A stretch of 64,000 bases of DNA from an uncultured Clostridia bacterium (lineage in GTDB: Bacteria > Bacillota > Clostridia > Oscillospirales > Acutalibacteraceae). The translations under genes were made by a program, and so were the position numbers. The DNA lies in contig CALWIZ010000002.1 of assembly GCA_944380885.1 (NCBI GenBank), positions 1 through 64,000 of the forward strand, read 5' to 3'. Shown here in pieces: positions 1 to 64,000 of the stretch. Below the pieces are notes generated by a model. That model was given only the letters and a program-made list of their open reading frames with translations. It had not been told where the DNA came from and ran no database searches. Within the stretch, counting starts at the first letter, position 1. Every line of letters starts with the position of its first letter.

Positions 1-3000
1 TTTTGAATATGCCTTTGCTCGGCTGGGATATATGGCAGGCAAACGACGGCGCGTATCCGACTATCAAAGGCAGCACCGCATATAACCCTCAAAATCCTGC
101 TGCTTATTCCGTCTGGGACGGCAGCGAGGATTATGAATTTGAGGGTTCGGGAACAGAGGCCGACCCGTATAAAATAACAAGTGCCGCCGAGCTTTACGGC
201 TTTGTTAAGAGATACTGCGGCGAGCAGCCGCTTGTTTCAGAGGGCAAGTATTTTGAACTTACGTCGGATATATATCTTAACGATGTTTTCAACAGTAACT
301 GGATGTATAATTCACCGCGCGAATGGGCGTTTCTGAATATCTGGACCATAAATGCCGGAGTGGAGGGCTTCCGCGGAAGCTTTGACGGAAACGGCTATAC
401 GGTATACGGTATGTATTATGCCAATCCGAACGAATACGCGGCGGTAATGGGTCTTATCCCGATGGCAAGCGGAAGCGCGTTCATATCAAATGTGAATATA
501 AGATATGCTTACATAAACAAAAGCAGCTATGAAGGAAATGTGGGCGCAATAGTCGGCTTTGTAAACAAAAACGCAGACGGCAGCGCGTCAGATGTTAAAA
601 TTTCAAAATGTGTTGCCGACAGCACTGTGGATTTCAGCGGTCTTACAAATTCATATGCAGGCGGCATTGTCGGTCCGGTACGCGAATCGGGAATAGCGGT
701 AGAATACTGCGGCTCTTCAGTAAAGTTTAACGATGAATATTCTCCTGCAGGCAAGGGCGGCGGCATACTTGCAAACGCAAATTCATATGCCGCTGAGAGC
801 GTAAGCATAAAAAATTCATATACGGTCGTGGGGTTTACTACAGGTCTACCCGGGACTATTGACGAGGCATCAATATCTGACGAAACGCTTTATTCGGCAA
901 ACAGCTGGTGGAAAAATAACACAAAGGTAAATATGACAGTCGTATCCTCCGGTAATATGCAGGGCGAAGAGGCAAAGTCTAATATGCCGCTGCTTGACTG
1001 GAGTATTTGGGAAGCTCACAGCGAAGATTATCCGATTATAAAGGGAAGTACCGCCGGAGACCGCAGTGTAGATAACAGCGATGGAAAAATAGGTGAGGTT
1101 TGGTCCGGTAAGACAGCCTCTAATTATGCGGGCGGAACAGGGGAAAAGACCGATCCGTATATTATAGAGACTCCGGAACAGCTTTACAAAATGATTAACG
1201 AGCACTGTGTTGCAGATGATCCGGAACCGGGAGCTTATTATGAGCTTGCTGCTGACATATATTTGAACGATATCTCAGAACAGAATTGGTATAATAACGG
1301 CACACCTAACAAGTGGTACGATATACAGCTTTTATCAGAAGATCAGGGCTTTAAGGGTAATCTGAACGGTAACGGTTATACAGTTTACGGTCTCTATTAT
1401 AACGACATTTCTACTATGGGCGGACTGATTCCGGTTATGGCCGGAAGCTCTACGGTAAAAGATCTTCATATACGCGAAGCATATATCGACGGACAGAAGA
1501 ACAGTAATATGTGTTATATCGGAAGCATTGCAGGTTATGTTCAGGCCGGAGCATCATCGAGCATTGTTCGCTGTTCGGCGCGCGGGATTGTTTTCGGCGA
1601 CGCAAACGGTGCAGGCGGACTTGTAGGCGCAATAAGTGCAGCGGGTCTTAAGATTACAAGCTGCTATTTTATCGGTGAGCTTCCGGGTCTTTCAAAATAT
1701 GAGGGAGGCTTTTATTCCGACATGTGGGGCAGCGTAATGGTAAATGACAGCTATACATCAGGCTGTCTCTCATTCTGCAAATCGTATACGATTGCCGACG
1801 GAATAAGGTATGCCACTGTTTCTCAAAGCGTAGCGTCAGATGCTACCGCAAGGGCCATTTCGGTAACTGTTGTTTCTCAGAATGAAATGCTCGGCGAAAA
1901 AGCTTTAAACACAATGCCGGAGCTTGATTGGGAGACAACATGGTGTGTAGTTGAAAATGATTATCCGCATTTGATAGTTCCGGAAAATCCGGATGCTGTA
2001 AACGGCATTCCCGGAGAGGTATGGAGCGGAAAATGCGCCGAGGAATATGCCGGAGGTTCAGGAACGGAAAACGACCCGTATCAGATAGCAACCGGAGAGC
2101 AGCTTTACAAATTAGTTACCGAGCATGTAATAAGCGGCGATAAACCGGCGTGGTATGTTATAACCGAAGATATCAGGCTGAACGATACCTCTGAAGAAAA
2201 CTGGTATGAAAAAGCAGAAAATAATCAATGGTATTATGCTTCAGGTGTAAACAGTGCGTTTGCCGGTCATATTGACGGTCAGGGACATATTGTTTCAGGA
2301 ATGTATATCAGTTCTGACGCGGCAAATATAAAAGGTTCACTTATTCCGGGCCTTGATACCGGCGCTATTGTCAAAAACATCGGCATAACAGACAGTTATG
2401 TTGATATGTCTATGACTAACAGTGAGGTTTACGGCGCCGGACTGGTCGCATATATTAAGTATTGGAGTGAAAACCTTGAAGCGGCCGAAGAAAATTATCC
2501 GGTTATAAGCAACTGTTTTGTAGACAGTTCCGTTATTATTAAGGCAAGAACCGCGGCCGGTATTGTCGGTGGTATACCGTCTCCGGTGAAAATTCAGAAT
2601 TGCTATGCAATATGCCGGCTGTCAAACGGCTACCGAGGCGGCGCGATAATAGGAGATGCTTGGAACAGCGGATCGATAATCGAAGACTGTTACGCCTGCA
2701 CTGAAAATTTTGATAAAATGGCAGATGGAAAGGGAGATGTGGTTTCCGGGGGAATAAGCTATACAGATGCATATGTGTTCGGTGCTACCGAGGGTGAAGT
2801 GCGGTTTGCCGCAATCGACGATATGCTCGGCAAATCGGCCGAAAAGGGCATGCCGGGGCTTGATTATGAAAATGTATGGCAAACTGTTGACAATTCTACA
2901 CCGGTTTTAAGGATTTTCTATCCGAAAATAAATAAAGGCACTAATGCTGACGGTCGGAAATCAACAGTTACGTTTGTTACGAATGTTGAAGGTTTATCTG

Positions 3001-3914
3001 TGAAGCCGATAACGGGAAACGTCGGCTCAGAGCTGAAGCTGCCGGCACCGCTCAGAAAAGGCTATAAATTCGAAGGCTGGTATGTGTATCCCGAAATACA
3101 GTGGAGATATACAGATGAATTTTTTCCATATACAAATCTTACGCTTTATGCTAATTGGGAACAGGATTCTATCATACAGAATTTTGAAACATACACAAAT
3201 TCAGAGTATGATATAGGTACAGACCACGAGTATTACAGACCCGGAGTCTTGGGATATACCGCCGATAATGTACACGGAGGCAATAAATCCATACATAGAA
3301 TAGGAAACAGCTCTTCCGAGGATCAATTTTTGATAAACTATGAGAATGAGCTGACTGTAGGCGGTGAGTATACTATGACCTTCTGGATTAAAATTAATAC
3401 TGAAAACGCCGATGGAAATTTATCTGTTGCATACAAAACGTGGCCGGATATAGCAGAGCGTGATAACGGCAGGGAGGCAATGGTGTCATTAAGCACGCTG
3501 AAACCCGGTGAATGGACAGAATGCACATATTCATTTGTGGCAAAATCAAAATGGATATCGTTCGTAACTGTCGGTGACGCAAGTATTTATTTTGATGATG
3601 TAATGATAATCAGAACAAGCGATAAAGTGCATTATGTAGAAAATTTATCCGATGAACCGGAAGATACACCGGCACAGAGACCGGCATATGAAGCACAGTT
3701 GCCGCAGGATCAAAATACCGGCGACAGCGGGGAATATTATGAAAATGACCAAAGCAATAGTATGACGGAAAACAGCAAAGAAGATAAAACTGTAAAAGAT
3801 GAATCAGGGTTCAATTATTGGCTGATTATAATACCGGTCGCTGCTGTTCTTATTGTTGCGGGTGCGGTGATTTCGGCTGTTGCTGTAAAAAAGAGAAAAA
3901 CAAAAGGAAAATGA
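1..3914 (+). CDS. Large repeat-containing surface protein, 5' end outside window
   Basis: Only the C-terminal 1303 residues are visible. The frame is open to the window edge and starts in mid-repeat, so the true start lies upstream. Three diverged copies of a module of about 300 residues (roughly 37-350, 365-655, 672-975) each open with a V-W-(S/D)-G...GG(T/S)G...DPY signature and close with a MP-x-LD-x-x-x-W signature. Each contains an N-G-x-G-Y-T-V-Y-G beta-helix-like segment, as in GLUG-type cell-surface proteins. An InlB B-repeat/Listeria-Bacteroides-type domain follows (about 988-1055; GYKFEGWY, LYANW), then a carbohydrate-binding-like beta-sandwich (about 1058-1215), an acidic linker, one membrane helix (about 1271-1293) and a basic tail, KKRKTKGK. 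There is no LPXTG motif, so it is anchored by the helix with the repeats outside the cell. An adhesin or polymer-binding role is inferred. Confidence 0.8.
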   Translation, partial: LNMPLLGWDIWQANDGAYPTIKGSTAYNPQNPAAYSVWDGSEDYEFEGSGTEADPYKITSAAELYGFVKRYCGEQPLVSEGKYFELTSDIYLNDVFNSNWMYNSPREWAFLNIWTINAGVEGFRGSFDGNGYTVYGMYYANPNEYAAVMGLIPMASGSAFISNVNIRYAYINKSSYEGNVGAIVGFVNKNADGSASDVKISKCVADSTVDFSGLTNSYAGGIVGPVRESGIAVEYCGSSVKFNDEYSPAGKGGGILANANSYAAESVSIKNSYTVVGFTTGLPGTIDEASISDETLYSANSWWKNNTKVNMTVVSSGNMQGEEAKSNMPLLDWSIWEAHSEDYPIIKGSTAGDRSVDNSDGKIGEVWSGKTASNYAGGTGEKTDPYIIETPEQLYKMINEHCVADDPEPGAYYELAADIYLNDISEQNWYNNGTPNKWYDIQLLSEDQGFKGNLNGNGYTVYGLYYNDISTMGGLIPVMAGSSTVKDLHIREAYIDGQKNSNMCYIGSIAGYVQAGASSSIVRCSARGIVFGDANGAGGLVGAISAAGLKITSCYFIGELPGLSKYEGGFYSDMWGSVMVNDSYTSGCLSFCKSYTIADGIRYATVSQSVASDATARAISVTVVSQNEMLGEKALNTMPELDWETTWCVVENDYPHLIVPENPDAVNGIPGEVWSGKCAEEYAGGSGTENDPYQIATGEQLYKLVTEHVISGDKPAWYVITEDIRLNDTSEENWYEKAENNQWYYASGVNSAFAGHIDGQGHIVSGMYISSDAANIKGSLIPGLDTGAIVKNIGITDSYVDMSMTNSEVYGAGLVAYIKYWSENLEAAEENYPVISNCFVDSSVIIKARTAAGIVGGIPSPVKIQNCYAICRLSNGYRGGAIIGDAWNSGSIIEDCYACTENFDKMADGKGDVVSGGISYTDAYVFGATEGEVRFAAIDDMLGKSAEKGMPGLDYENVWQTVDNSTPVLRIFYPKINKGTNADGRKSTVTFVTNVEGLSVKPITGNVGSELKLPAPLRKGYKFEGWYVYPEIQWRYTDEFFPYTNLTLYANWEQDSIIQNFETYTNSEYDIGTDHEYYRPGVLGYTADNVHGGNKSIHRIGNSSSEDQFLINYENELTVGGEYTMTFWIKINTENADGNLSVAYKTWPDIAERDNGREAMVSLSTLKPGEWTECTYSFVAKSKWISFVTVGDASIYFDDVMIIRTSDKVHYVENLSDEPEDTPAQRPAYEAQLPQDQNTGDSGEYYENDQSNSMTENSKEDKTVKDESGFNYWLIIIPVAAVLIVAGAVISAVAVKKRKTKGK

Positions 3915-3938
3915 TGTTTTTTTCTTGTAATTTCAAAA

Positions 3939-3968
3939 GGGGCTGTCTATAATTAAATAGGCAGCCTC
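3939..3968 (+). terminator. Stem-loop after surface protein gene
   Basis: GGGGCTGTCTAT and ATAGGCAGCCTC can pair around a 6-nt AT-rich loop, 25 bases after the stop codon. No strong T-tract follows, so this is either a weak terminator or a remnant of a mobile-element end (such GGGGCTGTCT ends occur in insertion sequences). It lies at the boundary with the truncated mgtC-like gene. Confidence 0.45.
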
Positions 3969-4006
3969 ATAAAATAACAGGTGAAAATCGCTGCTCATGG
4001 GTATAT

Positions 4007-4576
4007 TTGAATATTGGAGCTGATACCGGAGAAATGGAATGGTTTAATATAGACTTGGAGCTTGTGCTGACATCGATGATGAGCCTGTTTGCGGACAGAG
4101 AGTACGGAGAGACCGGGGATATATTCAGGATATCTGCGCAGGTGGTCTGCGGAGTGGGATTTCTGGGAGCCGGTATGATAATACTGAAAAACAACAGTGT
4201 CATAACCGGACTTACAACGGCAGCTGGGATATGGACGACAAGCATAATAGGCGTAGCGATAGGCTATGGATTTTACATAGGAGCAATAGCAGCGGCGGTA
4301 TTTTGTCTGGGGTCTACGGTGCTTTTGTCAAAGCTTGAGAAGGGGAGAAAATTTCTTATTGTATTTTATATAGAAATAGACGATATGTATAAAACGAACG
4401 AGGTGATAGACCGGCTGATAAGTAAGCTGAATGTCGAATTCACATACAGGGTAACGGCACCCAAGAGCGGATATGACGGGCATTTGGGAATAGACATAAT
4501 CATAAATAGGAGAACTGATATCAATGTAAAAATATTCAGAGATATGGAAAATATAGTTTATGCGGTTGAGGAATAA
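4007..4576 (+). pseudogene. MgtC/SapB-family membrane protein, N-terminus missing
   Basis: The family is recognised from the core block QVVCGVGFLGAGMI, then GLTTAAGIWTTSIIGVAIGYGFY and a soluble ACT-like C-terminal domain of about 85 residues (from KFLIVFYIEID onward). MgtC/SapB proteins are inner-membrane proteins linked to magnesium-limited growth and ATPase modulation. Full-length members have two to three more helices and a conserved R-T-H segment before this block; here about 25-40 residues are absent or replaced by unrelated sequence. The only near-start codon is TTG 4007, and an in-frame stop lies at 3953. A stem-loop sits just upstream. I read it as a 5'-truncated gene, probably inactive. 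A short variant using an internal start cannot be excluded. Confidence 0.55.
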
Positions 4577-4705
4577 GGAAGGCAGTAAAAAAACATGCTG
4601 AAAATATAAATACGTATGTTATCAGCCGCCGTCGAGACATAAGCGGCGTAACGAATTGCATAAATGATTTTTATTGCATTTTAATCCCGAAAGGATATGA
4701 TGATT

Positions 4706-5548
4706 ATGGAGTATGAATTAAATGTTATTTATACAACTGTTAAAATAGGGCTTGAAAAGCCTGTGAAAATTTTACATATAACAGATACGCATATAGCGAT
4801 TGATGATCCGGAAAGAATAAGCGGACGCGCAGCCGGCTGCTTTGAAGGTGAGCATAAGGGCAGAACCCTGGAGTATTTAAAGCTGGCGGTTGGTTATGCC
4901 GAAAAGAAAAATATGCCTATACTGCATACAGGGGATTTGATCGATTTTTTTTCAAAAGCTAATTTCAAAGCAGTTGCCGAATTTTTTAAAAAGGATAATG
5001 ACTATATTTACGCAGCAGGCAACCATGATTTCTGCCATTGGGTAGGAGAGGCAAAAGAAAATTATGAATATAAATGGAATAATATGAAAATTATAGCCCC
5101 GTATATTAAATCAAATCTTTATTTTGATTCACGCGTTATCGGAGGGGTGAATTTTGTTACAATGGATGATTCGTATTACATGATTTCAGACGGTCAGATT
5201 GAAATGCTTAAAGCAGAGATTGCTAAAGGGTATCCGGTTATCTTATGTCTTCATATTCCGTTTTACGGTCCGTATTGCAGGAAAAACATTGAAAATGGCG
5301 CTATTGAGCTGCAAGTAGGCATACCTGAAAAATATTTAGCCGGATATCCAAAGAACCGTCAGCATCAGATAAGACCGGACGCCGCAACATTAAGGGCGTT
5401 GGAGTACATTAAAAATGAGCCGATGATTAAGGCGGTAATAGCCGGTCACAATCATTGCAATATAGATGAAATTCTTGACACAGGTCTTCGTCAGATTGCA
5501 ACCGGAGGAACTTTTGATGGTTTTGTACGGGAGATAACGGTAATTTAA
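4706..5548 (+). CDS. Calcineurin-like metallophosphoesterase
   Basis: A cytosolic two-metal phosphoesterase of about 280 residues. All family motifs are present in order: DTHIAIDD (DxH) near the N-terminus, GDLIDF, GNHDF, a histidine in LHIPFYG and the C-terminal AGHNH. They bind the dinuclear metal centre and hydrolyse phosphoester bonds. The substrate cannot be told from sequence. Three in-frame ATGs lie at 4697, 4700 and 4706; the AAGGA at 4691 is best spaced for 4706, so I use that start. The gene stands alone, with 60 bases before the glycoside-hydrolase-like gene that follows on the same strand. No signal peptide is visible. Confidence 0.85.
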   Translation: MEYELNVIYTTVKIGLEKPVKILHITDTHIAIDDPERISGRAAGCFEGEHKGRTLEYLKLAVGYAEKKNMPILHTGDLIDFFSKANFKAVAEFFKKDNDYIYAAGNHDFCHWVGEAKENYEYKWNNMKIIAPYIKSNLYFDSRVIGGVNFVTMDDSYYMISDGQIEMLKAEIAKGYPVILCLHIPFYGPYCRKNIENGAIELQVGIPEKYLAGYPKNRQHQIRPDAATLRALEYIKNEPMIKAVIAGHNHCNIDEILDTGLRQIATGGTFDGFVREITVI

Positions 5549-5615
5549 ATATATGTTATAAGACTAAATACAGATTAACAGGATGCAAAAATAATGAATT
5601 GATATGGAGAGAATG

Positions 5616-7106
5616 ATGAATACAGAAACACATAAAAGCATCATACCTGAAACCGTCAATCCGTCGCCTGATTATTACTGTACATGGCAGACACAGCTTT
5701 ATGCGGTAAGCGGAGGATCTCCGGCAGAGCAGCGGAATATAATGTCTGAGCATTCGCTTTTTAATCGCTCATTTCCTTACGGCTGGGCATATTTTTATGA
5801 AAAGACACGGAAAGATTTGTTTTTTGTTATGGATGACAGTTGGGATGTCCCTGTAAAAGATTACGAGAAATATTACGGAACCCTTTTACCGGATCACGGG
5901 AAATTTCCCTTGGCCACGACAGGACGTGACGGCAGCGAGGCACTAAGATATCTCACAGATAAAGTAAAAGCGCTTGGCTGGAAGGGTCTCGGTGGCTGGG
6001 TATGCGCGCAGGAGCCGTTGGCGGCAGAAAAATACGAAAGTCCTGAGGAATACTGGGTAAGCCGCCTTAAAACCGCAAATGAAGCAGGATTTTCATACTG
6101 GAAGGTTGATTGGGGAGAAAAAGGACGTGACATTGAATTTAGAAAAGCACTGCCGAAGCTTGGCAGGATATACGCCCCAAAGCTTGTCATAGAAAATGCC
6201 GTTTTGCCGGAGGTTATTCCTTTCTCAGATGCTTTCCGCACCTATGACGTTCCGGCGCTGATGTCGATACCGATGACGATAGAGAAAATAGAGCTATGCG
6301 CCCGTGGTGTCAAACCGAACGCAGATTTTTCTGCATTGCTCAACTGTGAGGATGAGGCTTACATAGCTGCCGCCGGAGGCTTTACCATGGGTATTATGCG
6401 ACACCCATTTGCCGGTGATTTTCCGGACGGACATCCGGACCGGTCATTTCCCGCTGTCCATCGCGGGATAAAAACAAAGCTGACTGAAATAACAAGGGCG
6501 GCGCGCTGGCATAGGATAGCGCCGGCATTCGCACTTGACAGCGGCGATTTTATATTTGACAACGTAAAGCTTAGCGACACATGGAGATTTGACAGTAAGT
6601 GGGATGAAATAGAACATTGGTGGCTTAACATACTTTCCGTAAAAGATTTTTTAAAGGATGATGTGCTGACTAAAACAGCGGCTGCGCGTATAGCGCGACG
6701 ATGCTCTCTGCCGGAGGTCGTTTCAGATGGTGAGGGAAATGTACCCTTCACTGTATGCTCCCGCAATCCCTCCGGAGCATATTCGATTGCCACTGCCGGG
6801 AGGACCGTAGGGCGTCGTTATTATATACCTGAATGCCGGATTACCGCTGATACGGGAGACAGTATTTTCTTCGGCATTTTTGGAAACTATAGTATGTTGA
6901 CATTGCTCTCTTCAAAGATCAAAAGAGGCGCGCGTGTTTTGGCACAGGACTTAGCTGCCGATACGGCAGTTGAAATTACCAAATTGGTAGAAACAGACTA
7001 TGGACGGCTTACTATCCCAGGCAGCCTGATTGCCGAAATCGGCACATTGGCACAGCCGGCGGATGACACCTCGGAACCGGGACTTGCAGTAATGATTGCG
7101 GATTGA
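5616..7106 (+). CDS. Alpha-galactosidase-like (clan GH-D) glycoside hydrolase
   Basis: About 496 residues, predicted to form a (beta/alpha)8 barrel of the GH27/GH36 clan. Seen in sequence: DDSW (about residue 73), Trp-rich GLGGWV, then YWKVDWG (about 161-167), where the Asp of K-x-D-W is the expected nucleophile of the clan. RTYD and a CEDEAY segment follow, with a small C-terminal beta domain. No signal peptide, so a cytosolic enzyme acting on imported oligosaccharide is likely; the exact linkage is not evident. ATGs occur at 5604, 5613 and 5616. GGAGAG at 5606 fits 5616 best. The end of the gene (7106) overlaps the front of a truncated regulator, suggesting a deletion junction. Function by family is moderately sure; substrate is not. 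Confidence 0.7.
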   Translation: MNTETHKSIIPETVNPSPDYYCTWQTQLYAVSGGSPAEQRNIMSEHSLFNRSFPYGWAYFYEKTRKDLFFVMDDSWDVPVKDYEKYYGTLLPDHGKFPLATTGRDGSEALRYLTDKVKALGWKGLGGWVCAQEPLAAEKYESPEEYWVSRLKTANEAGFSYWKVDWGEKGRDIEFRKALPKLGRIYAPKLVIENAVLPEVIPFSDAFRTYDVPALMSIPMTIEKIELCARGVKPNADFSALLNCEDEAYIAAAGGFTMGIMRHPFAGDFPDGHPDRSFPAVHRGIKTKLTEITRAARWHRIAPAFALDSGDFIFDNVKLSDTWRFDSKWDEIEHWWLNILSVKDFLKDDVLTKTAAARIARRCSLPEVVSDGEGNVPFTVCSRNPSGAYSIATAGRTVGRRYYIPECRITADTGDSIFFGIFGNYSMLTLLSSKIKRGARVLAQDLAADTAVEITKLVETDYGRLTIPGSLIAEIGTLAQPADDTSEPGLAVMIAD

Positions 7107-7848
7107 GGTTGTTGATATTCCTGACCCGACCGGCACTAATATGGTAGAAAAGGTATTTACAGGACCGATACAAAGGCAGCTAAAGGACGCTTTGGCATAC
7201 ATTAAAAACTATATTTTGAAAGAGGCAATAGTTAAAGACGCCAATAAAGCCGAGTCTGTAAAAATATATAATTACCCATATGCGGCGGTTGAAGAATTAC
7301 TTTCCAATGCCGTTTATCATCGTTCATATCAGATAAATGAGCCTATTACTGTGAGAATTACTCCGCAGAGTATTTCAATAACGAGTTTTCCGGGATTTGA
7401 CAGAAGTATTACGGATAAAAAGATTTCGGAATATGATATAACTTCGCCTATATACCGAAACAGGCGAATAGGAGATTTTTTAAAGGAACTTCATCTTATT
7501 GAGGGACGCAATACCGGTTATCCGACGGTGCTTAATGCACTGCGTGATAACGGATCGGCATATCCGGAATTTGAAATGGACGACGGCAGAAATTATCTGA
7601 CGGTGACACTTTCTGTTCACCCGTATTTTTTGCCGGAAAAAGAAAACAAACCCAAGGATTTGGAGTATCGCCAAAGAAATATAAATGCATTAAGCAATAA
7701 AAAGATGTCATTAAATGAGTTGGCTAAGGCGATGGGTTATAAGGGGATCACCGCAAAGCTGTCTCTTACGGTAGATAATATGATAAAATCAGGTGCTATC
7801 GAAAAAGTTGTGGTCGGAGCATATGTAAAACTGCATATCCCTAAGTGA
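7096..7848 (+). pseudogene. AlbA/HATPase_c_4-type regulator lacking its N-terminal AlbA domain
   Basis: The 250 residues match the middle and end of ATP-binding transcriptional-regulator-like proteins that pair an N-terminal AlbA_2/Schlafen-type nucleic-acid domain with a GHKL-like ATPase domain. Seen: FTGPI, NYPYAAVEELLSNAVYHRSY (the N-box equivalent), ITSFPGFD, RNRRIGDFLKELHLIEGRNTG, then a C-terminal winged helix (from about residue 195). About 200 N-terminal residues are missing: the frame begins at a TTG inside the last codons of the preceding hydrolase gene and no ribosome binding site precedes it. This looks like a deletion scar. An intact relative lies 0.5 kb downstream on the other strand. 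Confidence 0.7.
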
Positions 7849-7890
7849 TTCCCGGGACAATCCTAAATATTACCCTCGATACAAAAAGCG

Positions 7891-7925
7891 ACAGCGATTA
7901 TTTTTTAATAATTGCTGTTTTTTTA
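7891..7925 (+). terminator. Rho-independent terminator
   Basis: ACAGCGATTATT pairs with AATAATTGCTGT (one G-U) around a short loop, followed by a run of T. It ends the headless regulator transcript. Confidence 0.8.
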
Positions 7926-8058
7926 TTTAGGGGGAGGTTTTTCATAATATATTAAGACTATGTATATATAAGGCGCAAGAGAAGCCTCTTATGAACATTT
8001 ATTTTTTTGATAAATTATTCGGCAAGGTATAAAACAGTTAAATATTTCTGCACATTGA

Positions 8059-8313
8059 AAAAATCAGGTTAAACTAGAGTTCAGAAAAATATTAGATAAA
8101 TTAGTAATAAACATAATCGAAGCAAACCTTGAAAATGAAACACTTAAACAGGCTATTCTTGAGTTGGCGCGTATTGAACGGATAATCGTAGTATTACATT
8201 ATCTATGCGGAATGGATTTATCTGAAATCGCTTATCTTTTGGATACTGATTTAAACAGTATTTATACCCAGAAATCAACGGCAATTAAGCATTTGAAAAA
8301 CATATTGATGTGA
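8059..8313 (+). pseudogene. Sigma-70 region 4 / ICE-type sigma factor remnant
   Basis: An 84-codon open frame without a start codon. The translated block ARIERIIVVLHYLCGMDLSE, then IAYLLDTDLNSIY and KSTAIKHLKNIL, has the helix-turn-helix pattern of sigma-70 region 4. It resembles the small sigma-like proteins carried by Tn916-type conjugative elements (family assignment from memory, not searched). The upstream stop is at 8056 and nothing supplies the missing N-terminus. It therefore marks an eroded mobile element in this accessory stretch. The 7926-8058 gap before it holds no gene I can see. Confidence 0.55.
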
Positions 8314-8349
8314 TTACGGCTGACGCCGGATTATAAAATCAAAGCATAT

Positions 8350-8384
8350 AAAAATCAAGTCCGCGCCGGCAGCCGGCGGCGGAC
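8350..8384 (-). terminator. Terminator of the AlbA regulator gene
   Basis: GC-rich inverted repeat GTCCGCGCCGG / CCGGCGGCGGAC with one bulge. Read on the minus strand it is followed by a T-rich tract, immediately downstream of the minus-strand regulator. Confidence 0.75.
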
Positions 8385-8395
8385 CTCTGAACAGA

Positions 8396-9679
8396 TCAAA
8401 TACTGTATTTGGAATTTTTTCCGGAGCCGAGCTTTTTAATGAGTCCCTTTTCGCATAACCGCTTCAGCATTCTTCCGGAGGTTGACTGACTTATATTCAA
8501 CAGCTTGTCAATATCGGGACGGGTAACGCTCCCCTTCGATTTTATAAACTCAATAATATTTTTTTCATCATCATTGATTTTAAAAGAGCTGTTATAATTC
8601 AAATTAGGAAGGGTGATTTTAAATGCGTTATCGCTTACTTCTATAACCGGTTTTTTATCGCTTGCTTTATAAGCGCTCATTATTTTAGGAACTCCGGTGC
8701 CGTATGCTTCAATGAGCTTCAGTTGATAAAAAATGCGCGCCAGTTTTTCATTGCGGCATACCGATAAGCCCAGCATGATATCGTTAAGGGAGACTCCGGC
8801 CGGTAATCCCCCGACAGACACAAACTCGATCCGGTCGCAGAAAATACTTATCATTGTGTCGGCACTGTAGGAATAATCGCGATGTACTATACAATTCAAC
8901 AGGCTTTCTCTGAGTGCCTCTTTGGGATAATCGTTTTTATCGATACGCCGTAAACCTTCAAAATGAGCTTCAACGCGGTTGTGAATATCAATGAAATCGT
9001 AAACTTCTTCCATTTGTCTGAAAAGAGAACCGGAGTATTCCCGACGATCCTGAAAATCAGTTTTGTCATTTCCCGAAAAAACCGCAACCTTTATCATATG
9101 TCTGCACTGGTCTGAAATCAGCAAACCCACATTTGTGTAGATTCCGTCCGTATTGAGAATTCCGAGCGTTTTCATTTGCTCGTTCCCGAATTTTATGTTA
9201 AATTCTGAAAACTCTCTTTTTGCTGCTTCAAAAGTGAGATTCTGTTCGAGAGACCGCATTTTCTCAAAACTGTCGCCATCTGTTTCTTTGATCATTGACC
9301 TGATGGCTGTATCACTTGACGGATCGGACGCAGTACCGTTACGGACATAAACTCCGTTAGGCTTTAAGCCTTTAGAAGCCAAATAATAGGGTCGGTTGGT
9401 TCCGCGGTCAACAGTTACTGATACAATTTGTTTTTCATCAACCGTTAAAGTATTATAACGTACAAACATCGTTATATCAGGCTTTATGCTGTCCCGAATC
9501 ATATTGTTGATTTGAAGAATAGCTGCGTCGTAATTTTCTATTCCTATAATATTTCCGTTATTGTCAACGCCTATATATATAGTTCCGCCGTTTGTGTTGG
9601 CAAACGCAATGACTTCTTTTGTCAGATCCGGTGTTATTTTTTCCTTAAGTTCCGTTGTATCGGTTTCTTTAAAAATCAT
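8396..9679 (-). CDS. AlbA_2 (Schlafen-type) / HATPase_c_4 ATP-binding regulator
   Basis: 427 residues. Domain order: AlbA_2 nucleic-acid-binding domain (about 1-130; EVIAFANTNGGTIYIGVDNN), linker, GHKL-type HATPase_c_4 domain (about 230-360; ALRESLLNCIVHRDYS, then GTGVPKIMSAY), and a C-terminal winged helix (about 370-427; SRPDIDKLLNIS-like, SGRMLKRLCEKG). Proteins of this architecture are poorly characterised regulators or defence-like factors; ATP binding is expected. The open frame extends 20 codons upstream into an Ile/Met-rich tandem repeat, but AGGAG eight bases before ATG 9679 sets the start there. It stands alone, convergent with the sigma remnant and divergent from the mobile-element sORF. 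Confidence 0.8.
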   Translation of the reverse strand: MIFKETDTTELKEKITPDLTKEVIAFANTNGGTIYIGVDNNGNIIGIENYDAAILQINNMIRDSIKPDITMFVRYNTLTVDEKQIVSVTVDRGTNRPYYLASKGLKPNGVYVRNGTASDPSSDTAIRSMIKETDGDSFEKMRSLEQNLTFEAAKREFSEFNIKFGNEQMKTLGILNTDGIYTNVGLLISDQCRHMIKVAVFSGNDKTDFQDRREYSGSLFRQMEEVYDFIDIHNRVEAHFEGLRRIDKNDYPKEALRESLLNCIVHRDYSYSADTMISIFCDRIEFVSVGGLPAGVSLNDIMLGLSVCRNEKLARIFYQLKLIEAYGTGVPKIMSAYKASDKKPVIEVSDNAFKITLPNLNYNSSFKINDDEKNIIEFIKSKGSVTRPDIDKLLNISQSTSGRMLKRLCEKGLIKKLGSGKNSKYSI

Positions 9680-9693
9680 ATCAAGCTCCTTTC

Positions 9694-9731
9694 TAATCAT
9701 CATTATAATCATTATAATCATTATAGTCATT
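9694..9731. repeat. 9-bp tandem repeat in the AlbA gene leader
   Basis: ATTATAATC occurs twice in perfect tandem (9702-9719), followed by a one-mismatch third copy and partial flanking copies. It lies directly upstream of the ribosome binding site of the minus-strand AlbA gene, in the 5' untranslated region or promoter spacer. Confidence 0.85.
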
Positions 9732-9739
9732 TTTTTCAA

Positions 9740-10058
9740 GTTTTATTTATAAAAAAGTAAGTAACAACAGGCTTGATCTGTGTTATATACCGCACCTTGA
9801 CAAATATGCCGTAAGGCATTATAGAAAGCATACTGCAGAACGCAAGCGGAGCGACGCTTTTATGGCGTAAAAACGCGCCGGGTGACTTCCGGTGTTCGCG
9901 ATGATGCAAAAAGACACTTGCCGCGGGCTTGGGCGGCAAGCGGTTTGTCAGATCGCTGCAGTATGTCCCGGCGGAGGGGCGAAAATCTCCGCACAGTTGA
10001 TGAGGGTGTTTATAATAAGGGCAGACGATTTTTATTATTGTAAAAGAAGCGTGAAATT
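9740..10058. other. Intergenic stretch with GC-rich hairpins, no supported gene
   Basis: Contains several inverted repeats (for example GCGGAG...CTCCGC near 9972, and CTTGCCG...CGGCAAG near 9918). A 67-codon minus-strand frame has no ribosome binding site or recognisable domain. It may be a dispersed intergenic element, but nothing here proves it. Confidence 0.4.
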
Positions 10059-10220
10059 ATGAAAACAGCGTACAATCCTACAATAAAAATGCAGTTCGGA
10101 AATACGGAGATAACCGTATCATTCTCAGAGGAAAACGAAAAAGATGTAAGAAGTAACATTATCTCACTTTTACTGGGCACTTACAAGGCACGTCTGGAAT
10201 CGGAGATACTTAGTCTGTAG
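10059..10220 (+). CDS. Small mobile-element-type protein (53 aa)
   Basis: A 53-residue ORF beginning MKTAYNPTIKMQFGNTEI and ending KARLESEILSL. It has a beta-rich front (FGNTEITVSFSEE) and an amphipathic helical tail. Short proteins of this style sit immediately before serine-recombinase genes of integrative elements; I assign the style from memory, not by search. No recombinase follows: the next 250 bases hold only fragments. Its start is ATG 10059, preceded by a weak AGAAG. It is probably a leftover of the element that brought in the sigma remnant at 8.1-8.3 kb, and may still be translated. No function is claimed. Confidence 0.45.
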   Translation: MKTAYNPTIKMQFGNTEITVSFSEENEKDVRSNIISLLLGTYKARLESEILSL

Positions 10221-10229
10221 GTTTGTTAA

Positions 10230-10470
10230 TGATGTGTTACAAAATCAGATAATTTTACCCCGTTTAATGTAATCCTTGACATAATTGGCAGGAAATTTCC
10301 AGTTAAGAGGACGCATGGGAAAGTCATTGTAATTTCTGCTGTGATAAAAAAGCTGCTTTTTAAATCCATAAAAAGAATAATTCGTATCCACAAACAGCAA
10401 ATGTCGATAGAGACACCTGAAGACCTGAAAAAACAGATATTTAAAATAAGCATAACTAACGGTCAGATAT
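10230..10470. other. Fragmentary open frame, unrecognised
   Basis: The plus strand keeps a start-less open frame of about 80 codons (containing DIIGRKFPVKR, HGKVIVIS and ETPEDLKKQ) that ends at TGA before the LysR promoter. The composition looks like decayed coding sequence. I recognise no family. Confidence 0.3.
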
Positions 10471-10471
10471 A

Positions 10472-10500
10472 TTGAATAATTTATCTTTTTATGATATACT
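10472..10500 (+). promoter_or_regulatory. Sigma-A promoter of the LysR gene
   Basis: TTGAAT (-35) and TATACT (-10) separated by 17 bases, ending 18 bases before the start codon. Confidence 0.75.
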
Positions 10501-10518
10501 GCTTGCGGAGGTGGAGGA

Positions 10519-11409
10519 ATGGAACTTCGTGTGCTGAATTACTTTTTAGCAATCGCAAGAGAAGAAAATTTTACAAAAGCGGCGCAGCAGCTTCATGTTA
10601 CACAACCGACGCTTTCACGGCAAATTGCAGATTTGGAGCAGGAACTTGGGGTTGAACTGTTCGTCCGCAGTAATCATAATATTTTCTTAACCGAGGACGG
10701 GATGATATTAAAACGCCGTGCACAGGAAATTTTGTCTTTGGCAGATAAAACAAAGCGAGACTTTCTGCAAAAAGATGAAGCGCTCTCCGGCACCATTTCA
10801 ATCGGCAGCGGCGAGTTTCGTTCCACAGAATATCTGGCAAAAATCATTGCGGCGTTCCGCAAAAAATATCCAAATGTAAGATATGAGATATACAGCGGAA
10901 ACGCAGGAAACATCCGAGATTATATTGAAAGAGGTTTTTTAGATATCGGACTGATGTCTGAGCCTATTGATATGCGTAAATATAATTTCGTCAATATGCC
11001 AATTAAAGAGCAATGGGGAGTGTTTGTTCAAAAGGATTCTCCGCTTTACGGCAAGGACAGTATAAGGCCGGCGGATTTAGCGGGAATGTCGGTTGTGACT
11101 GCAACCGGCGACTTCAACCAAAGCCGAATCGGAAAATGGCTTGGAGATTATAAAGATCAGGTAGAGATTGCAGCAACTGCAAATCTGCCATACAATGAAG
11201 CCGTATTAGCCAAAGAAAATATCGGTGTAATGCTCAGTATAAACTTAAACTGTACTTACGAAAATCTGCGCTTTATTCCGTTGCAGCCTGTTTTAGATGT
11301 TTCAACGGTTTTGGGGTGGAAAAAGGAACAGATATTTTCTGCGACAACCGCAGCCTTTATAGATTTTGCGTCGCAATACTTAAAAGGCATTTCTGATGAT
11401 TACATATAA
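10519..11409 (+). CDS. LysR-family transcriptional regulator
   Basis: 296 residues, the usual LysR length. N-terminal winged helix-turn-helix (residues 1-60: ELRVLNYFLAIAREENFTKA, then AQQLHVTQPTLSRQIADLE), then a periplasmic-binding-protein-like co-inducer domain (about 90-290). GGAGGTGGAGG gives a very strong ribosome binding site before ATG. It is immediately upstream of a MerR gene and the flavodoxin/cupin/aldo-keto reductase/CMD operon in the same direction, so it is the likely activator of that redox cluster. LysR proteins often respond to a pathway substrate. A terminator separates it from the MerR gene, so it forms its own transcript. Confidence 0.92.
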   Translation: MELRVLNYFLAIAREENFTKAAQQLHVTQPTLSRQIADLEQELGVELFVRSNHNIFLTEDGMILKRRAQEILSLADKTKRDFLQKDEALSGTISIGSGEFRSTEYLAKIIAAFRKKYPNVRYEIYSGNAGNIRDYIERGFLDIGLMSEPIDMRKYNFVNMPIKEQWGVFVQKDSPLYGKDSIRPADLAGMSVVTATGDFNQSRIGKWLGDYKDQVEIAATANLPYNEAVLAKENIGVMLSINLNCTYENLRFIPLQPVLDVSTVLGWKKEQIFSATTAAFIDFASQYLKGISDDYI

Positions 11410-11442
11410 GTATTAGACATTTCATATATCTGAATTTATAAT

Positions 11443-11477
11443 AAAGGTGTTCCACGAAGGAGCACCTTTATTTTTTA
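11443..11477 (+). terminator. Terminator between lysR and merR genes
   Basis: AAAGGTGTTCC / GGAGCACCTTT stem with a 5-nt loop followed by TATTTTTTAT. Confidence 0.85.
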
Positions 11478-11501
11478 TCCCTATCGGAAAGGAATTTTGA
11501 A

Positions 11502-11879
11502 ATGACAATTAACGAAGCAAGTGAACGATATAAAATTCCCATTAAAATCCTGCAGGAATATGAAAGCTGGGGATTATGCGGAGAGGTAAAAAAAGTAATG
11601 GGCTCGTGGCAATATGACAACAGCGATATTGAACGCTTAAGCACAATTATGACGCTGCACGATATCGGGTTTACCAATAATGAGATAGAGAAATATATGC
11701 GTTTGCTGGTTGACGGAGTGTCCACCGAAGCAGAAAGAATGAAAATGCTGGAAACCAAAAGAAGCGGGACACTAAATGAAATTCATTTTAAGCAGCGGCA
11801 ATTAGATCGTCTGGACTATTTAAGATTTGAAATGAAAATGCAGAACAAAAATAAAGCGAAAAGGAGAATTTCAAAATGA
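11502..11879 (+). CDS. MerR-family transcriptional regulator
   Basis: 125 residues. An N-terminal MerR-type helix-turn-helix/wing (MTINEASERYKIPIKILQEY, with W-Q-Y-D-N-S-D-I-E-R-L in place of the canonical R-Y-Y segment) is followed by a dimerising coiled coil (about 75-110) and a basic tail. It lacks a C-terminal metal- or drug-binding domain, as in the small redox- or aldehyde-responsive MerR group. Its TGA overlaps the ATG of the lipoprotein flavodoxin by four bases, so the two are translationally coupled. It probably controls the operon together with the LysR protein. The direct ligand is not evident. Confidence 0.85.
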   Translation: MTINEASERYKIPIKILQEYESWGLCGEVKKVMGSWQYDNSDIERLSTIMTLHDIGFTNNEIEKYMRLLVDGVSTEAERMKMLETKRSGTLNEIHFKQRQLDRLDYLRFEMKMQNKNKAKRRISK

Positions 11880-12301
11880 AAAAATTATATTCACTGATTA
11901 TGGTTTTTGCTTTGCTGGTTACTTTTGCGGCATGCGGCAACAAGACGAATAATAATAGTTTTTCATCCGCCTCGCAGCAGCCGAGCACGCCAAACTCCGC
12001 AGCCGCTGAAGAATCAAGCGACACTTCTGCGCCTGCCGAAACCGGCTCTGAATCATTAGTCGTTTATTTCTCCTGGTCGGGCAACACCGAAAATGTTGCC
12101 AAGTCTATTCAGAGCCAAACCAATTCGGATATTTTTGAAATCGTACCTGTCATACCGTACAGCGATGATTATGATATTGTTCTGGATTTGGCGCAGGAGG
12201 AACAGAAAAACAACGCTCGCCCTGAAATTTCGGGCAGTATTGAAACCCTTGAGCAGTACGATGTAATCTATGTGGGCTTTCCTAAAATGGAGCAGGGTTA
12301 A
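11876..12301 (+). pseudogene. Exported lipoprotein flavodoxin, N-terminal part only
   Basis: Residues 1-20 are a lipoprotein signal peptide ending in the lipobox TFAAC, followed by a Ser/Pro/Ala-rich linker to about residue 60. A flavodoxin fold then starts: LVVYFSWSGNTENVAKSI is the FMN phosphate-binding loop. The domain proceeds through PYSDDYD, ARPEI and YDVIYVGFP, where the partner motif NWW would follow. Instead it breaks off (KMEQG, stop). Another flavodoxin fragment continues in the -1 frame. Flavodoxins are normally cytosolic; this family member would act outside the membrane. As it stands the domain lacks its C-terminal half and should not fold. No slippery heptamer is seen at the break, so recoding is unlikely. 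Confidence 0.6.
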
Positions 12302-12672
12302 ATCCTTATTCAAGCGACTATAACACTGTTTTAGATCAGGCACAGCGCGATCAGAACGCACAAGCCCGCCCCGAACTTGCAACCCACGTAGAGAATATGG
12401 ACGAGTACGATATTGTTATGATTGGTTATCCCAACTGGTGGGCTTCAATTCCTATGCCGGTTGCGTCTTTTCTTGAAGAATACGATTTTTCAGAAAAAAC
12501 GATACTTCCGTTCTGTTCTCACGGCGGCGGCCGTTTCGGACAAAGTTTAACGGCTATCGCCAAACTTGTACCAAACGCTGCAATGGGAGAAGCACTTTCT
12601 ATTCATTATTCGGGTGGATCGGAGCTTTCAGGTGACGTGTCTGATTGGCTGAACAGCAACGGAATCCAATAA
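12286..12672 (+). pseudogene. Second flavodoxin paralogue, C-terminal part
   Basis: This open frame, offset by -1 from the preceding ORF, reads NPYSSDYNTVLDQAQRDQ, ARPEL, YDIVMIGYPNWWASIPMP, FLEEYDFSEKTILPFCSHGG and ends DWLNSNGIQ. This is the C-terminal two thirds of a Flavodoxin_4-type protein. Its first 45 codons cover the same region as the end of the upstream fragment but at only moderate similarity, so the two come from different paralogues. It has no N-terminal FMN-loop segment and no good start (first ATG 12397). I infer that a deletion fused two tandem lipoprotein flavodoxin genes. Confidence 0.65.
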
Positions 12673-12689
12673 AAAAGGAGATTTTTAAA

Positions 12690-13130
12690 ATGAAAGTAAC
12701 AGATAAAAAACAGTTTGAGGCAATCAATGTGTTTGGAACAGGAAATTTCAACGAAGCCTATGCACAGTATTTTACCGGCAAATCCTTTTTGAACCCGCTG
12801 ACAAATCCGCAGGGCACGGTATTTCTTGCCAATGTGACATTTGAACCGGGCTGCCGCAATAACTGGCATATCCATCACGCCAAAAGCGGAGGAGGTCAGA
12901 TTCTTATTTGCACGGCGGGCGAGGGTTGGTACATGGAAGAAAACAAACCGCCTGTTTCCCTCACCGCCGGAACAGTTATCACCGTTCCGGCAGAGGTAAA
13001 GCACTGGCACGGAGCGAAAAAGGACAGTTGGTTCTCTCACATCGCCGTAGAGGTGCCGGGTGAGGACACGTCAAACGAATGGTGCGAGCCTGTGAGCGAC
13101 GAAGAATACAGTAAGCTGGAGGAAAAATAA
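12690..13130 (+). CDS. Cupin-domain protein
   Basis: 146 residues forming one cupin barrel. Metal-ligand motif 1 is present as NNWHIHHAKSGGGQ with Gln/Glu following, plus a G-E-G-W-Y turn and motif 2 PAEVKHWHGAKKDSW. Such proteins are often encoded beside, or fused to, carboxymuconolactone decarboxylase-family enzymes, as here. The likely role is a small metal-dependent isomerase or decarboxylase, or a small-molecule binder; the reaction is unknown. AAGGAG fits ATG 12690. The frame extends 15 codons further upstream into the end of the flavodoxin fragment, which I reject as the start. Two bases separate it from the next flavodoxin gene. Confidence 0.85.
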   Translation: MKVTDKKQFEAINVFGTGNFNEAYAQYFTGKSFLNPLTNPQGTVFLANVTFEPGCRNNWHIHHAKSGGGQILICTAGEGWYMEENKPPVSLTAGTVITVPAEVKHWHGAKKDSWFSHIAVEVPGEDTSNEWCEPVSDEEYSKLEEK

Positions 13131-13131
13131 G

Positions 13132-13602
13132 ATGAAAAAATTAGTCGCGTATTTTTCAGCAAGCGGAGTTACGAGAAGCGCCGCAGAGCGTTTGGCAAAG
13201 GCGGCAGGCGCCGACCTATTTGAAATTAAACCTGCTGTTCCATATACCCGTACCGACCTTGATTGGACGAATAAAAAAAGCCGCAGCTCTGTTGAGATGA
13301 ACGACCCGGATTCCCGCCCCGAAATCGCACAGCGGCTTTCCAATATTGATGACTACGATACCATATTTTTAGGTTTCCCTATTTGGTGGTATGTTGCGCC
13401 GACTATTATCGATACCTTTGTGGAAAGCTGCGATTTTTCGGGCAAAACAATTATACCGTTTGCCACTTCCGGCGGCAGCGGAATGGGTAAAACCGAAGAA
13501 GTGCTGAAATCTCTTTGCCCGAACGCGAATTGGAAAAAAGGCAAAGTGTTAAACCGTATTTCAGACGCAGAGCTTGAAAATTGGCTGGACAGCATTTTAT
13601 AA
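13132..13602 (+). CDS. Flavodoxin (cytosolic)
   Basis: 156 residues, complete Flavodoxin_4-type domain without a signal peptide. The FMN phosphate loop YFSASGVTRSAAERLA is at residues 7-22. Flavin-facing loops are FPIWWYVAPT (about 83-92) and FATSGGSGMG (about 113-122). It carries electrons by one- or two-electron chemistry on bound FMN. It follows the cupin by two bases and precedes the aldo/keto reductase by 42 bases in a co-directional operon. It is the intact cytosolic relative of the broken lipoprotein flavodoxin upstream. Flavodoxins are typically induced under iron limitation or oxidative stress, which suits this set. Confidence 0.9.
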   Translation: MKKLVAYFSASGVTRSAAERLAKAAGADLFEIKPAVPYTRTDLDWTNKKSRSSVEMNDPDSRPEIAQRLSNIDDYDTIFLGFPIWWYVAPTIIDTFVESCDFSGKTIIPFATSGGSGMGKTEEVLKSLCPNANWKKGKVLNRISDAELENWLDSIL

Positions 13603-13644
13603 GCAATACAAGTCAAAGAACGGGCAAATCAAAAGGAGACTATA

Positions 13645-14682
13645 ATGGAATACACAAAATTAGGAAACTCAGACCTCAATGTATCCCGTATTTGTATGGG
13701 GTGTATGGGCTTTGGTGAAGCCGGAAACGGTCAGCACAGCTGGACGGTTGACGAAGAGCATTCCCGTGAAATTATCAAAAGAGGCCTGGAGCTTGGAGTC
13801 AACTTTTTTGACACGGCAATCGCCTATCAAAGCGGTACAAGCGAACAGTATCTCGGCAGAGCAATCCGAGATTTTGCAAGGCGTGATGAAGTTGTAATCG
13901 GAACAAAATTTCTGCCCCGTACCAATGACGAAATCGAAACGGGAATTACAGGTCAGCGGCACATTGAAAAAATGCTTGATAAGAGCCTTGAAAATCTCGG
14001 AACTGACTATGTGGATTTATACATTTATCATATGTGGGATTACAATACGCCCCTTTACGACATTATGGAGGGACTGAATAATGCCGTAAAATCGGGCAAG
14101 GCTCGTTATATCGGTATTTCCAACTGTTTCGCCTATCAGCTCAGCAAAGCGAACGCACTTGCCGAAAAAGAGGGTTTCCATAAATTTGTATCGGTGCAGG
14201 GACACTATAATCTGATCTTCCGTGAGGAAGAACGGGAAATGGCAAGGCTCTGTCATGAAGACAATATAGCGATGACGCCGTACAGCGCGCTTGCAGGCGG
14301 ACGGCTCTCCAAACGCCCCGGCGAAACTTCAAAGCGTATGCAGGAGGACAGCTATGCGCATCTGAAATATGACGCTACCGCCGAGCAGGACGGTATCATC
14401 ATTCGCCGTGTGGCAGAGCTTGCCGGCAAATACGGCGTGTCAATGACCGAAATATCACTTGCCTGGCTTTTAACAAAGGTTACTGCTCCTGTCGTGGGCG
14501 CAACGAAGCTGCAACATATTGAAGATGCGGTAAAAGCTGTCCGGCTTACCCTGACCGCCGATGATCTTGCTTTCTTGGAAGAGCCCTATGTTCCCCATAA
14601 TCTGGTTGGAGTAATGGCACAAAACACCCCTGACACCTCAAAAGACAAGCATGTATGGTCAACCGGCAGTCAGAAAATCTGA
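13645..14682 (+). CDS. Aldo/keto reductase
   Basis: 345 residues, a TIM-barrel NAD(P)H-dependent oxidoreductase. The catalytic set is visible: Asp and Tyr in FFDTAIAYQSGTSE, Lys in VIGTKF, and His in DLYIYHMWD. The C-terminal cofactor-binding segment includes VSMTEISLAWLL and VVGATKLQHIEDAV. It probably reduces an aldehyde or ketone; the substrate is unknown. AAGGAG lies 8 bases before ATG. Co-transcription with the flavodoxin, cupin and CMD genes is likely. A decayed fragment of another aldo/keto reductase occurs at 16.1-16.2 kb, after the operon. Confidence 0.92.
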   Translation: MEYTKLGNSDLNVSRICMGCMGFGEAGNGQHSWTVDEEHSREIIKRGLELGVNFFDTAIAYQSGTSEQYLGRAIRDFARRDEVVIGTKFLPRTNDEIETGITGQRHIEKMLDKSLENLGTDYVDLYIYHMWDYNTPLYDIMEGLNNAVKSGKARYIGISNCFAYQLSKANALAEKEGFHKFVSVQGHYNLIFREEEREMARLCHEDNIAMTPYSALAGGRLSKRPGETSKRMQEDSYAHLKYDATAEQDGIIIRRVAELAGKYGVSMTEISLAWLLTKVTAPVVGATKLQHIEDAVKAVRLTLTADDLAFLEEPYVPHNLVGVMAQNTPDTSKDKHVWSTGSQKI

Positions 14683-14696
14683 AAGGAGAAATGAAA

Positions 14697-15383
14697 ATGG
14701 ATTTATATATCACTGATCCCGAATTTGCGGAACGCTTTGAGCATTTTGCGTTTAATGAAGTCATAAACGAAGAAAATCAGCAGTTAGATGAAAAGACACG
14801 CTATACGGTGATTTTGGCGGCGCTGATCGGCTGTGGGGGCGTGGAGGCATACCGGGAAATACTGCCTTCGGCGTTAGAGAACGGTATAACGCCGATAGCC
14901 GCAAAGGAGGTTGTGTATCAGGCAACCGATTATTTGGGTTACGGAAGAATGCTGCCGTTTTTGAATGTGACAAACGAAATATTGATCGGAAGAGGTGTAA
15001 AGCTCCCGCTTGACGGTCAGGCAACAACTACGCTTGATGACCGGCTTGAAAAAGGCATCAAAGCACAGGCTGAAATCTTCGGAGAACATATGAAGGAGGC
15101 TTGGAAAACAAGTCATATCAGCCGCTGGCTGGCGGCAAACTGTTTCGGCGATTACTATACACGAAACGGTCTTAACTTGGCAGAGCGTGAACTGATTACT
15201 TTTTGCTTTTTGATGGCACAGGGCGGCTGTGAACCGCAGCTGATCGCTCACGCAAAGGGGAACATCAATATGGGAAATGACAAAGATTTTCTTATGAAAG
15301 TTGTTTCACAGTGCTTGCCTTATATTGGTTATCCTCGAATTCTGAACGCAATTTCCTGTATCAACAAGGCGGTGGAGCAATGA
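14697..15383 (+). CDS. Carboxymuconolactone decarboxylase (CMD)-family protein
   Basis: 228 residues made of two CMD/AhpD-like helical halves. The first contains RYTVILAALIGCGGVEAYRE and AAKEVVYQATDYLGYGR; the second contains ERELITFCFLMAQGGCEPQL and HAKGNINMG. The two-Cys AhpD peroxidase site is not obvious: single Cys residues sit in G-C-G-G and G-G-C-E. The activity may therefore be decarboxylase-like or binding rather than peroxidase. GGAG at 14685 fits ATG 14697 better than 14691. The stop overlaps the start of the DUF4405 gene (ATGA), showing translational coupling with a membrane cytochrome. Confidence 0.85.
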   Translation: MDLYITDPEFAERFEHFAFNEVINEENQQLDEKTRYTVILAALIGCGGVEAYREILPSALENGITPIAAKEVVYQATDYLGYGRMLPFLNVTNEILIGRGVKLPLDGQATTTLDDRLEKGIKAQAEIFGEHMKEAWKTSHISRWLAANCFGDYYTRNGLNLAERELITFCFLMAQGGCEPQLIAHAKGNINMGNDKDFLMKVVSQCLPYIGYPRILNAISCINKAVEQ

Positions 15384-16054
15384 AACCGAAAGCCGCTGTC
15401 AAATTAGCCGTAGATATTTTTATGACGCTGGCACTGCTTTTTTTGATGGGGTATCAATTTTGGGGAGAAGCGCCCCATGAATGGGTCGGCACCGGAATGT
15501 TTCTTCTTTTTATCGCTCACCATATATTGAATGGACATTGGCACAAAGCCTTATTCAAAGGAAAGTACAGCGCAATACGTATTTTTACGCTCGGCATTGA
15601 TTTTTTGGTGTTTATTTCTATACTGGCTCAAATGTACAGCAGCATTGTTATGTCACGTTATGTGTTTGATTTTCTACCGCCGATCGGCGGTATGTCGTTG
15701 GCTCGCCGGCTTCATATTCTCGGTGCATATTGGGGGTTTCTATTTATGAGCCTGCATTTAGGACTGCACTGGAATATGATTTTGGAAATGTGTCGAAAGG
15801 CGATGAAAATAAAAAACAAGTCAAAAATCCGCAGTATTATTTTGCTTATCGCCGGATTGACGATCGCCGGATATGGTGTGTGGGTGCTTATAAGCAGAGA
15901 GCTTCCGACCTATCTGCTGCTTAAATCGGAATTTGTATTTCTGGATTACAGCGAATCAAGAATTTTGTTTTATGTCGATTATCTTGTACTTATAGGGCTT
16001 TGTATCTTTATTGCCCATTACTGTGCAAAGCTTATGCGAAAATTAAAAAAGTAA
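15380..16054 (+). CDS. DUF4405 integral-membrane cytochrome-like protein
   Basis: 224 residues with about six membrane helices. Histidine pairs typical of the flavinylation-associated cytochrome (DUF4405) family are present: IAHHILNGHWHKALF in the second helix region, and RRLHILGAYWGFLFMSLHLG with GLHW following. These are expected to ligate haem and move electrons across the membrane to or from extracytosolic flavoproteins. It is the last gene of the redox operon, overlapping the CMD stop by four bases. No FMN-binding (FMN_bind) or ApbE gene is in the window; the only exported flavoprotein nearby is the lipoprotein flavodoxin, now broken. Haem ligation is inferred from family pattern. Confidence 0.8.
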   Translation: MKPKAAVKLAVDIFMTLALLFLMGYQFWGEAPHEWVGTGMFLLFIAHHILNGHWHKALFKGKYSAIRIFTLGIDFLVFISILAQMYSSIVMSRYVFDFLPPIGGMSLARRLHILGAYWGFLFMSLHLGLHWNMILEMCRKAMKIKNKSKIRSIILLIAGLTIAGYGVWVLISRELPTYLLLKSEFVFLDYSESRILFYVDYLVLIGLCIFIAHYCAKLMRKLKK

Positions 16055-16089
16055 TCGTAGGAATTATAATAGATTATCAATTTTTAAAT

Positions 16090-16230
16090 AACGGAGTAAA
16101 ATTTCCGGATTGAGGCTCGGTACTTGGTTTATGGACGGTGATAAAGCAGTAGTTTCCACTGTAAAATCGGCTATCGTCATATCGATACCGCACAAGCCTA
16201 CGCTAGCGAAAGAGGTGCAGAAATATCGTC
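16090..16230 (+). pseudogene. Aldo/keto reductase N-terminal remnant
   Basis: In one frame LGTWFMDGDKAVV, then after a frame change GYRHIDTAQAYASERGAEI, which is the N-terminal strand and catalytic Asp/Tyr region of aldo/keto reductases. No body of the gene follows. It is a dead fragment behind the redox operon. Confidence 0.65.
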
Positions 16231-16355
16231 GATATTTACTTTACAGCTATTTGCTTATTTGATATCGCGACAGAACAAGAACTGTTAAAGAGTTATTAAA
16301 ACATACGCAAATAAAATTTTTTGCTTTTGCTGAAAGGTATATAAAGAATAGGTAG

Positions 16356-16652
16356 TTCTGCCCACACGGTGTTTTTTACTTTGAAATTACTGACGGCAAA
16401 AATTCTAAGGAGTATCTAAACGATAAAATTGACCATGCTTTTCCTGAGTATTACATCTGTCAAGAATACTTAAATTGCAAGTATGGCTTTATTACAGGAT
16501 TTGGAATCAGACCAAAGATATTCTATAATATTATAAAAAATATGGAAACAAAAAACTTACCGGCAAAGAACGCTTCGCTTTCTGCCGGTAAGTTTTCTAT
16601 ATATTTGCTGAATTGTCTGTATAAAGCAAAAATCCGAACGTATCACCATTGA
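16356..16652 (+). pseudogene. Start-less open frame, unrecognised remnant
   Basis: 98 codons open from a TAG at 16353 to TGA at 16650, containing HGVFYFEITDGKNSKEYLND and CQEYLNCKYGFITGFGIRPK. There is no initiation codon near the front and its distal part runs through a terminator hairpin, so it is probably the tail of a decayed gene. I do not recognise the family. Confidence 0.35.
16552..16598. terminator. Bidirectional terminator hairpin
   Basis: AACTTACCGGCA and TGCCGGTAAGTT form a perfect 12-bp stem (longer with the inner AAAG/CTTT), flanked by AAAAAA on the left and TTTTCT on the right. Confidence 0.75.
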
Positions 16653-16668
16653 TGATAATATTCGGATT
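16625..16668 (-). terminator. Terminator of tRNA-Ala
   Basis: On the minus strand, AATCCGAA...TTCGGATT with inner TATCA/TGATA pairing is followed by TTTTTGC. It starts 10 bases after the tRNA 3' CCA. Confidence 0.8.
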
Positions 16669-16677
16669 ATTTGACTT

Positions 16678-16753
16678 TGGTGGAGCATAGCGGGATCGAA
16701 CCGCTGACCTCTACACTGCCAGTGTAGCGCTCTCCCAGCTGAGCTAATGCCCC
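16678..16753 (-). tRNA. tRNA-Ala (anticodon GGC)
   Basis: A 76-nt cloverleaf with encoded CCA. The acceptor GGGGCAT pairs with ATGCTCC (one G-U). D-arm is TAGCTCAGCTGGGAGAGC. The anticodon stem CTACA/TGTAG holds the loop CTGGCAG, so the anticodon GGC reads GCC. The T-arm is AGCGG TTCGATC CCGCT, and the discriminator is A. It is a solo gene with its own terminator. Its 3' end faces the decayed 16.1-16.6 kb stretch. Confidence 0.97.
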
Positions 16754-16954
16754 AAATGGGTTAATGGGAATTAAATTTTTGCGGGGGTATGTTTTTGAAT
16801 TGCTCACGCCCCCGTCTGGGCTATACTCCCGAACAAATGATATCTTATCACAAACCCGCCAAAATATCAAGATATTTTTTTGTAAAAAGAAATTTTTTTG
16901 TCCGCAGCTTGAAAAACAGCCCTTTGAACAGTTTTGGTTTTGTGTATTTCTTTT

Positions 16955-16983
16955 TTGTTCTATCTTATTTACATTCATATAAT
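16955..16983 (+). promoter_or_regulatory. Sigma-A promoter of the dockerin protein gene
   Basis: TTGTTC and TATAAT with 17-base spacing, 75 bases before the start codon. The 300-base gap between the tRNA and this gene otherwise holds AT-rich sequence with no gene. Confidence 0.65.
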
Positions 16984-17057
16984 ATAATATTATAATTAAA
17001 AAGTAATCCGAGCGATTTAGAACGTCCGGAACAAAAAACGTTAAGGGAGAGCTTTCT

Positions 17058-20000
17058 ATGAGGTACAGAAAATTGCTTGCTTGGGCGCTAAGTCTCAGTA
17101 TCGCTGCCGGACTTTTTGCCGGCATACCGCTTTGCACGGCTGCGGCGGCCACATCGTCTGAAAGTATTGAGATACTGCTGCCTGACGCTTACGACAGCAT
17201 ATATCAATTCATGTATGAGTATCCGGATATTTTATGGGTGGAAAACGGAGGGAAAATAGGACTTTACTTTACCAACGAGAGGAAACTGGTCGGAGGCACA
17301 TGGGACTCGATTTGGAATTTCAGCGACGGATATGCGGTATTCACCGAAAACGGCTTACACGGAGTCGTGAGCAGCGACGCAAGGGTGGTTGTACCGGCTG
17401 AATGGGACGAAATTATTATCAACAGCGGCAATATCACCGTGCGCAAAAACGGGTTGATGGGGCTTGTCTCATCGGAGGACGGCAGCGTGCTCTTTGACCC
17501 TCAGGCGGAGGAGATAGAAAGCTTTGAAAACGGCTATGCGGCGGCGGTTAAAGGCGGAAAATACGGTATTATCTCGTCATCGGGCGAGCTTGCTGCCGGA
17601 TTTATATATGAAGACGCCCGTCCTTTCTCCGAAGGTCTCGCGCCGGTCAAAAACTCCTCGGGAAAATGGGGATACATAAACCTGTCGGGTGATACGGTTA
17701 TAGATTTTGTATATGACGCGGCGACCTGCTTTTCGGACGGTTCGGCGTATGTCGTACAGAACGGCAGAATGTTTGCTATTAACAAATCAGGAGCAAAATA
17801 TGCGGGCAGGAATGACCTTATTCCCGAATATGACGCTTCCGGCAGACTTGCCGCTCCTGATTTCGGCAGCTTCGGCGCCGCCTGCGTGCGCTTTTACGGC
17901 GAGAATAATTACCGTTACATAGATTCTGACGGAAACGCGCTTACCAATGCTCTGTTTATGAAAAACACCCCGCTTTCGGAAAACGGCACTGCGGTTCAGC
18001 GCACCGGCAGCGGATACGCTCTTTTAAAGGCTCAGAAAAGCGGCGCGTCGGTACAGGTGAAAACCCTGCTTGAATCGGACGACTTTATTTTTGAAAACTC
18101 ATACAGCGGGTTTGAACTGTATCAGAGCGGTATGCGCGTATACAACAGCGAAGGAACCGACATATTCGGCTGCGACGTATTTGATGTTATAAACGACAGC
18201 TATGACAGCGGCATTGTGACCGGAATAACAGCGGACGGTTATATTTCCGCGAAAACAGACGGCACAAAGCTGTATGAGGGCAGGTACGACAGGGCAGTGG
18301 ACGCTTTCGGCGACAATCTGCTTATCGCGTCGGAAGGTATGACGGTTCCGTATATTCTTTCGTCGGGCGGAAGTAAAACCTATCTCGGCTCAAGCAACGC
18401 CACAGCCTACGGAAGAGACGACTGGATAATGATAGTTGACGGTGACGGCAAATACGGCGCTTACCGGACTGACGGCACCTGCATATGCCCGGCGGAATAC
18501 GATATGGTGTCGGATTTAGGTGAAGGGAAACTCGGTTTCAGCAAGAATCAGACCGAAGGCTTTATAGACAAGGCTGACGGCACTGTTACAGACGGTTTCA
18601 GAAATGTTTACGGCTTTGATGACGGTATGGCGTGGGTTAATTACGGCAATCGTGCAGGAACGGTTGACGAAAACGGCGATACGGTAATAGAACCGCTTTA
18701 CTGGCCATATGACACAAACGGCAGCTTTACGGTATTTCAGCTCACCGGAGGAGTGACTGCGGTAAAAACCGGAAAGGACAGTCTGTATTACTTTATAGAC
18801 AAAAACGGAAATCGGCTTACAAATCCTGAATTTGCGTCGTTCAGTTTCATAAGTCAGGATTTGCTGATTTTCTCACGCGGCACGGGAAAATACGGACTCC
18901 TTACCGTGAGCAAAAGCACGCTTTCGGGAGAACCCGAATACATTGAGGCGAAAAGCAGTCTTGACAGGATATATGTCGGCTCTTCCGCGGTGATTGACGC
19001 GTCGGTGATGCCGGACAGCGCGGCGGATAAGAATGTCGTATTCGCTTCGGAGACACCGGAAATCGCTTCGGTTGACGCCGCGGGAAGGGTTACGGGAAAG
19101 GCGCCCGGCGCCGCGAGGATAAAGGTATCATCTGCGGCGGACAGCTCGGTTTTCGCCTATGTCGATATAACAGTAGCGGGAAGAACGATTCATCAGCCGG
19201 ACGAAGCCGTGCCGCTGTCCGCATGGGAGGAAGAGTTCTGGCTTGCCGAAGCCGCAATCAAGCAGCTCAGTCAGTCAGCCCCGGACTCGGCGCCCTTGGA
19301 CGTCAGCGGGCTTACATACGGTGATCTCGCCGAAATAACCGAAATCACGATACCTTATATTCCTGATAACGGGGACGGGACGGTTTATCATATACCTTCA
19401 ATTATAGGCGATTTTCTCAGTCTTACATATCTGAGAATAGGCTATGAGAATATGAACGGGACGTATTACAGTACCACAAATGTCTTTTCGCCTGTCACTG
19501 GAACTCTTCCGCCTGAAGCGGAATACCTTTCCGACCTCACGGTAGATATCAACTGCTATTACAGCTCGGGATATAACGAGAATATAATACGCACGGCAGG
19601 CGGCGGAATACCGGACGACAGGTTTTACGCCGCGCTGAGGGATAACATGGTATACGACCTGCCGGATCCCTCGTCGGGTCTGCTGAAGGGTATGGACGTT
19701 TACTATCTGAATGCCCAGAATTATTCGATTCAGAGCATTGAGGGAATAAGCCTGCTTGATCTGTCGGAAACATATGAGCTGGATCTCAGCTGCAACGCGA
19801 TTTCGGATATCTCGGAGCTTGCAAGGACAGATATTTCAAACGCGACGGTGGATCTGCGCTGCAACAGTCTTAACCTTGAAGACCCGAAGACGGTAACGGC
19901 AATATATCAGCTTGAACAGAAAGGCTGTACGGTTCTGACCTCGGATCAGGAATCTGTCTTTGTTTCATTTGATAATACGGCTTTGGATCCGGGACTCAGC

Positions 20001-22724
20001 CAAAATGTCGGTTATATAACCTATGCAGATGAAAGCGTTGATATCGGCAGCCTGACTGTGAGAACCGAAAACCCGAATATATGCACGGCGACTATAAACG
20101 GCAGATATATTCTGGCTCACGGGTTGACCGCCGGTCAGACCAAGCTGTACCTTTGCCTTGGCGATAAAGTGCTTTGCACACAGCCTGTAACGGTTCTGGA
20201 TGTTTCATACGTCACCACGCCGACGGTTACATATAATGTATGGGAATACGATCCGACCTCTGCCGAGGTTCAGTATGATATGGATTTTAACGATACTCTG
20301 TATTACAGAAAGCAGGGATCGTCTTACTGGACACCCGCGGATTACAGCCTTAAAATATACAGCAACGGAATTTATGAGTTCTGCGCCGAGAACATTTACG
20401 GCTACCGTTCGGAAATCGTTACGGTTGAGATAACCGAAATAAAATGTGCGCTGACCGCGGACGATTTTGCGGACAACGCACTGTATACCATACTGAAAAA
20501 CAATTATTATCCACTCTATGAGGATATGGTAATAGGATATCTTAACGCCTCCGCCTGCGGAATAACAGATCTCGGCGGAATCGAGCTGCTTGATTTTTCG
20601 GATGCTTCCTCGATTGATTTGGCGTATAACCGTATCTCCGATCTGACCCCTCTGGTCGAGAGCGGCATAAGAAACTGCTATATAGACCTGACCGGCAACT
20701 GCCTTGACGAGTCTGACCCGAAAACCGCGGCGGACATAGAAAAACTCATGGCTGACAATTACTATGTATATACCGATGAGCAGTTTTATAATGAGCAGAA
20801 AGTATGGCTTTCAAATTCGTTTCTTAAATTCCATTCAGACGAAGTCAATTATATTTATAACATTACCCTTTATGTATTTCCTGAGGAAATAAGGGATCAG
20901 ATCAGCGTGTCTGTCGATAACAGCGGTATAGTGGATTATAAAGTCAGAATAAACGAGATACGGATAGAGCCACTCGGCGTTACAGGCAAAACATATCTTC
21001 GGGTATATCTGGGCGATGAAGAAGTCGCGGCGCTTGAAATCATTTCTGACGATAAAACAAACCCGTTCGCGCCGGATGTGGAATACCAGGTTTCTGAATA
21101 TGACCAAACCTTTGCAACGCTTTACTATTCGCTGAATTATAACGAAACTATGTATTACAGGGCTCAGGGCGACAGCGAATGGATACCCGTCGAATATGAC
21201 ACATATATAGAATACAACGGTGTTTACGAGTTTTCGTATGTGAACGAATACGGCTACCGCTCGCGGATAACTACACTTGAAATAACCGGAATAAAGGAGC
21301 CTCTGACTTTGGAGGATATAGGCGACGAGGGATTATATAACGCTCTTGTGGAAAGATACGGAACTGACGGCAAGATTTACGATAATGTTTATCTCTATAC
21401 GTTGAATCTCGATTTTTCGGATATTCACAGTATTGATGCGCTCAGACTGTTTGATTTCAGCGATTTCAGCGGTACTGTCAGCCTCAGATACAACTATATA
21501 ACGGATATAAGCGTGCTTAAAGAGCTGAATCTGAAAAACTGCGATGTATATCTTGAAGGCAACCGCCTTAATCTCAATGATCCGGACACTCTCGCGGTCA
21601 TCAGACAGCTTGAGGAAAACGGATGCTATGTCAATACAGACAACCAGAATTTTGAGGGCACATATTTTGAGTTTGATAACCAATTCCTGATTATGGATAT
21701 CAACAATTTGTGGACCGATGAAATCACTTATAATGTCTATCCGTCTGGGGACAGGGACAAGGTCAGCTTTTCACTTGAAAAAGGCGGACTGTTCACGCTC
21801 AGCTACGGCGACGGGAAAATAACCATCAGCTTTACCGGAAATCTTGGGCAAGACACGATACTGGCATATGTAGGCGGCAAGCTGGTTGGAAGCACTGAAG
21901 TGACCGTTTACGACGAAGATGTTCTGCCCGACCCGATAGCCGATGTTGATTTGGACTCTTATGAGAATATAATTGTTACGCCCAACACGGATTATTATCC
22001 CAGCTACAACTCTTTTATGCTCAGGAATATCAAGGATAATGAGTGGCAGACAGCCGGCTTAAGAGGCTTTACCTTGGCTGCCGACATCGGCTCGGAAGAA
22101 ACATATGAGATAAAATATTCGTCGTTCAGCGGAGCCGAATCGAATGTAACTCGGTTTACAATTTGCAACGACGGCAAGTATATCTACATGACGTGCAACG
22201 GAGAAACGAAGCTACTTAAGTATATCGGAGACGTCAGCTCGCTTGTGCTTCCTTCCGAAATCGGCGGATATCCCCTGACAGCCGTCGGAGATTACGCCTT
22301 TACCTATACTAATCTGACCGAAATAATCATACCGGAAACGGTTGTGAGTCTGGGCAGCTGTTTGTTCCCGTATTCTTCTAATGTGATATCGCTGCCGGAC
22401 AGTCTTGCGGAAATAGATGAATATGCCTTTGTCAACGTATGGGAAAAATGCGTGGTTTACTGCACAAGGGATTGCGCCGTTTACGACTATATTCCGCAGA
22501 TAACGGAGAATAACTGTATTATCTGGACTGTGGGCGAGACCGGCGATATAAACGGCGACGGAGAGGTTGATATAAGAGACCTTATAAGGCTCAAAAAGCA
22601 GGCGGCAGGCACGGATACCGGTACCGCCGGCGATATTGACTCGGACGGCTATACCGACGCGTATGACCTCGCGCTGCTGAGAAAGTATTTTCTCGGTAAT
22701 GTATACAACATGAAAAAAGCGTAA
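17058..22724 (+). CDS. Secreted 1888-aa dockerin protein with WG, Big_2, leucine-rich and BspA modules
   Basis: A signal peptide (1-31, ending CTAAAA) is followed by a long WG-repeat-like beta region (about 40-630; for example KWGYINLSGD, KYGIISSSGE, KYGAYRTDGT). A Big_2 immunoglobulin-like domain follows (about 630-707; TPEIASVDAAGRVTGKAPG). Three related units each combine a short leucine-rich solenoid (LDLSCNAISDIS; IDLAYNRISDLT; VSLRYNYITDIS) with an Ig/FN3-like segment (about 720-1660). A BspA-like leucine-rich region (about 1714-1814) comes next, then a C-terminal type I dockerin with two calcium loops (DINGDGEVDIRDLI and DIDSDGYTDAYDLA, about 1828-1884). Dockerins bind cohesins, so it is probably attached to a scaffold or cell-surface cohesin. 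No catalytic domain is recognised. It is monocistronic, between its own promoter and a strong terminator. Confidence 0.88.
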   Translation: MRYRKLLAWALSLSIAAGLFAGIPLCTAAAATSSESIEILLPDAYDSIYQFMYEYPDILWVENGGKIGLYFTNERKLVGGTWDSIWNFSDGYAVFTENGLHGVVSSDARVVVPAEWDEIIINSGNITVRKNGLMGLVSSEDGSVLFDPQAEEIESFENGYAAAVKGGKYGIISSSGELAAGFIYEDARPFSEGLAPVKNSSGKWGYINLSGDTVIDFVYDAATCFSDGSAYVVQNGRMFAINKSGAKYAGRNDLIPEYDASGRLAAPDFGSFGAACVRFYGENNYRYIDSDGNALTNALFMKNTPLSENGTAVQRTGSGYALLKAQKSGASVQVKTLLESDDFIFENSYSGFELYQSGMRVYNSEGTDIFGCDVFDVINDSYDSGIVTGITADGYISAKTDGTKLYEGRYDRAVDAFGDNLLIASEGMTVPYILSSGGSKTYLGSSNATAYGRDDWIMIVDGDGKYGAYRTDGTCICPAEYDMVSDLGEGKLGFSKNQTEGFIDKADGTVTDGFRNVYGFDDGMAWVNYGNRAGTVDENGDTVIEPLYWPYDTNGSFTVFQLTGGVTAVKTGKDSLYYFIDKNGNRLTNPEFASFSFISQDLLIFSRGTGKYGLLTVSKSTLSGEPEYIEAKSSLDRIYVGSSAVIDASVMPDSAADKNVVFASETPEIASVDAAGRVTGKAPGAARIKVSSAADSSVFAYVDITVAGRTIHQPDEAVPLSAWEEEFWLAEAAIKQLSQSAPDSAPLDVSGLTYGDLAEITEITIPYIPDNGDGTVYHIPSIIGDFLSLTYLRIGYENMNGTYYSTTNVFSPVTGTLPPEAEYLSDLTVDINCYYSSGYNENIIRTAGGGIPDDRFYAALRDNMVYDLPDPSSGLLKGMDVYYLNAQNYSIQSIEGISLLDLSETYELDLSCNAISDISELARTDISNATVDLRCNSLNLEDPKTVTAIYQLEQKGCTVLTSDQESVFVSFDNTALDPGLSQNVGYITYADESVDIGSLTVRTENPNICTATINGRYILAHGLTAGQTKLYLCLGDKVLCTQPVTVLDVSYVTTPTVTYNVWEYDPTSAEVQYDMDFNDTLYYRKQGSSYWTPADYSLKIYSNGIYEFCAENIYGYRSEIVTVEITEIKCALTADDFADNALYTILKNNYYPLYEDMVIGYLNASACGITDLGGIELLDFSDASSIDLAYNRISDLTPLVESGIRNCYIDLTGNCLDESDPKTAADIEKLMADNYYVYTDEQFYNEQKVWLSNSFLKFHSDEVNYIYNITLYVFPEEIRDQISVSVDNSGIVDYKVRINEIRIEPLGVTGKTYLRVYLGDEEVAALEIISDDKTNPFAPDVEYQVSEYDQTFATLYYSLNYNETMYYRAQGDSEWIPVEYDTYIEYNGVYEFSYVNEYGYRSRITTLEITGIKEPLTLEDIGDEGLYNALVERYGTDGKIYDNVYLYTLNLDFSDIHSIDALRLFDFSDFSGTVSLRYNYITDISVLKELNLKNCDVYLEGNRLNLNDPDTLAVIRQLEENGCYVNTDNQNFEGTYFEFDNQFLIMDINNLWTDEITYNVYPSGDRDKVSFSLEKGGLFTLSYGDGKITISFTGNLGQDTILAYVGGKLVGSTEVTVYDEDVLPDPIADVDLDSYENIIVTPNTDYYPSYNSFMLRNIKDNEWQTAGLRGFTLAADIGSEETYEIKYSSFSGAESNVTRFTICNDGKYIYMTCNGETKLLKYIGDVSSLVLPSEIGGYPLTAVGDYAFTYTNLTEIIIPETVVSLGSCLFPYSSNVISLPDSLAEIDEYAFVNVWEKCVVYCTRDCAVYDYIPQITENNCIIWTVGETGDINGDGEVDIRDLIRLKKQAAGTDTGTAGDIDSDGYTDAYDLALLRKYFLGNVYNMKKA

Positions 22725-22734
22725 GGCTCACCTG

Positions 22735-22771
22735 CCGGAGAGCGTCTTTTCGGACGTTCTCCGGTTTTTAA
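22735..22771 (+). terminator. Terminator of the dockerin protein gene
   Basis: CCGGAGAGCGTC / GACGTTCTCCGG 12-bp stem with TTTTCG loop and T-tract. Confidence 0.9.
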
Positions 22772-22789
22772 ATAAAAAATAAAAAATAT

Positions 22790-22818
22790 TTGACAATTCC
22801 GCGAAAACGTGCTATACT
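22790..22818 (+). promoter_or_regulatory. Strong sigma-A promoter of the str operon
   Basis: Perfect -35 TTGACA and TATACT -10, 17-base spacing, 65 bases upstream of rpsL. Confidence 0.92.
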
Positions 22819-22882
22819 GCTTTAGTATGCGGAATTGTCTTTATTTTTCGCATTTAAAATTTTTATTTTGGGAGGTGTAACA

Positions 22883-23305
22883 GTGCCTACGTTTAACCAG
22901 CTTGTCCGTAACGGACGTGAGACCGTCGAGAAGAAGGCGAAGGCTCCTGCTCTTCTGAAGGGTTATAACTCAATGAAGCGCAGACAGACCGATAACGATT
23001 CTCCTCAGAAGCGCGGTGTCTGCACAGCCGTTAAGACTTCCACGCCTAAGAAGCCGAACTCTGCTCTTCGTAAAATCGCGAGAGTGCGTCTTTCCAACGG
23101 AATCGAGGTTTCAGCCTATATTCCCGGAATCGGCCACAATCTTCAGGAGCACAGCGTCGTTCTTATCCGCGGAGGACGTGTTAAGGATCTTCCCGGTGTG
23201 CGTTACCATATCGTACGCGGAACTCTTGACACACAGGGCGTCGCAAAGAGAATGCAGGGCCGTTCAAAATACGGCGCAAAGCGTCCTAAAGCAGGTGCGA
23301 AGTAA
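22883..23305 (+). CDS. rpsL: 30S ribosomal protein S12
   Basis: 140 residues; S12 lies at the decoding site and tunes tRNA selection accuracy. The conserved [27 protein letters not shown] and [13 protein letters not shown] blocks are present. The lysine in [10 protein letters not shown] is the wild-type, streptomycin-sensitive residue. The start is GTG 22883, with GGAGG seven bases before it; an in-frame ATG at 22835 lacks a binding site. First gene of the str operon, 65 bases after its promoter, followed by rpsG after a 133-base gap. The C-terminus has the usual KRPKAGAK-type tail, slightly extended. Confidence 0.98.
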
Positions 23306-23438
23306 TTTTTTAAACAATTTATCTCTGCTGCGTATACAGGCAGCGGCGTTTATATATAATATTTACGCCTTTGCTTGGTGACACGGGGGAAAAGCTTCGA
23401 GTACCTATGATATCATTATTATGAAGGAGGGAAGTAAA

Positions 23439-23909
23439 GTGCCAAGAAGAGGCTTTGTCGCGAAACGCGACGTACTGCCGGATCCGATTTACAATTCAAA
23501 GAAGGTGACCCGCCTTATCAACAATATTATGCTTGACGGTAAGAAGGGTGTCGCCCAGAAGATTGTATATGGTGCTTTCGACATTATAAGTGAAAAAACG
23601 GGCAAGGACCCGCTTGAGGTATTTGACCAGGCTATGGAAAACGTTATGCCGCAGCTTGAGGTCAAGGCTGTCCGCAAGGGCGGCGCTACCTATCAGGTGC
23701 CGTTTGAGGTCCGTCCCGAAAGAAAGCAGACCTTGGGTCTGCGCTGGCTGACGACTTACAGCCGCGCGCGCTCTGAAAGAACCATGAAAGAGCGTCTCGC
23801 CGGCGAGATAATGGACGCCGTCAACGGCATGGGAGGCGCTGCCAAGAAGCGTGAGGATACTCACAAGATGGCAGAGGCCAACAGAGCTTTCGCTCATTAC
23901 AGATGGTAG
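23439..23909 (+). CDS. rpsG: 30S ribosomal protein S7
   Basis: 156 residues. S7 nucleates 30S head assembly on the 3' major domain of 16S rRNA and contacts E-site tRNA. It opens [16 protein letters not shown] and contains [20 protein letters not shown] and [16 protein letters not shown], with the family's full length. It starts at GTG 23439 behind GGAGGG. In many bacteria S7 is the autoregulator of the str operon; the 133-base rpsL-rpsG gap could carry such a site, though I cannot fold it here. Confidence 0.98.
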
Positions 23910-23957
23910 TTCACCCACCTATAACACTGCCGCCTGAAAGGCGGAATGGAGGTTTAT

Positions 23958-26039
23958 ATGCCAAGAAAAGTATCTCTTGAAATGACAAGAAATATTGGTA
24001 TAATGGCACATATTGACGCCGGTAAGACTACTACGACGGAGCGTATCCTTTTCTACACCGGTATAAACCGCAAGATGGGTGAAACTCATGACGGTGCGTC
24101 AACTATGGACTGGATGGAGCAGGAGCAGGAGAGAGGTATTACAATTACCTCCGCCGCGACCACCTGTTTCTGGAAGGACCATCGTATCAATATTATCGAC
24201 ACTCCCGGACACGTTGATTTTACCGTTGAGGTTCAGCGTTCACTGCGCGTGCTGGACGGTTCTGTTACCGTTCTCTGCGCCAAGGGCGGTGTTGAGCCGC
24301 AGTCTGAAACCGTTTGGAGACAGGCTGACGAATATCACGTACCCAGAATGATCTATGTAAACAAGATGGATATAATGGGTGCGGATTTCTATCACGTTCT
24401 TGATATGATCAAAGAGCGTTTCAACTGCAACGGCGTTCCGATTCAGCTGCCTATCGGCTGTGAAGACACCTTCAAGGGCATTGTTGACCTTGTGAATATG
24501 GACGCTGAAATTTATTACGACGATCTCGGCAAGGACGTAAGGCACGAGCCTATTCCGGAGGATATGCTTGAGCTTGCCAACAAGTACCGCACCGAGCTTA
24601 TAGAGCATGTTGTCGAGCAGGACGAGGAATTGATGGAAAAATACTTCGAGGGCGAGGAGCCGTCTGTTGAGCAGATAAAGAAGATTATCCGTGAGTCCAC
24701 AATAGCCAATAAAATGGTTCCGATCACCTGCGGCACATCTTACAGAAACAAGGGCGTTCAGCCGCTGCTTGACGCCATTGTTGACTATATGCCGGCTCCG
24801 ACCGACATTGAGGCTATCAAGGGAGTAAACCCAGAGACCGGCGAGGAAGAGGTAAGACATTCCTCCGACACAGAGCCTTTCTCGGCGCTCGCTTTCAAAA
24901 TAGCCACCGACCCGTTTGTCGGAAAGATCTGCTTCTTCCGTGTGTACTCGGGTACCGTTGACGCGGGCTCGGGCGTTTATAACTCGGTAAAGCAGAACAA
25001 GGAGCGTATGGGTCGCATACTCCAGATGCACGCCAATCACCGTGAGGATATCGAGACCTGCTATTCGGGCGACATTGCTGCCGCGGTCGGTCTCAAGAAC
25101 ACTACCACAGGTGACACACTGTGCGATGAGAAGCACCCTGTAATACTTGAATCAATGAACTTCCCCGAGCCGGTTATCCGCGTGGCTATCGAGCCCAAGA
25201 CCAAGGCCGGTCAGGAGAAGATGGGACTTGCCCTCGCGAAGCTCGCCGAGGAAGACCCGACCTTCAAGTGCTACACCGATGAGGAAACCGGTCAGACAAT
25301 TATCGCCGGAATGGGTGAGCTGCACCTCGAGATAATTGTTGACAGACTTCTGCGTGAATTCAAGGTTGAGGCAAACGTCGGAGCTCCGCAGGTTGCTTAC
25401 AAGGAAAGCATCCGCAAGAAGGTCGACCACGAGACCAAGTACAAGCGTCAGTCGGGCGGTTCGGGTCAGTACGGTCACGTCAAGATCATTGTCGAGCCGA
25501 ACGAGTCGGGCAAGGGCTACGAGTTCATCAACGCCGTTACCGGCGGTACCATTCCGAAGGAGTTTATTCCTGCGGTTGATACAGGTATCAGAGGCGCTTT
25601 GCAGGCCGGCGTGCTTGCGGGATATCCGGTTGTTGACGTTAAGGTTACTCTGTACGACGGTTCTTATCACGAGGTTGACTCCTCTGAAATGGCATTCAAG
25701 ATCGCCGGTTCAATGGCGTTCAAGGAGGCCTGCCGTCTTGCCGATCCTATGCTTCTCGAGCCTATAATGAAGGTTACGGTTATCGTTCCTGAGGAATATA
25801 TGGGCGATGTAATAGGCGACCTTAATGCCCGCCGCGGCGAAATCCAGGGTTTTGAGGACAGATCCGGCGTTAAGCAGATCAACGCGCGTGTACCGCTCGG
25901 CGATATGTTCGGTTACGCTACCGACCTGCGTTCAAAGACACAGGGACGCGGTCAGTATGTAATGGAGCCCGACGGTTACAAGGAAGTTCCGAAGAGCATT
26001 GCGGAGAAGATTATCTCCTCGCGTGCCAAGAAAGACTGA
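23958..26039 (+). CDS. fusA: Elongation factor G
   Basis: 693 residues; GTPase that drives ribosomal translocation and, with RRF, recycling. The G1 loop [19 protein letters not shown], switch 2 DTPGHVDF and NKMD are all present. The five-domain length is standard, and the domain IV tip and C-terminal region ([25 protein letters not shown]) are intact. GGAGG lies before ATG 23958; an upstream in-frame ATG at 23946 is part of the binding-site region and is rejected. Third gene of the str operon, 48 bases after rpsG. Confidence 0.98.
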
Positions 26040-26057
26040 TATTCACTTAAATAACAC

Positions 26058-26086
26058 TTGAAATTTGTGTTGTTATTTGTTAAACT
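26058..26086 (+). promoter_or_regulatory. Candidate internal promoter before tuf
   Basis: TTGAAA and TAAACT with 17-base spacing in the 90-base fusA-tuf gap. It would allow extra tuf expression, as EF-Tu is needed in large excess. Confidence 0.5.
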
Positions 26087-26129
26087 ATAGCTATATGGCT
26101 TTACTGTAAATTAAGGAGGAAAATATACA

Positions 26130-27332
26130 ATGGCAAAGGCAAAATTTGAACGTAATAAACCCCATGTAAACATTGGTACCATCGGCCACGTTGACCATGG
26201 CAAGACCACTCTTACCGCGGCTATTACAAAGTATCTTTCACTCAAGGGTCAGGCTCAGTTCGAGGATTACGCGAACATCGATAAGGCTCCTGAGGAGAGA
26301 GAGCGCGGAATCACAATCAACACCGCTCACGTTGAGTATGAGACTGATGCTCGTCACTATGCTCACGTTGACTGCCCCGGACATGCCGACTATGTTAAGA
26401 ACATGATCACCGGTGCTGCTCAGATGGACGGTGCTATCCTCGTTATAGCTGCTACCGACGGCCCGATGGCCCAGACCAAGGAGCACCTTCTCCTTGCCCG
26501 TCAGGTTGGCGTTCCGTACATTGTTGTATTCATGAACAAGTGCGACCAGGTTGACGATGAAGAGCTTCTTGAGCTCGTTGAGATGGAAATCCGCGAGACT
26601 CTTGACAAGTATGAGTTCCCGGGCGACGACACCCCGATCATCAAGGGCTCCGCTCTTCTTGCTCTTGAGAGCACTTCCACCGATCCCAACGCTCCTGAGT
26701 ATGCTCCGATCAAGGAACTCATGGACGCTGTTGACAACTATATTCCTACTCCGGACCGTAAGTCTGACCTCCCGTTCCTTATGCCGATCGAGGACGTTAT
26801 GACCATTTCCGGACGCGGTACCGTTGTTACCGGACGTGTTGAGCGCGGACAGCTCAAGGCGGGCGATGAGGTTGAGATCATCGGTCTTACCGAAGAGAGA
26901 AAGAAGACCGTTGTTACTTCTATGGAAATGTTCCGCAAGACTCTTGATTACTGCGAGGCCGGCGATAACGTTGGTGCGCTGCTCCGCGGTATAGGCCGTG
27001 ATGAGGTTGAGCGTGGTCAGGTTCTCTGCAAGCCCGGCACAATCAATCCGCACACCAAGTTCCATGGTCAGGTTTACGTTCTTACTAAAGAGGAAGGCGG
27101 ACGTCACACTCCGTTCTTCAACAACTACCGTCCGCAGTTCTATTTCAGAACTACCGACGTTACCGGCGTCATCACTCTTCCCGAGGGAACCGAGATGTGC
27201 ATGCCTGGTGATAACGTAGAGATGGACGTTGAGCTTATCACTCCTATCGCTATTGAAGAGGGTCTCCGTTTCGCTATCCGTGAGGGTGGCCGTACCGTAG
27301 GCTCAGGCGTTGTTACCAAGATAAACGGCTAA
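26130..27332 (+). CDS. tuf: Elongation factor Tu
   Basis: 400 residues; carries aminoacyl-tRNA to the A site as a GTP complex. [15 protein letters not shown] (G1), DCPGHADY (G3) and NKCDQVDD (G4) are intact, followed by the two beta-barrel domains through [16 protein letters not shown]. An AAGGAGGA site lies 13 bases before ATG. Codon use is strongly biased to a few codons, as expected for a very highly expressed gene. Last gene of the str operon, ending at a terminator; only one tuf copy is in this window. Confidence 0.99.
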
Positions 27333-27420
27333 TTAAACCGGTTTGCAGCGCAGCTTATTTGCTTTGCAAAACGCTTATGATTGCCGCTTAAGCAAGCGGT
27401 TGTTATCAGCAGATAATAAA

Positions 27421-27457
27421 AACGGGTATCCTTTAAAACGGATACCCGTTTTGTTTT
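27421..27457 (+). terminator. str operon terminator
   Basis: AACGGGTATCC / GGATACCCGTT stem with T-rich tail, 88 bases after tuf. Confidence 0.9.
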
Positions 27458-27499
27458 AAGAGGAATAACGGCTGAAGCTGGGCTGAGGGAAGAAAAGAT

Positions 27500-28150
27500 A
27501 TGCTTGAAAAAATGGAAGAGTTTTTTAATAACAGAGTGGATTTATATGAGGAACATCAGTTAAACGCGATAGACTGCGCAAAAGAATTTTATCCGTTCAC
27601 GGCGGAATGTCTGCCTGAAATGCCTAACGCTTCCGTTTTGGATTTGGGCTGCGGCACGGGTCTGGAGCTTGATTATTATTTTCGCTTGAATCCGACAGCG
27701 CGGGTCACGGGCATTGATATCGCGGAAGATATGCTTGAAGTTCTGAAAAAGAGATTTTCTGATAAAGCAATCACAGTCATAAAGGGTTCTTATTTTGACG
27801 TCCTGTTTGAGAATTACTGCTATGACGCGGCGGTATCGGTTGAGTCGCTTCACCATTTCACAAAGGAAGAAAAAGTACCGCTTTACAAGAAAGTAAGGCA
27901 GGCTTTGTCGCCGGGCGGATTTTTTATTCTTACCGACTATTTCGCCGAATCTGAAGAAACCGAGCTGCGGCTCAGGGAAGAGCTGCGGCGGATAAAGACA
28001 AAAGAGGGAATAAGCGACAGCGGGCTGTATCATTTTGACACCCCGCTTACGGCGGAACACGAAATACAGGCGCTTAAAGAAGCCGGTTTTTCGCGTGTTT
28101 CGGTTCTGAAGCAGTGGGGCGCGACCTGTACGGTCAAAGCCGTCAAATAA
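27500..28150 (+). CDS. Class I SAM-dependent methyltransferase
   Basis: 216 residues with a Rossmann-like methyltransferase fold. Motif I VLDLGCGTGLELDYY, motif II VTGIDIAEDMLEVLKK and post-motif segments VESLHHFTKEEK and LSPGGFFILTDYF are seen. It resembles UbiE/trans-aconitate-type small-molecule methyltransferases; the acceptor is unknown. A GAGGGAAG site precedes ATG 27500. It is the first gene of the block that separates the str and S10 operons, and is not obviously co-transcribed with anything. Confidence 0.85.
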   Translation: MLEKMEEFFNNRVDLYEEHQLNAIDCAKEFYPFTAECLPEMPNASVLDLGCGTGLELDYYFRLNPTARVTGIDIAEDMLEVLKKRFSDKAITVIKGSYFDVLFENYCYDAAVSVESLHHFTKEEKVPLYKKVRQALSPGGFFILTDYFAESEETELRLREELRRIKTKEGISDSGLYHFDTPLTAEHEIQALKEAGFSRVSVLKQWGATCTVKAVK

Positions 28151-28351
28151 ATCGCGGCAGTATATCTTACGCTAATTGCGGAGGCGGCAGGCCTTTCCGG
28201 AGGAAATAAGGCTGTAAAAAAACGCCGCGCCGCATTTTCGCGGCGCGGCACAGACTGTCACTGTACCCTGAATTTCTTTTCCGGAGAATGGCGCGGTATG
28301 CTTTTGTACCGGAAAGCGCGGCTTAAAAGACGGCAGGCGTGCCGATTATTA

Positions 28352-28594
28352 TTAAAATGAGGAACGGTCGGTATTCAGCAGCTCGTCATATTCCGTGCGG
28401 AGAATTTTTTTAAGCAGTATAAGCTCGTCGGGGTATATATGGCGCTGCCCCACCTCTATTTTGGCGACGGCGCTTCTTGTTATGTCGCACCCCTCAATCT
28501 GGAGCTTTGCCGCAAGATTTTCCTGTGTAAGTCCCGCTTTTTCACGCAGCTTTTTTATATTTGCTCCGATAGCTTTCTCAATATCAGGATTCAT
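28352..28594 (-). CDS. XRE-family DNA-binding regulator
   Basis: 80 residues consisting almost entirely of a Cro/CI helix-turn-helix (LREKAGLTQENLAAKLQIEG, then RSAVAKIEVGQRHIYPDEL). The start is ATG 28594, behind AAAGGTGA; ten upstream codons in frame are rejected. It is divergent from a Nat-type ABC exporter operon and probably represses both itself and that operon from the palindrome at 28665-28682. It belongs to the same small subfamily as the XRE gene cut by the right window edge (similar spacing and residues between the two helices). No sensor domain is present, so it responds by a partner or by concentration. Confidence 0.88.
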   Translation of the reverse strand: MNPDIEKAIGANIKKLREKAGLTQENLAAKLQIEGCDITRSAVAKIEVGQRHIYPDELILLKKILRTEYDELLNTDRSSF

Positions 28595-28630
28595 AATATC
28601 ACCTTTGCACTTATTTAAGAACAAAACCTC

Positions 28631-28683
28631 TTGACATAATTATATGAAGATGTTATTATACATATGCACCTATATAAGTGCAA
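28631..28683. promoter_or_regulatory. Overlapping divergent promoters and palindromic operator
   Basis: Minus strand: TTGCAC (28683-28678), 17 bases, TATAAT (28660-28655) drives the XRE gene. Plus strand: TTGACA (28631), 17 bases, TATTAT (28654) points to the ABC genes. The near-palindrome TGCACCTATATAAGTGCA (28665-28682) covers the XRE -35 box, a good autoregulatory operator candidate. Confidence 0.65.
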
Positions 28684-28739
28684 ACATTTGTATATTTATT
28701 TTTGAATGCCATGCTGCAGGTGATGATGAAAAAAGAATA

Positions 28740-28768
28740 TTGACAAAAGAATGTGAGAAAGGTATACT
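28740..28768 (+). promoter_or_regulatory. Sigma-A promoter of the ABC exporter operon
   Basis: TTGACA and TATACT with 17-base spacing, 25 bases before the TTG start codon. Confidence 0.85.
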
Positions 28769-28792
28769 ATCCACAGAAAGGGAGTGCTTTGA

Positions 28793-29569
28793 TTGAGAGA
28801 ACTTTTAAGAGCGGACGGACTTACAAAAACCTTCCGCCTTTCAAAAAAACAGCAGATGCTGGAAAAAACCAAAGCCAAAATAAAGGTTGCGGCAGATAAG
28901 GTATCATTTTCCGCATATGAAGGCGAGATATTCGGGCTGTTAGGGCCTAACGGCGCGGGAAAAACGACAACGCTCAGAATGCTCGCGACGCTTATCAAGC
29001 CGGACAGCGGAGACGCGTTTGTGGACGGTTCGAGCATTGTGAATGAGCCGGATAAGGTGCGCTCAAAAATAGGCTTTCTGACCAGTGAGCTGAAGCTCGA
29101 GGAGTTTTTCACGCCGAACTACCTGTTCGACTTTTTTTCCGAGCTGCACGGCATACCCGCCGATGTGCGGGATCAGCGCAAGAAGGAGCTTTTCGGAATT
29201 TTCGGTATAGACAGTTTTGCCGAGGTAAAGGTATCAAGCCTTTCAACCGGTATGAAGCAGAAGGCGTCGCTCGCGATTTCGCTTGTTCACGACCCGGACA
29301 TTATTATTTTCGACGAGCCTACAAACGGTCTTGACGTTATAACCGCCAAGGTAGTGACCGATTTTCTGCTGGAGCTTAAGAGAAAGGGCAAGACAATAAT
29401 AGTTTCCACACATATTTTCAGTCTCGTCGAGAAAATCTGTGACCGCGTAGGTATAATCATAGACGGCAAAATGACCGCCTGCGACACGCTCGAGGCGGTA
29501 AAGGACGGCATGCCGCTTGAGGACAGATTTTTTGAGATATACTCTGCGGCGGTAGGTGAAGCGGTATGA
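28793..29569 (+). CDS. ABC exporter ATPase (NatA-like)
   Basis: 258 residues. Walker A GPNGAGKTT (about 51-59), signature LSTGMKQKAS (about 148), Walker B IIIFDEPTNGLDV (about 170) and the H-loop STHIFS are all intact. It powers an ABC-2 type exporter; NatAB exports sodium, and related pairs export peptides, lipids or antibiotics. Here the cargo is unknown. The start is TTG 28793 behind GGGAG. Its stop overlaps the permease ATG by four bases. The N-terminus carries a basic stretch KKQQMLEKTKAKIK not typical of the shortest family members. Confidence 0.9.
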   Translation: MRELLRADGLTKTFRLSKKQQMLEKTKAKIKVAADKVSFSAYEGEIFGLLGPNGAGKTTTLRMLATLIKPDSGDAFVDGSSIVNEPDKVRSKIGFLTSELKLEEFFTPNYLFDFFSELHGIPADVRDQRKKELFGIFGIDSFAEVKVSSLSTGMKQKASLAISLVHDPDIIIFDEPTNGLDVITAKVVTDFLLELKRKGKTIIVSTHIFSLVEKICDRVGIIIDGKMTACDTLEAVKDGMPLEDRFFEIYSAAVGEAV

Positions 29570-30747
29570 AAAATGCGATTTTTACAATAATGAAAAAGGA
29601 AATATTCCGGTTTTTCGGCGATAAGCGAATGGCGCTAACAACTATATTTCTTCCCGGAATACTTATATATGTGATTTACACCTTTATGGGCGACGCGATA
29701 ACAAACAGTTTTATGCCGGACGCGGAGTACAAGCCCTCGCTCTCGGTCATAAATATGCCTGAGTCGATGAACGCGCTGCTCGAAGCCGCGAATTTTGACA
29801 TAGAAATATGCGACGAGAAAGATCTTGACAGTATAAAGCAGAGCATAACTGACAGCGAAACCGACCTGTGCGCCGTTTTCCCGGAGGATTTTGACAGTGC
29901 GGTGGCACAGTATGACCCATCGGGCGGAACGGCGGCGCCGAATATAGAAATATACTATAATTCGAGCAATACCGACGGGCAGACGGCATACGGTACTCTG
30001 ACAGCGCTGCTGGATTCCTACGAATCCACCATGACAAACAAGTTTGACATAAACAACACTTCGGAAAAATACGACCTCGCCGATGAAAAGGACATAACCG
30101 GAATGATATTCTCGACAATGCTGCCGATGCTGCTGCTTATCTTTATGTTCAGCGGCTGTATGGCGGTGGCGCCCGAGTCAATAGCCGGTGAAAAGGAGCG
30201 CGGCACGATAGCCACGCTGCTGATAACTCCGGTAAAGCGTTCCCATATAGCGCTCGGCAAAATTTTGGCCCTTTCGGTGATAGCGATCTTAAGCGGCGCC
30301 TCAAGCACGATAGGCACGGTGCTGTCACTGCCCAAGCTGATGGGCGGTGCAACCGACGGAATGTCGGCGGACGCCTATAATCCGGGGGATTACGCATGGC
30401 TCGCATTGGTGATTTTCTCTACGGTTCTGCTGCTTGTAACGGCAGTGTCGATAATATCCGCGTTTGCCAAAACCATAAAAGAGGCTCAGGGGTATGTGTC
30501 CCCGCTTATGATTCTTACCATGCTGGTAGGAGTGACCGGAATGTTCGGCGGCGGAATAAAGCACAGCATAGTTTACTATCTCATACCGCTTTACAATTCA
30601 GTTCAGAGCATGGTGGGGATATTCTCGTTCGATATTGTTCCGCAGTATATCGGAGTGACCGTAGCGGCAAATCTTGTATTTACCGGAATAGGTGTTTTCG
30701 TGCTCTCAAAAATGTTCAACAGCGAACGTGTGATTTTCTCGAAATAA
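29566..30747 (+). CDS. ABC-2 exporter permease (NatB-like)
   Basis: 393 residues: one N-terminal helix (about 20-40), a large extracellular domain (about 50-180) and five to six C-terminal helices from about 185. A cytosolic APESIAGEKERGTIATLL coupling segment matches the NatB/YhaP group of permeases. It forms the membrane part of the exporter with the upstream ATPase, to which it is translationally coupled. Probably sodium or small-molecule export; no cargo evidence in sequence. Expression is likely held by the divergent XRE protein. Confidence 0.88.
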   Translation: MKNAIFTIMKKEIFRFFGDKRMALTTIFLPGILIYVIYTFMGDAITNSFMPDAEYKPSLSVINMPESMNALLEAANFDIEICDEKDLDSIKQSITDSETDLCAVFPEDFDSAVAQYDPSGGTAAPNIEIYYNSSNTDGQTAYGTLTALLDSYESTMTNKFDINNTSEKYDLADEKDITGMIFSTMLPMLLLIFMFSGCMAVAPESIAGEKERGTIATLLITPVKRSHIALGKILALSVIAILSGASSTIGTVLSLPKLMGGATDGMSADAYNPGDYAWLALVIFSTVLLLVTAVSIISAFAKTIKEAQGYVSPLMILTMLVGVTGMFGGGIKHSIVYYLIPLYNSVQSMVGIFSFDIVPQYIGVTVAANLVFTGIGVFVLSKMFNSERVIFSK

Positions 30748-30765
30748 TAAATATACAGTTACCGG

Positions 30766-30811
30766 AAATGGGCTGCCGCAGATGATTGAAATCACCTGCG
30801 GCAGCCCATTT
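30766..30811. terminator. Convergent bidirectional terminator
   Basis: AAATGGGCTGCCGCAG and CTGCGGCAGCCCATTT form a 16-bp stem between the exporter permease and the minus-strand permease gene. Confidence 0.85.
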
Positions 30812-30828
30812 GAATGCATTTGTATAAT

Positions 30829-31944
30829 TTAAAGAATAAAGCTTACCGCCAGAAGAAGCGCCAGCAGTCCGATATTGCAGAGGGTAAAATATATCAGATA
30901 GCGCCCGCGCTGCTCCGGAAACTCCTTTGCGAGAAATTTGTATGAAATAAGGCTTGCCATCGAGGCAATAAGGGTTCCGAGACCGCCTATGTTGCAGCCG
31001 GCGATAAGCCCGCGCCAGTCGTCGGAAAAGCCGGAAAGCAGCAGCGCCGCCGGAACATTGCTCACAACCTGACTGGTAAGCGCCGAAACCGGCACGACTC
31101 TTCCCTCTATCGCAGAGGAGATAAACTCCCTGAACTGCTCTATCCTGCCTATGTTCCCTATAAAGACAAAAAACGCTGCGAAGGTGGCAAGCAGAGAATA
31201 GTCTATTTTTGCAAGAAGCTTTCGGTCGGCAGCGGCGAGAAAGACAAGAAACACCGCCGCGACCGCAACGGGCGGAATTATCCCGAAAAGGGCAAGCAGG
31301 CAGACCGCGAAGCCTACGGCCGAGATAAGACAGCGCTTTTTTGAAAGTACTGTTGCGGACGGTGCGGGAGGTACTACCGGAGCGGAACGGCGCAGCAGTA
31401 CGAGCAGAGCCGTGCAAATACCTGATATGAGCACATAAGGCAGCATAAGGAGAACAAGTCCGGAAAATCCGACCGAAAATTTTGAATAGAGATAGAGATT
31501 CTGCGGATTGCCCATCGGCGTAAGCGAGCTGCCCATATTCGCCGCCACGGTCTGCAGAGCAATCACCGGCACGGCAAGCCGCTCCTGCCCCGACATTTTA
31601 AGCACCGCGATCCCGAACGGCACAAAGGTTATGAGGGCAACGTCGTTTGTTATGACCATGCTGAAGAAAAAGGGCAGAAAGACAAGCGCGAGAAGCATCT
31701 GAGACGAGGTGCGGGTCTTTATTAAAAGCCTTTCGCCGAGAAAAACGAAAAGTCCGCCGCCCGAAAAGCCCTGCATCACCGCCATAAGCGAAAAAAGCAG
31801 GGTCAGGGTGTCCCAGTCGACATAGCCGGCATAGGCGGCGTCTGGCGGTACAAGAAAAACCGACACGAGCGCGAGCAGCAAAGCGGCGCACAGCACCGTT
31901 TCACGCTTTATAAATCCCGTACAGGCTGCAAGTGTTTTGTGCAT
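30829..31944 (-). CDS. SLC13/ArsB-type anion permease
   Basis: 371 residues with about ten membrane helices. The two-fold repeat features of the ion-transporter superfamily (ArsB/NhaD, CitM, DASS) are seen: TNDVALITFVPFGIAVL, with NMGSSLTPMGNPQNLYLY and, in the second half, SNVPAALLLSGF and NIGGLGTLIASMASL. It is likely a sodium- or proton-coupled carboxylate or oxyanion permease at the cytoplasmic membrane; the substrate is not determinable. No ars genes are nearby. Monocistronic on the minus strand behind a clear promoter. A somewhat short member of the family. Confidence 0.82.
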   Translation of the reverse strand: MHKTLAACTGFIKRETVLCAALLLALVSVFLVPPDAAYAGYVDWDTLTLLFSLMAVMQGFSGGGLFVFLGERLLIKTRTSSQMLLALVFLPFFFSMVITNDVALITFVPFGIAVLKMSGQERLAVPVIALQTVAANMGSSLTPMGNPQNLYLYSKFSVGFSGLVLLMLPYVLISGICTALLVLLRRSAPVVPPAPSATVLSKKRCLISAVGFAVCLLALFGIIPPVAVAAVFLVFLAAADRKLLAKIDYSLLATFAAFFVFIGNIGRIEQFREFISSAIEGRVVPVSALTSQVVSNVPAALLLSGFSDDWRGLIAGCNIGGLGTLIASMASLISYKFLAKEFPEQRGRYLIYFTLCNIGLLALLLAVSFIL

Positions 31945-32007
31945 TTTATATCTACTCCGTTCATTCTGCGCCGGATATCAAAAAAAGTTCCGGCATAAAG
32001 CGGTTAC

Positions 32008-32036
32008 ATTATACAACAATTTCTGCGTATTTTCAA
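32008..32036 (-). promoter_or_regulatory. Promoter of the SLC13/ArsB-type gene
   Basis: On the minus strand TTGAAA (32036-32031), 17 bases, TATAAT (32013-32008). Confidence 0.8.
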
Positions 32037-32060
32037 CACCGCGTGAAAAACCGGCGGCGC

Positions 32061-32089
32061 TTGACAGCTGATAAAAAAAGTATTAGTAT
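32061..32089 (+). promoter_or_regulatory. Promoter of the gtrA-like gene
   Basis: TTGACA, 17 bases, TAGTAT, 95 bases before the start codon; divergent from the permease promoter. Confidence 0.7.
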
Positions 32090-32183
32090 ATTATCCGTAG
32101 CGTCGCCTCGGCGGCTGATTTTCTGACTGTGATAAAAAACGCCGGCTGACTTTAAGGTATGTCGGGCACATTGGGAGAGCGGT

Positions 32184-32654
32184 ATGAAAAACAGGGCGGA
32201 TATTTTACTTGAAAAGATATTTCTGCGTTTTTTCGGGCTTTTCGGTGTTGAGCCGGACAGTCCGAAAGCCGAAGCGCTTATTCAGCTTGTCAAATTCTGC
32301 GCCGTGGGAGTTTTGAACACGGCGGTAAACTATGCAGTGTATGCCTTGATGGTTCTTGCGGGCGTATATTATATCGCCGGCAGCCTTATTGCTTTCATCG
32401 TAAGCACCGCCAACGCCTATTTCTGGAACGACCGGTTTGTTTTTGAAAGCAGCGGGAAGCGCTGGCGGGGCATACTGAAAACCTACTGCTCCTATGCCCT
32501 CACCGGAATTTTTCTGTATAACGCGCTGCTTTATCTGCTTGTTGACATATGCGGTATTTCTGAATTTCTGAGTCCTTTGCTCGTGCTGGTAGTTACAATA
32601 CCCTGTAATTTCCTGCTCAATAAATTCTGGACGTTCAAAAAAAATAAAAAATAA
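32184..32654 (+). CDS. GtrA-family membrane protein
   Basis: 156 residues with four membrane helices, the typical GtrA size. FCAVGVLNTAVNYAVYALM, the NAYFWNDRFVFES loop and NFLLNKFWTFKK at the end are family hallmarks. GtrA proteins are thought to help flip polyprenyl-linked sugars for surface polysaccharide or teichoic acid decoration. No glycosyltransferase lies beside it here, so its partner must be elsewhere. GGGAGAG precedes ATG. Monocistronic with its own promoter and terminator. Confidence 0.88.
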   Translation: MKNRADILLEKIFLRFFGLFGVEPDSPKAEALIQLVKFCAVGVLNTAVNYAVYALMVLAGVYYIAGSLIAFIVSTANAYFWNDRFVFESSGKRWRGILKTYCSYALTGIFLYNALLYLLVDICGISEFLSPLLVLVVTIPCNFLLNKFWTFKKNKK

Positions 32655-32699
32655 TTTTCCGTCTGTGCTTTTATTGCGGCTAACGGAAGCATTAAGGCT

Positions 32700-32726
32700 G
32701 CGCCGGACAGAATCCGGCGCTTTTTT
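32700..32726 (+). terminator. Terminator of the gtrA-like gene
   Basis: GCGCCGGA / TCCGGCGC stem followed by TTTTTT. Confidence 0.9.
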
Positions 32727-32870
32727 AAACCTTTTTGAAAAAAATCGGCAGAAATATTAAAATTACTGTACAGCGGATACTACATATATAATGTATATAA
32801 CACTTCGGCAACTAAATATTGAAACGTCTTAAAAACATTGAAAAAAAGCAAAAAAAATGCAAAAAAAGGC

Positions 32871-32899
32871 TTGATTTTCGGCGGGGATTGTGCTATTAT
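32871..32899 (+). promoter_or_regulatory. Sigma-A promoter of the S10-spc-alpha super-operon
   Basis: TTGATT and TATTAT with 17-base spacing, preceded by an A-rich UP-like tract (32830-32868). Confidence 0.75.
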
Positions 32900-33179
32900 A
32901 CTATGGTACGCTGTGTAAGTATGGCGTGAAACATGCGTTGATGCGGGAGGTGGCCGACCACGAGTCGGGAAATTTCCGCGGAGTATGTCCGATTTTAAAC
33001 CGGGCGAAAGAACAAGGAGTACATAAAGGATCTTGCGGCCTTTGTGTGCAGCGGCGGAGCGATCCGCTGTCCGGAATTGTCTGTGACCCCAGCAATTGCC
33101 GGTTTTATAATGTGCCGTAAAGAAATACACGGCAGGTTGTAAGTTTTGCCCGCCAACTATTTAAGGAGGCGAATTTCAC
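32900..33179 (+). promoter_or_regulatory. Roughly 280-nt S10-operon leader, containing a Cys-rich open frame
   Basis: A long untranslated leader before rpsJ with several GC-rich inverted repeats (for example GTGGCCGACCAC at 32950-32961). S10-operon leaders are known in some bacteria to bind L4 and reduce expression; whether this one does is inference. The plus strand also holds an open frame (32890-33120) whose later part has a CGLC motif and two more Cys, with ATG 32941 as a possible start but no ribosome binding site. Confidence 0.5.
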
Positions 33180-33491
33180 ATGGCAGTGAAAGAAAAAATC
33201 CGTATTCGTATCAAAGGTTACGACCACGCGCTTGTAGACCAGTCCGCTGAGAAAATAGTGGAAACCGCTAAACGTACAGGTGCAAGGGTATCGGGACCGG
33301 TACCGCTCCCGACCGAGAAAGAGATCGTCACCATTCTGCGCGCCGTTCACAAGTATAAGGACAGCCGCGAGCAGTTTGAGATGCGGACACACAAAAGGCT
33401 CATAGACATCATCAGACCATCCAACAAGACTGTTGAGTCTCTGACAAATCTTGAGCTCCCCGCCGGTGTAGAAATCGAAATCAAGCTGTAA
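33180..33491 (+). CDS. rpsJ: 30S ribosomal protein S10
   Basis: 103 residues; 30S head protein that also partners NusB in antitermination. It begins [20 protein letters not shown] and has the RTHKRLIDI segment and standard length. GGAGG is 10 bases before ATG. First gene of the 31-gene super-operon, about 280 bases downstream of its promoter. A small stem-loop (GTTGGC/GCCAAC, 33519-33534) lies in the gap before rplC. Confidence 0.98.
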
Positions 33492-33558
33492 GGCGGTTTC
33501 GTTTCACGGTGTGGTCAAGTTGGCAGACGCCAACCAATAACCAAAGGAGGAAATAAAG

Positions 33559-34191
33559 ATGCAAAAAGGTATCGTTGGCAAGAAGCTCGGCATGACCCAG
33601 CTTTTTGACGCAAACGGAAATGTCGTTCCGGTAACCGTAATTGAAGCGGGTCCCTGCGTTATCGCGCAGAAGAAGACCGCCGAGAACGACGGATACGAGG
33701 CAGTTCAGGTAGGCTACGGCGACCTTAAGGCCTCAAAGGTAAGCAAGCCTGCGAAGGGTCACTTCGCGAAGGGCGATGTAGCTCCCAAGAAGGTTCTGCG
33801 CGAGTTCCGCTTTGACGATATATCGGCTATGAACGTAGGCGATATAATCAAGGCTGACATATTCGCGGAGGGCGACGCGGTAGACGTCCGCGGCACTTCA
33901 AAGGGTAAGGGCTACGCCGGCACTATCAAGCGCTGGAATTTCGGAAGACTCAAGGAGTCGCACGGTACAGGTCCGGTACACCGTCACGGCGGTTCACTGG
34001 GCGCCTGCTCAAGCCCCTCAAGAGTTTTCAAGGGCAAGAAAATGGCCGGACATCTCGGCAATGAGCGCGTAACCGTTCAGAACCTGAGTGTCGTCAAGGT
34101 AGACGCTGAAAAGAATATCATCGCCGTAAAGGGCGCCGTTCCCGGTCCCAAGGGCGGAATCGTTATGCTTTTCGACAGCGTCAAGGCTTAA
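33559..34191 (+). CDS. rplC: 50S ribosomal protein L3
   Basis: 210 residues; early 50S assembly protein whose long loop reaches the peptidyl transferase centre. It begins MQKGIVGKKLGMTQLFDANG and contains KGKGYAGTIKRWNF and HRHGGSLGACSSPSRVFKGKKM, the conserved loop. AAAGGAGG precedes ATG. 67 bases after rpsJ, 20 bases before rplD. Confidence 0.98.
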   Translation: MQKGIVGKKLGMTQLFDANGNVVPVTVIEAGPCVIAQKKTAENDGYEAVQVGYGDLKASKVSKPAKGHFAKGDVAPKKVLREFRFDDISAMNVGDIIKADIFAEGDAVDVRGTSKGKGYAGTIKRWNFGRLKESHGTGPVHRHGGSLGACSSPSRVFKGKKMAGHLGNERVTVQNLSVVKVDAEKNIIAVKGAVPGPKGGIVMLFDSVKA

Positions 34192-34211
34192 GGGAAGGAG
34201 TGCAGTAAATT

Positions 34212-34835
34212 ATGCCTAATATAGCAGTAGTCGATATGGCGGGCAAAAGCGTGGGCGAAATCGCCTTAAGCGACGCCGTTTTCGGAATAGCTCCCAACGC
34301 TGTGGTAATGCATATGGCGGTTGTAAACTACATTGCGAACCAGCGTCAGGGCACACAGTCCACTCTGACCCGTACAGAGGTTTCCGGCGGCGGAAAGAAG
34401 CCGTGGAGACAGAAGGGCACAGGACACGCGAGACAGGGCTCGACCAGAGCTCCCCAGTGGAGACACGGCGGCGTTGTTCACGCTCCGAAGCCGAGGGATT
34501 ATTCCTATGAGCTCAACAAGAAGGTAAGAAGACTTGCTCTCAAATCCGCTCTGTCCGACAAGGTTCTCACCGGCGGACTCATCGTGCTCGACGAGCTCAA
34601 GCTCGACGGTTACAGCACCAAGACCGTTGCCGGATGCTTAAAGGCAATCGGCGCCGGAAAGAAGACGCTTGTCGTTCTTGAGGACAACAGCGCCTACGCG
34701 GTAAAGAGCATAGCCAACATAGCGGGTGCCAAATCCGCTCAGGTAAACACCATAAACACCTACGACGTTATCAACGCGGACACGCTTGTCATTGTAAAGA
34801 ACGCCGTAGCAAAGCTTGAGGAGGTGTATGCATAA
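34212..34835 (+). CDS. rplD: 50S ribosomal protein L4
   Basis: 207 residues; lines the peptide exit tunnel through its extended loop (VSGGGKKPWRQKGTGHARQG and TRAPQWRHGG, residues about 58-92). In other bacteria L4 also represses its own operon via the S10 leader. GGAAGGAG lies before ATG. Its stop overlaps the rplW start by one base. Confidence 0.98.
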   Translation: MPNIAVVDMAGKSVGEIALSDAVFGIAPNAVVMHMAVVNYIANQRQGTQSTLTRTEVSGGGKKPWRQKGTGHARQGSTRAPQWRHGGVVHAPKPRDYSYELNKKVRRLALKSALSDKVLTGGLIVLDELKLDGYSTKTVAGCLKAIGAGKKTLVVLEDNSAYAVKSIANIAGAKSAQVNTINTYDVINADTLVIVKNAVAKLEEVYA

Positions 34836-35128
34836 TGAAAACCGCACAGGATATCATTATCGCTCCGGTAATAACCGAAAAGAGTATGTCAGGAATTGCC
34901 GACAAGAAGTACACCTTTAAGGTAGCGAAGGACGCCAACAAAATAGAGATAGCCGACGCTGTCGAGAAGCTGTTCAAGGTAAGCGTTGCTAAGGTCAACA
35001 CCGTGAATATGCGCGGCAAGCAGAAGAGAATGGGCCGTTACAGCGGCTACACCGCGTCATGGAAAAAGGCGATAGTTACCTTAAAGCCCGATTCAAAGTC
35101 AATCGATTTCTTTGACGGACTTATCTGA
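34835..35128 (+). CDS. rplW: 50S ribosomal protein L23
   Basis: 97 residues; sits at the tunnel exit and is the docking site for trigger factor and SRP. The segments IIAPVITEKSMSG and YTFKVAKDANKIEI, and the N-M-R-G-K-Q-K-R-M-G-R loop, are typical. It overlaps rplD by one base. The following 93-base gap carries two small stem-loops. Confidence 0.98.
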   Translation: MKTAQDIIIAPVITEKSMSGIADKKYTFKVAKDANKIEIADAVEKLFKVSVAKVNTVNMRGKQKRMGRYSGYTASWKKAIVTLKPDSKSIDFFDGLI

Positions 35129-35150
35129 CCGGCGCCTGCCGCCGCGTAAT

Positions 35151-35193
35151 GGAGCCGAACGGCTCCGGTGATGTATGAAGCCTAAGAGGCTTC
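35151..35193 (+). other. Two adjacent stem-loops between rplW and rplB
   Basis: GGAGCC-GAAC-GGCTCC (35151-35166) and GAAGCCT-AAG-AGGCTTC (35177-35193). Neither is followed by a T-run, so they are more likely mRNA processing or stability elements than terminators. Confidence 0.6.
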
Positions 35194-35221
35194 GCTAAGC
35201 CAAAACAGGAGAGTGAAACAA

Positions 35222-36049
35222 ATGGCAATAAAATTTTACAAGCCTACCACTCCGGGCCGCCGCAATATGACCACGATGGATTATTCGGGTCTTTCAAAGG
35301 TAGCTCCGGAAAGAAGCTTGCTTGAGCCTATCAAGAAGAATGCCGGACGCAACAGCTACGGCAGAATAACCGTCCGCCACAGAGGCGGCGGAAACCGCAG
35401 AAAATACAGGGTCATTGATTTCAAGAGAGAGCGTTTCGGGATCCCCGCGACCGTTATGACTCTTGAGTACGATCCGAACCGTTCCGCCTTCATCGCCCTC
35501 GTTCAGTATGAGGACGGCGAGAAGCGCTACATCATCGCTCCGCAGGACCTTAAGGTGGGCGATGTTATAGTAAGCGGCCCCGACGCCGACATCAAGCCCG
35601 GCAACGCGCTCCCGCTCAACAATATACCGGTAGGTACTTTCTTACACAATATTGAGCTTTATCCCGGCAAGGGCGCTCAGCTTGCCCGCTCCGCCGGCAA
35701 TATGGCGCAGCTTATGGCAAAGGAAAACGGCATGGCGCTCCTTAGACTTCCGTCAGGCGAGCTCCGCAACGTACCGGCAGGCTGCATGGCTACCGTCGGC
35801 GCTGTATCAAACCCCGACCACGCCAATGTAAACTACGGTAAAGCCGGCAGAAAGCGTCACATGGGCTGGAGACCGACCGTCCGCGGTTCGGTAATGAACC
35901 CCTGCGACCACCCGCACGGCGGCGGCGAGGGCAAATCCCCGATCGGCCGTCCGGGACCTGTTACTCCGTGGGGCAAGCCCGCTCTCGGATACAAGACCCG
36001 CCAGAAGCACAAGCACAGCGATAAGTATATCGTAAAGCGCCGTAAGTAA
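35222..36049 (+). CDS. rplB: 50S ribosomal protein L2
   Basis: 275 residues; binds domain IV of 23S rRNA and supports peptidyl transferase and subunit joining. The C-terminal block [20 protein letters not shown] contains the conserved His. It starts at ATG 35222 behind AGGAGAG; an ATG at 35213 overlaps the binding site and is rejected. 21 bases before rpsS. Confidence 0.98.
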
Positions 36050-36070
36050 GTCGACGAAAGGAGATAAATC

Positions 36071-36346
36071 ATGGGAAGAAGCATTAAAAAGGGCCCTTAT
36101 GTACAACCCGTACTTTTAAAAAGGGTCAAGGAAATGAACGAAGCCGGTGAGAAGCGTGTTCTTAAGACATGGAGCCGTTCGTCGACCATATTCCCCGATT
36201 TCGTCGGACACACCTTCGCAGTTCACGACGGACGCAAGCACGTTCCGGTATATGTAACTGAGGATATGGTTGGCCACAAGCTCGGTGAATTTGCCCCCAC
36301 AAGGACCTTTAAAGGTCACGCGGGTTCCAAGACCACCGGAAAGTAA
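36071..36346 (+). CDS. rpsS: 30S ribosomal protein S19
   Basis: 91 residues; 30S head protein near the A-site finger. It begins [19 protein letters not shown] and contains [20 protein letters not shown] and [19 protein letters not shown] precedes ATG. 23 bases before rplV. Confidence 0.98.
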
Positions 36347-36369
36347 GCGGCTGAAAGGAGAGTTTAACT

Positions 36370-36708
36370 ATGGAAGCAAGGGCTGTACTCAGATATGCCC
36401 GTATATCACCCCGCAAGGTGAAGATTGTTCTGGATCTTATCCGCAATCAGGATGCTGACAAAGCTATGGCTATACTCAAATTTACTCCTAAGTCCGCTTG
36501 CGAGTATTTGGAGAAGCTTTTAGCGTCAGCAATGGCTAATGCAGAAAACAATCACAACATGGACGTTTCAAGACTTTATGTGGCGGAATGTTTCGTATCC
36601 CCCGGACCGACTCTCAAGAGAATCCGTCCGAAGGATCACGGCAGAGCCCACAGGATCTTGAAAAGAACAAGCCATGTTACAATCGTTCTTAAAGAACGCG
36701 AGATTTAA
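36370..36708 (+). CDS. rplV: 50S ribosomal protein L22
   Basis: 112 residues; its beta-hairpin lines the exit tunnel at the macrolide constriction. The segments [18 protein letters not shown] and the hairpin stretch [19 protein letters not shown] are intact, with no insertions of the kind linked to macrolide resistance. AAAGGAGA precedes ATG. Confidence 0.98.
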
Positions 36709-36722
36709 AAGGAGGTTAAGAT

Positions 36723-37388
36723 ATGGGTCAGAAGGTTAATCCCCACGGCTTACGCGTGGGCGTTATAAAAAACTGGGACTCGCGTTGGTTTGCCAATGAC
36801 AGCGTTTTCGGCGATATATTGGTTGAGGACTACAACCTCCGTAAATACCTGAAGAAGACACTTTTCTCGGCAGGTATTGCCAAAATCGAAATCGAGCGTG
36901 ACGATAAGCGCGTCAGGCTTCACATTCACTGCGCAAAGCCGGGAATGGTCATCGGACGCAACGGCAGCGAGATAGAGAAGCTCCGCGCGACATGCCAGCA
37001 GATGCTGGGCAAGCCGGTTGTCATCAACATTGTTGAGATAAAGAATCCGGACACCAACGCTCAGCTGATCGCTGAGAATATAGCGGCTCAGCTTGAGAAG
37101 CGTATTTCCTTCCGCCGTGCCATGAAGCTCGCCATCGGCAGAGCAATGAGACTCGGAGTGAAGGGTATAAAGACACAGGTTTCAGGCCGTCTCGGCGGTG
37201 CTGAAATAGCAAGAAGCGAGCAGTATCACGAGGGAACAATACCGCTCCAGACCTTAAGAGCCGACATTGAGTACGGTTTCGCCGAGGCGAACACCACTTA
37301 CGGACGTATCGGCGTAAAGGTATGGATATATAAGGGTGAAGTCCTCGCTGATAACCGCAAGGTCAAAAAGGAAGGAGGAGCACGCTGA
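36723..37388 (+). CDS. rpsC: 30S ribosomal protein S3
   Basis: 221 residues with a KH domain ([17 protein letters not shown]) at the mRNA entry channel, where S3 acts with S4 and S5 as mRNA helicase. It begins [18 protein letters not shown]. Its TGA shares the final A with the ATG of rplP. AGGAGG precedes ATG. Confidence 0.98.
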
Positions 37389-37813
37389 TGTTAATGCCAA
37401 AGCGTGTTAAATACCGCAGAGTTCACCGCGGCCGTCTTACCGGAACAGCCTCAAGAGGCACCACGGTGACACACGGAGATTTCGGTCTGCAGGCCTTAGA
37501 GCCCGCATGGATAACCTCCAATCAGATAGAGGCCGCCCGTATCGCCATGACCCGTTATATAAAGCGTGGCGGTAAGGTATGGATAAAGATTTTCCCGGAT
37601 AAGCCGATAACCGAAAAGCCGGCCGAGACCCGAATGGGTTCAGGTAAAGGCTCGCCGGAGTACTGGGTAGCGGTCGTAAAGCCCGGCCGTGTAATGTTTG
37701 AGATCGGCGGAGTTACCGAGGAGTTAGCGAGAGAGGCTATGCGTCTCGCAGCCAACAAACTGCCTATCAAGTGCAAGTTTGTTACCAAGCAGGAAATGGG
37801 TGGTGAGCAGTAA
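37388..37813 (+). CDS. rplP: 50S ribosomal protein L16
   Basis: 141 residues; organises the A-site tRNA elbow region. It begins [19 protein letters not shown] and has [20 protein letters not shown] and [19 protein letters not shown]. It overlaps both neighbours by one base. GGAAGGAGG is within the end of rpsC. Confidence 0.98.
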
Positions 37814-38022
37814 TGAATGCAAAGGAAATCAGACAGAACACTTTGCCCGAGCTTAATGAGCAGCTGACAAAGCTGAAGGAAGAATTATTCAATCTGCGTT
37901 TCAAGCTTGCTATCAACCAGCTCGACAACCCCATGCGTATAGCTGCTGTCAAGAAGGATATCGCCCGTATCAAGACCGTGATACGCGAGAACGAGATCAA
38001 AAACGACAGCACAAACGCTTAA
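37813..38022 (+). CDS. rpmC: 50S ribosomal protein L29
   Basis: 69 residues, two helices; sits by the tunnel exit next to L23. [20 protein letters not shown] is the family signature. It overlaps rplP by one base and is 18 bases before rpsQ. Confidence 0.97.
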
Positions 38023-38040
38023 AAGAGGGAGGAAAGCTAA

Positions 38041-38298
38041 ATGAGCGAAAGAAACCTTCGTAAAACAAGAGTGGGCAGAGTCGTAAGCGACAAGATGGAC
38101 AAAACCGTTGTAGTTGCCATCGAGGACAATGTAAAGCATCCGCTCTACAAGAAGATCATAAAGAACACTATAAGACTTAAAGCTCATGATGAGAATAATT
38201 CCTGTGGCGTTGGCGACAGAGTTCTTATTATGGAGACCAGACCACTCTCCAAGGATAAAAACTGGCGCGTGGCTGAAATAATCGAAAAGGCTAAGTAA
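38041..38298 (+). CDS. rpsQ: 30S ribosomal protein S17
   Basis: 85 residues, an OB-fold primary 16S-binding protein. [20 protein letters not shown] and [19 protein letters not shown] are present. GAGGGAGGA precedes ATG. Confidence 0.98.
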
Positions 38299-38320
38299 GC
38301 CTGACAAGGAGGAAAACACT

Positions 38321-38689
38321 GTGATACAACAACAGAGTTACCTCAAGGTTGCCGACAACACGGGTGCCAAGGAAATCATGTGCATCCGCGTACTTGGAGG
38401 CTCCAGAAGGAGGTATGCCAACATTGGAGACGTCATCGTGGCTTCTGTCAAGAAAGCCGCTCCGGGCGGTACAGTTAAGAAGGGCGATGTTGTGAAGGCG
38501 GTTGTGGTTCGTTCCGCAAGAGGTCTTCGCCGCAATGACGGCACATACATCAGATTCGATGAAAACGCGGCGGTCATCATCCGTGATGACAAGAACCCGA
38601 GAGGCACGCGTATTTTCGGGCCGGTAGCCAGAGAGCTGCGCGACAAGGACTATACAAAAATCCTGTCCCTGGCTCCCGAAGTGCTTTAA
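38321..38689 (+). CDS. rplN: 50S ribosomal protein L14
   Basis: 122 residues; forms an intersubunit bridge and is the docking point for the silencing factor Rsf[20 protein letters not shown] and the C-terminal [14 protein letters not shown] segment are intact. It starts with GTG ([12 protein letters not shown]) behind AAGGAGG. Confidence 0.98.
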
Positions 38690-38705
38690 TGGGAGGTAGA
38701 AACAG

Positions 38706-39029
38706 ATGAGTAAGCTTCACGTTAAAACCGGCGATACCGTAATCCTCCTCACAGGAGACAAGAAGGACCGCAGGAAGACCGGAAAGGTGCTTGAGGTCAG
38801 CCCCAAAGAGGGAAAGGTAATCGTTGAGGGAATCAACAAGGTAAAGAAGCACACCAAGCCGAAGAAGGCTGGCGACGCTTCCGGAATAATCGAGACCGAG
38901 GGCGCTGTATACGCATGCAAGGTGCAGGTAGTATGCCCGAAGTGCAACAAGCCGACCAGAGTAGGAACAAAGATCTACGAGGACGGCAAAAAAGACCGCA
39001 TGTGCAAAAAATGCGGCGAGACTTTTTAA
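38706..39029 (+). CDS. rplX: 50S ribosomal protein L24, zinc-type
   Basis: 107 residues; KOW-fold assembly initiator near the tunnel exit (TGDTVILLTGDKKDRRKTGK). The C-terminal segment carries CPKC and CKKC pairs that probably bind zinc, a known variant of L24. GGGAGG precedes ATG. Confidence 0.97.
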   Translation: MSKLHVKTGDTVILLTGDKKDRRKTGKVLEVSPKEGKVIVEGINKVKKHTKPKKAGDASGIIETEGAVYACKVQVVCPKCNKPTRVGTKIYEDGKKDRMCKKCGETF

Positions 39030-39050
39030 GAGATAAGGAGGACATGACAT

Positions 39051-39590
39051 ATGTCAACACTGTCGAACGAATATAAAAATTCGATCGCACCCGCACTGAT
39101 GACAAAATTTGGCTACAAGAGCGTCATGCAGATCCCGAAGCTCGAGAAGGTCGTTATCAATGTAGGCGCCGGCGAGGCGAAGGACAATTCAAAGGTTATT
39201 GACGCGATACTCAATGATTTAAGCAAGATAACTGGACAGAAGGGTGTTCCCTGCCGTGCGAAGAAGTCGGTTGCGAACTTTAAGCTCCGTGAGGGTATGC
39301 CGATCGGCGCTAAGGTGACACTTCGCGGAGAGCGCATGTATGAATTTATCGAAAGACTTTTCTATGCAGCTCTTCCGAGAGTCAGAGACTTCAGGGGAAT
39401 CAACCCCAACGCCTTTGACGGCCGCGGCAACTATGCCATGGGCGTTAAGGAGCAGCTTATTTTCCCTGAGATCGAGTATGACAAGATCGACAAGGTCCGC
39501 GGAATGGACATAATTTTTGTCACCACTGCTAATACAGATGAAGAGGCTCGTGAGTTACTCACACTTATGGGCGCTCCGTTTGCGAGATAA
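39051..39590 (+). CDS. rplE: 50S ribosomal protein L5
   Basis: 179 residues; binds 5S rRNA and contacts P-site t[40 protein letters not shown] and [19 protein letters not shown] are family blocks. AAGGAGG precedes ATG. 11 bases before the S14 gene. Confidence 0.98.
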
Positions 39591-39601
39591 GGAGAAGAAA
39601 T

Positions 39602-39787
39602 ATGGCTAAGACTGCTATGAAAGTTAAGCAGGCAAGACCTGCTAAGTTTTCAACAAGAAAGTACAACAGATGTAAAATCTGCGGCCGCCCACATGCTTAT
39701 CTTCGCAAGTACGGCATATGCCGTATATGCTTCAGAGAGCTTGCCTATAAGGGCGAGATCCCCGGAGTGAAGAAGGCCAGTTGGTAA
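39602..39787 (+). CDS. rpsZ: 30S ribosomal protein S14, zinc-type
   Basis: 61 residues, the short zinc-binding form with [20 protein letters not shown] holding the four-Cys site. It completes the 30S head. AAGGAG precedes ATG. The longer zinc-free S14 is not in the window. Confidence 0.98.
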
Positions 39788-39814
39788 GGCAGATACGCAA
39801 AGGAGGTTGACGGC

Positions 39815-40213
39815 ATGCAAATCAGCGATACAATAGCAGATATGCTTACGAGAATCCGTAACGCATCTGCTGCAAAGCATGATTCGGTAGATGTTCCTGC
39901 GTCAAACGTAAAGAAAGCTATTGCTCAGATATTACTTGACGAGGGATATATAACAGGCTTTCAGGTCGAGGAAGACGGAAAGCAGGGCGTAATTCACATC
40001 ACACTGAAGTACGGCCGCAATAAGGCGCAGATCATAAACGGCATCAGGAGAGTTTCAAAGCCCGGACTGCGTATTTACACAAACGTAGAGGAGATGCCCA
40101 AGGTCATGAAGGGCCTCGGCATTGCCATTCTTTCCACCTCTAAGGGTATAATGACAGACAAGCAGGCGCGCAAGGCCAATGTCGGCGGCGAAGTCCTCGC
40201 GTTTGTCTGGTAA
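39815..40213 (+). CDS. rpsH: 30S ribosomal protein S8
   Basis: 132 residues; primary 16S central-domain binder and, in other bacteria, repressor of the spc operon. It opens with [20 protein letters not shown] and ends with [20 protein letters not shown] and the usual [16 protein letters not shown] precedes ATG. Confidence 0.98.
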
Positions 40214-40228
40214 GGAGGTGCTTTAGGA

Positions 40229-40777
40229 ATGTCACGAATAGGAAAAAAGCCTATCACGGTTCCCGCGGGCGTCAATGTGACGATAAACGGAAATGAGGTT
40301 ACCGTCAAGGGACCGAAGGGAGAGCTTCACAGCACCTTCAATCCGGAGATATCCATTGCCATGGAGGGCAGCGAGATAATCGTAACCCGCCCGACGGACG
40401 ACAAGAATCACCGTGCGCTTCACGGACTTACCCGCACCCTCATCGCCAACATGGTAGAGGGAGTTACCAACGGCTATTCAAAGACGCTTGAGGTAAACGG
40501 TGTAGGTTACCGTGCGCAGAAGCAGGGAAAGAATCTTGTAATGAACCTGGGATTTTCACATCAGGTAATCGTACCTGAGGTTCCGGGTATCACAATCGAT
40601 GTACCGGCTCCTAACCAGGTGGTTATCAGCGGTGCAGATAAGCAGCAGGTCGGCCAGTTTGCCGCGGAGGTTCGCGAGAAGCGTCCGCCCGAGCCGTATA
40701 AGGGCAAGGGTATCAAGTACGCCGACGAGCATATCCGCCGCAAGGAAGGTAAAGCCGGCAAGGGTGCGAAGAAATAA
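40229..40777 (+). CDS. rplF: 50S ribosomal protein L6
   Basis: 182 residues, two related alpha/beta domains by the sarcin-ricin loop. It begins [19 protein letters not shown] and ends with [19 protein letters not shown] and [17 protein letters not shown] precedes ATG. Confidence 0.98.
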
Positions 40778-40795
40778 TAAAGGAGTGTACAAACA

Positions 40796-41155
40796 ATGGT
40801 TAATAAACCGAATAGCAATAAGGCAAGGCTTAAGCGCCATGCACGCGTTCGTTCAAAGATCAGCGGCACCGCTTCCTGCCCCCGCCTTGATGTATTCCGC
40901 TCCAACAGCAACATTTACGCCCAGCTTATCGACGATGTAAACGGTGTGACTCTTGCAGCCGCTTCTTCAAACGAGAAGGATTTCGGAATATCCGGCGGCA
41001 ACATCGAGGGCGCACGCAAGGTTGGAAAGTTAATTGCTGAACGCGCCGCTGAAAAGGGCATCACCGAGGTTGTATTTGACCGCGGCGGATACATTTATCA
41101 CGGCCGTGTCAAGGAGCTTGCCGAAGGTGCCCGCGAGGGCGGACTCAAGTTCTGA
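40796..41155 (+). CDS. rplR: 50S ribosomal protein L18
   Basis: 119 residues; binds 5S rRNA with L5. [34 protein letters not shown] and [20 protein letters not shown] are typical. AAAGGAG precedes ATG. Confidence 0.98.
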
Positions 41156-41171
41156 TAAGGGAGGAATACTT

Positions 41172-41675
41172 TTGGCTACAAATATTGACGCATCAACACT
41201 GGATCTCAAAGAGCGTGTAGTTTCGATAAACCGTGTTTCAAAGACTGTCAAGGGCGGACGCATAATGAAGTTTGCGGCGCTTGTGGTTGTAGGAGACGGC
41301 AACGGCATAGTAGGCTACGGTCTCGGCAAGGCTGCCGAAGTTCCGGACGCTATCCGTAAAGGAATTGAAGACGCTAAAAAGAATCTTATAAAGGTATCCC
41401 TTAAGGGTACTACCATTCCGCACGAGGTAATCGGTGCTTTCGGCGCCGGCAGAGTCCTCTTGAAGCCTGCTGCTCCCGGTACCGGCGTTATAGCCGGCGG
41501 CGCAGTCCGTGCGGTGGTTGAGACTGTCGGCATTTCCGACATTCGTACCAAGGCTTTGCGCTCTAACAATCCGTGCAACGTGGTTCGCGCCACGGTAGCG
41601 GGTCTTGCCTCACTCCGCAGCGCCGAAGAGGTTGCGGCTGTACGCGGCAAATCCGTTAAGGAAATCATAGGTTAA
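41172..41675 (+). CDS. rpsE: 30S ribosomal protein S5
   Basis: 167 residues; decoding-accuracy protein at the mRNA entry. [20 protein letters not shown] and [20 protein letters not shown] cover the loop where spectinomycin resistance mutations arise; it is wild-type-like. It starts at TTG 41172, with GGGAGG eight bases upstream. A longer in-frame ORF from 41034 runs back into rplR and is rejected. Confidence 0.97.
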
Positions 41676-41689
41676 GGAGGAGCAGCGTT

Positions 41690-41884
41690 ATGGCAACAAA
41701 GAAGGCTGCCGGCCTTAAGGTAAAGCTGGTAAAGAGCACTATCGGTTCCAAGAAGGACCAGATCGCTACCGCAAATGCCCTGGGTCTTTTCAAGATCGGC
41801 GACGAGAAAATCCAGCCGGATAACGCTCAGACCAGAGGCAAAATAAACAAGATTTCACATCTTGTAGAGGTAACAGAGGGTTAA
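41690..41884 (+). CDS. rpmD: 50S ribosomal protein L30
   Basis: 64 residues with the family pattern [20 protein letters not shown] followed by [15 protein letters not shown], and the final [18 protein letters not shown] precedes ATG. The 71-base gap to rplO holds two stem-loops. Confidence 0.97.
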
Positions 41885-41895
41885 GGAACCCTTAT

Positions 41896-41929
41896 CCGCG
41901 GACATCCGCGGGAATGCGGAAAGTTCCGC
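41896..41929 (+). other. Two stem-loops between rpmD and rplO
   Basis: CCGCGG-ACAT-CCGCGG (41896-41911) followed by GCGGAA/TTCCGC (41916-41929). No T-tract follows; probably an mRNA stability or attenuation element within the operon. Confidence 0.55.
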
Positions 41930-41955
41930 GTGAATTAAGCAAGGAGGTGCGAACA

Positions 41956-42396
41956 ATGAAAATGCATGAATTATCTCCGGCTTTCGGCTCCGTCAGGGAG
42001 GCAAAGCGCATAGGCAGAGGTCACGGCTCCGGAAACGGCAAAACCGCCGGCAAGGGCCACAAGGGTCAGAAGGCGCGTGCCGGTCACGGTATGAGACCGG
42101 GCTTTGAAGGCGGTCAGATGCCGCTTCAGAGACGCGTTCCGAAGCGCGGCTTCAACAATATTTTTGCCGAGGAATGGTCGGCAATCAATCTTTCGGCTCT
42201 CGAAGTGTTCGAGGACGGCGCCACGGTAGACGCAGCCGCTCTTGCCGAAAAGGGAATAATCAAGAAGGCATGCCGCCCCGTAAAGGTGCTCGGCAACGGC
42301 AAGCTCACAAAGAAGCTGACCGTAAAGCTCAATGCTTTCTCCGCGTCTGCCGCTGAGAAGATCAATTCCGTCGGCGGAAAGGCAGAGGTGATCTGA
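41956..42396 (+). CDS. rplO: 50S ribosomal protein L15
   Basis: 146 residues; late 50S assembly protein with a Gly/Lys-rich extended arm ([20 protein letters not shown]). The [13 protein letters not shown] motif is intact. It starts at ATG 41956 behind AAGGAGG; the ATG at 41914 lacks a site. Its stop shares the last A with the secY start. Confidence 0.97.
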
Positions 42397-43673
42397 TGTT
42401 AGAAACATTAAGAAACGCCTGGAAGATAAAAGAAATTCGCAATAAGATTCTTTTTACCATTTTCATCATTTTGGTTTTCCGCGTAGGTTCGGTAATTCCG
42501 GTTCCCTACATTGACGTTGAGGCGCTGAGAAACGCTTCGACCGACGGAACGACAAATGAGTTTTTCAGCTACCTGTCGATTTTGACGGGCGGCGGACTTG
42601 AGTACGGCGCGATATTCGCAATGTCTGTCACCCCGTACATCAACTCTTCAATTATAATTCAGCTTCTCTGTGTTGCTATCCCTGCTCTTGAGAGACTCTC
42701 AAAAGAGGGCGAGGAGGGTCAGAAGAAGCTGGCGCAGATAACCCGTTACGCGACGGTTATACTTGCGCTGATACAGGGTACCGCATACTTCATTTATCTC
42801 AAGAACAGCGGCTTTTTAAGCGTCAGCGGCGGCGCGGTAATATTCGCGGCGTTCGTTATAGTGCTTGCTTTCACGGCAGGCTCGGCGCTTGTTATGTGGC
42901 TGGGCGAGCAGATAGACGTAAAGGGTATCGGAAACGGTATTTCGATACTGCTTTTCGCGGGTATACTTTCCCGCGGTCCGCATGCGTTCAGGGCGCTCAT
43001 TTCCTACTGGAATCTTGACCGTCAGGTCGCGGTTGTGGGCATCGTGGTGCTTTTCCTCGCGGTTATCGTATTTATAGTATGGATGACCAACGCGGAGCGC
43101 CGCATTCCGGTGCAATACGCAAAGCGTGTTGTCGGCAACAAGATGTACGGCGGACAGAACACACATATTCCGATAAAGGTAAATATGTCGGGTGTTATGC
43201 CGATAATCTTCGCTTCATCTATACTCATGCTTCCGACCATGATACTGTCATTTATGACAAACACGGACAATTTCTGGTACAAGGCTCTTTCGCTTTTCAG
43301 CGTTCAGGGCATATTCTACGCGGTAATCTATTTCATACTGATAATCGGATTCGCATACTTCTATGCGACTATCCAGTTCAATCCGATTGAAATGGCAAAC
43401 AACCTGCGTAAGAACGGCGGAGCCATTCCCGGAATCCGTCCCGGAAAATCCACTTCTGATTTCATTTCCAAAATACTGTCAAGAATAACACTGATGGGAG
43501 CGCTTTTCTTAAGCGTTATCGCGATACTTCCGATAATCATAGGCTCTGTCGGCGGAATAAACATTTCGCTGGGCGGCACCTCGGTACTGATTATGGTCGG
43601 TGTTGCGCTTGACACGGTTCGTAATCTTGAGTCCCAGATGATGATGCGTCATTACAAGGGATTCCTTGATTAA
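42396..43673 (+). CDS. secY: Preprotein translocase subunit SecY
   Basis: 425 residues with ten membrane helices; the channel of the Sec translocon. It begins with the cytosolic stretch TLRNAWKIKEIRNKILFTIF, then helix 1 (FRVGSVIPVPYID) and the plug region. The cytosolic C5 loop with ANNLRKNGGAIPGIRPGKST contacts SecA or the ribosome. It overlaps rplO by one base and precedes adk by 18. Full length. Confidence 0.98.
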   Translation: MLETLRNAWKIKEIRNKILFTIFIILVFRVGSVIPVPYIDVEALRNASTDGTTNEFFSYLSILTGGGLEYGAIFAMSVTPYINSSIIIQLLCVAIPALERLSKEGEEGQKKLAQITRYATVILALIQGTAYFIYLKNSGFLSVSGGAVIFAAFVIVLAFTAGSALVMWLGEQIDVKGIGNGISILLFAGILSRGPHAFRALISYWNLDRQVAVVGIVVLFLAVIVFIVWMTNAERRIPVQYAKRVVGNKMYGGQNTHIPIKVNMSGVMPIIFASSILMLPTMILSFMTNTDNFWYKALSLFSVQGIFYAVIYFILIIGFAYFYATIQFNPIEMANNLRKNGGAIPGIRPGKSTSDFISKILSRITLMGALFLSVIAILPIIIGSVGGINISLGGTSVLIMVGVALDTVRNLESQMMMRHYKGFLD

Positions 43674-43691
43674 GATTTAAGGAGAAAGAAT

Positions 43692-44330
43692 ATGAAGCTC
43701 ATTCTTTTGGGAGCACCGGGCGCCGGAAAAGGTACCCAGGCGGAGATAATCTCCGAAAAATACAATATTCCGACCGTTTCGACGGGTAATATTATCCGCG
43801 CCGCTCTTAAGAACGGCACCGAAATGGGACTTAAGGCAAAATCCTATATAGACGCGGGCGAGCTTGTTCCGGACAATGTCGTGATAGGCATTATCAAGGA
43901 GCGCCTGAGTGAGCCGGACTGTAAGAAAGGCTACATTCTTGACGGTTTCCCGCGCACCATTCCGCAGGCGGTAGCGCTTGACGATATGGGCTTTGTGATT
44001 GACGCGGCGCTCTCCATTGAGGTCGCGGACAGTGAGATAGTAAAACGTATGTCCGGCAGACGGGTCTGCGAGAAATGCGGAGCGAGCTATCACACTGAGT
44101 ACAAGAAGCCAAAGGTTGATGGCGTGTGCAACGTATGCGGAGGCCAACTTGTTATCCGTAAGGACGACGAGCCGGAAACAGTGAAAAACAGACTTAATGT
44201 TTATCACGAGCAGACCGAGCCGCTCAAGGATTTTTACAAGAGCTGCGGAAAGCTCATAGAGGTACAGGGTCAGGATGAGGTAAAGGATACCACCCGCCTT
44301 GTGCTCGAAGCATTGGAGAATCAGATATGA
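43692..44330 (+). CDS. adk: Adenylate kinase, zinc-type
   Basis: 212 residues; interconverts ATP + AMP and 2 ADP. P-loop GAPGAGKGT (7-15), DGFPRT and the LID domain are present. The LID has a C-x2-C...C-x2-C zinc site (CEKCGASYH and CNVCGG, about 126-150), as in Gram-positive long-form enzymes. AAGGAGA precedes ATG. Its end overlaps the map start by four bases. Confidence 0.98.
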   Translation: MKLILLGAPGAGKGTQAEIISEKYNIPTVSTGNIIRAALKNGTEMGLKAKSYIDAGELVPDNVVIGIIKERLSEPDCKKGYILDGFPRTIPQAVALDDMGFVIDAALSIEVADSEIVKRMSGRRVCEKCGASYHTEYKKPKVDGVCNVCGGQLVIRKDDEPETVKNRLNVYHEQTEPLKDFYKSCGKLIEVQGQDEVKDTTRLVLEALENQI

Positions 44331-45076
44331 TTATGCTTAAAACCGGCCGCGAGCTTCAGATTATGAAGGAAGCCTGCAGAATATCGGCCGGAGCGTTACA
44401 AGCAGCCGGCAAAGCGGTGGAGCCAGGAGTTACAACGGCTGAGCTTGACCGTCTGGCGGAGGATTATATCCGAAGTCAGGGCGGCGAGCCCAACTTCAAG
44501 AATTATGAGGGCTATCCCGCTACCGCCTGTATATCAATCAACAACGAAGTTATTCACGGCATACCGTCGCACACAAGAAAGCTGCGCGCGGGCGATATAG
44601 TAAGTATCGACCTCGGCGCGAAGTTTGACGGATATCATGGAGACAATGCCGCCACTTTCGCCTGCGGGGACATATCCGAGGAGGCGAAGCGGCTGATGGA
44701 CACAACGCGCGAAAGCCTTTACGAGGGAATACGCGCCGCGTGCGCAGGCGGCAGGATCGGTGATATAGGTCATGCGGTGCAGCAGTATGTCGAGGCAAGG
44801 GGATACTCGGTCGTGCGGCAGTTTGTCGGACACGGCGTAGGGTTAAACCTGCATGAGGCTCCGGAGGTTCCGAATTTCGGTACTCCCGGCAGAGGGATCC
44901 GTCTCATGCCCGGAATGACGCTGGCGATAGAGCCCATGGTAAATGCGGGCGCGCCGGGAGTCAGGGTATTGCCGGACGGATGGACTGTTTTGACAAGGGA
45001 CGGTTCTTTATCGGCTCATTTCGAGCACACGGTGGCTATCACCGCGGACGGTCCGAAGATCATGACTGTGGTCTGA
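44327..45076 (+). CDS. map: Methionine aminopeptidase, type I
   Basis: 249 residues; removes the initiator Met from nascent proteins. The metal ligands are visible: two Asp in DLGAKFDGYHGDNAATF, His in GHGVGLNLHEAPEVPN, and Glu in LAIEPMV and HFEHTV. Two starts are possible, ATG 44327 (overlapping adk) and ATG 44333. It lacks the N-terminal SEC-C zinc extension. Confidence 0.97.
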   Translation: MIMLKTGRELQIMKEACRISAGALQAAGKAVEPGVTTAELDRLAEDYIRSQGGEPNFKNYEGYPATACISINNEVIHGIPSHTRKLRAGDIVSIDLGAKFDGYHGDNAATFACGDISEEAKRLMDTTRESLYEGIRAACAGGRIGDIGHAVQQYVEARGYSVVRQFVGHGVGLNLHEAPEVPNFGTPGRGIRLMPGMTLAIEPMVNAGAPGVRVLPDGWTVLTRDGSLSAHFEHTVAITADGPKIMTVV

Positions 45077-45085
45077 GGGAAGTTT

Positions 45086-45358
45086 ATGGTAGGTCGCGTA
45101 GTATGTTCGAAGGCGGGCAGGGACAAGGGACATTTCCTTGTTGTGGTAAAGGAAGAGGGGAACGCGCTTTTCGTCTGTGACGGAAAGGAGCGCTCTCTTG
45201 AAAGGCCTAAGAAAAAGAATCCGAAGCATCTGAGCTTTACCGGCACAGTGCTCGGTGAAAACAGTTACAGTACCGACAAACAATTAAGACGGGCTCTCGC
45301 GGCGTACAGAGACGCGGGGAGCGTTAAGGAGGAACCGATATGTCCAAGGAAGACATGA
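45086..45358 (+). CDS. KOW-domain RNA-binding protein (L14e-like)
   Basis: 90 residues with an N-terminal KOW motif ([20 protein letters not shown]) followed by a basic segment ([13 protein letters not shown]). Genes of this kind are common between map and infA in Clostridia and are annotated as KOW or ribosomal L14e-like proteins; the function is not established, but ribosome or rRNA binding is a fair inference. The C-terminal 19 bases overlap infA, so the two are tightly coupled. AGGGAAG precedes ATG. Confidence 0.85.
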
Positions 45359-45558
45359 TAGAGCTTGAAGGCACCGTTGTTGAGGCAATGCCCAACGCAA
45401 TGTTCAAAGTGGAAATTCAGGGGGGACATGTAATACTTGCTCACATTTCCGGCAAGCTGCGCATGAATTTCATACGCATACTTCCGGGTGACAAGGTGAC
45501 TGTTGAGATGTCCCCGTACGACCTTTCAAAGGGACGTATAACCTGGCGTTCAAAATAA
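45340..45558 (+). CDS. infA: Translation initiation factor IF-1
   Basis: 72 residues, an OB-fold that occupies the 30S A site during initiation. [40 protein letters not shown] and LSKGRITWR are the family pattern. It starts inside the end of the KOW gene, with AAGGAGGA eight bases before ATG. Confidence 0.98.
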
Positions 45559-45588
45559 CAGTCAAGAATTTAAAGGAGGCAAAATCTA

Positions 45589-45702
45589 ATGAAAGTCAGA
45601 CCTTCTGTTAAAAAAATTTGCGAGAAATGCAAAATCATCAAGCGCAAGGGCAAGGTAATGGTTATCTGCGAGAACCCGAAGCACAAGCAGCGTCAGGGTT
45701 AA
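45589..45702 (+). CDS. rpmJ: 50S ribosomal protein L36, zinc-type
   Basis: 37 residues, below the usual ORF-size cutoff. It reads [20 protein letters not shown] followed by [17 protein letters not shown]; the three Cys and one His form the zinc ribbon of the C+ form. AAAGGAGG is well placed. It lies 30 bases after infA and 35 before rpsM, its canonical position. Confidence 0.98.
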
Positions 45703-45737
45703 TTGCGCGAGAAAAAAATATGGAGGTGCTTTGATAA

Positions 45738-46106
45738 ATGGCACGTATTGCTGGTGTTGATCTTCCGAACGAGAAGCGAGTCGAGATAGGACTCACCTAT
45801 ATATTCGGAATCGGCCTTACAACATCGAAAAAAATCCTTGCCGATACCGGTATCAATCCCGATACCCGCGTCAAGGACTTAACCGAGGACGATATTTCCA
45901 AACTGCGTGAATATATCGACCACAACCTTCAGGTTGAGGGTGACCGTCGCCGTACCATCGCGTTTGACATAAAGAGACTTATCGAAATCGGAAGCTATCG
46001 CGGTCTGCGCCATCGCAAGAACCTGCCCGTAAGAGGTCAGCGTTCAAAGACCAATGCGCGCACACGCAAGGGTCCGAAGAAGACCATAGCTAACAAGAAG
46101 AAATAA
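45738..46106 (+). CDS. rpsM: 30S ribosomal protein S13
   Basis: 122 residues; forms bridges to the 50S and touches P-site tRNA through its tail. [20 protein letters not shown], the H2TH segment and [20 protein letters not shown] are intact. TGGAGG precedes ATG. First gene of the alpha-operon segment. Confidence 0.98.
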
Positions 46107-46122
46107 GTAGGAGGAAGATAAT

Positions 46123-46524
46123 ATGGCTACTGCAAAGGGCAAGACGACCGCTACACGCCGTCGCCGTGAGAAGAAAAATATCGAACGTGGCTCAGCCCAT
46201 ATCCAGTCTACCTTCAACAATACAATCGTTACCATAACCGATACGCAGGGCAACGCTCTTTCATGGGCTTCCGCGGGCGAGTTAGGTTTCAGAGGTTCAA
46301 GAAAGTCTACTCCTTTCGCTGCGCAGAGCGCGGCCGAGACTGCTGCGAAGGCGGCAATGGAGCACGGTCTTAAGACTGTTGAAGTGTATGTTAAGGGTCC
46401 GGGTGCAGGACGTGAGGCGGCTATCCGCGCGCTGCAGACCGCAGGTCTTGAGGTAAGCCTTATAAAGGACGTTACCCCGATTCCGCACAACGGCTGCCGT
46501 CCTCCCAAGAGAAGACGCGTATAA
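46123..46524 (+). CDS. rpsK: 30S ribosomal protein S11
   Basis: 133 residues; platform protein near the E site. [20 protein letters not shown] and [15 protein letters not shown] at the end are the family hallmarks. TAGGAGGA precedes ATG. A 56-base gap separates it from rpsD. Confidence 0.98.
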
Positions 46525-46580
46525 TAATTTTAAATTATCTGTGCAATAGTAATTGCGTTAAAAATTTGGAGGTGTAACAG

Positions 46581-47207
46581 ATGGCAAGATATACCGGTGC
46601 AGTTTGCAGACTTTGCCGCCGCGAGGGTCAGAAGCTGTTCCTCAAGGGCGAGCGCTGCTATTCGGAAAAATGCTCGGTAGGCATCAGAGGCTACGCGCCC
46701 GGCCAGCACGGTCAGGGCAGAAAGAAGTCGTCTGAATACGGTATGCAGCTTCGCGCGAAGCAGACCGCGAGACGTTTCTACGGAGTCCAGGAGAATCAGT
46801 TCTATCATTATTTTGAAATTGCTGAAAAGAAGCAGGGCATTACCGGCGACAACCTTTTAAAAATTCTTGAGAGCCGTCTTGATAATGTAGTATACAGAGT
46901 CGGATTCGCTTCTTCAAGAGCGGAGGCTCGTCAGCTTGTAGGCCACGGTCATTTTGAGGTAAACGGCAAGCGTGTTGATATCGCTTCCTATCTTTTAAGG
47001 GCCGGAGACGTTGTCTCGATATGCGAGAAGAGCCGCGGCAGCGAGAAGATAAAGGCTGTTGTTGAGGCTAACAGCGCGAGACCTGTTCCGCAGTGGATAG
47101 ATGTTGACCGCGAGCAGCTTACTGCTAAAGTTATCGCTCTGCCGACAAGAGACCAGATAGAGGCTCCTGTTGACGAGCAGCTCATCGTCGAGTTCTATTC
47201 TAAGTAA
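46581..47207 (+). CDS. rpsD: 30S ribosomal protein S4, zinc-type
   Basis: 208 residues; primary 16S binder and likely translational repressor of the alpha operon. The N-terminus has [18 protein letters not shown] and a fourth Cys in EKCSVG (C+ form). The S4 RNA-binding domain is seen as [25 protein letters not shown] precedes ATG. Confidence 0.98.
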
Positions 47208-47283
47208 TAAAGCGAACTTTGCCGGCGTCTTCCGTACGGGCGCCGCGGCATAAAATAACTGTACGGAGAAACGGAGCTTTTAA

Positions 47284-48234
47284 ATGATAGAAATTGAAAA
47301 GCCCAGAATTGAAACCGTTCAGCTCACAAACGACGGAACCTACGGCAAATTTGTCATGGAGCCGCTTGAGAGAGGCTACGCAACGACACTCGGCAACAGT
47401 ATGCGCCGCGTACTGCTTTCGATACTGCCCGGCGTCGCGGTGACCTCTGTGAAGATAGACGGTGTTGTGCATGAGTTTTCCACTATTCCCGGCGTAAAAG
47501 AGGACGTCACCGAGATAATCCTCAACATAAAGGGTCTGATAGCAAAGCTCCATGCAGATACGGCGAAAAAGATATATATTGAGGCAGAGGGCCCCTGCGT
47601 GGTGACCGCCGCTTCGATAAAGGCCGATTCCGAGGTTGAGATTCTCAATCCTGATATGTACATTGCCACGCTTGACGCGGGAGCCAAGCTCAATATGGAG
47701 ATGACTCTTGACAAGGGCAGGGGCTATGTACCCGCCGACCAGAACAGACCGGCGCAGAATGTTATCGGCGTAATTCCGGTTGACTCTATCTATACGCCTG
47801 TGCTCAAGGCGAATTTCATTGTGGACAATACCCGTGTGGGCAACGTTACCGATAAGGGCAAGCTCACGCTTGAGGTCTGGACCGACGGCTCGATAAGAGC
47901 AAACGAGGCGGTCTCGATGTCCGCTAAGGTGCTTATAGAGCATCTTGAGCTTTTCCTCGATCTGACCGAGGGCGCCTGCGAGGGCGAGAGCATAATGGCA
48001 GAGAAGAACGACAACGAAAAGGAAAAGGTTCTCGATCTCACGATCGACGAGCTGGATTTATCTGTACGCAGCTTCAACTGCCTGAAGCGCGCAGGTATAA
48101 ACACGGTGGAAGACCTTATCAACAAGTCCGAGGAGGATATGATGAAGGTAAGGAATCTCGGCCGCAAGTCGCTTGAAGAGGTTATTGCTAAACTGAATTC
48201 ATTCGGTTTTACCCTTAAAAACGACGATGAATAA
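47284..48234 (+). CDS. rpoA: RNA polymerase alpha subunit
   Basis: 316 residues: N-terminal dimerisation domain (1 to about 230; [20 protein letters not shown]), linker, and C-terminal helix-hairpin-helix domain (about 245-316; [31 protein letters not shown]) that contacts UP elements and activators. ACGGAG precedes ATG. 76 bases after rpsD, 30 before rplQ. Confidence 0.98.
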
Positions 48235-48264
48235 AGCAAAATCACTGTTAAGGAGTGAATAGAA

Positions 48265-48606
48265 ATGCCAGGTACCCGCAAACTGGGAAGAACCAGCGAT
48301 CACAGAACCGCCATGTTAAGAGCAATGGTGACCTTTCTGCTTGAGAACGGCAGAATAGAGACTACTGTGACCAGAGCCAAAGAAGTAAGATCAATGGCAG
48401 AGAAGTATATTACACTCGCAAAGGAAAACACCTTAAGTAATAAGCGTCAGGCTATGGCGTTCATCACCAAGGAAGACGTTGTGAGCAAGCTGTTCAATGA
48501 AATTGCTCCGAAGTACGCTGAGGTAAACGGCGGTTACTGCCGTATTGTAAAGACCGGACCGCGCCGCGGTGACGCTGCCGAGATGGCTATAATCGAGTTA
48601 GTATAA
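48265..48606 (+). CDS. rplQ: 50S ribosomal protein L17
   Basis: 113 residues; at the tunnel exit. It begins [20 protein letters not shown] and ends [25 protein letters not shown] precedes ATG. Last gene of the super-operon. In many Firmicutes the ecfA-ecfT-truA genes follow; here a terminator and a YitT gene follow instead. Confidence 0.98.
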
Positions 48607-48756
48607 CTTCGTGGGTTTAGTGCTCACATTGGGCACGGCGCAGCCTTACAGGCATATGCCGTTTGACGCGGCGTTTTGCGCCGATAATGTGTGTACTAAA
48701 ACAAAAAACAGACATAAGCCGTGAAATTGAATTTTCAGGCCTGTCCGTAATCCGAA

Positions 48757-48790
48757 CCGCCGCAGGGCTTATGCCCCGCGGCGGTTTTTG
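48757..48790 (+). terminator. Terminator of the S10-spc-alpha super-operon
   Basis: CCGCCGC / GCGGCGG stem extended by GGGC/GCCC, followed by TTTTT, 150 bases after rplQ. Confidence 0.8.
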
Positions 48791-48829
48791 CGTCAGCAAT
48801 TTTTTTGAATTTGCGGTTTTTGCGTCAGC
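48781..48829. repeat. 17-bp direct repeat
   Basis: GCGGTTTTTGCGTCAGC occurs exactly at 48781-48797 and 48813-48829, 15 bases apart. The first copy overlaps the terminator tail. Confidence 0.85.
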
Positions 48830-48910
48830 GATTTTTGGCGTTTACGGCTTTTGTGTCCATAGTTTTTTAATCGCTTTTTGCCCCCGCGAAATTGCAGCGG
48901 AGACAGTGAA

Positions 48911-48947
48911 CCGGCGTCCGCCCTGAAAGGCACAGGACGGACGCCGG
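48911..48947. repeat. Inverted repeat in the rplQ-yitT gap
   Basis: CCGGCGTCCG and CGGACGCCGG form a perfect 10-bp stem. No T-tract follows on either strand in the right orientation, so this is probably not a terminator. The rest of the 48607-49077 stretch shows no gene. Confidence 0.7.
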
Positions 48948-49077
48948 AAACAAAAAAACGCGGCGGGGAAAAAATATAAGTGGCTTGAATCTGCTGTAAG
49001 CTCAGGCTTAAAGCCGCCGGAAACATAATAAAACACCTGAAACAGAAATGCCGCGGCAAATAACAGAAAGCTGCCGC

Positions 49078-49106
49078 TTTACAATATGTTCCGATTGTGT
49101 TATTCT
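49078..49106 (+). promoter_or_regulatory. Candidate promoter of the yitT-like gene
   Basis: TTTACA and TATTCT with 17-base spacing, 48 bases before the start codon. Confidence 0.5.
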
Positions 49107-49154
49107 TAAAATAAAGGGTAAAATATTTTGATTTTGCGGAAAGGAAAAGCGGAT

Positions 49155-50036
49155 ATGGGAAAAAAATTCAAAAAGCTGAGCCGCGCGGAAGCGGTCTATA
49201 ATATTAAATTTTTTCTGCTGCTTAATCTCGGACTTATCTTTACCGCGGTGGGGATATCTGTGTTTAAAACGCCTAATCACCTCGCCTTTGGAGGCACCTC
49301 GGGAATGTCAATTATACTCTCAACAGTTTTCCCTAAGCTGAATGTCGGCGGCGCGATGTGGATAGTAAACGCTCTGCTTGTGGTGCTTGGCGTAATATTT
49401 CTAAATATAAAATCAATGGGTTGGACGGTTTACTCATCTTTTGCACTGTCCTTTTATGTAACTGTATGTGAAAAGCTGTTTCCGCTTGAAAACCCGCTTA
49501 CCGACCAGCGCTTTCTGGAGTTCTGCTTCGCGGTGATACTTCCGGCGATAGGCTCGGCGATTGTCTTCAATATCGGCGCGTCAACCGGCGGCACCGATAT
49601 AATAGCGATGATACTCAATAAGCACACAAGCCTTGAAATAGGAAAGTCGCTGCTGATAAGCGACCTCGGTATAGTGCTTATCGCGGCGTATCTTTACGGC
49701 GCCTCGACCGGACTGTACTGCATACTCGGTATGATACTCAAATGCACGGTGGTAGACAGCGCGATAGAAAGCCTCAATCTGCGAAAGGTGTGCACAGTGA
49801 TAAGCAGCGAGCCTGATAAGGTAAAGAAATTTATAATGGAGCAGTTAAAGCGCACCGCGACTGAGCAGGAGGCGCACGGCGCTTACAGCAATAATGCCGA
49901 AAAGGTGCTTATGACGGTGCTGACCCGCCGTGAGGCGGCAACGCTCCGGAATTTTATACGCAAAGAGGACCCGCACGCCTTTATAACCATTGTAAACAGC
50001 AGTGAAATTATCGGCAAGGGCTTCCGCTCAATCTGA
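49155..50036 (+). CDS. YitT-family membrane protein
   Basis: 293 residues: five or six helices (about 15-210; FGGTSGMSIILSTVFP, NIGASTGGTDIIAMILNKHT), then a soluble DUF2179 domain (about 215-293; VCTVISSEPDKVKKFIM, AFITIVNSSEIIGKGF). The family is widespread in Firmicutes and functionally unproven; transport has been suggested. AAAGG fits ATG 49155; nine upstream codons beginning with TTG are rejected. Monocistronic, between its own promoter and terminator. Confidence 0.9.
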   Translation: MGKKFKKLSRAEAVYNIKFFLLLNLGLIFTAVGISVFKTPNHLAFGGTSGMSIILSTVFPKLNVGGAMWIVNALLVVLGVIFLNIKSMGWTVYSSFALSFYVTVCEKLFPLENPLTDQRFLEFCFAVILPAIGSAIVFNIGASTGGTDIIAMILNKHTSLEIGKSLLISDLGIVLIAAYLYGASTGLYCILGMILKCTVVDSAIESLNLRKVCTVISSEPDKVKKFIMEQLKRTATEQEAHGAYSNNAEKVLMTVLTRREAATLRNFIRKEDPHAFITIVNSSEIIGKGFRSI

Positions 50037-50082
50037 AATCCGCGGAGAAATAAATCAGCGGAGCAGGAAAATTAAATATAAT

Positions 50083-50146
50083 AAAACGGCAGCTTTATTC
50101 AGGCCGCGGTTGACGCGGTATCCGGAAAGCACTGCCGTTTTTTTAT
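50083..50146. terminator. Terminator between yitT-like gene and malQ
   Basis: AAAACGGCAG / CTGCCGTTTT stem with a long, partly paired loop followed by a T-run on the plus strand. It can serve the convergent malQ transcript as well, given the A-rich left flank. Confidence 0.7.
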
Positions 50147-50155
50147 TTGTTTTAT

Positions 50156-51646
50156 TCAGTCCCTGTTCCTGCCCGACGACAGCCGGCGCACGGTTTTTTC
50201 AAGATTTTCGTTAAGGTCATCAGGCGAGAGCCGCCATTCCCAGTTGCCCGACGGCACTCCGGGAGTGTTGAGCCTTGCCGAGGAATCAAGCTCAAGATAG
50301 TCCTGCATAGGTATTATTACCATGCGCGCCTTTGATTTCATCGCGTAGGATATAAGGCTTAAAACCGCCGAACCGGATTTATCGGCAGGCACAAGCCGCG
50401 AGAACATAAGCCGTTCCTTGTCGGTCGCCTTTTCGTACCAGCCGCGTGTGGTGTCGTTGTCGTGCGTGCCGGTGTAGCATATGCAGTTTCTGCTGAAATT
50501 TTTAGGCAAAAACTGATTTGACAGGTCTGAGCTGAAGGCAAACTGCAGCACCTTCATATCGGGAAATCCGGTGTCGCTGACCAGCTTCTTTACTTCCGGC
50601 GTGTCTCCGCCTAAATCCTCGGCTATTATTTCCGCACGGACATTTTCCTTAACCGCGTTCCAGAAGCCCATCCCCGCGCCCTTTTCCCAGGTGCCGCTGC
50701 GCGCGGTTTCTGCGCCGTAGGGAATGGTGTAATAGTCGGCAAACGCCCTGAAATGGTCTATGCGTATAATATCGTACATAGTCGAATTGTGCATAAGCCG
50801 CCGCTTCCACCAGTCGTAGCCGTCGTTTTTTTGGTAATCCCAGTCGTAAATCGGATTGCCCCACAGCTGTCCGTCAGCTGAGAAAATATCAGGCGGCACA
50901 CCCGCTACCAGCACCGGAGTCATATCACGGCCTAAACGGAAATTATCGGGATTGCTCCAGACGTCGGCGCTTTCAAGCTGAACGTAAAAAGGAATATCAC
51001 CTATCAGCTTTATGCCGTTTTCATTGGCGTAGGTTTTGAGCCGCATATACTGGCTGAAGAAAAAATACTGCGTTATTTTATAGAAAAGTATCTTTTCCGC
51101 ATGGCGGTTCTTAAACTGCTGTATAGCTGCCGGAAGACGGTATTTAAGCCCGTCGTCAAGTTCCAGAAAGCTCTTTTTGCGCTTAACCTCCCTTATAGCC
51201 GAGAAAAGCGCAAAATCCTCAAGCCAAAATTCGTTTTCTTTGCAGAAGCGTTTGAAATCACGCGAGCGCGGGTCAAAATTCTCCGCCGCTTTTTTAATAA
51301 GCGGCAGCTTGAACTCACGAACCGCGCGGTAATTGACATTTTGCGGAAAATCATGCTCGGGAATATCAGCCGGATTTAACAGCCCGTCGTTTACAAGCAA
51401 TTCGAGGTCTATAAAAAGCAGCTCACCGGCAAAGGCGCTGACCGAGCTGTATGGCGAGTTGCCCTTACCGACCGGACACAGCGGAAGCAGCTGCCAGCAG
51501 GACTGACGGCTGCCTTTTAAAAAATCAACAAATCTGTAAGCCTCGCTGCCGAGCGAGCCTATACCGCAGCGGTCGGGCAGGGAGGAAAGATGCAGCAGAA
51601 TACCGCTTTCCCTTTTGTATTTTGGCTCGTTACCCTTTAACCGCAC
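50156..51646 (-). CDS. malQ: 4-alpha-glucanotransferase (amylomaltase)
   Basis: About 496 residues, GH77. It disproportionates malto-oligosaccharides, releasing glucose and longer dextrins. The catalytic residues are visible: the nucleophile Asp in RIDHFRAF, acid/base Glu in AEDLGG, and Asp in GTHDNDTTRGW. SGILLHLSSLPDRCGIGSLG near the front and GVPSGNWEWRL near the end are GH77 signatures. I favour GTG 51646, nine bases after AGGAG; a TTG at 51655 abuts the binding site. It overlaps the upstream permease gene by 17 bases, so it is the last gene of a sugar-uptake operon. Confidence 0.95.
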   Translation of the reverse strand: MRLKGNEPKYKRESGILLHLSSLPDRCGIGSLGSEAYRFVDFLKGSRQSCWQLLPLCPVGKGNSPYSSVSAFAGELLFIDLELLVNDGLLNPADIPEHDFPQNVNYRAVREFKLPLIKKAAENFDPRSRDFKRFCKENEFWLEDFALFSAIREVKRKKSFLELDDGLKYRLPAAIQQFKNRHAEKILFYKITQYFFFSQYMRLKTYANENGIKLIGDIPFYVQLESADVWSNPDNFRLGRDMTPVLVAGVPPDIFSADGQLWGNPIYDWDYQKNDGYDWWKRRLMHNSTMYDIIRIDHFRAFADYYTIPYGAETARSGTWEKGAGMGFWNAVKENVRAEIIAEDLGGDTPEVKKLVSDTGFPDMKVLQFAFSSDLSNQFLPKNFSRNCICYTGTHDNDTTRGWYEKATDKERLMFSRLVPADKSGSAVLSLISYAMKSKARMVIIPMQDYLELDSSARLNTPGVPSGNWEWRLSPDDLNENLEKTVRRLSSGRNRD

Positions 51647-52460
51647 CCGCCGCAACTCCTTTTATTATATATTTCTGACTGGAAAGATAAAAAACTATTA
51701 CCGGTATTACCGAAAGCACCAGCATCGCCATAAGAGCGCCCATATCAACTGAGCCGTAGCCGCCCTTGAGATACTGCACTGCTATCGGTATGGTGCGGTA
51801 ATCTCCGCCTATTACAAGGTAGGGCAGCAGGTAATCGTTCCATATCCACATCGAATTGAGTATGGCGACGGTTATGGCGGTAGGCTTGAGAATCGGAAAA
51901 ACGACCAGCCAAAAGGTCTCGAAGGGAGAACAGCCGTCTATTGTCGCTGCCTCCTCAATGCCGAGCGGCACCGTTTTTATAAAGCCGGTAAACATAAAAA
52001 CCGAAAGTCCCGCCCCGAAGCCGAGGTATATTAATATTATACCAATCGGATTGTCAAGATGCAAGACGTTGGCGGTTTTTGACATCGTAAACATAACCAT
52101 CTGAAACGGTACTATAATTGAGAAGACAAGCGCGTAGTAAAGCGCAGAGGTGTAAACGGTTTTTACTCTCACAATATACCACGCGCACATTGACGTAAAA
52201 ATAATTATAGCCGCGATCGAGAAAAGGGTTATAAAGAGCGACCACCCGAATGCCGACGGAAAACCCGTGCTGCTTATACCCGTGGTGTAATTGGACAGAC
52301 CCACAAAATCATTTCCCGTTGGTATCGTAAAGGGGCTCTGGCTTATCGAGAATTTTGCCTTGAATGAGTTTATCAGAATTACCGCTACCGGAAAGATAAA
52401 GACGGCGGCAAAAGCGCAGAGAAGCAGAAAGAAAATAATGTTGAGTATTTTTCTTGCCAT
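51630..52460 (-). CDS. Sugar ABC transporter permease (MalG type)
   Basis: 276 residues, six membrane helices. The cytosolic EAA loop EEAATIDGCSPFETFWLVVF, with PILKPTAI following, contacts the ATPase, and the family ending (YIIKGVAAGAVKG) is complete. With the MalF-type permease it forms the importer channel (CUT1 family). It abuts malF (one-base overlap) and overlaps malQ. Substrate is most likely malto-oligosaccharide because of malQ, but this is context inference. Confidence 0.93.
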   Translation of the reverse strand: MARKILNIIFFLLLCAFAAVFIFPVAVILINSFKAKFSISQSPFTIPTGNDFVGLSNYTTGISSTGFPSAFGWSLFITLFSIAAIIIFTSMCAWYIVRVKTVYTSALYYALVFSIIVPFQMVMFTMSKTANVLHLDNPIGIILIYLGFGAGLSVFMFTGFIKTVPLGIEEAATIDGCSPFETFWLVVFPILKPTAITVAILNSMWIWNDYLLPYLVIGGDYRTIPIAVQYLKGGYGSVDMGALMAMLVLSVIPVIVFYLSSQKYIIKGVAAGAVKG

Positions 52461-53305
52461 CAGCTTTCAACCTCTTTTCTTCTTGTCAGCCACAGCTGCG
52501 CGAGAGCTATTACCGCCACTATTATAAAGAATATGACGGCTTTCGCCTGTCCTACTCCCTCATATCCGGTTCGGGAATAAAATGTGTTGAAAATATCGAG
52601 AGCCACCATCTGTGTGCGGTCGGCGGGAGCGCCGGCGGTCAGAGCCAGGTTCTGATCAAACAGCTTGAAGGAATTAGTTATGGTCAGAAAAAGGCATATA
52701 GTGACCGACGGCATTACCGACGGAATTGTTATTCTGAAAAGTACGGTGGCGGCGTTCGCTCCGTCCACTCTTGCCGCCTCTAAAATATCGCCCGGGATAT
52801 TCTGGATACCGGCTATATAAATTATCATCATATAGCCTATCATCTGCCAGTGCATAAGCACTACAAGTCCCCAGAATCCGAAGGATGGGTCAGAGGTTAT
52901 AGAGTAGCCGAAGCGGTAAAGAATACCGTTAATAATGACCTGCCATATATAACCGAGCACGATTCCGCCTATAAGGTTCGGCATAAAGAATACTGTTCGG
53001 AAAAAATTTGTGCCGGGCAGCTCCCTTGTAAATAAAAGAGCCAGCGCGAATGCCAGAACGTTTATGCCTATGACAGAAACCGCCGCAAATTTTACCGTAA
53101 AGATTAAGGAATCGATAAAAAGCCGGTCGTCGGTAAACGCGCGGATATAGTTTGAAAATCCGACAAACTGCGCGTCGGTAACGGTGCGGAACTCGGTAAA
53201 CGAGAGCAGGACGCCCATTATAAACGGTATTACAAAGGCTATGAGAAATGCCGCAAGGGTCGGCAGTACGAATATCGGAAACCAGCGTTTCACCGTTTTT
53301 TCCAT
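52460..53305 (-). CDS. Sugar ABC transporter permease (MalF type)
   Basis: 281 residues, six helices, without the long MalF periplasmic domain of enterobacteria. The EAA loop is EAARVDGANAATVLFRITIP, followed by SVMPSVTICLF. CUT1-family partner of the next permease; directly follows the binding-protein gene with no gap. GTGAAACG-type downstream sequence; the start is ATG 53305 next to the stop of the binding protein. Confidence 0.93.
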   Translation of the reverse strand: MEKTVKRWFPIFVLPTLAAFLIAFVIPFIMGVLLSFTEFRTVTDAQFVGFSNYIRAFTDDRLFIDSLIFTVKFAAVSVIGINVLAFALALLFTRELPGTNFFRTVFFMPNLIGGIVLGYIWQVIINGILYRFGYSITSDPSFGFWGLVVLMHWQMIGYMMIIYIAGIQNIPGDILEAARVDGANAATVLFRITIPSVMPSVTICLFLTITNSFKLFDQNLALTAGAPADRTQMVALDIFNTFYSRTGYEGVGQAKAVIFFIIVAVIALAQLWLTRRKEVES

Positions 53306-54646
53306 TTAAGCTCGCTCACTCTTCCATTTGTCGGTTATTATTTTTCTTACGTCTTCCCATTTCTTGTCGCCCTGGACGTAGTCAAGCAGAGCGCTTCCGG
53401 TATCCTTTTTGAAGGCTTCACTCGGAAATCCGGTAAATACCCACGGTATATTCTTTACCGAGTCGTCATTCATATAACGGGCTATTTCCTTTGCGAGCGG
53501 GTCGTCGGGAAGCTCGTCTTCAGAAAATGTGTTGAACGGGGTTATAAATCCGAGCTTTTCGGTTACATATTTTTTGCCTGTCTCACTGCTGAAAAGCCAC
53601 TCAAGAAAATCAAGTGAGTTTTTCTGCTGCTCTTCGGAAGCGTTTTTGTTTATAGCAAGGTAGTTTTCTGTGCCTATACATATGCCCTGTCCTTTTTCAC
53701 CCTCGACACCGGTGTAAAGGGGCAGCATTTTAATATCTTCTTTTTTGACGGTATTGCCCTCAACTCCGGAAATCTGCGACCATGCCCAGTTTCCGTTCTG
53801 AACCATTGCCGCTTTGCCGAGTGCAAACTCCGCCATCGAATCGGCAACCGATTTCGAGCCTAAAAGCGAAGGCTTTGTTACGGAATTGTTTATATAAAGG
53901 TCAAAAAGATTTTCAAAGTTCTCGGCATACTTGTATTCGATTTCGCCGGCGTCAAGCACCGCAAGCGGAAGGTCGGCGTTTTCCTCGTTTTTCTCGGCAA
54001 ATTCGTAATAAATCGGAACATTGAGCAGATGTGTCTGCCAGCGCCAGTCCTCGCCGCTCGCAAGCGAGGTCGAGGCGAACACGCCTTCTATTCCGAGTGC
54101 GGAAAGGTTTTTGCTCATATCCTCGACAACCGCCTTGAGCTTGTCAAAGCTGTCAATTTCGTCAGCGGATTTAAGGTCAGTCTTTTTGTTAGGCAGAGCG
54201 AAGTACTTTTTCATTATCGCGTCATTGTAAATTATGCCATAGCCTTCTACCACATAGGGAATGGCGTACACTCCGTCGCCTTCCTTTATGGCAAGCGACT
54301 TATCCGACAGCATATCGTAGAGCTTGCTGTCCTTTATGTCGAGACAGTAGCTTTTCCATGCCTCATAGCCTACCGGACCGTTTACCTGAAAAATGGTAGG
54401 GGCGCTGGATTTGGCTATTTCCGATTTGAGAGTCTGTTCGTAGTTATTGGCGGCAGCGGTGACAACCTTTACCTTTACGCCTTTTTCCTCTTCGTACTTT
54501 TTGGCAAGCTCCTCGTAAACTGAAGCGGATTCGGGCTTAAAGTTAAGAAAATACACCTCCGTGCTGTCTTTTTCTCCGCAGCCCGCAAGCGAGGCGCAGG
54601 AGAGCGCGCAGATTATAGATAATATAAAAGAAATCGTTTTTTTCAT
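53306..54646 (-). CDS. Sugar ABC transporter substrate-binding lipoprotein
   Basis: 446 residues with a lipoprotein signal peptide (CALSCASLAGC, lipobox LAGC). The mature part is a bilobal extracellular solute-binding protein of family 1 (VTAAANNYEQTLKSEIAKSS; AMVQNGNWAWSQISGVEGN; NYLAINKNASEEQQKNSLDF). AGGAGG fits ATG 54646; 11 upstream codons are rejected. First gene of the operon. No ABC ATPase is encoded here, so a shared MsmX-like ATPase elsewhere is expected, as is common for CUT1 importers in Firmicutes. Confidence 0.93.
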   Translation of the reverse strand: MKKTISFILSIICALSCASLAGCGEKDSTEVYFLNFKPESASVYEELAKKYEEEKGVKVKVVTAAANNYEQTLKSEIAKSSAPTIFQVNGPVGYEAWKSYCLDIKDSKLYDMLSDKSLAIKEGDGVYAIPYVVEGYGIIYNDAIMKKYFALPNKKTDLKSADEIDSFDKLKAVVEDMSKNLSALGIEGVFASTSLASGEDWRWQTHLLNVPIYYEFAEKNEENADLPLAVLDAGEIEYKYAENFENLFDLYINNSVTKPSLLGSKSVADSMAEFALGKAAMVQNGNWAWSQISGVEGNTVKKEDIKMLPLYTGVEGEKGQGICIGTENYLAINKNASEEQQKNSLDFLEWLFSSETGKKYVTEKLGFITPFNTFSEDELPDDPLAKEIARYMNDDSVKNIPWVFTGFPSEAFKKDTGSALLDYVQGDKKWEDVRKIITDKWKSERA

Positions 54647-54824
54647 ATAATACCTCCTGTAGATTTCTTTTAATAACATTCCTCAAAAATCTCAAAAAAT
54701 TCCGTATGTTGGTTTTCGGAGCTTAAAAAATAAAAAAAGAATAAAAAAGGCTGTCCGGAAAAAATTTTAAAAGCGTTCTAACCGGGACAACCTCGGCATA
54801 CTATTTATTGTGAGGTGACAGGGT
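54647..54824. other. Divergent gap between sugar importer and spoIIIA operon
   Basis: Contains an imperfect inverted repeat (GGCTGTCCGG near 54749 and CCGGGACAACC near 54783) and a CATACTAT box at 54797-54804 that resembles a sigma-E -10 element for spoIIIAA, though no convincing -35 is seen at the right distance. Confidence 0.4.
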
Positions 54825-55760
54825 ATGGAAAACAGAGACAGCTTTAATTCCGCTCTTTACGGAGTGGCGGAGAGAATAAGAGAAAAACTTGAAAAACTGC
54901 CCACTACGGTAAAACAGGGCGCCGAGGAAATAAGACTGCGGACAGGTCTTCCCGTGGCGCTTACCGTGGGCGGTGAGACGGTTTTTGTACTCGAAAGCGG
55001 CAGGGTTTCGTTTTATATTACGCAGGGGCTTTTAAAAGCCGAAAAGCGTGACGTTGAGGAGAGCTTCAGACTGCTTTGTAAAAATTCGGCTTTTGCTCAT
55101 TCCGAAGAGCTTAAAAACGGTTTTATTATGATGGAGGGCGGTCACAGAGCCGGAGTGTGCGGCAGACTGACCGGAAACGGCGTAATGCACGATGTGTCGT
55201 CGGTCAATATAAGAATAGCGCGGGAAATTTTCGGTGCCGCTAACGATATTGCGAGGGCCTACAAGGGTGGCGGACTGCTTATAGCCGGGCCTCCGGGCAG
55301 CGGAAAGACCACGGTGCTGCGTGACCTTGTGCGGCAGCTCGCGGGCGGACTGTGCGGCAGGATTTACCGCGTGGCGGTAATTGACAGCAGGGGAGAAATT
55401 TCGGGCAGCAGCGGCGGAGTTGCCTATAACGATTTAGGAGCCGGAACCGATGTTCTGCTGACCTCCGACAAAGCGGCGGGACTTGAAATAGCGGTAAGAA
55501 CAATGTTCCCCGATATAGTGGCGTTTGACGAGATAGGAACCGAAAAGGAGCTTGCCGGAGTCAGCGGCAGCTTTAACGCGGGAGTCAGCATAATAACCAC
55601 CGCTCACGCCGGCAGCGAGGAAGACCTTATGCGGCGCGCGGTCACAAGAGAGCTGATAAAGAGCGGAGCGATAAACTCTGTCGCGTTTCTGCCTTCTCTT
55701 CACGGCGGCACCATAAAAATGCTCGACACAAAGGAGCTTTTCCGTGGACTGGCTGTTTAA
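54825..55760 (+). CDS. spoIIIAA: Stage III sporulation protein AA
   Basis: 311 residues; secretion-type ATPase in the mother cell, energising the SpoIIIA-SpoIIQ channel between mother cell and forespore. Walker A is GPPGSGKTTVLRDL (about 153), with a Walker B-like MFPDIVAFDEIGTEKE (about 226). VCGRLTGNGVMHDVSSVNIR is a family block. GTGAGGTGACAGGGT is a weak binding site before ATG. Its last 17 bases overlap spoIIIAB. First of eight genes. Confidence 0.96.
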   Translation: MENRDSFNSALYGVAERIREKLEKLPTTVKQGAEEIRLRTGLPVALTVGGETVFVLESGRVSFYITQGLLKAEKRDVEESFRLLCKNSAFAHSEELKNGFIMMEGGHRAGVCGRLTGNGVMHDVSSVNIRIAREIFGAANDIARAYKGGGLLIAGPPGSGKTTVLRDLVRQLAGGLCGRIYRVAVIDSRGEISGSSGGVAYNDLGAGTDVLLTSDKAAGLEIAVRTMFPDIVAFDEIGTEKELAGVSGSFNAGVSIITTAHAGSEEDLMRRAVTRELIKSGAINSVAFLPSLHGGTIKMLDTKELFRGLAV

Positions 55761-56199
55761 GCTGGCAGGACTTGTACTCATTTTCTCCGCTTCGTCGCTC
55801 GCCGGCTTTTTGAAATCCCTCAGGCTTAAAAAAAGACACTTAAAGCTGTCTGAAATCTGCCGTTCGCTGTCTGAGCTTAAGGAGCATATAAGACTCGGCG
55901 CCGGAGAGACGGGCGATATAGTAAATCGCTGCTTTGAAAGGGATACCGCGGTATATACGGGACGGGGAGCGGAAATAAATCCCGCGTACCTCGAAAAGCC
56001 GGACGTCGCTCTGCTGCGTGAGTTTTTTGACAATATGGGTATGGCGGACGCGGACGCCGAATGCGGCAGAACCGAGCTTTACATAAAACTTTTCGAAACA
56101 AGATGCGGCGAGGCGGAGAAAAAATGCGGGGAACTCTGCCGGCTTTACAATACTCTCGGAGTGCTGTGCGGCGTGTTTTTATGTATTTTTTTCTTGTAG
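55744..56199 (+). CDS. spoIIIAB: Stage III sporulation protein AB
   Basis: 151 residues, with an N-terminal membrane helix, a cytosolic helical GspF-like domain and a C-terminal helix (LGVLCGVFLCIFFL). It resembles the secretion-system platform protein. LKLSEICRSLSELKEHIRLG is a typical stretch. The start is GTG 55744 inside the end of spoIIIAA, so the genes are coupled. Confidence 0.92.
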   Translation: MDWLFKLAGLVLIFSASSLAGFLKSLRLKKRHLKLSEICRSLSELKEHIRLGAGETGDIVNRCFERDTAVYTGRGAEINPAYLEKPDVALLREFFDNMGMADADAECGRTELYIKLFETRCGEAEKKCGELCRLYNTLGVLCGVFLCIFFL

Positions 56200-56208
56200 G
56201 TGAAACTG

Positions 56209-56403
56209 ATGGACGTTGATTTTATATTCAGGATAGCCGCGATAGGCATAATCGTTACGGTGCTGAATCTTGTGCTGGTGCGTTCCGGCAGGGAGGATCA
56301 GGCGCTGCTTACCACACTCGCCGGACTTGTCGTGGTGCTGCTTATGGTGGTAAACGCCATTGCCGACCTGTTTGACGCGGTAAAAAGCCTTTTCGGGTTA
56401 TAG
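56209..56403 (+). CDS. spoIIIAC: Stage III sporulation protein AC
   Basis: 64 residues with two membrane helices; small component of the channel. IAAIGIIVTVLNLVLVRSGR and TLAGLVVVLLMVVNAI match the family. I prefer ATG 56209 behind GTAGGTG over the upstream GTG 56200. Confidence 0.92.
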   Translation: MDVDFIFRIAAIGIIVTVLNLVLVRSGREDQALLTTLAGLVVVLLMVVNAIADLFDAVKSLFGL

Positions 56404-56405
56404 CC

Positions 56406-56789
56406 ATGGAAATATTCAAAATTCTTGCGGTATGCCTTATAACCGCCGTGCTGGCGCTGGTGCTCAGGCAGTACAAGGGAGAGTACGCTTTGGCTGTGGC
56501 GCTGGCTGGCGGAGCCGCGGTAACCGCTTATATAATAATGGGGATAATTCCCCCGATAGAATATATAAAAGCCCAGCTTGCCGGATACGGCATAAAGGCG
56601 GAGTATTTTACGGTGGCGTTCAAGGCGCTTGGAATAGGATATGTTACCGGATTTATCGCCGACGCCTGCCGTGACAGCGGACAAACCTCGCTTGCGGCAA
56701 AGGCGGAGCTTGCCGGAAAGTGCGCCATACTTATAATTTCGCTGCCGCTTATTTCGTCGGTGCTTGAAACGGCGGTGAGTCTGCTGTGA
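56406..56789 (+). CDS. spoIIIAD: Stage III sporulation protein AD
   Basis: 127 residues, four membrane helices; MEIFKILAVCLITAVLALVL and ALGIGYVTGFIADACRDSGQ, then SLAAKAELAGK, are family features. It starts two bases after spoIIIAC and overlaps spoIIIAE by four bases. Confidence 0.93.
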   Translation: MEIFKILAVCLITAVLALVLRQYKGEYALAVALAGGAAVTAYIIMGIIPPIEYIKAQLAGYGIKAEYFTVAFKALGIGYVTGFIADACRDSGQTSLAAKAELAGKCAILIISLPLISSVLETAVSLL

Positions 56790-57940
56790 TGAGAAAAGTA
56801 AAATTACTGCTGGCGGTATTATGTACGGCGGCGTTTTTTATTTTACCCGCCGCCGCCGAGACCGGAGAGACCGCCCAAGCCGGTTCGGCGGAGGAATTTT
56901 ACGCCGAGCAGTACGAAAAGAGCGGAGCGGGCGAATTAAGCGAGAACCTGCCCGACAGTGTGCGCGAATATTTTGAAGAGAGCGGCATAGACCCGTCCGA
57001 TTACGGCTGGGTAGATAATCTGACCGCCGAAAGCGTTTTTTCGCATATTTTCGGATTTATTGCGTCGGGCGCGAAATCACCGCTGCGGGCGGGGGCAGCG
57101 ATACTCGCGGTAATACTCATTACCGCCGCTCTGGCGTCGGCAGAGATAAAAAGCGGGGCGGTTACCGCTGCGGTTTATGCTTCTGCGGCGGCCGCCGCGG
57201 CGGTAGTGGCGGTGCCGGTGGCTTCGGTCGTGAACGCCTCGGTAAACGCCATTAAAGGCACAGGGGTCTTTATGCTTTCGTTTATTCCGGTCTTCGCTGT
57301 TATAGTAGCGTCGGCGGGAGCGCCGGCAACCTCGGTATCGATGAGCGCCCTCCTTCTTGCCGCCGCGCAGGGGGTTACATACGTTTCGGGCTTCGCCGTT
57401 CTGCCCCTTATGGGCGGTTATCTTGCGGTAAGCATAAGCTCTGCGGTCTCACCCCTCATGCGCCGGACCGGCATAGCGGATATACTTAAAAAAGCCGCCA
57501 TGTGGATAATGGCGTTTATATCGACTGTATTTCTCGGTATTCTCGGGATACAGACCGCCGTCAATTCCTCCGCCGACAGCCTTGTCTCAAAAACCGCAAA
57601 ATTCATTATAGGCTCGTCGGTGCCGGTTGCCGGCGGAGTGCTTTCGGAAGCGCTCGGCACCGTTACTGCCTCTATGGGGCTTTTGAAATCGTCGGTAGGA
57701 ATATACGGAGCTCTTGCCTGCGCGGCGATGCTTCTGCCGCTTATAGCTGAGCTGCTTATCTGGCGTCTGGTGCTGCTTGTGACCTCGGCGGCGGCGGAGC
57801 TTTTCTCACTCTCCGAAATATCCGGACTGCTGCGCGCGGTGGACTCAATGCTCTCGGTGCTTGCCGGAGTGATACTGCTGGTCGGGGCGATGTTCATTAT
57901 CTCGCTCGCGGCGGTAGTGACGGGGGTGAGGCCTGCATGA
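56786..57940 (+). CDS. spoIIIAE: Stage III sporulation protein AE
   Basis: 384 residues: signal peptide (1-24), an exposed N-terminal segment and about eight helices from residue 95. GYLAVSISSAVSPLM and GILGIQTAVNSSADSLVSKT (a well-conserved stretch) and KFIIGSSVPVAGGVLSEALG are present. It is the largest membrane part of the complex and overlaps both neighbours by four bases. A closely spaced second ATG at 56789 could be the true start. Confidence 0.95.
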   Translation: MMRKVKLLLAVLCTAAFFILPAAAETGETAQAGSAEEFYAEQYEKSGAGELSENLPDSVREYFEESGIDPSDYGWVDNLTAESVFSHIFGFIASGAKSPLRAGAAILAVILITAALASAEIKSGAVTAAVYASAAAAAAVVAVPVASVVNASVNAIKGTGVFMLSFIPVFAVIVASAGAPATSVSMSALLLAAAQGVTYVSGFAVLPLMGGYLAVSISSAVSPLMRRTGIADILKKAAMWIMAFISTVFLGILGIQTAVNSSADSLVSKTAKFIIGSSVPVAGGVLSEALGTVTASMGLLKSSVGIYGALACAAMLLPLIAELLIWRLVLLVTSAAAELFSLSEISGLLRAVDSMLSVLAGVILLVGAMFIISLAAVVTGVRPA

Positions 57941-58368
57941 GCCATATAACCGCTTTTATTACCGCGCTTTGCGCCGCCTGTGTTTTTACCGGGGCGCTGC
58001 ATATGCTCTCTCCCGGCGGCATAATGGAAAAGCCGGTACGGTATATACTTGGACTTGTGTTTCTTGTGGTTGTGATATCGTCAGCAGGTGTAACGCTCGG
58101 CACGGCGGAGTGGGACGCGGTATTTCCGGCGGCTGATGAAATACCCCGACAGAGCCTTGACGCGGCGTCGGCGGAGTACGTTTACGGGGCGGTGCTTGAG
58201 GCTTCGGGAATAAATTTTTCTAAAATTACTGTTTGTACGGATAAAAGCGACGACGACAGCATAATAATTACTAAGGTTATTATTTATACCGGCTGCGATG
58301 AGCGGACGGTAAAGGAAGCGCTTGGCGTCGTAGCGGAGAATTACGAGGTTGAGGTTATAAATGAATGA
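57937..58368 (+). CDS. spoIIIAF: Stage III sporulation protein AF
   Basis: 143 residues: two N-terminal membrane helices (about 5-24 and 32-51) followed by a soluble ring-building-like domain. The short length compared with the Bacillus protein is seen in other Clostridia. It overlaps spoIIIAE by four bases and spoIIIAG by eight. Confidence 0.88.
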   Translation: MSHITAFITALCAACVFTGALHMLSPGGIMEKPVRYILGLVFLVVVISSAGVTLGTAEWDAVFPAADEIPRQSLDAASAEYVYGAVLEASGINFSKITVCTDKSDDDSIIITKVIIYTGCDERTVKEALGVVAENYEVEVINE

Positions 58369-58924
58369 CGCACTAAAAAAACTGACCGAAAAAATCAAAT
58401 CGCCGAAAATACTGATGATCGCGGGGCTTTGCGGCATACTGCTTATTTTTCTTTCCTCGCTTTTCGGGAAAGAAGATGACACGGCAAGCCGTCAGGCGAA
58501 GGTTTCCGCGGGTGAAATAAGCACCGAGGAATACCGGTTGCAGCTTGAGGAAAGCATACGCGGAATAGTCAGCAGTATAACCGGAAGCGATAAAGTCAGT
58601 GTGGCGATAACTCTTGAAAGCGGTCTTGTCTATTCATACGCCGATGTAAACGAGGGGGTGTCGTCCGACAAGACCGAAAGCGATTCCAAAAGCACGGCAA
58701 GCGAGTCAAAACAGAGCTACATAACCGTAAAAACCGCCGACGGCGGCGAGCAGGCGCTGCTGGTGACAACCGAAATGCCTGAAGTGCGCGGCGTCGCAAT
58801 CGTGTGCGAGGGAGGCGACAGCGAGGCAATAAACGAGAAAATAGAAAACGCCGTCACGGCGGCGCTTGATATCACATCTAAAAGAGTTTATATAGCGGGA
58901 GGAAGCTATGATGAAAAAAGGTAA
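58361..58924 (+). CDS. spoIIIAG: Stage III sporulation protein AG
   Basis: 187 residues: short cytosolic N-terminus, one helix (about 18-35) and an intermembrane ring-forming domain split by a Ser/Lys/Asp-rich insert (about 100-125), which corresponds to the beta-barrel-forming insert of SpoIIIAG. SSITGSDKVSVAITLESGL and PEVRGVAIVCEGGDS are family blocks. It forms the large ring of the channel. Its stop overlaps the next start. Confidence 0.93.
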   Translation: MNDALKKLTEKIKSPKILMIAGLCGILLIFLSSLFGKEDDTASRQAKVSAGEISTEEYRLQLEESIRGIVSSITGSDKVSVAITLESGLVYSYADVNEGVSSDKTESDSKSTASESKQSYITVKTADGGEQALLVTTEMPEVRGVAIVCEGGDSEAINEKIENAVTAALDITSKRVYIAGGSYDEKR

Positions 58925-59450
58925 AGTTTTCGGAAAAAGCCAGATAGCCGTAACGGTGATGGTGCTGGCGCTGGCTGCGGCGGTCTGGCTTAATATGAAA
59001 TATACTCCGACCTCGGGCAAATATTTAGGCGAAGCGTCTTATGTAAGCGGCAGCAGCACCGACGGCGAAACGGTACAGACCTCGGCGGGAGCGGACGAAA
59101 AGGAAGACTATTTCACAACGGTCAAAAAGGAGCGCGAGGAGACCCGCGAGGAAGCCAAAGAGGCGATAGAGGAAACACTCAACAGCAAGAATTTAAGCGA
59201 CGAGGATAAAAAATCCGCCCTTGCCAAAATCGAGGAGATGGCGGGCAGAATGGAAAGTGAAACAAATATAGAAACGCTGCTCAAGGCAAAGGGCTTTGAA
59301 AAGGCGGTGGCGGTAATCGGCGACACGGGTATCAGCGTGGTCGTAAAATCCGACGGTCTTACCTCCGCACAGACGCTTCAGATACAGGATGTCATAACAT
59401 CAGAGACAAATATCCAGCTTTCGGACATAAAAATCGTGCCGGTTAAATAA
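58911..59450 (+). CDS. spoIIIAH: Stage III sporulation protein AH
   Basis: 179 residues: one N-terminal helix (about 8-26), a charged linker, and a C-terminal YscJ/FliF-like domain that binds forespore SpoIIQ across the septum. The heptad-rich EETREEAKEAIEETLNS, LAKIEEMAGRMESETNIETL and GFEKAVAVIGDTGISVVVKS regions are diagnostic. ATGs at 58908 and 58911. Last gene of the operon. Confidence 0.94.
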   Translation: MKKGKVFGKSQIAVTVMVLALAAAVWLNMKYTPTSGKYLGEASYVSGSSTDGETVQTSAGADEKEDYFTTVKKEREETREEAKEAIEETLNSKNLSDEDKKSALAKIEEMAGRMESETNIETLLKAKGFEKAVAVIGDTGISVVVKSDGLTSAQTLQIQDVITSETNIQLSDIKIVPVK

Positions 59451-59455
59451 AACTG

Positions 59456-59483
59456 TTGTGTTATTAAAAAAATGTGGTATAAT
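59456..59483 (+). promoter_or_regulatory. Promoter of the asp23-like gene
   Basis: TTGTGT and TATAAT with 16-base spacing, 37 bases before ATG. Confidence 0.6.
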
Positions 59484-59519
59484 AAAATAACAAGTATGTT
59501 TAACAGCGGAGGTATATCA

Positions 59520-59867
59520 ATGGCTAACAATAAAACAGAACTGTCCGTAAATACCGAGGTAATAGAAAAAATGGCGGAAATCGCCGCGAAGGAAGTTGAC
59601 GGCGTAGCCGGTTTGTCAAAAAAGACCATCGATTTAAAGGGAATAGTAAAATCCAAAAACGCTTTTAAGGGCGTCAAGGTTGAAAATATCAACGGCGCTG
59701 TCGAGATAAGCGTGTTCATCTGCGTGAAGCAGAACGCCCGCGTTAAGGAAGTCGCCGAAAAGGTGCAGAGCAATATCAAGGAAAAGATACAGTCTATGAC
59801 CGGCAACGCGGTCACACAGGTTAATGTCAACGTGGCGGACATTGAGTTTGACGGGGAAGAACAGTAA
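59520..59867 (+). CDS. Asp23/Gls24 family protein (YqhY-like)
   Basis: 115 residues. IEKMAEIAAKEVDGVAGLS and the C-terminal VTQVNVNVADIEF are the Asp23/YqhY pattern. YqhY-type proteins sit next to acetyl-CoA carboxylase genes in Bacillus and influence lipid synthesis or envelope stress; the role here is inferred from family and position after spoIIIAH. CGGAGG precedes ATG 59520; 16 upstream codons are rejected. In Bacillus the neighbouring order is spoIIIAH-accB-accC-yqhY-nusB; here acc and nusB are absent. Confidence 0.9.
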   Translation: MANNKTELSVNTEVIEKMAEIAAKEVDGVAGLSKKTIDLKGIVKSKNAFKGVKVENINGAVEISVFICVKQNARVKEVAEKVQSNIKEKIQSMTGNAVTQVNVNVADIEFDGEEQ

Positions 59868-59876
59868 TATATTTTA

Positions 59877-59908
59877 AAGCCGGACAAAATCCGGCTTTAT
59901 TTTTTTCC
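59877..59908 (+). terminator. Terminator of the asp23-like gene
   Basis: AAAGCCGGA / TCCGGCTTT stem followed by ATTTTTTT. Confidence 0.9.
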
Positions 59909-59970
59909 GAACTTAAGAAAAACAAGGAGATTGAAAACCTACGGCAATAAAATAAATCAACGAAGTTCTT

Positions 59971-60396
59971 TTATTTGGCAATATTTATCACATATTTATT
60001 TTTGCGTTCCGCAATTTGCTTAAACCGAGCGGCGCCTCCTCGGGTTCGTTTTACATATGTTATAACATAATCTGATTTTTCAATCATCCATTCATTACGC
60101 TTTATTATTGCATATTTGAAAGGTATATGCTCCATTCCATCAGGATATATTGTGTCTGAAAAATCTTCACAATCCGAAGTGCTTGGAAGATACGCCAAAA
60201 CAACTGCATATCGTATATGAGGATAAAGAAAGGTTAGTTCTTTAAGATTTTTTCTGACCATTTTATCAAAATTTCCGTGGTTTCCTACATAAAATAATTT
60301 AACATCTTTTTCTTGAATAAGCCATATTAGTGTTTTTCTCAGTAAAGGTTCTGCTTCTAGCGGTGTGTCAGAGTGTCCGAAAAAAGTACATATCAT
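59971..60396 (-). CDS. SLOG-superfamily (DUF1273-like) protein
   Basis: 141 residues. A Rossmann-like SLOG fold is suggested by the front TFFGHSD, the glycine-rich YVGNHGNFDKMVRKNLKEL and the end SDYVITYVKRTRGGAARFKQ followed by KNKYVINIAK. SLOG domains bind nucleotides or nucleotide-derived signals; DUF1273 relatives are frequent on mobile elements and linked in theory to nucleotide-signal defence. No effector domain is fused here. It is AT-richer than its neighbours and divergent from a ribbon-helix-helix gene with a shared control region. AAGGTGA precedes ATG. Confidence 0.75.
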   Translation of the reverse strand: MICTFFGHSDTPLEAEPLLRKTLIWLIQEKDVKLFYVGNHGNFDKMVRKNLKELTFLYPHIRYAVVLAYLPSTSDCEDFSDTIYPDGMEHIPFKYAIIKRNEWMIEKSDYVITYVKRTRGGAARFKQIAERKNKYVINIAK

Positions 60397-60402
60397 AAAA
60401 AA

Positions 60403-60503
60403 TCACCTTAAAAAATATTTGGTGTACTTGATTTGAGTATACCAACAACATTATATCACAGAATAATCTTAAAATATACTTGAATTAAGATTTTAAGGTG
60501 ACA
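60403..60503. promoter_or_regulatory. Palindrome-rich divergent control region
   Basis: Three inverted repeats: TCACCTTAAAA/TTTTAAGGTGA at the two ends, which also supply both genes' ribosome binding sites; GGTGTACT-TGATTTG-AGTATACC (60421-60443, one mismatch); and AATCTTA/TAAGATT (60465-60492). The middle one is a good operator candidate for the ribbon-helix-helix protein. Confidence 0.65.
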
Positions 60504-60505
60504 AA

Positions 60506-60691
60506 ATGAGAAATAAGAATAATAAGCATTTGGGGATAGAGGTAGAACCGGAGCTGCACAGGAAGCTTCATTATATTGCTAAATATGAGGGGCGTTCGGC
60601 AAACGGTCAGATTTTATACCTTATCAGACAGTGCATACGGGATTTCGAGGATAAAAACGGAGAGATAAAAGAAGATAAAGACGGAAAGTGA
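60506..60691 (+). CDS. Ribbon-helix-helix (Arc-type) DNA-binding protein
   Basis: 61 residues. The pattern LGIEVEPELHRKLHYIAKYE, with GRSANGQILYLIRQCI following, matches an Arc/CopG ribbon-helix-helix: beta strand, helix A, turn, helix B. It binds DNA as a dimer and is likely the repressor of itself and the divergent SLOG gene. Charged tail KNGEIKEDKDGK. AAGGTGA precedes ATG. No toxin gene is adjacent other than the SLOG protein. Confidence 0.85.
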   Translation: MRNKNNKHLGIEVEPELHRKLHYIAKYEGRSANGQILYLIRQCIRDFEDKNGEIKEDKDGK

Positions 60692-60705
60692 AAAGCACAT
60701 AAAAA

Positions 60706-60738
60706 AGAGCAGCCGCGATTTTGCGGCCGCTTTTTTCA
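60706..60738 (+). terminator. Terminator of the RHH gene
   Basis: AGCAGCCGC / GCGGCCGCT (one mismatch) around ATTTT, followed by TTTTTT. Confidence 0.85.
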
Positions 60739-60886
60739 TATCTGAAATCTGAAATTATGTAAAATTAAATTCGCGTGAGAAGAAAATAAATATTTTAAGA
60801 GTCTGTGTCCGCGGCCTAGAAATACGGTGATTTACTCGCGGCGATAAGACTGCGGATTAAATATAAGCCCGGTTCGCGGCTCAAAA

Positions 60887-60914
60887 ATTCCGAATTACGC
60901 ATTCCGAATTACGA
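60887..60914. repeat. 14-bp direct repeat
   Basis: ATTCCGAATTACG(C) twice in tandem, followed by a partial GAATT copy, just downstream of the hydrolase stop codon. The 60739-60886 stretch holds no gene I can see. Confidence 0.7.
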
Positions 60915-60922
60915 ATTTACAA

Positions 60923-61609
60923 TTAAAGTGTTTCTTCGAGAAAGCGCTCGACGGTTTTGTTGAATTCCACGCTCGCGGTCTGCGCTATGTCGTGTCCTCC
61001 CTCAATGAACACAAGACGGGCGCCGGGTATTGAATCGGCTATAAGGCGGGTATGGCCGGCGGTTATAAGGTCTCGCGTGCCGGCTACAACAAGCGTGGGG
61101 CATTTTATGCTTTTAAGCTGTTCGGGCTTTATGTCGGGCTGTTTTACCATAAGGTGCAGCAGCTCACGGCGCTTTTGCGCCCTTTTTTTGAAATGCGAGA
61201 GCAGACAGTACTTCAAATAATCCGCCCTTGCTTTAATCAGAAAAGATTTTTTAAGCCCCGCGGGGGAAAGGTTTGCGCTGTTTAGTATGAGGCTTTCCAC
61301 ATACTCCGGATATTTTAACGCGAAGACCGCGGCTATGTTGCCGCCGTCCGAAAAGCCTAAAATATGCGCTTTTTCTATTCCAAGTGAGCAAAGCAGATTT
61401 TTAAGGTCATCGGCAAAGGTGTCAAAGGTAAACGGCTCCGTTCCTCGCGGAGACTTGCCGTGACCCCTTGTATCGGGCGTTATCACACGGTATTTCGCGG
61501 CGAAAAAATCAATCTGATTCTTGAAAAAACCGCCGTCCTCCCTGTTGCCGTGCAGCAGTACAAGCGGTGTGCCGTATCCTTTTTCAGAAAAATAAAGATT
61601 TACGGACAT
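60923..61609 (-). CDS. Alpha/beta hydrolase
   Basis: 228 residues with a complete alpha/beta-hydrolase core. Oxyanion-hole HG is in LVLLHGNRED, the nucleophile elbow is GFSDGG, the acid is in TLVVAGTRDLI, and the catalytic His is in IEGGHDIA. It hydrolyses an ester, amide or similar bond; the substrate is unknown. AGGAG fits ATG 61609, and GTG 61618 touches the binding site. The ribosome binding site lies inside the end of the DtxR-type gene, so the two are co-expressed and translationally linked. Confidence 0.9.
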   Translation of the reverse strand: MSVNLYFSEKGYGTPLVLLHGNREDGGFFKNQIDFFAAKYRVITPDTRGHGKSPRGTEPFTFDTFADDLKNLLCSLGIEKAHILGFSDGGNIAAVFALKYPEYVESLILNSANLSPAGLKKSFLIKARADYLKYCLLSHFKKRAQKRRELLHLMVKQPDIKPEQLKSIKCPTLVVAGTRDLITAGHTRLIADSIPGARLVFIEGGHDIAQTASVEFNKTVERFLEETL

Positions 61610-61614
61610 TCCGC

Positions 61615-61983
61615 TCACTCCTTTTTATTTATATGGCGTTTTATCGCCTCAAAGGTCTCGTCGCTTATTATGTGCTCGATTTTGCAGGCGTCCTCCTCGG
61701 CGGTAACAGAGGAAACTCCGAGCTTTATGAACATATCCGACAGCACACGGTGCCGTTCGTAAATCTGTTCGGCTTTTTGCCTGCCCTTATCGGTAAGGGC
61801 TATATGACCGGAAGAGTCGATTTCAATATATCCGCCGTCCTTTAAAAGCCCCACCGCGCGGCTCACGCTGGGCTTTGAAAATCCCATTTCGGCGCTTATG
61901 TCAACAGAGCGGACAAAAGGATTTTTACGGCTTAAAACAAGTATTGTCTCAAGATACATTTCGCCCGATTCCAGAAGCTGCAT
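61615..61983 (-). CDS. DtxR/MntR-family metal-dependent regulator
   Basis: 122 residues: winged helix (about 1-60; EMYLETILVLSRKNPFVRSV, FSKPSVSRAVGLLKDGGYI) and dimerisation/metal domain (about 65-122; ERHRVLSDMFIKLGVSSVTA, EEDACKIEHIISDETF). The E-x2-A-C-x2-E-H ligand set is that of MntR or DtxR core sites, so Mn or Fe is likely sensed. No SH3 domain, as in MntR. GGGAGGG precedes ATG. No metal transporter adjoins it, only the coupled hydrolase. Confidence 0.9.
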   Translation of the reverse strand: MQLLESGEMYLETILVLSRKNPFVRSVDISAEMGFSKPSVSRAVGLLKDGGYIEIDSSGHIALTDKGRQKAEQIYERHRVLSDMFIKLGVSSVTAEEDACKIEHIISDETFEAIKRHINKKE

Positions 61984-62009
61984 TTTTTATCCCTCCCGAT
62001 TTTTTTAAC

Positions 62010-62038
62010 ATTGTAACACAAAAAAATTTTTTTAACAA
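62010..62038 (-). promoter_or_regulatory. Promoter of the DtxR-type gene
   Basis: On the minus strand TTGTTA, 17 bases, TACAAT. The repeated TTTTTTAACA stretches around it (62001 and 62028) may be the regulator's own binding site. Confidence 0.65.
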
Positions 62039-62119
62039 GCCGCAGATACACCATATACAAATTGTTTACGAAAAATTTACTGTTTTTAAAGGTCAGATAT
62101 AAAAGCAGTCCCACTTTTG

Positions 62120-62148
62120 TCATAAATCTGTCCGCCGCGGCATATGCT
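62120..62148 (+). promoter_or_regulatory. Candidate sigma-E promoter of spoIVA
   Basis: TCATAAA and CATATGCT with 14-base spacing match the mother-cell sigma-E consensus; 36 bases before ATG. Confidence 0.7.
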
Positions 62149-62184
62149 TTACCAAAAGACAGTTGAAGGTATGGAGGAAGCATT

Positions 62185-63663
62185 ATGACAAACGCAAGTA
62201 TATACAGGGATATCGCCGCGCGCACCGGCGGAGATATTTATATCGGCATAGTAGGGCCCGTGAGAACCGGAAAATCCACATTTATAAAGCAGTTTATGGA
62301 TAAACTCGTGCTGCCTAATATCTCCGGCGACTACCAGAAGGAGCGCGCCAACGACGAGCTGCCGCAGTCCTCCTCCGGAAGAACTATAATGACCACCGAG
62401 CCGAAGTTCATACCAGAAAAGGGCGTTCAGATAAATATAGACGATTCCGCTTCAATGAATGTGCGGCTTATAGATTGCGTAGGGTATATTGTACCGAGCG
62501 CTTTAGGCTACATAGAGGGCGACCAGCCGCGTATGGTTATGACGCCGTGGTTTGACGAGCCGGTGCCCTTTAATATGGCGGCGGAAATAGGTACCAGAAA
62601 GGTTATAAACGAGCATTCGACGATAGGGCTTGTAATAACGACCGACGGAAGTATCAGCGATATTCCGAGAAGCGAGTACGAGGAAGCCGAGGAACGGGTA
62701 ATAGATGAGCTTAAGGCTATAAACAAGCCGTTTGTCATACTGCTCAACTGTATGTACCCCGAGACCGAGGAGGCGGCGGCAACCGCGGCGAGACTTACTG
62801 AAAAATACGGTATTCCGGTTCAGCCGGTAAACTGTCTTGAGCTTACCGAGGAAGATATAAAGGGGATAATCTCGCGCGTGCTGTTTGAGTTCCCGATTAA
62901 GGAAATCTGCATAAACTTCCCGCGATGGATTAACTCTCTGCCGCTTGACCACTGGCTGAGAAACGACCTTATTACCTCTATAAAGGAGTCGGCTTCGGGA
63001 CTTCATCATATAAGGGATATCTACCGCTTTGAAACGGCGTTTTCGGACAGTGAAAATGTGGAGGGCGCAAAGGTGGAGTCAATCGACCTCGGCACCGGAA
63101 GCGCCTCGGTAATGATAAAAATAGGCAGCGCGCTGTTTTATAAGGTGCTTGCGGAAACTACGGGACTTGTCATAAACGACGAGCAGGAGCTTATGGAAAA
63201 CATAAGAGAGCTTGCCGCTATGAAGAAGGAATACACGAAGGTCAAGGGCGCGCTCGACGAGGTGGAGGCCACCGGATACGGCATAATAATGCCTGAAATA
63301 GAGGATTTAAAGCTCGAAGAGCCTGAGATTATGAAGCAGGGCGGACGCTACGGGGTAAGGCTCCGCGCGTCGGCGCCGTCAATACACCTAATGAAGGCCG
63401 ATATAACCACCGAGGTAAGCCCGATAGTCGGCAGCGAGAAGCAGTCGGAAGATCTTGTTATGTATCTGCTCAGCGAATTTGAAGAGGACCCGGTAAAAAT
63501 TTGGGACTCAAATATTTTCGGAAAATCGCTGCACGAGCTTGTAAACGAGGGACTGCACACAAAGCTGTCCCGTATGCCGGCTGACGCGAGAATGAGGATA
63601 CAGGAAACCATAGAGCGGGTAATAAACGAGGGCTGCAACGGACTTGTATGCATAATACTCTGA
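62185..63663 (+). CDS. spoIVA: Stage IV sporulation protein A
   Basis: 492 residues; the ATPase that polymerises on the mother-cell face of the forespore to form the coat basement layer. Walker A GPVRTGKST is at 24-32. TIGLVITTDGSISDIPRSEY and the C-terminal region ending GCNGLVCIIL, which docks onto SpoVM-marked membrane, are family-typical. GGAGG precedes ATG. Monocistronic, with a sigma-E-like promoter and a terminator. Confidence 0.97.
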   Translation: MTNASIYRDIAARTGGDIYIGIVGPVRTGKSTFIKQFMDKLVLPNISGDYQKERANDELPQSSSGRTIMTTEPKFIPEKGVQINIDDSASMNVRLIDCVGYIVPSALGYIEGDQPRMVMTPWFDEPVPFNMAAEIGTRKVINEHSTIGLVITTDGSISDIPRSEYEEAEERVIDELKAINKPFVILLNCMYPETEEAAATAARLTEKYGIPVQPVNCLELTEEDIKGIISRVLFEFPIKEICINFPRWINSLPLDHWLRNDLITSIKESASGLHHIRDIYRFETAFSDSENVEGAKVESIDLGTGSASVMIKIGSALFYKVLAETTGLVINDEQELMENIRELAAMKKEYTKVKGALDEVEATGYGIIMPEIEDLKLEEPEIMKQGGRYGVRLRASAPSIHLMKADITTEVSPIVGSEKQSEDLVMYLLSEFEEDPVKIWDSNIFGKSLHELVNEGLHTKLSRMPADARMRIQETIERVINEGCNGLVCIIL

Positions 63664-63681
63664 TGAAATTTTGAAAGATTT

Positions 63682-63737
63682 TAATTCCGCAGAAGAATTA
63701 TTTATGCTATAATAATTCTGCGGAATTTTTTTATTCC
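63682..63737 (+). terminator. Terminator of spoIVA
   Basis: AATTCCGCAGAA / TTCTGCGGAATT 12-bp stem with an AT-rich loop, followed by TTTTTTTATT. Confidence 0.85.
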
Positions 63738-63774
63738 GCAATATATTTTGTTAAAGTATAAAAGCTGGGATAAA

Positions 63775-64000
63775 ATGAAATCAAGAAAGCAGGAGTACGG
63801 AAACCGCAATATGGTGGGCAGAAATATTGAGCTTTTAAGAAAACAGAAAAATATATCGCAGAAGGATTTTATTTCAAAAATTCAGGTTATGGGTATTGAT
63901 ATGAACCCGACAAGCTATTCAAAGCTCGAAGGTCAGCTGCGGCTTGCCACCGATAAAGAAATATATGTTATAGCGAAAATTCTTGAGGTCCCGGTTGATG
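63775..64000 (+). CDS. XRE-family regulator, 3' end outside window
   Basis: 75 residues visible, running off the right edge. Helix-turn-helix pattern GRNIELLRKQKNISQKDFIS, then MNPTSYSKLEGQLRLATDKE. The unusual long turn (V-M-G-I-D-M-N-P) between helices 2 and 3 matches the XRE protein at 28.4 kb (I-E-G-C-D-I-T-R), so both belong to one Clostridia-type subfamily. GGGATAAA precedes ATG 63775. Confidence 0.8.
   Translation, partial: MKSRKQEYGNRNMVGRNIELLRKQKNISQKDFISKIQVMGIDMNPTSYSKLEGQLRLATDKEIYVIAKILEVPVD

Follow-up and report, generated by a model that had tools for sequence, protein, structure and literature searches.

The gene at positions 17058 to 22724 of the window, i.e., the whole 64,000-nucleotide stretch of DNA that was analysed, raises the question of why a protein of 1888 residues that looks non-enzymatic should end in a dockerin, and onto what it would dock. 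The answer that we favour, with moderate confidence, is that it is a calcium-dependent, non-covalently displayed, non-enzymatic arm, plugged into a 171-residue membrane cohesin protein of the same genome and serving in adhesion or ligand binding.

The open reading frame (ORF) starts with ATG and encodes 1888 amino acids on the forward strand without an internal stop. The features of the gene and its flanks, with the basis of each in brackets, are as follows.

16968..16996, + strand: promoter-like pair TTTACA-17-TATAAT, 11/12 matches (pattern match only)
17043..17049, + strand: RBS-like AAGGGAG, 8 nt 5' of the ATG (direct reading)
17058..22724, + strand: whole gene, multimodular protein of 1888 aa, probably secreted (ORF and translation)
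17058..17147, + strand: signal-peptide-like N terminus, residues 1-30, with a basic start, hydrophobic core and AAA (by eye and hydropathy)
17148..18932, + strand: WG-repeat region, residues 31-625, probably beta-propeller(s) (Pfam PF14903, AlphaFold2, Foldseek/VIA rows)
18933..19178, + strand: Big_2 Ig-like domain, residues 626-707 (PF02368)
19179..19613, + strand: residues 708-852, without family assignment, possibly a leucine-rich repeat (LRR) cap (61% identity to the G031 ortholog)
19614..20441, + strand: LRR-Ig unit 1, residues 853-1128 (self-alignment; weak LRR_8)
20442..21293, + strand: LRR-Ig unit 2, residues 1129-1412 (self-alignment, z 49 to unit 1)
21294..22172, + strand: LRR-Ig unit 3, residues 1413-1705 (self-alignment, z 32 to unit 2 and 24 to unit 1)
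22173..22535, + strand: BspA-type LRR_5 segment, residues 1706-1826 (PF13306; 4oju match)
22536..22700, + strand: type I dockerin, residues 1827-1881, with the recognition-like half DIRDLIRLKK first (PF00404)
22734..22765, + strand: terminator-like stem, 14 pairs (8 G-C), then a T-run (pattern match)

Because RBS-like, promoter-like and terminator-like elements flank the ORF, the gene is probably a single-gene unit; promoter-like pairs in the region numbered 15 against 11.1 expected in shuffles (sd 3.6) and terminator-like stems 8 against 7.3 (sd 3.3), in neither case a clear excess. Upstream, on the opposite strand, lies a tRNA-Ala, and the genes downstream, which were named from their translations and ORF order, are presumably rpsL, rpsG, fusA and tuf. 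A chance ORF was ruled out by an ortholog of 49% identity in another genome (G031), which has the same downstream genes. Prophage cargo was also rejected: of the 10 ORFs between 33559 and 58924 that were compared with PHROGs, just 2 gave a match, both of which follow secY, and the other 8 gave none. Elsewhere in the window, a 1303-aa frame at its edge (3-3914) carries a Listeria-Bacteroides (Flg_new) repeat and is another possible surface protein, and an S10-Clostridia ribosomal leader RNA (32930-33007) precedes a series of genes with secY (42396) and rpoA (47284) among them. A spoIVA gene is found at 62185-63663; the organism may therefore form endospores.

The layout proposed in the first-pass annotation, with WG repeats, Big_2, three LRR-Ig units, a BspA-type LRR and a C-terminal type I dockerin in one ORF, was borne out. 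By Pfam, WG_beta_rep (PF14903) scored 118.6 bits in 4 stretches (cut-off 25.6), Big_2 (PF02368) 42.4 bits at residues 640-692 (cut-off 22.8), LRR_5/BspA (PF13306) 34.1 bits at residues 1742-1793 (cut-off 27.7) and Dockerin_1 (PF00404) 36.6 bits at residues 1829-1879 (cut-off 22.9). Direct reading of the dockerin revealed two complete calcium-loop motifs, DINGDGEVDIRD and DIDSDGYTDAYD. LRR_8 reached 22 bits at residues 887-920 and LRR_4 11.1, both below their cut-offs of 27, with the orthologs giving at most 24.9; the single NCBIfam line, LRR adhesin HupY/LrrG, stood at 11.7 bits, far below its cut-off of 1250. Searches against solved structures matched the dockerin, the BspA-type LRR part (4oju at residues 1723-1793, E 1.8e-6) and, once, the Big_2 region (7quz, residues 635-708).

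Some match to the protein was found in 68 of 99 genomes (its own and 98 relatives), with at most 4 candidates scored per genome for nearly all of them, so that where a genome has two relatives one may have been missed. Full-length relatives occur in G031 and G024 alone, the other matches being to single modules, and the full-length gene, present in 3 of the 99 genomes including its own, is rare. The G031 ortholog is 49% identical over residues 1-1606 and, in another frame, 45% over residues 1600-1887; the gene is split over the two frames at residue 1607 (L072:9199, L106:12824), which may be a real break or an assembly error. CALWDJ010000014.1 is no second witness to this split because it is the same 53,843-base contig as that of G031, identical over the gene. 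By module, identity to G031 is 79% (41/52) in the dockerin, 77% in the signal peptide, 61% in residues 708-852 and lowest, 28%, in the first Ig part. The G024 ortholog is 32% identical over residues 1-859 and 31% over residues 1165-1768, and its dockerin (34.9 bits) is 31% identical (17/55), with the halves in reverse order. WG, Big_2 and dockerin are kept in both orthologs; LRR_5 is above cut-off in G024, and the corresponding part of G031 aligns without a Pfam match. Four loci on viral contigs, none of them an ortholog, match along the WG region (query ranges up to residue 714), and three of the four were entered into an alignment. The IMG/VR contigs L108 (L108:4890-5960) and L110 encode a WG-repeat protein with a lipoprotein-like start, which in L108 precedes genes that we take to resemble phage tail genes.

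The internal duplication of the LRR-Ig unit, which the annotation had also proposed, was confirmed by pairwise local alignment, with z scores of 49 (units 1 and 2), 24 (1 and 3) and 32 (2 and 3) above 300 shuffles, compared to |z| ≤2 in nine control comparisons with other regions of the protein (100 shuffles each). Each unit consists of a short LRR block, a closing stretch with DP-x-T and then Ig-like strands. The DP-x-T motif, described earlier as shared, is indeed common to all three units (DPKT 942, DPKT 1220 and DPDT 1508), but it is not strictly conserved, the G031 ortholog having DQAT, DTET and DPDT at these sites, and was on this ground discarded as a special signature. Given this variation and its place at the close of every LRR block, the stretch may be a capping-type segment. 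In the G024 ortholog, units 1 and 2 both map to residues 843-1144 and unit 3 to residues 1146-1422, which indicates two LRR-Ig units in this protein and thus a unit number that varies between species; the LRR_5 part of this ortholog extends further, with 77.4 bits in 2 stretches.

AlphaFold2 models were built on alignments of 5 and 3 rows and had mean pLDDT values of 55.6 and 52.0. High confidence was confined to the first part of the WG region (pLDDT ~78-94 over residues ~78-267, with repeated strand triplets), with poorer patches beyond; parts of LRR-Ig units 1-3 were fair, and pLDDT was <50 over residues ~593-907, ~1249-1314 and most of ~1531-1888. Residues 708-852, which fall in the first of these stretches, are possibly an LRR cap. 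Compared to structures by Foldseek and VIA-align, the WG-region model gave a best Z of 8.6 (rmsd 7.2, 248 residues), where a Z of 7-8 can mean a mere common arrangement. The rows are, as we take them, mostly beta-propeller proteins, and the modelled region is probably one or more beta-propellers. For the C-terminal-half model, the matches were Ig-like rods from S-layer proteins, adhesin necks and receptors; as the Foldseek TM-scores were low, the structure matches were used as class only (propeller, Ig-like rod); rows for human receptor and S-layer structures were not read as homology. No enzyme domain was found in the protein by Pfam, NCBIfam, solved-structure or fold search, nor any carbohydrate-active enzyme or CBM by Pfam and NCBIfam, and the earlier description of the cargo as non-catalytic thus holds by sequence and fold, with the three stretches of pLDDT <50, a large part of the protein, modelled poorly. 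Its further suggestion of a surface sensor found no support, there being no signalling domain among the Pfam and NCBIfam matches, and the host binding that it also mentioned would be one candidate role of the arm.

The annotation had made its docking idea depend on a cohesin elsewhere in the genome, and three cohesin ORFs are present there, together with 14 dockerin ORFs and two sortases. The three cohesin matches lie in three separate ORFs; an ORF with more than one cohesin was looked for without success in this genome, which is 97% complete in 49 contigs, so that one could have been missed. The strongest match (68.8 bits) is in the 171-aa ORF (G000:C6:31045-31560; L018:7046-7561), in which a single cohesin follows an N-terminal hydrophobic segment. 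A 507-aa ORF (L019) has a signal-peptide-like start as its sole hydrophobic segment and one cohesin of 27.4-31.3 bits, and a 509-aa ORF (L020) has a cohesin of 20.3 (below cut-off) to 28.6 bits, a cadherin-like domain and a C-terminal hydrophobic segment. Across the genus, cohesins were detected in 65 of 70 genomes and dockerins in 69 of 70, with 216 and 605 matches in all, and the two counts rise together (Spearman 0.66, relatedness not corrected).

From 30 cohesin loci, we read 17 short cohesins in which an N-terminal hydrophobic segment and a linker are followed by one cohesin and the end of the protein, one of them (G101) being lipoprotein-like. The alignment of these 17 does not include one more short ORF, which lacks the membrane segment (G036, L101), and for L077, L083, L084 and L100 it uses a start codon inside the frame. 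A profile of these 17 sequences gave a near full-length match (frame ≤239 aa) in at least 32 of the 70 genomes, including the genome under study (G000), G031 and G024, with 15 of these carriers counted from profile matches alone. Compared to the rest, dockerins were more numerous in 26 strict carriers (median 10.5 vs 3, p 0.004; E ≤1e-35, chosen after the list was seen) and in all 32 listed carriers (median 6 vs 3, p 0.03), with relatedness not corrected in either comparison. Ten of the 24 genomes with ≥10 dockerins were not counted as carriers, and the link between short cohesin and dockerin number is a weak one.

Six of the 14 dockerin proteins have a recognised enzyme family, i.e., two C39 peptidases with RHS repeats, a nuclease/phosphatase-like protein, a GH16 protein, a transglutaminase-like protein and an alpha-L-fucosidase; the remaining 8 are the 1888-aa protein, one with a sub-threshold SH3 match and six without any other Pfam match (E 0.001). 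Of the two proteins with a C39 peptidase and RHS repeats, L022 (L022:2-5707, an ORF that runs off its contig) has its dockerin within the RHS stretch, and L021 (L021:3724-6801), whose RHS part is shorter, has it close to the end of that part. A search of the genome for GH9 gave no match, with 2 of 14 controls matched, and one for GH48 gave none either, but there none of the controls matched.

Thirteen of the 14 dockerins, that of the 1888-aa protein included, carry one half resembling D-I-x-D-[LF]-[IV]-x-x-K-K, placed first in 8 and second in 5; with a narrower pattern, the number is 12. The sole exception is the symmetric SLID-type dockerin of the SH3-like protein (L020:204-3568). The gene for this protein adjoins that for the cohesin with a cadherin-like domain and C-terminal membrane segment (L020), possibly a second, separate plug-socket pair, and G031 also has a SLID-type symmetric dockerin (L153). 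In a set of 44 dockerins, made up of all 14 from this genome and 30 of 52 matches from G024, G031 and G060, a relaxed pattern located the half first in 20, second in 16, in both positions in 2 and in neither in 6; a stricter one left 15 of 44 without it, and since the relaxed pattern was chosen after the sequences were seen, the counts are descriptive. Judged by their sequences, the dockerins of these four genomes look like permuted one-sided dockerins. Because the half is common to 13 of 14, the 1888-aa arm may be in competition with the enzymes for a single socket. One-sidedness fits a single-binding mode, for which R. flavefaciens is a known case; the same paper cites another in C. thermocellum, for dockerins that bring individual enzymes to the cell surface (PMC5429695). 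A limited literature search on binding modes returned no description of permuted dockerin halves.

According to the explanation that we favour, the gene product would be a secreted arm with a WG propeller-like head, Big_2, LRR-Ig units as spacer or binding parts, a BspA-type LRR and the dockerin. After export, the dockerin would fold around calcium and plug into the single cohesin of the membrane-tethered 171-aa protein; the arm would then stand on the cell surface, with a host, substrate or neighbour cell as candidate ligand, and enzymes with the same dockerin half would use the same socket. The modules, the triplication, the cohesins and dockerins of the genome, the common dockerin half and the genus-conserved short cohesin were observed; from them we infer export, pairing, surface position and a role in adhesion. 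The pairing with the 171-aa cohesin is proposed because of the strength of its match, its conservation in the genus and the common dockerin half. Further support comes from the short cohesins of G031 and G024, the sole other genomes with a full-length relative, and from the dockerin, which is the best-kept module to G031 and is kept in G024. In addition, the protein has no LPxTG motif anywhere, and its most hydrophobic 19-residue windows are in the N terminus (mean hydropathy 1.84), with none above 1.32 after residue 40; the behaviour of R. bromii Doc1 and Doc2 in an EDTA wash, described below, is a supporting precedent. The explanation is weakened by the 507-aa and 509-aa cohesin ORFs, each a possible partner, by the two sortases, which imply other display routes in the genome, by the rarity of the gene (3 of 99 genomes), by the modest relation of dockerin number to short cohesin, and by the reversed halves and low identity of the G024 dockerin.

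Docking could instead take place on the secreted 507-aa cohesin protein, or on a foreign cohesin, giving a released complex or a biofilm matrix rather than an arm on the cell's own membrane. The signal-peptide-like start, lone hydrophobic segment and single cohesin of the 507-aa protein would suit such a partner, but its cohesin match is weak, and the half common to 13 dockerins fits the strong, genus-wide short cohesin better; we therefore regard this route as unlikely. Rather more doubtful is that the dockerin is an orphan that docks on no cohesin, with the LRR/Ig or WG modules retaining the protein, unless it is just secreted. Against this stand the two complete calcium-loop motifs, the conservation of the dockerin to G031 above all other modules and the joint rise, uncorrected for relatedness, of cohesin and dockerin counts, whereas for it can be cited R. 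albus 7, with 90 dockerin proteins and 1 cohesin, and strain 8, with 62 and 0 (PMC4081043), as well as the many genomes of the genus in which dockerins greatly outnumber cohesins (605 vs 216 matches over all 70 genomes). It is highly improbable, in our judgement, that a catalytic or lectin domain is hidden in residues ~593-907 or most of ~1531-1888, which would make this an enzyme-targeting dockerin after all. Both stretches were modelled below pLDDT 50, and the first includes residues 708-852, which have no assignment yet are 61% identical to G031; however, Pfam and NCBIfam gave no enzyme family, enzyme-named PDB chains match solely the dockerin or the Big_2 region (635-708), and the fold rows are propeller proteins and Ig-like rods, with peptidase rows confined to the N-terminal, beta-rich portion of the model.

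Beyond the docking of the arm on the 171-aa protein, the latter is a possible general dockerin socket. More tentatively, in a reading that we hold possible and would not call probable, the genus may share a non-covalent display system in which a tiny, N-terminally tethered cohesin is a one-size socket and unrelated secreted proteins plug in via one-sided dockerins with the recognition half in either position, a sortase-like role outside polysaccharide breakdown; the cargo would then comprise proteases with RHS repeats, transglutaminase, nuclease-like proteins, glycosidases and the 1888-aa adhesion arm. If a general small-cohesin socket is real, an uncultured genus would use calcium-dependent plugging to display a mixed cargo, and the large surplus of dockerins over cohesins in some genomes would be easier to understand. 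We consider the mini-cohesin socket with its one-sided, permuted dockerins a more interesting lead than the 1888-aa protein itself.

Among known systems, the R. bromii amylosome proteins Doc1 (signal peptide, two LRRs, dockerin) and Doc2 (signal peptide, LRR, dockerin) have no enzyme domain listed in PMC9112005; like them, the 1888-aa protein has a signal peptide (by eye and hydropathy), LRRs and a C-terminal dockerin, and no enzyme domain was found in it. At 549 and 471 aa, Doc1 and Doc2 are far shorter than 1888 aa, and no WG, Big_2 or LRR-Ig triplication is listed for them. From PBS to EDTA wash of galactose-grown R. bromii, peptide matches went from 2 to 16.5 for Doc1 and from 2 to 13.5 for Doc2, based on one PBS sample and the mean of two EDTA samples; because two amylases without cohesin or dockerin also rise with EDTA in the same table, EDTA release alone is no proof of docking (PMC9112005). 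Unlike the system here, the R. bromii scaffoldins Sca2 and Sca5 are described as encoding sortase signals, and R. bromii Sas20 differs from the 1888-aa protein in its starch binding.

R. flavefaciens FD-1 is reported to have 28 LRR modules in dockerin proteins, and some of its dockerins were suggested to structure the cell surface (PMC2930009); its 223 dockerin proteins and 27 cohesins (PMC4081043) compare with 14 dockerins and 3 cohesins here. While the first-pass annotation was right in placing a non-enzyme cargo on a dockerin in a genome with cohesins, the surprise that it implied is thus weaker, as non-enzymatic LRR-dockerin proteins are already documented in Ruminococcus. Single-cohesin proteins of Lachnoclostridium sp. 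MSJ-17 likewise combine one cohesin with a membrane helix in a host presumed non-cellulolytic, but the helix there is described as C-terminal, whereas the segment here is N-terminal and the protein just 171 aa (PMC11557425). The Limousia mucinolysome is also a cohesin-dockerin system not aimed at cellulose; it is described as an enzyme complex for mucin (PMC12997984), while here a recognised enzyme domain is present in 6 of the 14 dockerin proteins. Our literature search found no report of a dockerin with WG repeats, nor of a dockerin with BspA and leucine-rich repeats. Altogether, LRR-dockerin non-enzymes are already known in Ruminococcus and the layout of the 1888-aa protein is apparently undescribed; it is a clear, very large example of a little-studied class of non-enzyme dockerin proteins, with a concrete candidate partner.
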